A stretch of 15,787 bases of DNA, from NCBI GenBank assembly GCA_004000155.1, contig RCSS01000813.1, positions 8,573-24,359 of the forward strand, read 5' to 3'. Source of the stretch: Tubulinosema ratisbonensis. Taxonomy: Eukaryota; Microsporidia; Tubulinosematidae. The notes under the pieces are model-generated. The model searched no databases. It worked only from the letters and a program-made list of their open reading frames with translations, and had not been told where the DNA came from. Both the position numbers and the translations under genes were made by a program. Positions 1 through 15,787 of the stretch are shown piece by piece; within the stretch, counting starts at the first letter, position 1, and each line of letters begins with the position of its first letter.

Positions 1-822
1 ANANATNTTNNAANNTNNNANNNATTTAATATTTTGTATTTTTCTCTTCATTTTTAATTATTTCTTTTAGGCATCTTTGAAATTAATTTTTTACAAAAGG
101 TTGGAAGTAAGTTATTCGATATTTTGTGAATGGTTGTTTTAATTCTTGCTTTTTTATATTTTTAATTTCAAATTTTGATTTTATATGAGCCTAAAGATGC
201 TCGATGGGGTTTATACCTGGAGATTGGGACGGCCGGGGAAAAACTTGAATCTTTTTTAACTAAAATAATCTTTTACTAATTTAATATATGTTTTGGATAA
301 TTATTTTAATTGAAGTTAAATTTTAGACATATTAAGCTTTAAAGTTGATTTCGTCAATTGTTTTTTACAAATATTAAGGTATAAAAACCTGTCCATGATT
401 TTATCAATAAAAAACTGTTCCCCGCCCCTCTAGAATAATAGCAAATCAGTACATAATACTATAGTCGCCATATTTTCCCGTTAGTTGCATGTTTTTACGG
501 TTATATTTTTCAGTTTTCATTAACATACAGTTAGTTTTTGCAACCATTACTAAAGAAATTAAACTTAGTGTCGTCGTAAAAAATTACTGTGCTCTAACAA
601 CTTTCATTTATAAGTATATAGTTATTGCTAAATTCCAATCTCCTTGTAATACTTTTCTTGCTCAATAACGGTTTTTTACAGCAATTCTATTAGAAAATCC
701 GGACTCGTTTTAAAAATTACGAATGGTTCGGTTGTAACATTTTGTATTTTTGACATTTTTGAGGATTTTATTAAATATCGTAGAATTGACAATGTGTGTT
801 TTCTTTACTAAAGATAAAAATA

Positions 823-836
823 GTTCATTCTCCTTA
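823..836. repeat. Target-site duplication, left, of SINE-like copy 1
   Basis: GTTCATTCTCCTTA lies just outside the T-run end of copy 1. It matches 11 of 14 bases of 1057-1070 at the other end. In the Tc1 reading frame both copies encode the same residues (KENE), as expected if one target site was duplicated. Confidence 0.75.
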
Positions 837-1056
837 TTTTTTTTGTTGCCTAGGGATGGGAAATCCATACGAAGATCTTTTCGCTATATCTTCTTTATAA
901 GAATATTTATACCTAGTTGACGGAGACATAAGGTAAAATATGTTTCCCATACTTAGGTATAACTCAAGATACTGCGAGCTTTTCTCCCGCTAAACCCCAC
1001 CCCGTGCACTATGTTGACTGCCTAAGTCTACCTTACCTTACAGGCTTTCGTTACAT
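837..1056 (-). mobile_element. SINE-like retroposon, full copy 1
   Basis: This is a 220-bp element whose sense strand is minus. Its 5' end is at 1056 (TGTAACGAAAGCC...) and its 3' end is an A-run, seen as T8 at 837-844 on the plus strand, directly after GGCAAC. It is about 91-92% identical to copy 2 (3992-4211) by hand alignment, and much less AT-rich than the surroundings. It has no terminal inverted repeats and no credible ORF. It is flanked by 14-bp target-site duplications. A fixed 5' end, an A-tail and duplications fit target-primed reverse transcription by a LINE-type enzyme, so it is non-autonomous. I see no convincing tRNA-type A/B box pair, and the sense strand contains an internal TTTT, so Pol III origin is unproven. 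A hairpin occupies 908-961. It sits inside the Tc1 relic. Confidence 0.8.
908..961 (-). other. Internal hairpin of SINE-like copy 1
   Basis: An outer stem TATACCTA/TAGGTATA (908-915 with 954-961) encloses an inner stem, 922-930 with 939-947, where 8 of 9 positions are Watson-Crick and one is G/T. The loop is AGGTAAAA. The equivalent hairpin in copy 2 is at 4061-4114, and older copies keep a hairpin at this place with different bases. Confidence 0.6.
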
Positions 1057-1070
1057 GTTCGTTCTCTTTT
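1057..1070. repeat. Target-site duplication, right, of SINE-like copy 1
   Basis: GTTCGTTCTCTTTT is the right partner of 823-836, with 11 of 14 bases identical. It begins directly after the element 5' terminus. Confidence 0.75.
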
Positions 1071-1265
1071 TTACGTAATATTTATAAGGTTTCAAATCAA
1101 CTTTTAGTAAAAAGTTTCTGTGTCTTGAATTTTTTGATTGTATTTTGTACAGTTAAATTAAATATTTTCGATATCTTTGCTATTTCTCTCAAAATTTGTC
1201 CCTCTTTGCTAAAATATGAAATAAATTCTGATATTTATTTGTCTAAATGTTCCCCTATTTAAAAC

Positions 1266-2115
1266 AGCTATAAATATTTTTAAATTTGTAAAGATAAAAA
1301 AGCCTATTATTTTAAAGTTATGACTATCTAAAAATTAGCAACAAAAACAAAAATACAAACAGAAACTCTATAGTTTTAAATCAAATCACTTCTTTTCTTC
1401 TTCGGAAATTTTGTTTTTGACATCAAAAAAAAACAAATTACATATTCAATATAAAAGCATCAAAATTATATCATGAAATTGTTGAAAAGTTAAAATACAA
1501 TTTATGAGATATTTTAGAAAATGGCTTATAAAAATATGTCTTGTAAAAGACTATTTATAATTTTTTTATGGGATTTTTTATAATTTTAATAAGATATAAA
1601 ATATAAAGACAAAAAAAGAGACGACTTAATATTACTGAATGTAATGTAATTTGTAAATTATAGTTTAATAAATTATTTTTTAAAATGATTTCATTCAAGT
1701 TTTATTATAACGACCAAGGGTTTCCCACAAAAAAATAAAAAATATAAAATTTTTTACTTCTCCCTAAAAAAATCATGTGATAAATATTTTAGTGAGTGCA
1801 ACTATTATATATATTAAGATAAACAAGATAAACCAAAAATATTCGATCGGTGTTTTTTACCGGACTGTAAATATCAGAAACTAAAACTAAATAGAAATTC
1901 TTTAAAAACCATGATATTTATACAAATTTTACTGTATTTTTTTATATTTTTAATTTAACTAATAATATTTGATAGTTTTTAATTATTTGTATTCTACATT
2001 AAAATTAGATTTGATAAAACATAAAATAAAATTTTATACAATTTATCAAATTATGAAATTTTCTTATCATTCTTATCATTTTAATATTTAAAAATTAAAA
2101 GCCAAAAAATATTTT
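1266..2115. other. AT-rich intergenic spacer
   Basis: No ORF or strong repeat was found. The first part may hold the missing terminal repeat of the Tc1 relic. Just before the gene at 2116 there is a short tandem TTCTTATCA (about 2062-2079). A GGGTTTCCCAC-A-rich stretch at about 1718-1740 is faintly like the 3' end of the SINE-like family but too short to call. Confidence 0.5.
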
Positions 2116-2964
2116 ATGGACTCAGAAAATACAAGAATACAAATCGATGATCAAGAGATGGAAGAATACATTAGGCCTAGTCGCAAAGATCTGTTTTATA
2201 ACATTTTACTTTTATTCGACCAAATGGTTACCATCACACTTGTCTTGTTTATAGTCTCAAGATTTGTAAGAGTGATTAGTTTCAACCAAATGATGTTTAT
2301 ATTTGCACATATTTTTATAATAGGATTCTTGATAAAAACTTATAAAATGAAAAGTAAAAGTTTCCCTTTTTTTTACATTCTAAAAAGTTTTCTATCGGTT
2401 ATGTATTTATTTTATTATATTTCGCACGTTTTTTTCTTTTCATTTGTTGGTTTTTGTGTAGCCCTGACCAGTATCTATGTGTCAAATAAGAAAATTAATA
2501 ACAACTCTTTAAAAATATGTAAAACTTATGAAATTGGTGGAGTAATAACATACATATACATGTTTATAGAAACTTTTATTCTTGTATATCACTTGATTAG
2601 AAAATCAGTTTGGGTAGAATATAAACTTAGCAAATTTTCCTTTTACAGAATTTTGTGTTTCTCCGTGCTAGTCGTCCTTTTTTGTTTCTTTTTCATTTAC
2701 AAAAACAAGTTAATAACTTCAATTTTAGGATTGTTTTTAATTTATAATATAATTTTTACCGGCTTATTTTATTTCTTTAATGAAGATCGAGACACAGAAA
2801 TCAAATCAAAGTTATCAATGCAATATTATTTAATTTTAAAAATTGTGAATTTTTACTTTTTGTCACTTTATTTCGTATATGATTATATTTCTGTAACTTA
2901 TATGGTAAATCCGAGGTTTAATACTAATTTTATATTAACAATAAGTAATTATACTGCTAATTAA
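2116..2964 (+). CDS. Orphan multi-pass membrane protein, 282 aa
   Basis: I do not recognise a family. The N-terminus (residues 1-26) is soluble and acidic (DDQEMEEY). About eight hydrophobic segments follow, roughly at 28-49, 58-75, 85-103, 104-122, 141-162, 176-195, 198-220 and 236-258, joined by short basic or polar loops (KTYKMKSKS, SNKKINNN, NEDRDTEIKSK). The C-terminus is short and Asn/Thr-rich. There is no signal peptide before the first membrane segment. The ATG at 2116 is the first in frame and precedes the acidic leader, preceded by an AT-rich ATTTT stretch. The protein is rich in Phe, Tyr and Ile, partly from base composition. Its neighbours are repeats, with no operon partner. It could be a lineage-specific transporter or a member of a microsporidian membrane-protein family; this is a guess. 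Gene status itself is well supported by length in such AT-rich DNA. Confidence 0.75.
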   Translation: MDSENTRIQIDDQEMEEYIRPSRKDLFYNILLLFDQMVTITLVLFIVSRFVRVISFNQMMFIFAHIFIIGFLIKTYKMKSKSFPFFYILKSFLSVMYLFYYISHVFFFSFVGFCVALTSIYVSNKKINNNSLKICKTYEIGGVITYIYMFIETFILVYHLIRKSVWVEYKLSKFSFYRILCFSVLVVLFCFFFIYKNKLITSILGLFLIYNIIFTGLFYFFNEDRDTEIKSKLSMQYYLILKIVNFYFLSLYFVYDYISVTYMVNPRFNTNFILTISNYTAN

Positions 2965-3765
2965 ATCAGAAATCATAAAATTTACAGAAAATTATTAATA
3001 TTTTAATTCATATCTTACGATAAAAATTTAGCAATCATTAGTTTTGAATAAAAAAAGAAAAAAATAATTTAATTTTTTATTGTAATTTTTAATTTTCCTG
3101 GTGCAAATAATTTTCTCTTTCTATAAAATTCTAATTTTATTTGAATTATTAGCAATCATTTATTTTATCATTAAAACATGTATAAATAAAAAAAAAATTT
3201 ATTTATTAAGTCTTCAAAGGATTATCTTACATAAATTAACTATAAATATTTTAAACACTCATATTTTTATTAAATAATTTTTATATATTACAGTCTCCTT
3301 TTCTTTTTTTATTATAATAATTTGTTGTTAAAATTTATGATAAAATTTTTTGTAAATAAATATATTTTAAAATTTATTACACTTATAATCTTTGAATTTG
3401 ATTTTTAAATTTAATCAAACAAATATCTTTTATTTTAAAATATTTAAATTAGTCAAAAATAAAAAGAAATGTTATGTAATTTAATTAATTATTTTATTGT
3501 TAAAAAATATTTATTGATCTTTTTAGTTCTTAATGTTCAAAATAAAAATAAAAAAATATTACAAACACTTAAACATAAATAAACAATTCTAAAAATATTT
3601 TTATATTTTTTAAAGAATTAAGATATGTATTTTGGGTATAAAAAGCATCATTTTATAAGAATATATTTGTCTTTAAAATGATTATCTTTTGTTTTGATCA
3701 CATGAGATCGTTTTGTTTTTTTAAATAATTTAAGTGAAATAACATCAGGTGTTATTTTTACATAT
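2965..3765. other. AT-rich intergenic spacer
   Basis: Nothing gene-like was found. The only oddity is a 12-bp direct repeat TTAGCAATCATT at about 3028 and 3149, 121 bp apart. Poly-A and poly-T runs are frequent, so poly(A) signals cannot be told from background. Confidence 0.5.
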
Positions 3766-3882
3766 TTAAATCTGTTTCTTTTTATGATAAATTTTTGAGA
3801 TAAAAATAAAAAATAATTTTAATTTGGTTTTTTACTTTACATTTTTTCTAAAATTTTATTTAATAAAAAGAAACAGATTTAA
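3766..3882. mobile_element. Small TTAA-flanked inverted-repeat element (MITE-like candidate)
   Basis: Perfect 20-bp arms, 3766-3785 and 3863-3882, face each other across 77 bp. The outermost four bases of each arm are TTAA. The sequence can therefore be read as a 109-bp element (3770-3878) with 16-bp terminal repeats (ATCTGTTTC...GAAACAGAT) between duplicated TTAA sites, as for piggyBac-type MITEs. A further CATCAG/CTGATG pair lies outside (3743-3748 and 3886-3891), offset by an extra 16 bp on the left. That outer pair argues instead for a larger inverted repeat or hairpin. There is no coding content. No second copy was seen in this window. Confidence 0.4.
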
Positions 3883-3977
3883 TCTCTGATGACATGTAAA
3901 ATTTTAATAAAAGTAAAGAAATATATTTTTATAACAAAATTGGTTTTTATAACCACAAATATTTCTTTGACATAAAT

Positions 3978-3991
3978 TTTATATTCTATTT
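3978..3991. repeat. Perfect target-site duplication, left, of SINE-like copy 2
   Basis: TTTATATTCTATTT is identical over 14 bp to 4212-4225. It runs straight into the T-run (complement of the A-tail) of the element. Confidence 0.9.
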
Positions 3992-4211
3992 TTTTTTGTT
4001 GCCTAGGGATGGGAAATTCATACGAAGATCTTTTCGCTATACCTTCTTTATAAGAATATTTATACCTAGTTGACGGAAACATACGGTAAAATATGTTACC
4101 ATTACTTAGGTATAGCTCAAGATACTGCGAGCCTTTCACCCGCTAAACCTTACCCCCGTGCACTCTATTGACTGCCTAAGTCTACCTTACCTTGCAGGCT
4201 TTGGTTACAGG
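3992..4211 (-). mobile_element. SINE-like retroposon, full copy 2
   Basis: This 220-bp copy has the same orientation, length and ends as copy 1. The sense strand starts at 4211 with (C)TGTAACCAAAGCC and ends in GGCAAC plus an A-run (T-run to 3997 on plus). Perfect 14-bp duplications flank it, so it is a fairly young insertion. About 18 differences from copy 1 over 214 bp were counted by eye. The conserved hairpin is at 4061-4114, with 8 of 9 inner-stem pairs. An 86-codon minus-strand ORF (3879-4139) crosses the element and its flank. I treat that ORF as chance, because it is shared element sequence and neither copy 1 nor the older copies keep it. Confidence 0.88.
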
Positions 4212-4225
4212 TTTATATTCTATTT
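4212..4225. repeat. Perfect target-site duplication, right, of SINE-like copy 2
   Basis: This is the right partner of 3978-3991, with 14 of 14 identical. It begins immediately after the element 5' end. Confidence 0.9.
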
Positions 4226-4488
4226 ATATAATAAACTTTATTGACCCATCCTTAATGGATTATCTTGGTAAAAAGAAGTATTCAATAAATTATTTAACAG
4301 ATTTATTGAAGTATAAAATATCCTCGTTTGTTTCTTTCTTCTTATAATTTCTCGTGTTTATATTTTCGAATGTCAAAAAATAAATTAATTATAAATAAAT
4401 TTAAATCATTTTGTTTTTACATTGTAATAACAATGATTAAATTTTATGAATTAAAAAATTTTTTACCAAATTTTTAGTAAATTAATTA

Positions 4489-4550
4489 TTTTTTTGTTGT
4501 TTAGGAATGGGAAATTTTTAAAGATCCTTTGCTATGCCTTCTATATAAAA
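4489..4550 (-). mobile_element. SINE-like fragment, 3' end only
   Basis: A T-run followed by GTTGTTTAGGAATGGGAAAT and AAGATCCTTTGCTATGCCTTCTATATAA matches the first ~60 bp (plus strand) of copies 1 and 2 with scattered changes, then stops. It is a truncated, older copy in the same orientation. It ends about 35 bp before the start codon of the gene at 4586, so it may now be part of that gene's upstream region. Confidence 0.7.
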
Positions 4551-4585
4551 TATAAAAATATAAAATTAAAATTATAAAAATTTTT

Positions 4586-4831
4586 ATGAATGAAAAACAA
4601 TCAAAAAGAAAATTCATACAGTCTCTTATAAACGACCATTTCCCAGACAAACAAATAGAAATAGATTTCTTAGAAAGAAAAGTTGGCTTAGATTACAACA
4701 AAGTATATTTAGGATTGAACAAAGAACAAAAAAAGTATTTAATTGAAAAAAAGTATTTCAACCCACATAAAGAAAGAGAACAAGAAGAGGAATACAATAA
4801 AAGTAAGAAAGTTAAAAAGATTGGTAACTAA
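4586..4831 (+). CDS. Orphan small basic protein, 81 aa
   Basis: I do not recognise a family. It is hydrophilic and strongly charged, with no signal peptide or membrane segment. Residues 5-18 (KQSKRKFIQSLIND) and 20-60 (FPDKQIEIDFLERKVGLDYNKVY...) look helical, and the tail (60-81) is Lys/Glu-rich. The middle has a loose helix-turn-helix feel (ERKVGLDYNKVYLGL), but the Trp and Asn/Arg residues of a homeodomain are absent. I therefore do not call DNA binding. The start is the first ATG, in AATTTTTATG. The first 240 nt are A- and C-rich, like the 5' halves of the confirmed genes here, which supports it being real. The next gene follows 75 bp downstream on the same strand. Confidence 0.6.
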   Translation: MNEKQSKRKFIQSLINDHFPDKQIEIDFLERKVGLDYNKVYLGLNKEQKKYLIEKKYFNPHKEREQEEEYNKSKKVKKIGN

Positions 4832-4905
4832 TTTTTTAATGAATTATTTATTTCAAATTAAAATATTTTTTTTTAATTTATAAAAATTTTTTTTTATGTT
4901 TGTTT

Positions 4906-5211
4906 ATGTTAAATTTACAAAAAAATAATAAAAAACTAATACTTACTTTATTAACAATTATAACATTTATTTACTCATTTATATCACTTTTACACCTTAA
5001 CAAAGAAACCACTCCATTAATTTATAAGTCATCAGTGTTGGTTGTTAACTTAGTTATGATGTCACTTGTTTTTTTCAAGGATAAGTATTCTATTTTGGTT
5101 ATTGGATATTTACTCTCTTATACTAATTTTTTTGTATGTGTTATTGGTCCTAAAATGAATGATATTGATAGAAGTGTGATGGAATATTTTAAAAATAAAA
5201 AGATGTTTTAA
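4906..5211 (+). CDS. Orphan small membrane protein, 101 aa
   Basis: I do not recognise a family. After a short basic leader (MLNLQKNNKK) there are three hydrophobic segments, about residues 10-30, 40-57 and 61-81, and a polar tail ending NKKMF. The open frame begins at a TTG at 4900, but in a eukaryote the first usable in-frame start is the ATG at 4906, which I chose. Another ATG at 4896 is in a different frame and closes after ten codons. The 5' half is C-rich and the 3' half G-rich, like the other genes here, supporting real coding. It lies 75 bp behind the 81-aa gene, and both are lineage-specific so far as can be seen. The topology suggests a small integral membrane protein; no function can be given. 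Confidence 0.6.
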   Translation: MLNLQKNNKKLILTLLTIITFIYSFISLLHLNKETTPLIYKSSVLVVNLVMMSLVFFKDKYSILVIGYLLSYTNFFVCVIGPKMNDIDRSVMEYFKNKKMF

Positions 5212-5543
5212 ATAATATTTAATTGGTAATAAAATTTAACAATAATTGACCTGTAAAAGAATACTTTTTTATTTGTCTAGTTGTTAATGAATGGTTAATA
5301 TAGTCTTTTGAATAATTTACCTGTGAATTTTTAATTTATTTCATTAGTTAATGAAATTTTGAGATTGGAAATAATTTTTTACTACTAACAAATATTTTAA
5401 AAGAATTTATAAATTGATGTAATAATATATATTGATTAATTTCTCTTCATTTTATATAAGTATTAATATACTTTAGCATTTATAACTTTTATAGTTTGTT
5501 TTTAGATTAAGTTAATCTTCACAAAAACTGATTAATTGTGTTT
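5212..5543. other. AT-rich intergenic spacer
   Basis: No ORF and no clear repeat were seen. It leads into the cluster of old SINE-like copies starting at 5544. Confidence 0.5.
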
Positions 5544-5669
5544 TGTAACCAAAGCTAAGATGGACTTAAATTTCCAACATAGTGTACAGTGTAGGTTTTA
5601 GCAGATAAAATGCTTGTGGTATTTATACCTAACTATTTAGAAGTGTATTTTACACTGATTTTTCATTCC
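5544..5669 (+). mobile_element. SINE-like copy 5, 5' half (old)
   Basis: It starts with the family 5' end TGTAACCAAAGC. It then follows the sense strand of copies 1 and 2 (GACTTA, AACATAGTG, GGTTTTAGC, TTTATACCTAA) to just past the internal hairpin. The hairpin here is AGTGTA-TTT-TACACT, a perfect stem built from different bases. It breaks off where copy 6 begins. Orientation is opposite to copies 1 and 2. Confidence 0.7.
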
Positions 5670-5880
5670 TGTAATTAAAGCTAACAAGGTAAGATAGACT
5701 TAAATAGCCAATAAAGTGCACAATGTAGGCTTTAATAGGTGGATGGCTCGCAGTTTCTATACCTAATTATGTAGTAATATATTATACAATAAATTTTTGC
5801 TAAATAAATATCTTAAACAATGTAAGGTATAGTTTAATTTTTTTATAGATTTCTATTCTTAAGCAATAAGAAAGGAATAT
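5670..5880 (+). mobile_element. SINE-like copy 6, near full length (old)
   Basis: It starts TGTAATTAAAGC and contains AAGGTAAGATAGACTTA, AAAGTGCAC, GGCTTTAATAGG, GGCTCGCAG and CTATACCTAA in family order. It ends TTAAGCAATAAGAAAGG, the decayed GGCAAC-A-run. At about 210 bp it is close to the 220-bp full length. It is far more diverged than copies 1 and 2. It appears to sit inside an older copy whose halves are 5544-5669 and 5891-6005. Confidence 0.7.
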
Positions 5881-5890
5881 AAGATCTCGT

Positions 5891-6005
5891 TAAGAAACAT
5901 ATTTTAAAGTATTTTTCAATCGACTAGGTATAAATATTCTTATATAATAATAGGTATAGTTCAGATATTTTAAAGATTTCTATTTTTAAGCAACAAGAAA
6001 AGAAT
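5891..6005 (+). mobile_element. SINE-like 3' half (probable rest of copy 5)
   Basis: AAGAAACATATTTTA, CGACTAGGTATAAATATTCTTATA, AGGTATAG and TTAAGCAACAAGAAAAG match the second half of the sense strand of copies 1 and 2 in order, including the tail. Its start overlaps about 25-30 bp of family positions already present at the end of 5544-5669, as a target-site duplication from the insertion of copy 6 would give. Confidence 0.65.
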
Positions 6006-6424
6006 ATAAGATCCTATTAGATAAAATTTAATCAACAATTAATTTATCTTTTCATAATTTGAATAAAGAAATATCAAACTAAGTATATTACAAAAATATT
6101 GAAATTGATTTTAAATTAATGAATTTATTACTATTTTTAACATATACTTTGTAAATAAGTTTGAATTTCTAAGCTTATTTTATAAATAAATAATTATTTT
6201 AGTTTAATAAAATTATTTAAGCTTATTTTGTTAAAGTTAGATAATTATTTCAATTTATAAGAAAGTTAAAAANTTTTTTTTAGTTAAATTATTTATTTTT
6301 TTATTAATTTTTATAAAAAGTAAACTTGTAATGAATCTAAGAACAGTAAAAGAATATTATTTTTTATATTAAATTTAAGATTCAAAAGAAAATAGCCATG
6401 TGATAAAAAAATAAACTGTTCGTA
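6006..6424. other. AT-rich spacer
   Basis: No ORF was found and there is one unresolved base at 6273. Nothing else can be supported. Confidence 0.5.
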
Positions 6425-6516
6425 AAGTATTTTTACATTACCTGATTAATGAAAGTTATTCTTATAAAATTTTACAATATTCTTAAGATTTCTTATCTTT
6501 AGACAATAAAAAAAGA
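6425..6516 (+). mobile_element. SINE-like 3' fragment (old)
   Basis: TATTCTTATAAA, then GATTTCTTATCTTTAGACAATA followed by an A-run, aligns with the second half and tail of the family in sense orientation. No 5' half is detectable. Confidence 0.45.
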
Positions 6517-6577
6517 CTTTAATAACAATTTATATTTTTAATATGATTTGTTATAGCCTAGCAAATATTGTACGGAT

Positions 6578-6594
6578 ATTACCCTTACGGTAAT
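6578..6594. other. Short perfect hairpin
   Basis: ATTACC-CTTAC-GGTAAT is a 6-bp perfect stem with a 5-base loop, in otherwise structureless AT-rich DNA. It lies about 40 bp upstream of the decayed ORF at 6631. Its role is unknown. Confidence 0.35.
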
Positions 6595-6630
6595 TATTTT
6601 TCTTATTTTAAAAGGATATAAAAATAAAAA

Positions 6631-6883
6631 ATGAAAGAAGCACATGAAACATTAAAAAAGTCAAGAATTAATTTTAATAAGAAAATAAGAAAACTGTTAT
6701 GAAATTTTTACTTATTTAGATGAATTCAAAATAAATAAAAAATTAAAATTTTTTCCCAAGAAAAAGTATGAATCAAAACAACCTGAGATTTAGAAAAAAA
6801 ATGATAAAGTTATAAATAAAAGAATAAAGCACAGTTTTTATGACTTTTACTTAGAAAATAAAAGAATCCCCAACTTTTCGTGA
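6631..6883 (+). pseudogene. Possible decayed small gene (about 84 codons)
   Basis: An ATG at 6631 opens 23 codons rich in Lys and Arg (KEAHETLKKSRINFNKKIRKLL) and stops at 6700. From 6701 the next frame continues for 60 codons with coding-like content (EIFTYLDEF, KKLKFFPKKKYES, FYDFYLENKRIPNF). One in-frame TAG lies at 6791, and the frame ends at 6881-6883. One frameshift plus one stop would explain it as a relic of a small basic protein. Composition is more purine- and C-rich than the surrounding spacer. No family is recognised, and chance cannot be excluded in DNA this biased. Confidence 0.3.
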
Positions 6884-7921
6884 CAAAAACATTAAAATCT
6901 ATTTATTTAATTATTTGTTGTTAGGGTTATACAGATATAACAAATTTAAATCATCAAATTTTAACTCATAATATTATTTCTTACACCTTTAACTTATATT
7001 ACTAAATTAATAATACATCATAGTTTATGAATTTATATTTTTAATTATGTATCATAATATTTAGAACCTAATAATTATTTAATAAAAGTTCTATTATATT
7101 TGAAAAAAACTATTTAATTATTAAAAAACAAGTAAATTTAGTAAATGAAGGTTACTTATGTATATAGAAATAACTTATAATATTTATCTTTAACAGAGAA
7201 ATTAAGTAGAGTTACTTTTGTACAGAGTGTAAAAGTAAAAATAAATTACTTTTAATTTACATAAGTTGTAAATTAGGAAATTAAATAATAATCTATTAAT
7301 TTATAAATAAAAACTGTATTTTTCCTTCTAAGATTTGATAAGAAATTTTAAATTAAATTAAGTTTTATTTAAAAATATTTGAATAAATTAGAAAAAATTT
7401 CAAACACTAACTAATCTTCTAAATAAAATTTTTTACATTAACTTATTATAAATTAATATCATTCACTTTTAATTACTTGTTGTATAAATAATTCATATGA
7501 TTTATTTATTTAGTAGTAGTTTATTTTATACAAAGTAATAAGTATTCATTGCTATGTTAATTTATGTTAAAATAATTGAAAGAAACATTTCTTATAAATA
7601 TATTTTATGAAAATAAACAATTTATTTACAAACATTCTTAATTTATCTTTAGAAATATTTTAAAGATTCTTTTAGTATAAAACCAATAATGAGATTAATT
7701 TATCAAAATTGGTCAAAAAAATAGTTAATAATATTTAAAATTATGTCACTTTAACACAGTATTGATATTTCTTAAGAAAAATATATAAATCTAAAAAAAA
7801 TTTAAAAGACATTTTAATTGATTATTTAAATTTTAAAAATTAATAAAAATAAGAAAAGAATATGAGCAAAGGTTAAAATTATAAAAAATTATATATTAGA
7901 AAAATATTTATAAATATTCAA
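6884..7921. other. AT-rich spacer
   Basis: No ORF was found. A TTTGTTGTTAGGG match at about 6917 is a faint echo of the SINE-like 3' end, too short to count. Nothing else can be supported. Confidence 0.5.
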
Positions 7922-7992
7922 AACAGACAATTCATTTTGTATTTTTGTTATAGCTTATGACAAAGCCAGAGGTTCGATTCCCGGTCATGTTG
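7922..7992 (+). pseudogene. tRNA-like relic with intact B box and T5 terminator
   Basis: The string GGTTCGATTCC at 7971-7981 is a perfect B box / T-loop. Counting back with tRNA spacing gives 71 nt, with AACA (7922-7925) facing TGTT (7988-7991). It also gives a five-pair anticodon stem, TGTTA/TGACA (7946-7950 with 7958-7962), around the 7-base loop TAGCTTA. T5 follows at 7993-7997, a possible Pol III stop. Against function, the T stem has only two pairs, there is no D arm or A box at the right distance, and base 33 is not T. It is best read as a dead or tRNA-derived sequence, with anticodon undecided. A short fold GCTT-ATGACA-AAGC is an alternative. Confidence 0.35.
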
Positions 7993-7997
7993 TTTTT

Positions 7998-8372
7998 AAA
8001 AAAAAATTAAGTATATAAAAAATAATTTATAAAGACCCATGAGACCATCAATAAATAAAAACAAAAAGAATATTAATTTTGTTGTACTTTATTACCTTAT
8101 AAATGATTTATTTTTTTTAAAAATTGATATTAACTTTTAAAAATAAATTACAAAAGATTTTTTACACTAAAAATTATCAGAATTTAATAAACTTGTTTTA
8201 ATTTATTCTTATTATTCTTCATTTTTTTGTCTAGTGTTCTGAAAAGTTAATAATTTATTTAACTATTAGTATTTAAATAAAAAGCATTACAATTTTTTTT
8301 TCAACTTTTTCTTAAAAATTATAAGTATTTTTATTTGTTTATTTATTCTGTTATTATTAGAATATTTATTTT
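7998..8372. other. AT-rich spacer
   Basis: No ORF, RNA gene or repeat was detected. Confidence 0.5.
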
Positions 8373-8437
8373 AATTTTTAGACACCTACGTATGAAAAAT
8401 CCATACAAAATTATATTTCATCAAAGATACAAATACC
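8373..8437 (-). mobile_element. SINE-like 3' fragment (very old)
   Basis: CACCTACGTATGAAAAATCCATACAAAAT (split across 8383-8411) aligns with CCTAGGGATGGGAAATCCATACGAAGAT of copy 1. It is a decayed 3' end in the same orientation as copies 1 and 2; the T-run is short. Confidence 0.45.
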
Positions 8438-9660
8438 CTGAGACAAGTAATTTATAAATAAATATTTGTTGTTTTGATTGTTTATTTCTCTAAAGTTTAT
8501 TAGAATAAGAATAAATTTTTTTTAAGAATATTAAAATTTCTTTCTGTGATACTTATTGTATTATCGTATTCATATCTGTTTTTAAAATTTATATATTTTA
8601 AGAAAACATAATCAAATTTAATATATCAAAAATTACAACAAAGAATATTGTCAGCAATATGATCAAATAATTTACCTATTAGATTCTTTTTAAAATAAGT
8701 AAAAAAATATATAATTTTACTAATTTATAATGATTTTATGTGTTAATTTCATTGAATAATTTATAAATTTAAATAATATTTATAATTTATTGTGGGGTGA
8801 TAATTTTTTTAAAAATATAAATTATAAAAATCATTAAATTATATCATAAATATTTACTTTGTATTAATAAATATTATTTAAATTAAAATACATTGATTTA
8901 TTATAAATTAAACAGTAATATTTATAAAAAATTAATTATCAGGTCATAAGAATATTATTTAATATAATAAAAGATTAAAATTAACATTTAATTAAAATAA
9001 AATATTATTATGATTGTAAAATACAATAAAATGCTTGTTCTTTTTTATAAAAATACTTTCTGAGTAAAACAATTTATTTATAATTTTTATTTCTTAGTTT
9101 TGAATAATATTTAAAAATAATATTTTTTATATTAAAGTTGTAAGTTTAACAAATACTATTAAAGTATTCTTGAATTAATAAGTAATTTAATGCATCTGTA
9201 AAATCTATTTTTTAAGATGGTGGATATTTAATTCATTTATTGTATAAATTATATATTTTTGTTTATCACTTAAGTACAAGTGTATTTTAATTAAATAGCT
9301 TTTTTAACTTAGATTAAACAATAATCTTTTTTCAATTATTCTAATCATTATTGATAAATCATTTGTTCACTTTAAAAATTTCATTTTCTTAAGTTATGGT
9401 AAATTAATTTACAAATTAAAATCTCTTAATTTAAAACAATTATTTTGGTTAAAAGAATATTTTTGATATGTAGCTGAATATTTTACAAAAAGAAATTTTA
9501 AAATCTAAATTAAATTTAATTAATTTTTTAGTACAATTTAATTCTTACCCTAAAAATTTATCATGGACAGAAGAAGAGAAACAAACATAAATAAATACTC
9601 CTTCAAGACAACTTATAAACCTAAAATTATAAAATCATTTTACCTTAATCATTTAATGAA
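8438..9660. other. AT-rich spacer
   Basis: No gene was seen. The last 120 bp are slightly richer in C and G. They include a short open stretch on plus (LSWTEEEKQT, about 9556-9591) that soon meets stops. The rest is nearly pure A and T. Confidence 0.5.
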
Positions 9661-9661
9661 C

Positions 9662-9697
9662 AAAACTGTCCCGTGTGATCAGGACAGTAGCAAATGA
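9662..9697. repeat. Hairpin / possible second Tc1 fragment
   Basis: ACTGTCC at 9665-9671 and GGACAGT at 9682-9688 form a perfect 7-bp stem around 10 bases. The block AAAACTG-TCCCG ... TAGCAAAT also resembles 410-446 inside the Tc1 relic (AAAACTGTTCCCCG ... TAGCAAAT) on the same strand. It may thus be a scrap of a related transposase. It lies about 110 bp beyond the stop of the minus-strand 556-aa gene, so a 3'-end RNA structure is another option. Confidence 0.35.
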
Positions 9698-9804
9698 AAA
9701 AGAAGTAAGAAATTTTTAATTTTATTATTTGTTAAATTCATTCTAAAATAAAAATATACCTCAAATTGAATGATAAACAATATTTAGTTAAAAATTCAAT
9801 ATAT

Positions 9805-11475
9805 TTATAAATTAGCCATATCTTCAAAATTATCATCAAAATTAAATCCTGTAAACTTGAAATTATTTCGCCAACAACAATTAATATATTCATTAAGTGT
9901 ACTTTGTTCTAAAAAAACCAACTCACCTAATTTATCAATATAATCATACTTATCACAATTAACAGAATCAATAAATTTGATAAGCAATCTTATTTTCAGA
10001 GTAAGTGATATTTTTAAATTGTGTATAATTTTATAAACCTCACTTTCTTTAAGTATCTTTAATAATAAATTTAAATAATCAGAACAAGGATCTAATCTAA
10101 AAGCTAGGATTATTGGTTCTGAAAAAGGAATTAATTCATTTTTATCGATCATTTTTAACAAAACTAATTTCTTATTCAGAATAAGTTTGATAAAAATAGA
10201 TTTTTCTTTTTTTAATAACTCTTTTATTTCTAAAATTTGTTTTTCTTGGACACTTTTTAGAAAATTAAACATAGGATCATCAGTTTTAAAATCATTGTAA
10301 ATATAATTGATACATTTAAGGTAATCTGGTTGATTTACAAAATAAACTTTGTTAATCTTTGAAAAAATTTCTTTGTTATTCAAATTTTTTAGAATGAATT
10401 CTTCATCTTTGTTTTCTAAATAAGTTTTTAAAACTAATTTTCTGATACCAAGATTGTTACCATTCTTGATTAAATAGAATCTTCCTACTATTCGTAACAC
10501 TTTTTTTATTTCGTTTGGTGTTAATTTAGAAATAAAATTTGTCAAATCTGTTTTAGTAAAAAGAGAAGTGTACATCAAGAAACTAAACAAATAATCAGAT
10601 TGTAGAAATGGTTGTAAGTTTGTATAATCAATTTTTGGTATTTTAAGAGATCTGTAAAGAGAATCCATCTTTTTATCTTTTAATAAAAAAAGTATTCTGG
10701 CTAGGAATACAGGTTGAATGTTTTGTAATTTTCTTTTGCTTAGATTTTCTACGTTGGTTTTTTCGATGAATCTAATTAAATAATCTAATAGAGGGATTAA
10801 TACTTTGTTTGGTGCAATGTTTCTTGAAAATAATGAGATAAGGGATAACACAATTTCTTTTTCTGAGTTTTTCTCAATAAATTTTGTAAAATGATCTGTT
10901 AAAGTATCATTTTCAGTCAATGTTTTTTCAAAAAATATAAATTCATCCTTCTTTTCTTCTAATACTTCAATAAATACGTCATCATTCTGTAATTTTAGTA
11001 AATTTAGTTGTTTTGACAAATCGTTATACAAATTAATTTCGTTCACCGACAAATTTTCAGTTTCAATTTGTAAATCTTTAAGATAAGGCAAAGAAAGTAT
11101 TTTTACAGCATTATCTGCCTCTGGTAAAGGTAAGTCATAAAACTTAGCTAGTAAATAAAAATACACAAACTTAAAATGTGATGAGGTATCCATTTTAAGA
11201 TCATTTACCAATGCGCAAGGCGTAACAACAAATAAAGTATAAACATCCTCTATTTTTCTTAAAGGATACATGTTTATAAATGAGATAATCTCAGAATGAA
11301 AGTTTGTCAAGCTGGTTGAGCAAAGTTCTTCTCTCAATTCGATGAGTTTTGTAAGGTTGTAAGGAAGAGTTATGATTGATTTTAATTGGTTTATTAAACT
11401 AAGTTTCTTTTTTAATGGTGTTTTTTTCTCAATATATTGTTTTTTAATTGAATTGAATAAGTTTTGTAAATCCAT
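9805..11475 (-). CDS. Orphan helical protein, 556 aa
   Basis: I do not recognise a family. It is an almost wholly alpha-helical, Leu/Ile/Lys-rich soluble protein with no membrane segment or signal peptide. Repeated amphipathic helices from about residue 85 to 520 suggest an alpha-solenoid (HEAT/ARM-like) scaffold. One short acidic, Asn/Thr-rich region lies at about 165-200. The C-terminal tail is distinctive (CCWRNNFKFTGFNFDDNFEDMANL in the last 24 residues): acidic, with aromatic residues and Asn. The start has CCC directly before ATG, a microsporidian-type context. It is divergent from DPH5, with 248 bp between starts. Coding-strand C:G falls from about 36:16 in the first 195 nt to about 7:28 in the last 156 nt. 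Solenoid proteins act in nuclear transport, ribosome assembly or trafficking; I cannot choose among them. Confidence 0.85.
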   Translation of the reverse strand: MDLQNLFNSIKKQYIEKKTPLKKKLSLINQLKSIITLPYNLTKLIELREELCSTSLTNFHSEIISFINMYPLRKIEDVYTLFVVTPCALVNDLKMDTSSHFKFVYFYLLAKFYDLPLPEADNAVKILSLPYLKDLQIETENLSVNEINLYNDLSKQLNLLKLQNDDVFIEVLEEKKDEFIFFEKTLTENDTLTDHFTKFIEKNSEKEIVLSLISLFSRNIAPNKVLIPLLDYLIRFIEKTNVENLSKRKLQNIQPVFLARILFLLKDKKMDSLYRSLKIPKIDYTNLQPFLQSDYLFSFLMYTSLFTKTDLTNFISKLTPNEIKKVLRIVGRFYLIKNGNNLGIRKLVLKTYLENKDEEFILKNLNNKEIFSKINKVYFVNQPDYLKCINYIYNDFKTDDPMFNFLKSVQEKQILEIKELLKKEKSIFIKLILNKKLVLLKMIDKNELIPFSEPIILAFRLDPCSDYLNLLLKILKESEVYKIIHNLKISLTLKIRLLIKFIDSVNCDKYDYIDKLGELVFLEQSTLNEYINCCWRNNFKFTGFNFDDNFEDMANL

Positions 11476-11478
11476 GGG
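11476..11478 (-). promoter_or_regulatory. CCC motif directly before ATG
   Basis: On the minus strand the three bases preceding the start codon of the 556-aa gene are CCC, in otherwise C-poor DNA. This resembles the CCC-type motif reported just upstream of many microsporidian starts and implies a very short 5' leader. Confidence 0.5.
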
Positions 11479-11535
11479 ATTAATCTTAAAAAAAATAATT
11501 AATTTTATTAATTTATTATTTTTTTATTATTNNNN

Positions 11536-11650
11536 TTAAGTAATTTTTTATTTTTTTAAATTAAGTAATTTTTTATAAATTTTAATTAAGTAATTTTAAA
11601 TAAATTTAAATAAAGTAATTTTTTATAAATTTAAATTAAGTAATTTTATA
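11536..11650. repeat. Five-unit 25-bp tandem repeat in divergent promoter region
   Basis: The core TAAGTAATTTT(TTAT) recurs with its G at 11540, 11565, 11590, 11615 and 11640, an exact 25-bp period. It lies midway between the divergent starts at 11475 and 11724. The N gap at 11532-11535 abuts the first unit, so copy number may be wrong. It could space or bind transcription factors for both genes, or simply be a satellite; no direct evidence. Confidence 0.7.
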
Positions 11651-11662
11651 AAAAATAAAAAA

Positions 11663-11700
11663 TTCTATTTTAAATTAATTTATTCAATTTAAAAATAGAA
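11663..11700. repeat. Inverted repeat upstream of DPH5
   Basis: Arms TTCTATTTTAAATT (11663-11676) and AATTTAAAAATAGAA (11686-11700) pair over 14 bases with one bulge around a 9-base centre. The repeat ends 23 bp before the DPH5 ATG, so it is either a promoter feature or, if transcribed, a leader hairpin. Confidence 0.5.
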
Positions 11701-11723
11701 AATTTTTTTATTTTTTTAAATCC

Positions 11724-12485
11724 ATGCTTTATTTAATTGGCACAGGTCTTTCATCCAAAGACATTTCATTAAACTCATTAGAAATCATAAAAAGAAGCAA
11801 AAAAGTTTACTTAGAAATTTACACCTCAAAATTAGAAAAACAATTAAAAGAATTAGAAAAATCTTACCAAGTAAAAATACACCCTGCCTCAAGAAACTTA
11901 TTAGAAAATACAAATGAAATTGTAGAAGAATCTTTAGAGAATGATGTTGTGTTATTGGTAATTGGTACTCCTCTTTTTGCCACCACACACACTGATATTA
12001 TTTTGAGAGTAAAAGAAAAGAAAGGTTTAGTAAAAGTAGTACATAATTCTTCTATTTTAAATGTGTACGGTTGTTGTGGATTGTATTCTTACACTTTTGG
12101 TAAAATTATTTCTATTCCTTTCTTTGAAAATAGTTGGAAACCAACATCATTTTACTTTAATATTCTTAGTAATAAAAATATTAATTTACATACACTTTGC
12201 TTATTAGATTTAAGGATTACAGAGGAAAATGAATTGTATATGAGTCCTAATATTGCATTAGATCAATTATTACAATGTGAATCTATTGAGAAGAAAGGAT
12301 TGATTACTTTAGACACAGAAGTATTTGTTATTTCTAGGTTTGGTTGTGAGAATGAAGAGATTTGTTATGGTAAGATTGGAGAGATGATTAAGAAAGATTT
12401 TGGTGAACCATTACATTCTTTAATAATACCTGGGAAAATGGATGTATTAGAAAAAGAACACGTAGAAATGTTATTTAAAAAATAA
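11724..12485 (+). CDS. DPH5: Diphthine methyl ester synthase
   Basis: An S-adenosylmethionine-dependent methyltransferase of diphthamide synthesis. It methylates the modified histidine intermediate on elongation factor 2 in the cytoplasm. The 253 residues span the full family fold. The N-terminus MLYLIGTGLSSKDIS and YLEIYTS (29-35) match the family. ATTHTD (86-91), HNSSILN (107-113), GCCGL (116-120), SIPFF (130-134), HTLCLLDL (156-163), YMS (172-174) and FGEPLHSL (226-233) are all in place. The usual GDP motif before ATTHTD is GTP here (81-83), an Asp-to-Thr change. The protein is shorter than yeast Dph5 (about 300 aa), a normal microsporidian reduction. The start is the first ATG, in AAATCCATG. 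It diverges from the 556-aa gene and RRN3 follows 240 bp on. Coding-strand C:G changes from about 32:24 at the start to about 12:40 at the end. Confidence 0.96.
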   Translation: MLYLIGTGLSSKDISLNSLEIIKRSKKVYLEIYTSKLEKQLKELEKSYQVKIHPASRNLLENTNEIVEESLENDVVLLVIGTPLFATTHTDIILRVKEKKGLVKVVHNSSILNVYGCCGLYSYTFGKIISIPFFENSWKPTSFYFNILSNKNINLHTLCLLDLRITEENELYMSPNIALDQLLQCESIEKKGLITLDTEVFVISRFGCENEEICYGKIGEMIKKDFGEPLHSLIIPGKMDVLEKEHVEMLFKK

Positions 12486-12526
12486 AAAAATTTTTTAATN
12501 TNTTNTATTTANNTTTATTTTTNCAT

Positions 12527-12617
12527 ATTGAATATTTATTTAAATATTTATTTTATATTTATTTTAAATTTATTTTATATATATTTCATATTTATTGAAT
12601 ATTTATTTAAATATTTA
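12527..12617. repeat. 24-bp direct repeat pair in DPH5-RRN3 spacer
   Basis: ATTGAATATTTATTTAAATATTTA occurs at 12527-12550 and 12594-12617, 67 bp apart, without mismatch. The sequence just to the left (12500-12523) has many unresolved bases, so further units may be hidden. Confidence 0.6.
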
Positions 12618-12627
12618 AATAAATATT
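12598..12627. repeat. Perfect 30-bp palindrome
   Basis: The bases 12598-12627 (AATATTTATTTAAAT followed by its exact reverse complement) form a 15-bp uninterrupted palindrome. It contains only A and T, so some chance must be allowed. It could form a cruciform or 3' hairpin between the DPH5 stop (12485) and the RRN3 start (12726). Confidence 0.55.
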
Positions 12628-12725
12628 TATTTTTAATTGAATATAATTTTATTTTTAAATTAAATTTTAAAATTTATTTTAGTTTTAATTTTAAAATATT
12701 TTAATTTTTATACCATAATTTTTTA

Positions 12726-13619
12726 ATGTCAAATCTAAAAGAAAAACTCACAGCGATTGAAAGAGTAAAATTAACCAAACATTCATTAAACTTTATCCCA
12801 GATGACTCCCTGGTTAGAGAGATCTACCTTAACAAACTAATACCAATGTTAATAGACCTGGATTGTTACATTTCCTCAGTAAAAGAGTCATTAGGAGACT
12901 CTTTTTACGAACTTTATCCCACAAACACCCCAAAAGAAACTAACAAACTCAACAAAACACTTGTTACAAAATATAACAACCTTAAAGATGGTCTCATTTC
13001 TCTTTTTGATTCCTTAAATTTGTACAAAACTGATTTCTTAATTTTAATAATTGAAAAATACATTCTTTTAGCAAAAACAACAAATTTACAATTTATAATT
13101 TTTGAATTACTAAAAAAATCTCCTAAAAAAATTCTAAATTTCTTTTTTAAAAAACTAAAAGAAAAAAAATATTTTTCTTTTTATGTTTCTTTTTTTTTAG
13201 GAATAATTGTTAGATTTAATTTAATAAAAGAATTAGAAATTAAATCAATTAATTTATTTATGAATTATTTGTTTGAATATTTTAACATAGAAAATAATTA
13301 TTCATTAAACGTACCTTTAATTAAGAAGAATGAAATAAGGTTTATTCATTTGTGTCAGTTATTTGTTTATTTATGCTGTTTTAAAAAAGAAATTTTTTAT
13401 GAAAATGATTTATTGGTAAAAAAAATAATTAAGTCTGGCGTACTTAAAAAAATGAATAAAAAAGTGGCGCTTAAGTTTATATCTGAGTTTAAGCTTGGTA
13501 TTAAATTAGTCAGTTCTTATGAATATAACTCTGTTTTTGAATTTTTCCCTTTTGATCCACCCAGTGTTTATGAAATTAAAGAGAGGATAGAAGATTGCTA
13601 TGTTAATATTAGTGAGTGA
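12726..13619 (+). CDS. RRN3: RNA polymerase I initiation factor RRN3 (TIF-IA), reduced
   Basis: RRN3 binds RNA polymerase I and recruits it to ribosomal DNA promoters in the nucleolus. The 297 residues are nearly all helical, as in the HEAT-like RRN3 fold. Family marks are in order: a helical block with SSVKESLGDSFYELYP (50-65); YNNLKDGL...LYKTDFLILIIEKYI (83-113), equivalent to the Y..NLL.L..Y...L...IL.LI segment; H-x-x-C-Q within FIHLCQLFVYLCCFKKE (206-222); and near the C-terminus the hallmark FFPFDP (273-278) followed by a helix. Yeast and human proteins are about twice as long, so N-terminal and loop parts are missing. This is a minimal version. The start is the first ATG in frame. C:G on the coding strand goes from about 52:27 in the first 235 nt to about 20:41 in the last 240. 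It lies on the same strand as DPH5 but is spaced as its own unit. Confidence 0.82.
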   Translation: MSNLKEKLTAIERVKLTKHSLNFIPDDSLVREIYLNKLIPMLIDLDCYISSVKESLGDSFYELYPTNTPKETNKLNKTLVTKYNNLKDGLISLFDSLNLYKTDFLILIIEKYILLAKTTNLQFIIFELLKKSPKKILNFFFKKLKEKKYFSFYVSFFLGIIVRFNLIKELEIKSINLFMNYLFEYFNIENNYSLNVPLIKKNEIRFIHLCQLFVYLCCFKKEIFYENDLLVKKIIKSGVLKKMNKKVALKFISEFKLGIKLVSSYEYNSVFEFFPFDPPSVYEIKERIEDCYVNISE

Positions 13620-14033
13620 AAGAAGAATACATTTTTATAATAAATTAATATTAAAAAATGTATTTTATTTCTGATATTTTATTAACACACTTTTATTTTT
13701 TTAATTAATTTTTTATTAAAATATTGTTTTATTTAATGTATTTTTTATGAATATAAAATATTATTAAATTAATTTATAAAAAATAATATTATTCTGTAAT
13801 CTAGGTAAATATTTTTAAGAGATAAAATATTATTATTTTCTTATTTAATTTATTTTTTAAGGTTAGAGGTGTTTAAATTTTTATTATTTTTTTGTAACCC
13901 ATTCTTTAGCAATAAAAGAGGTATTTACAAGTAAATCATAAGTTTTAATGTAAATTTAAAATTATATAAATTTTATATATAATAAAGATTTTATTTTAAT
14001 ATTTTTAACAAACAATTTATATTAAATTTATAT
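13620..14033. other. AT-rich spacer with one tiny repeat scrap
   Basis: No gene was found. At 13898-13921, CCCATTCTTTAGCAATAAAAGAGG (24 bases, split here: CCCATTCTTTAG + CAATAAAAGAGG) resembles the 3' end of the SINE-like family (CCCATCCCTAGGCAAC-A-run), sense on plus. Confidence 0.45.
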
Positions 14034-14113
14034 ATTTTTTTGTTGACTATAGACAAGAAGTCCATACTAAAATCTTCTGTTATATCTTCTTATGGTAATA
14101 ATAAGTGTATGTT
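14034..14113 (-). mobile_element. SINE-like 3' fragment
   Basis: T7 then GTTGACTATAGACAAGAAGTCCATAC, and AATCTTCTGTTATATCTTCTTA, follow the 3' end of copies 1 and 2 (complement strand) and then lose the match. It has the same orientation as copies 1 and 2. Confidence 0.65.
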
Positions 14114-14229
14114 TTAAATAATTAATATTTACTTATATATTTTTTATGGAAGGGAGAAAAGAATAAAATAAATTTACAAGTAATAAGAATCATTCATTTA
14201 ATAAATAAAGACCTTACAAGAAAGTAGTC

Positions 14230-14478
14230 CGAGGCATTTCATATCTAAAAGGAACGACATCTTCTTAGAAAATTTTCTCGAAGCGGGGCTATTTTTACCT
14301 GCACATTACACTTTTTTGTAAAGATATAAGATATTGGTTGATTATAAATGTATAATGTAATGCGTTTCTACATATTTAGGTATAGTTCAGGTTAGTGCAA
14401 GCCTTCATCTGATAAACCTCACCCCATCCACTCTATTGACTGTCTAAATCTACCCTGCTATGAACGCTTTGATAACAT
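14230..14478 (-). mobile_element. SINE-like copy, diverged subfamily
   Basis: The right-hand part, from about 14376 (TTAGGTATAGTTCAG) through GCAAGCCTTCATCTGATAAACC, CACCCCATCCACTCTATTGAC, TGTCTAAATCTACCC and GCTTTGATAACA at 14478, matches the 5' half of the family base for base in order, with the same end. Left of it a larger hairpin (CATTAC at about 14304 with GTAATG at about 14356) replaces the usual one. Further left, CATCTTCTTAG and CTCGAAGCGGGGC give an unusually GC-rich patch matching only loosely. It is perhaps a separate subfamily, or a copy with inserted sequence. Confidence 0.6.
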
Positions 14479-14923
14479 TAGACTATTTCTAATATAATGC
14501 TTGAAAATTTAAAAAGAAAACTTGAACCAAAGGTAATAAATTATGACAAAATTAAAAATAAACTATAAGTTTTGATTAGAAATACATTCATAATTTATGA
14601 ATATTCTTTCATTTTTTAATAATGTGTATTATCATTTTTAAATCAAAAGTCAACTCATTCAGTCATATAACCTTTATTTTAAAAGATTATTCTAAGTAAA
14701 ATTAAACAAAATCATTTATTAACAAGTAAAAAAATTTTATTGAAAGAAAGGTAAAAATTTAATTTTACATTTTAAGATTGTACCATATTAAGAATATACA
14801 ATTATTAGAAATTGGTAAATAATTAGTTGTATTAGTATACCATTTGGGATATTTTTCTTAATTTGGTGTTAAATTTACTAATTTATCATTAATCATCAAA
14901 TTAACATAAAATAAAAAATTTTT
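14479..14923. other. AT-rich spacer
   Basis: No gene or repeat can be supported here. Confidence 0.5.
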
Positions 14924-14926
14924 TTA

Positions 14927-14930
14927 CCCC
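14927..14930 (+). promoter_or_regulatory. CCCC motif before ATG
   Basis: CCCC-TTA precedes the ATG at 14934 in otherwise C-poor DNA. As at 11476-11478, this fits the microsporidian C-run start context and favours this ATG over the in-frame ATG at 14961. Confidence 0.5.
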
Positions 14931-14933
14931 TTA

Positions 14934-15446
14934 ATGTCTGACACACTTTATTTTTTATTAATGGTATTCAATTTACATAACACGAATAATACTTCTGTTC
15001 AATCAGGAAGAAAAAGCCCTGTACGGCCATCTATAATAGTAAACACTTACTCCACTCAAAGAATCCTTGACAGTGCTAAAGAAGAAGGAAAACATGGCAT
15101 CGTTCATTACGAAAGAGCTCCCTCTTTAGGTGAATTGAAAAATACTTCTAGAACCAACTCAATTAGTGATTCAATTTATAAAAGTGCATCTTCTTTTAAT
15201 AAATTAGAAGATATTTCTCAAAATTTATTATCTAAAAGTGATCCTACATTAAATTCACACTGTGATAATTCATCCTCTATTCATACAAAGAAAACAAGAA
15301 GTCTCCCAAATTTGTCAAGAAAAAGTCAATTATCTCAATTTAATTCATTAGAAAAGGTTGACACTACTTCTTTAGAAAGTGTAAATGAATTTTTTAAAGA
15401 AAAAGATTTAAAATTAGTTTACTTGAAAAAGAAAATTTTGATTTAA
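14934..15446 (+). CDS. Serine-rich protein, zero-frame product 170 aa
   Basis: I do not recognise a family. A short hydrophobic start (MSDTLYFLLMVFNL, 1-14) is followed by a long Ser/Thr/Asn-rich, probably disordered region (15-145). This contains several basic-Ser-Leu patches (ERAPSLGEL 60-68, KKTRSLPNLSRKS 119-131) that look like phosphorylation or docking sites. From about 147 it becomes helical (ESVNEFFKEKDLK). The zero frame then ends soon after, at 15444-15446 (YLKKKILI-stop). The -1 frame carries on at once with a strong leucine zipper to 15562, so the true protein is probably 209 aa. The start is chosen because of the CCCC motif. Base use moves from C-rich to G-rich along the gene like its neighbours. 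The hydrophobic start is too short and polar-flanked to be called a signal peptide with confidence. Confidence 0.7.
   Translation: MSDTLYFLLMVFNLHNTNNTSVQSGRKSPVRPSIIVNTYSTQRILDSAKEEGKHGIVHYERAPSLGELKNTSRTNSISDSIYKSASSFNKLEDISQNLLSKSDPTLNSHCDNSSSIHTKKTRSLPNLSRKSQLSQFNSLEKVDTTSLESVNEFFKEKDLKLVYLKKKILI
15407..15413 (+). other. Candidate -1 frameshift site (T TTA AAA)
   Basis: The heptamer T-TTA-AAA, read in zero frame as gaT TTA AAA, has the X XXY YYZ form of known -1 slippery sites. It lies inside the short overlap between the two frames of the serine-rich gene, ten codons before the zero-frame stop. No stable downstream structure was seen. A missing base in a nearby A- or T-run would give the same picture. 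Confidence 0.4.
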
Positions 15447-15562
15447 AAGAACAAATTTATGAATTAAAAAATAAAATTCAATTTTTGAATTCTCAAATTG
15501 AGCAATTAAAAAATAAAAAGAGTATAAAAAAGAGAATTAAAAAAATGTTTTTTAAAAATTAA
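15413..15562 (+). CDS. Leucine-zipper tail of the serine-rich protein (-1 frame)
   Basis: Read from 15413 in the -1 frame, 49 codons follow with no stop until 15560-15562. Leucines recur every seventh residue five times (LEKENFD, LKEQIYE, LKNKIQF, LNSQIEQ, L). Ile occupies the a positions of three of these heptads and Asn that of an earlier one, an ideal parallel coiled coil. A basic tail (KNKKSIKKRIKKMFFKN) ends the protein. The heptad phase runs on from Phe154 of the zero-frame part if the switch occurs at 15407-15413, giving a 209-aa product. It is the C-terminal half of the gene at 14934, joined by programmed frameshifting or separated by an assembly error or mutation. It probably drives dimerisation. 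Confidence 0.7.
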   Translation: MSLLEKENFDLKEQIYELKNKIQFLNSQIEQLKNKKSIKKRIKKMFFKN

Positions 15563-15787
15563 AGTGGTTCTTTTTTGTTCTTTGTTGAGGTTAAATAAAT
15601 ATTAAATACTTTTATTAAAATTTTATTATTATCAATATTAAATTATTATTAATATTTAATTATTTTTAAAATTAATAATTTCTTTTTACTAAAAAATATT
15701 TTTTTTAAAAATAAATTTTTATTTTATAAATAAATTTTAATTATTCTTTTGTTAAATATTTTTTTATTAAAAAAATGAAACTATTAA
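15563..15787. other. AT-rich 3' flank
   Basis: Only A/T-rich repeats of the TATTAAAT and AATTAATAATT type are seen here; no gene is visible to the window end. Confidence 0.5.

Follow-up and report, generated by a model that had tools for sequence, protein, structure and literature searches.

The window analysed here, a stretch of 15,787 nucleotides from Tubulinosema ratisbonensis, carries two members of a dispersed family of elements of ~212 bp followed by a poly(A) tail, the sense strand of which is the minus strand of the window. We consider it very probable (roughly 0.85) that this family is a SINE, i.e. a short retroposon that encodes no protein and is copied by LINE machinery from an RNA of ~212 nt ending in poly(A). 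This reading, already put forward in a first-pass annotation of the window, is based on a common 5' end, an A-tail, target-site duplications, 5'-truncated copies that have duplications as well, neutral decay and the existence of two age groups; the copies, their fixed ends, the duplications and the tail all speak in its favour. The mechanism is an ordinary one and the family is apparently undescribed; the genome paper of T. ratisbonensis does not name a SINE.

Copies in the window

The features assigned to the family are the following (profile scan positions are envelope coordinates; the top match in the control, the reversed window, had an E-value of 0.69):

3998..4211, minus strand: body of SINE copy 2, from CCTGTAACC (4211) to GGCAAC (3998); own-genome search and end alignment
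3989..3997, minus strand: poly(A) tail of copy 2 (appearing on the plus strand as a T-run; 3 bases lie within the duplication)
4212..4225, minus strand: target-site duplication of copy 2, 5' side, 14 bp, perfect
3978..3991, minus strand: target-site duplication of copy 2, 3' side
845..1057, minus strand: body of SINE copy 1; copy comparison and profile scan
837..844, minus strand: poly(A) tail of copy 1 (2 bases lie within the duplication)
1058..1072, minus strand: decayed target-site duplication of copy 1, 5' side, 12 of 15 letters
824..838, minus strand: decayed target-site duplication of copy 1, 3' side
5542..5667, plus strand: old SINE copy, model positions 3-128; profile scan, E 4.6e-10
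5668..5830, plus strand: old SINE copy, model positions 1-137; profile scan, E 9.4e-18
5874..5980, plus strand: old SINE fragment, model positions 112-175; profile scan, E 1.4e-8
14333..14479, minus strand: old SINE copy, model positions 3-125; profile scan, E 2.8e-20
14043..14111, minus strand: marginal SINE tail piece, model positions 160-211; profile scan, E 0.0038
4497..4568, minus strand: old SINE tail fragment, model positions 157-211; profile scan, E 1.4e-4

Both full copies lie where the first-pass annotation had placed them (bodies 845-1057 and 3998-4211, minus strand), and their identity, which it put at about 91-92%, was measured as 92.2%. The 14-bp duplications that it described are perfect for copy 2 and weaker for copy 1 (12 of 15 letters, a score equalled by 2.5% of the mismatched-flank controls of that copy). 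As to the eight older pieces that it listed, those at 4489, 5544, 5670, 5891 and 14230 were recovered by the profile scan (E ≤ 1.4e-4) and that at 14034 marginally, but the one at 8373 was not significant (E 2.3) and the one at 6425 gave no match; for the piece at 14230 the match covers 14333-14479, so that the proposed start falls outside it. The marginal piece at 14043-14111 may be the tail of this same copy, which would then be interrupted. The tail fragment at 4497-4568 sits just upstream of an ORF (4586-4831).

Copy number and coding content

A pattern search of 4.12 Mb of contigs, in line with the expectation that many copies exist in the assembly, returned 137 matches to the 5' end and 196 to the 3' end, against 2 and 0, respectively, for the reversed patterns in the same 4.12 Mb. 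Given its length of ~212 bp and these numbers of heads and tails, the family is short (<~700 bp), dispersed and of high copy number, as a SINE should be; in a 113-kb sample taken around reverse transcriptase (RT) genes, it makes up about 2.4% of the sequence. Near-full-length copies were taken from 42 rows of 53 BLAST hits, after exclusion of L001 (the locus of window copy 2 itself) and of shorter hits; removal of a duplicate locus (L023) left 41. Coding content was checked in the two window copies: an 86-aa frame (3879-4139, GTG start) overlaps copy 2 in part and exits the element by 119 bases, and a counterpart of at least 70 aa is absent from the ORF list for copy 1. Exact searches gave zero matches for a 22-base tail pattern in the genome_contigs set and for a 21-base internal pattern in viral_contigs. 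Three viral contigs that have 20 bases of the SINE head were considered as relatives; nothing further in them is alike and the resemblance was taken as chance.

Ends, tail and target-site duplications

The motif TGTAA[CT] occurs at the same 5' point in 37 of the 41 near-full-length copies. The fixed 5' end noted at first as TGTAAC is thus real, but the true end lies two bases further out, at CCTGTAAC, which begins 27 of the 41. At the other end, the A-rich tail and the target-site duplications expected of a SINE are both present. Duplications scoring at least 18 were found at 16 of the 41 copies, compared with 0.65 expected from the mismatched-flank control, which extends to other loci what had been seen in the window; this is fewer than half of the copies, and several have no duplication at all. 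Their length varies between ~12 and 20 bp. Among the 5'-truncated copies (n = 18, two without a left flank), 6 score at least 20 versus 0.88 expected, as predicted by LINE-type target-primed reverse transcription. At one locus (L081), ~25 nt of SINE tail with an A-run are inserted in another SINE copy and, judged by eye, flanked by a near-perfect 14-bp duplication. Random 5' ends, which the first-pass annotation had held to count against its reading, are seen in a minority of copies beside the fixed-end majority, and such a combination is normal for LINE-mobilised elements.

A further concern raised at the outset was extension into a longer coding element; comparison of 150 bp on each side of the 41 copies revealed no longer common element within these flanks. 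There were 4 matches (26-128 bp), the two longest of which link the right flank of L038, containing a second SINE piece, to L010 and L012, which have old pieces nearby. Among the matches listed (for 5' ends, 100 of the 137), 17 perfect 3' ends have no 5' partner, and inspection covered those at loci already sampled. Shortness, high copy number and the lack of evident coding capacity could equally describe a non-autonomous DNA transposon (MITE), but the A-tail, the variable length of the duplications and the 5' truncation argue against one, as does the fact that no terminal inverted repeat was seen by eye at the very ends; we regard a MITE as extremely improbable.

Age groups and decay

The 71 copies compared (76 profile hits of at least 90 bases minus 5 contained in others) form two age groups. 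Old copies were by-catch of loci picked for young copies or RT genes, and the proportions of old and young are therefore no census; the old consensus was built from 22 of 26 old copies. Young copies are star-like, with a median identity of 94.8% to their consensus and of 90.0% to each other, and none of 151 pairs of sites within the young set passed Bonferroni correction as linked diagnostic sites. Substitutions are dominated by C>T (5.1%) and G>A (5.8%), other changes amounting to 0.5-2.2%, and mutation rates are similar at paired and unpaired positions. These sequences show the copies to decay neutrally after insertion; they provide a neutral record, open to dating, of mutation that is strongly biased towards AT, and they imply that LINE-type retrotransposition was active in the T. 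ratisbonensis lineage in at least two periods. The old and young consensus sequences are equal over positions 1-104, one position in a G-run excepted, and differ over positions 106-163.

Candidate partner LINE

On the SINE reading, the copying template would be an RNA of ~212 nt with a poly(A) end, and a LINE endonuclease and reverse transcriptase would act on it by target-primed reverse transcription. The source would be one or a few master loci, with an RNA fold that may matter for mobility, and the partner would be a LINE that has an endonuclease domain and is a relative of the frame-broken LINE on contig C19. No other contig combines endonuclease matches with reverse transcriptase matches; two more endonuclease-family matches lie on C179 and C156, neither of which is among the RVT_1 matches listed. 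There are 27 RVT_1 matches, and the long frames read suggest that several of them are Ty3-like elements. By protein, the LINE has 7 weak hits (27-32% identity), four of them from Rhizopus and none from a named microsporidian.

Near the 3' end of the C19 LINE, 30 of 31 bases match the tail of the old SINE, which constitutes a lead on the putative partner. This match stops 17-18 bases short of the A-run, with no likeness over the final bases, and the top candidate duplication of the LINE (score 29) was equalled by 5 of 60 random windows; hence, the matching stretch could be the remnant of an old SINE next to the LINE. The shared bases also bring to mind trypanosome RIME, which joins the 5' and 3' parts of a LINE that has lost its middle. 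The sharing of an end with a LINE is a possible common feature, but here it amounts to the 31-base stretch near the 3' end. At the 5' side, CCCTGTATAG lies just before the ATG that opens the LINE reading frame and, by eye, looks similar to CCTGTAACC, with which the SINE begins; this likeness involves few bases, however, and the young consensus has a single match to LINE locus L061, at positions 164-195 (E ≤ 0.1). A RIME-type LINE derivative is accordingly judged distinctly unlikely.

Head, promoter and RNA fold

A search of Rfam with two copies (E up to 10) gave chance-level matches only (TrxA thermometer, TtnuCD11 and CRISPR-DR40) and found no tRNA, 5S, 7SL or snRNA head; ARAGORN detected no tRNA in the window, and the best matches to A and B boxes in the consensus fell below the 95% level of shuffles. 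The early observation that no tRNA, 5S or 7SL head can be recognised is borne out by the Rfam search and the box scan, and the family thus lacks what usually marks the 5' part of a SINE. At the level of sequence, then, the element does not visibly descend from any usual small RNA. No SRP RNA was matched in the genome itself with RF01502 or RF00017, but RF01502 was detected in no control genome and RF00017 in five below the cut-off, so that absence of 7SL RNA is not implied.

The sense strand of the young consensus folds at -66.3 kcal/mol, a value reached by none of 200 shuffles (antisense: z = -1.5, 15 of 200 as low); one near-consensus copy gave z = -3.25 (1 of 200). The young consensus is thus predicted to fold well, on the sense strand only. 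RNAalifold, run on 37 young copies (the second copy at L005, L013, L029 and L038 being omitted for uncertain ends or low identity), returned a different and weak structure (-10.1 kcal/mol, 25 pairs), so that alignment-based folding lends no support to the single-sequence fold. Hairpin pair 111-136 is G-C in 35 of the 37 young copies and A-T in 13 among the 20 old copies listed, a compensatory change that counts as one event; pair 106-142, considered as another, was dropped since it rests on a shifted alignment.

These observations bear on the possibility that the copies are retropseudogenes of a working cellular non-coding RNA gene absent from the libraries, i.e. a fossil record and not a selfish lineage. 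The GC content of the young consensus (43% versus 20% in the window), the strand-specific fold, the sameness of the first 104 positions in the two age groups and the compensatory change would all suit such an origin. Rfam offered nothing beyond chance for the two copies searched (E up to 10), however, the fold is not backed by alignment folding, a SINE would more typically show hundreds of copies and two age groups, and the changes at positions 106-163 would be easily tolerated by a SINE master; we think this origin unlikely. The near-unchanged first 104 bases across two amplification periods, together with the hairpin's compensatory change, also prompt the tentative and rather doubtful idea that the elements stem from a microsporidian RNA of a new class that is structured and under selection, in which case the copies would record a new ncRNA or an undescribed type of SINE head. 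Should the head turn out to be such an RNA, a novel RNA gene of Microsporidia could be reached through it.

Comparison with known elements

SINE3 elements are 5S-headed. Those of the SINE1 and SINE2 classes carry 7SL and tRNA heads, respectively (PMC7245038). In common with all three, the present family is short, has a fixed 5' end and shows LINE-type insertion; it differs in that two copies matched no 7SL, tRNA or 5S RNA and that no Pol III boxes exceed shuffles. The genomes of Microsporidia serve as models of reduction. Since the transposon surveys consulted lean largely on coding elements, short elements such as this one can be overlooked. Reports on microsporidian mobile elements were said beforehand to centre on LTR elements, LINEs and DNA transposons, but the Nosema bombycis repeat table prints one 'SINE' class (28,669 bp, 0.18% of the genome; PMC3614468). 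Phylum and class label are the same; the table entry is a class total with no family, end, tail or duplication described, and it is by description that we set it apart (PMC3614468).

A further likeness is with EhSINE1 of Entamoeba histolytica, here compared by description only: that element measures ~450-600 bp and has internal repeats of 26-27 bp, whereas the present one has ~212 bp, a poly(A) tail and no such repeats seen (PMC2996970). In the account cited, EhSINE1 likewise has no known small-RNA precursor, a limited resemblance to A and B boxes and a partner LINE of which no defect-free copy is known, and it too belongs to a parasite, runs to hundreds of copies (393 in that account) and has target-site duplications (PMC2996970).

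Copy number and sequence of the element

The SINE-like family represented in the window by two copies (845-1057 and 3998-4211, both minus strand) is genuine; it behaves as a SINE does, and its mechanism is ordinary. Read in the sense direction, which is the minus strand of the window, the element runs from CCTGTAACC to GGCAAC over ~212 bp and is followed by an A-run. The Tubulinosema ratisbonensis draft is reported as 952 contigs totalling 7,555,974 nt (N50 12,152, largest contig 59,712; PMC6675976), and genome-wide searches covered 4.12 Mb in 236 contigs. A DNA search listed at least 42 matches, the best 40 of 298 first-look candidates having been scored. Patterns derived from the element ends detected 137 heads (allowing 2 mismatches; 2 with the reversed control) and 196 tails (allowing 3 mismatches; 0 with the reversed control), so that the family proposed in the first-pass annotation from two 220-bp copies does have many members genome-wide. 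A profile scan of 17 loci, a non-random sample chosen for their reverse transcriptase (RT) genes and not for the SINE, identified 17 copies or fragments occupying 2,714 of 113,428 bases (2.4%); extrapolation from these loci gives a rough load of ~600 pieces in 4.1 Mb.

Insertion, target-site duplications and truncation

Among 41 distinct near-full-length copies, 27 start with CCTGTAAC and 37 carry TGTAA[CT] at a common 5' point. Duplications were scored by comparing left and right flanks, with all mismatched flank pairs as control. Scores of at least 16, 18 and 24 were obtained for 22, 16 and 9 of the 41 copies, versus 1.18, 0.65 and 0.02 expected, respectively; the duplications first noticed around the window copies are therefore found at other loci as well, although several of the 41 lack one by this scoring. 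Later-starting copies with an intact 3' end numbered 18 (2 without a usable left flank), and 6 of these have duplications scoring at least 20 (0.88 expected). The fixed 5' end originally described thus holds for 37 of the 41 near-full-length copies, but not for the 18 truncated ones. The clearest truncated copies with a duplication are:

Locus L079 (contig C22)
Locus L063 (contig C137)
Locus L059 (contig C109)

In all three, the duplication extends a few bases into the element, an overlap that would be as in microhomology joining. The combination of A-tail, duplications and truncation points to copying by target-primed reverse transcription.

SINE-in-SINE insertions were observed at two loci, L082 and L081; at L081, ~25 bases of SINE tail plus an A-run lie within another copy, with a near-perfect 14-bp duplication (judged by eye). 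In the window, an old SINE tail (4497-4568) ends 18 bases upstream of the start of an 81-aa ORF (4586-4831) and could affect or supply its upstream region.

Head and classification

The Rfam scan of the window returned no family at its cut-off, and Rfam on the two SINE copies with E up to 10 gave chance matches alone, in agreement with the initial failure to recognise a small-RNA head. ARAGORN detected no tRNA within the window, and the A/B box scan of the element gave no match above shuffles. Since neither of these two textbook SINE features (small-RNA head, A/B boxes) was found, we place the family beside SINEs with unknown heads and in no named class; EhSINE1 is similar in being a SINE with a head of unknown origin. 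A diverged 7SL origin is possible, because host SRP RNA was not found in the genome with the two families tried.

Age groups and decay of copies

Measured against the young consensus, 71 copies show a bimodal distribution of identity: 26 lie at 65-84%, 2 at 84-90% and 43 at 90% or above. At 11 positions, all of them within 106-163, the majority letter of the old copies is their own; some of these are nearly fixed, among them C to T at 136 (21/22) and at 139 (20/22). Not all 11 need be ancestral, since old copies also decay most often by C>T (28%): shared minority sites number 18 versus a simulated mean of 8.5 (maximum 19 in 200 runs). Over positions 1-104 the two consensuses differ only once, within a G-run.

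Young copies are star-like (median identity 94.8% to consensus, 90.0% pairwise), and no linked diagnostic sites among them pass correction. Their changes are mostly C>T (5.1%) and G>A (5.8%); the corresponding rates at 8 CpG sites are 5.7% and 6.8%, and there is therefore little CpG excess. Change rates at paired versus unpaired positions are 7.4% versus 8.3% for G/C and 3.8% versus 3.3% for A/T. Judged by their substitutions, the copies decay like neutral DNA.

Predicted RNA fold

The sense fold of the young consensus has an energy of -66.3 kcal/mol (z -3.6; 0/200 shuffles as low), versus -48.7 kcal/mol for the antisense (z -1.5; 15/200); a single copy near the consensus gave z -3.25 (1/200). 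In the predicted sense structure, positions 13-17 form a closing stem with the bases that immediately precede the A-run; there is also a 10-bp hairpin, whose outermost pair is 111-136. G-C occupies these two positions in 35 of 37 young copies, and A-T does so in 13 of the 20 old copies tabulated, a single compensatory change that separates old from young. RNAalifold on the 37 young copies speaks against the consensus fold, giving a different, weak structure (-10.1 kcal/mol), a result that could come from neutral decay of dead copies. The source RNA likely folded as modelled.

A candidate partner LINE

One contig alone, C19, has endonuclease-family and RVT_1 matches together:

L061, 2777-5629 (contig C19): frame-broken LINE with endonuclease-family and RVT_1 matches

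Its endonuclease and RT are in separate frames, the RT domain itself being split across two, and its nearest proteins include Rhizopus (~30% identity). RT-like remnants with stops on C157 and C201 are 30% and 47% identical to it. In its 3' region, a 31-base stretch matches the old SINE tail at 30 of 31 positions; the next 17 bases are unlike, and eight A come after them. Aligned locally to the young SINE tail, this region scores 47, versus an average of 14.7 for random genome stretches, of which 6/300 reach 47; those six presumably carry the SINE. The match would be either a tail that the LINE and the SINE have in common as partners or a fragment of an old SINE. For the LINE, the highest-scoring candidate duplication has a score of 29, which 5/60 random windows reach.

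Relation to published microsporidian elements

The family is apparently new to the literature; no description of it was found in open-licence publications. One case was found for Microsporidia, a Nosema bombycis repeat table labelling 28,669 bp as 'SINE' (PMC3614468). 'SINE' and 'short interspersed' are absent from the main text of a transposon survey (PMC4202319), and the accessible text of the Spraguea lophii paper mentions LTR and non-LTR retrotransposons alone (PMC3749934). 'SINE' in PMC7198529 was rejected as a microsporidian case, being a mosquito locus. In T. ratisbonensis, annotation used tblastx, TransposonPSI and RepeatMasker, and LTR, Mariner and Merlin elements made up 91.8% of 160 TE sequences (PMC6675976).

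Other features of the window

3766-3882: near-palindrome of 117 bp near SINE copy 2 (3998-4211), with 51-nt arms 73% complementary and ends TTAAATCTGTTTC...GAAACAGATTTAA
11538-11681: AT-rich tandem repeat, units spaced at 25 bp, flanked by two divergent ORFs
11724-12485: DPH5-like gene

The near-palindrome looks, from its arms and ends, like a small MITE. The best named relative of the DPH5-like gene is from Anncaliia algerae (69%).
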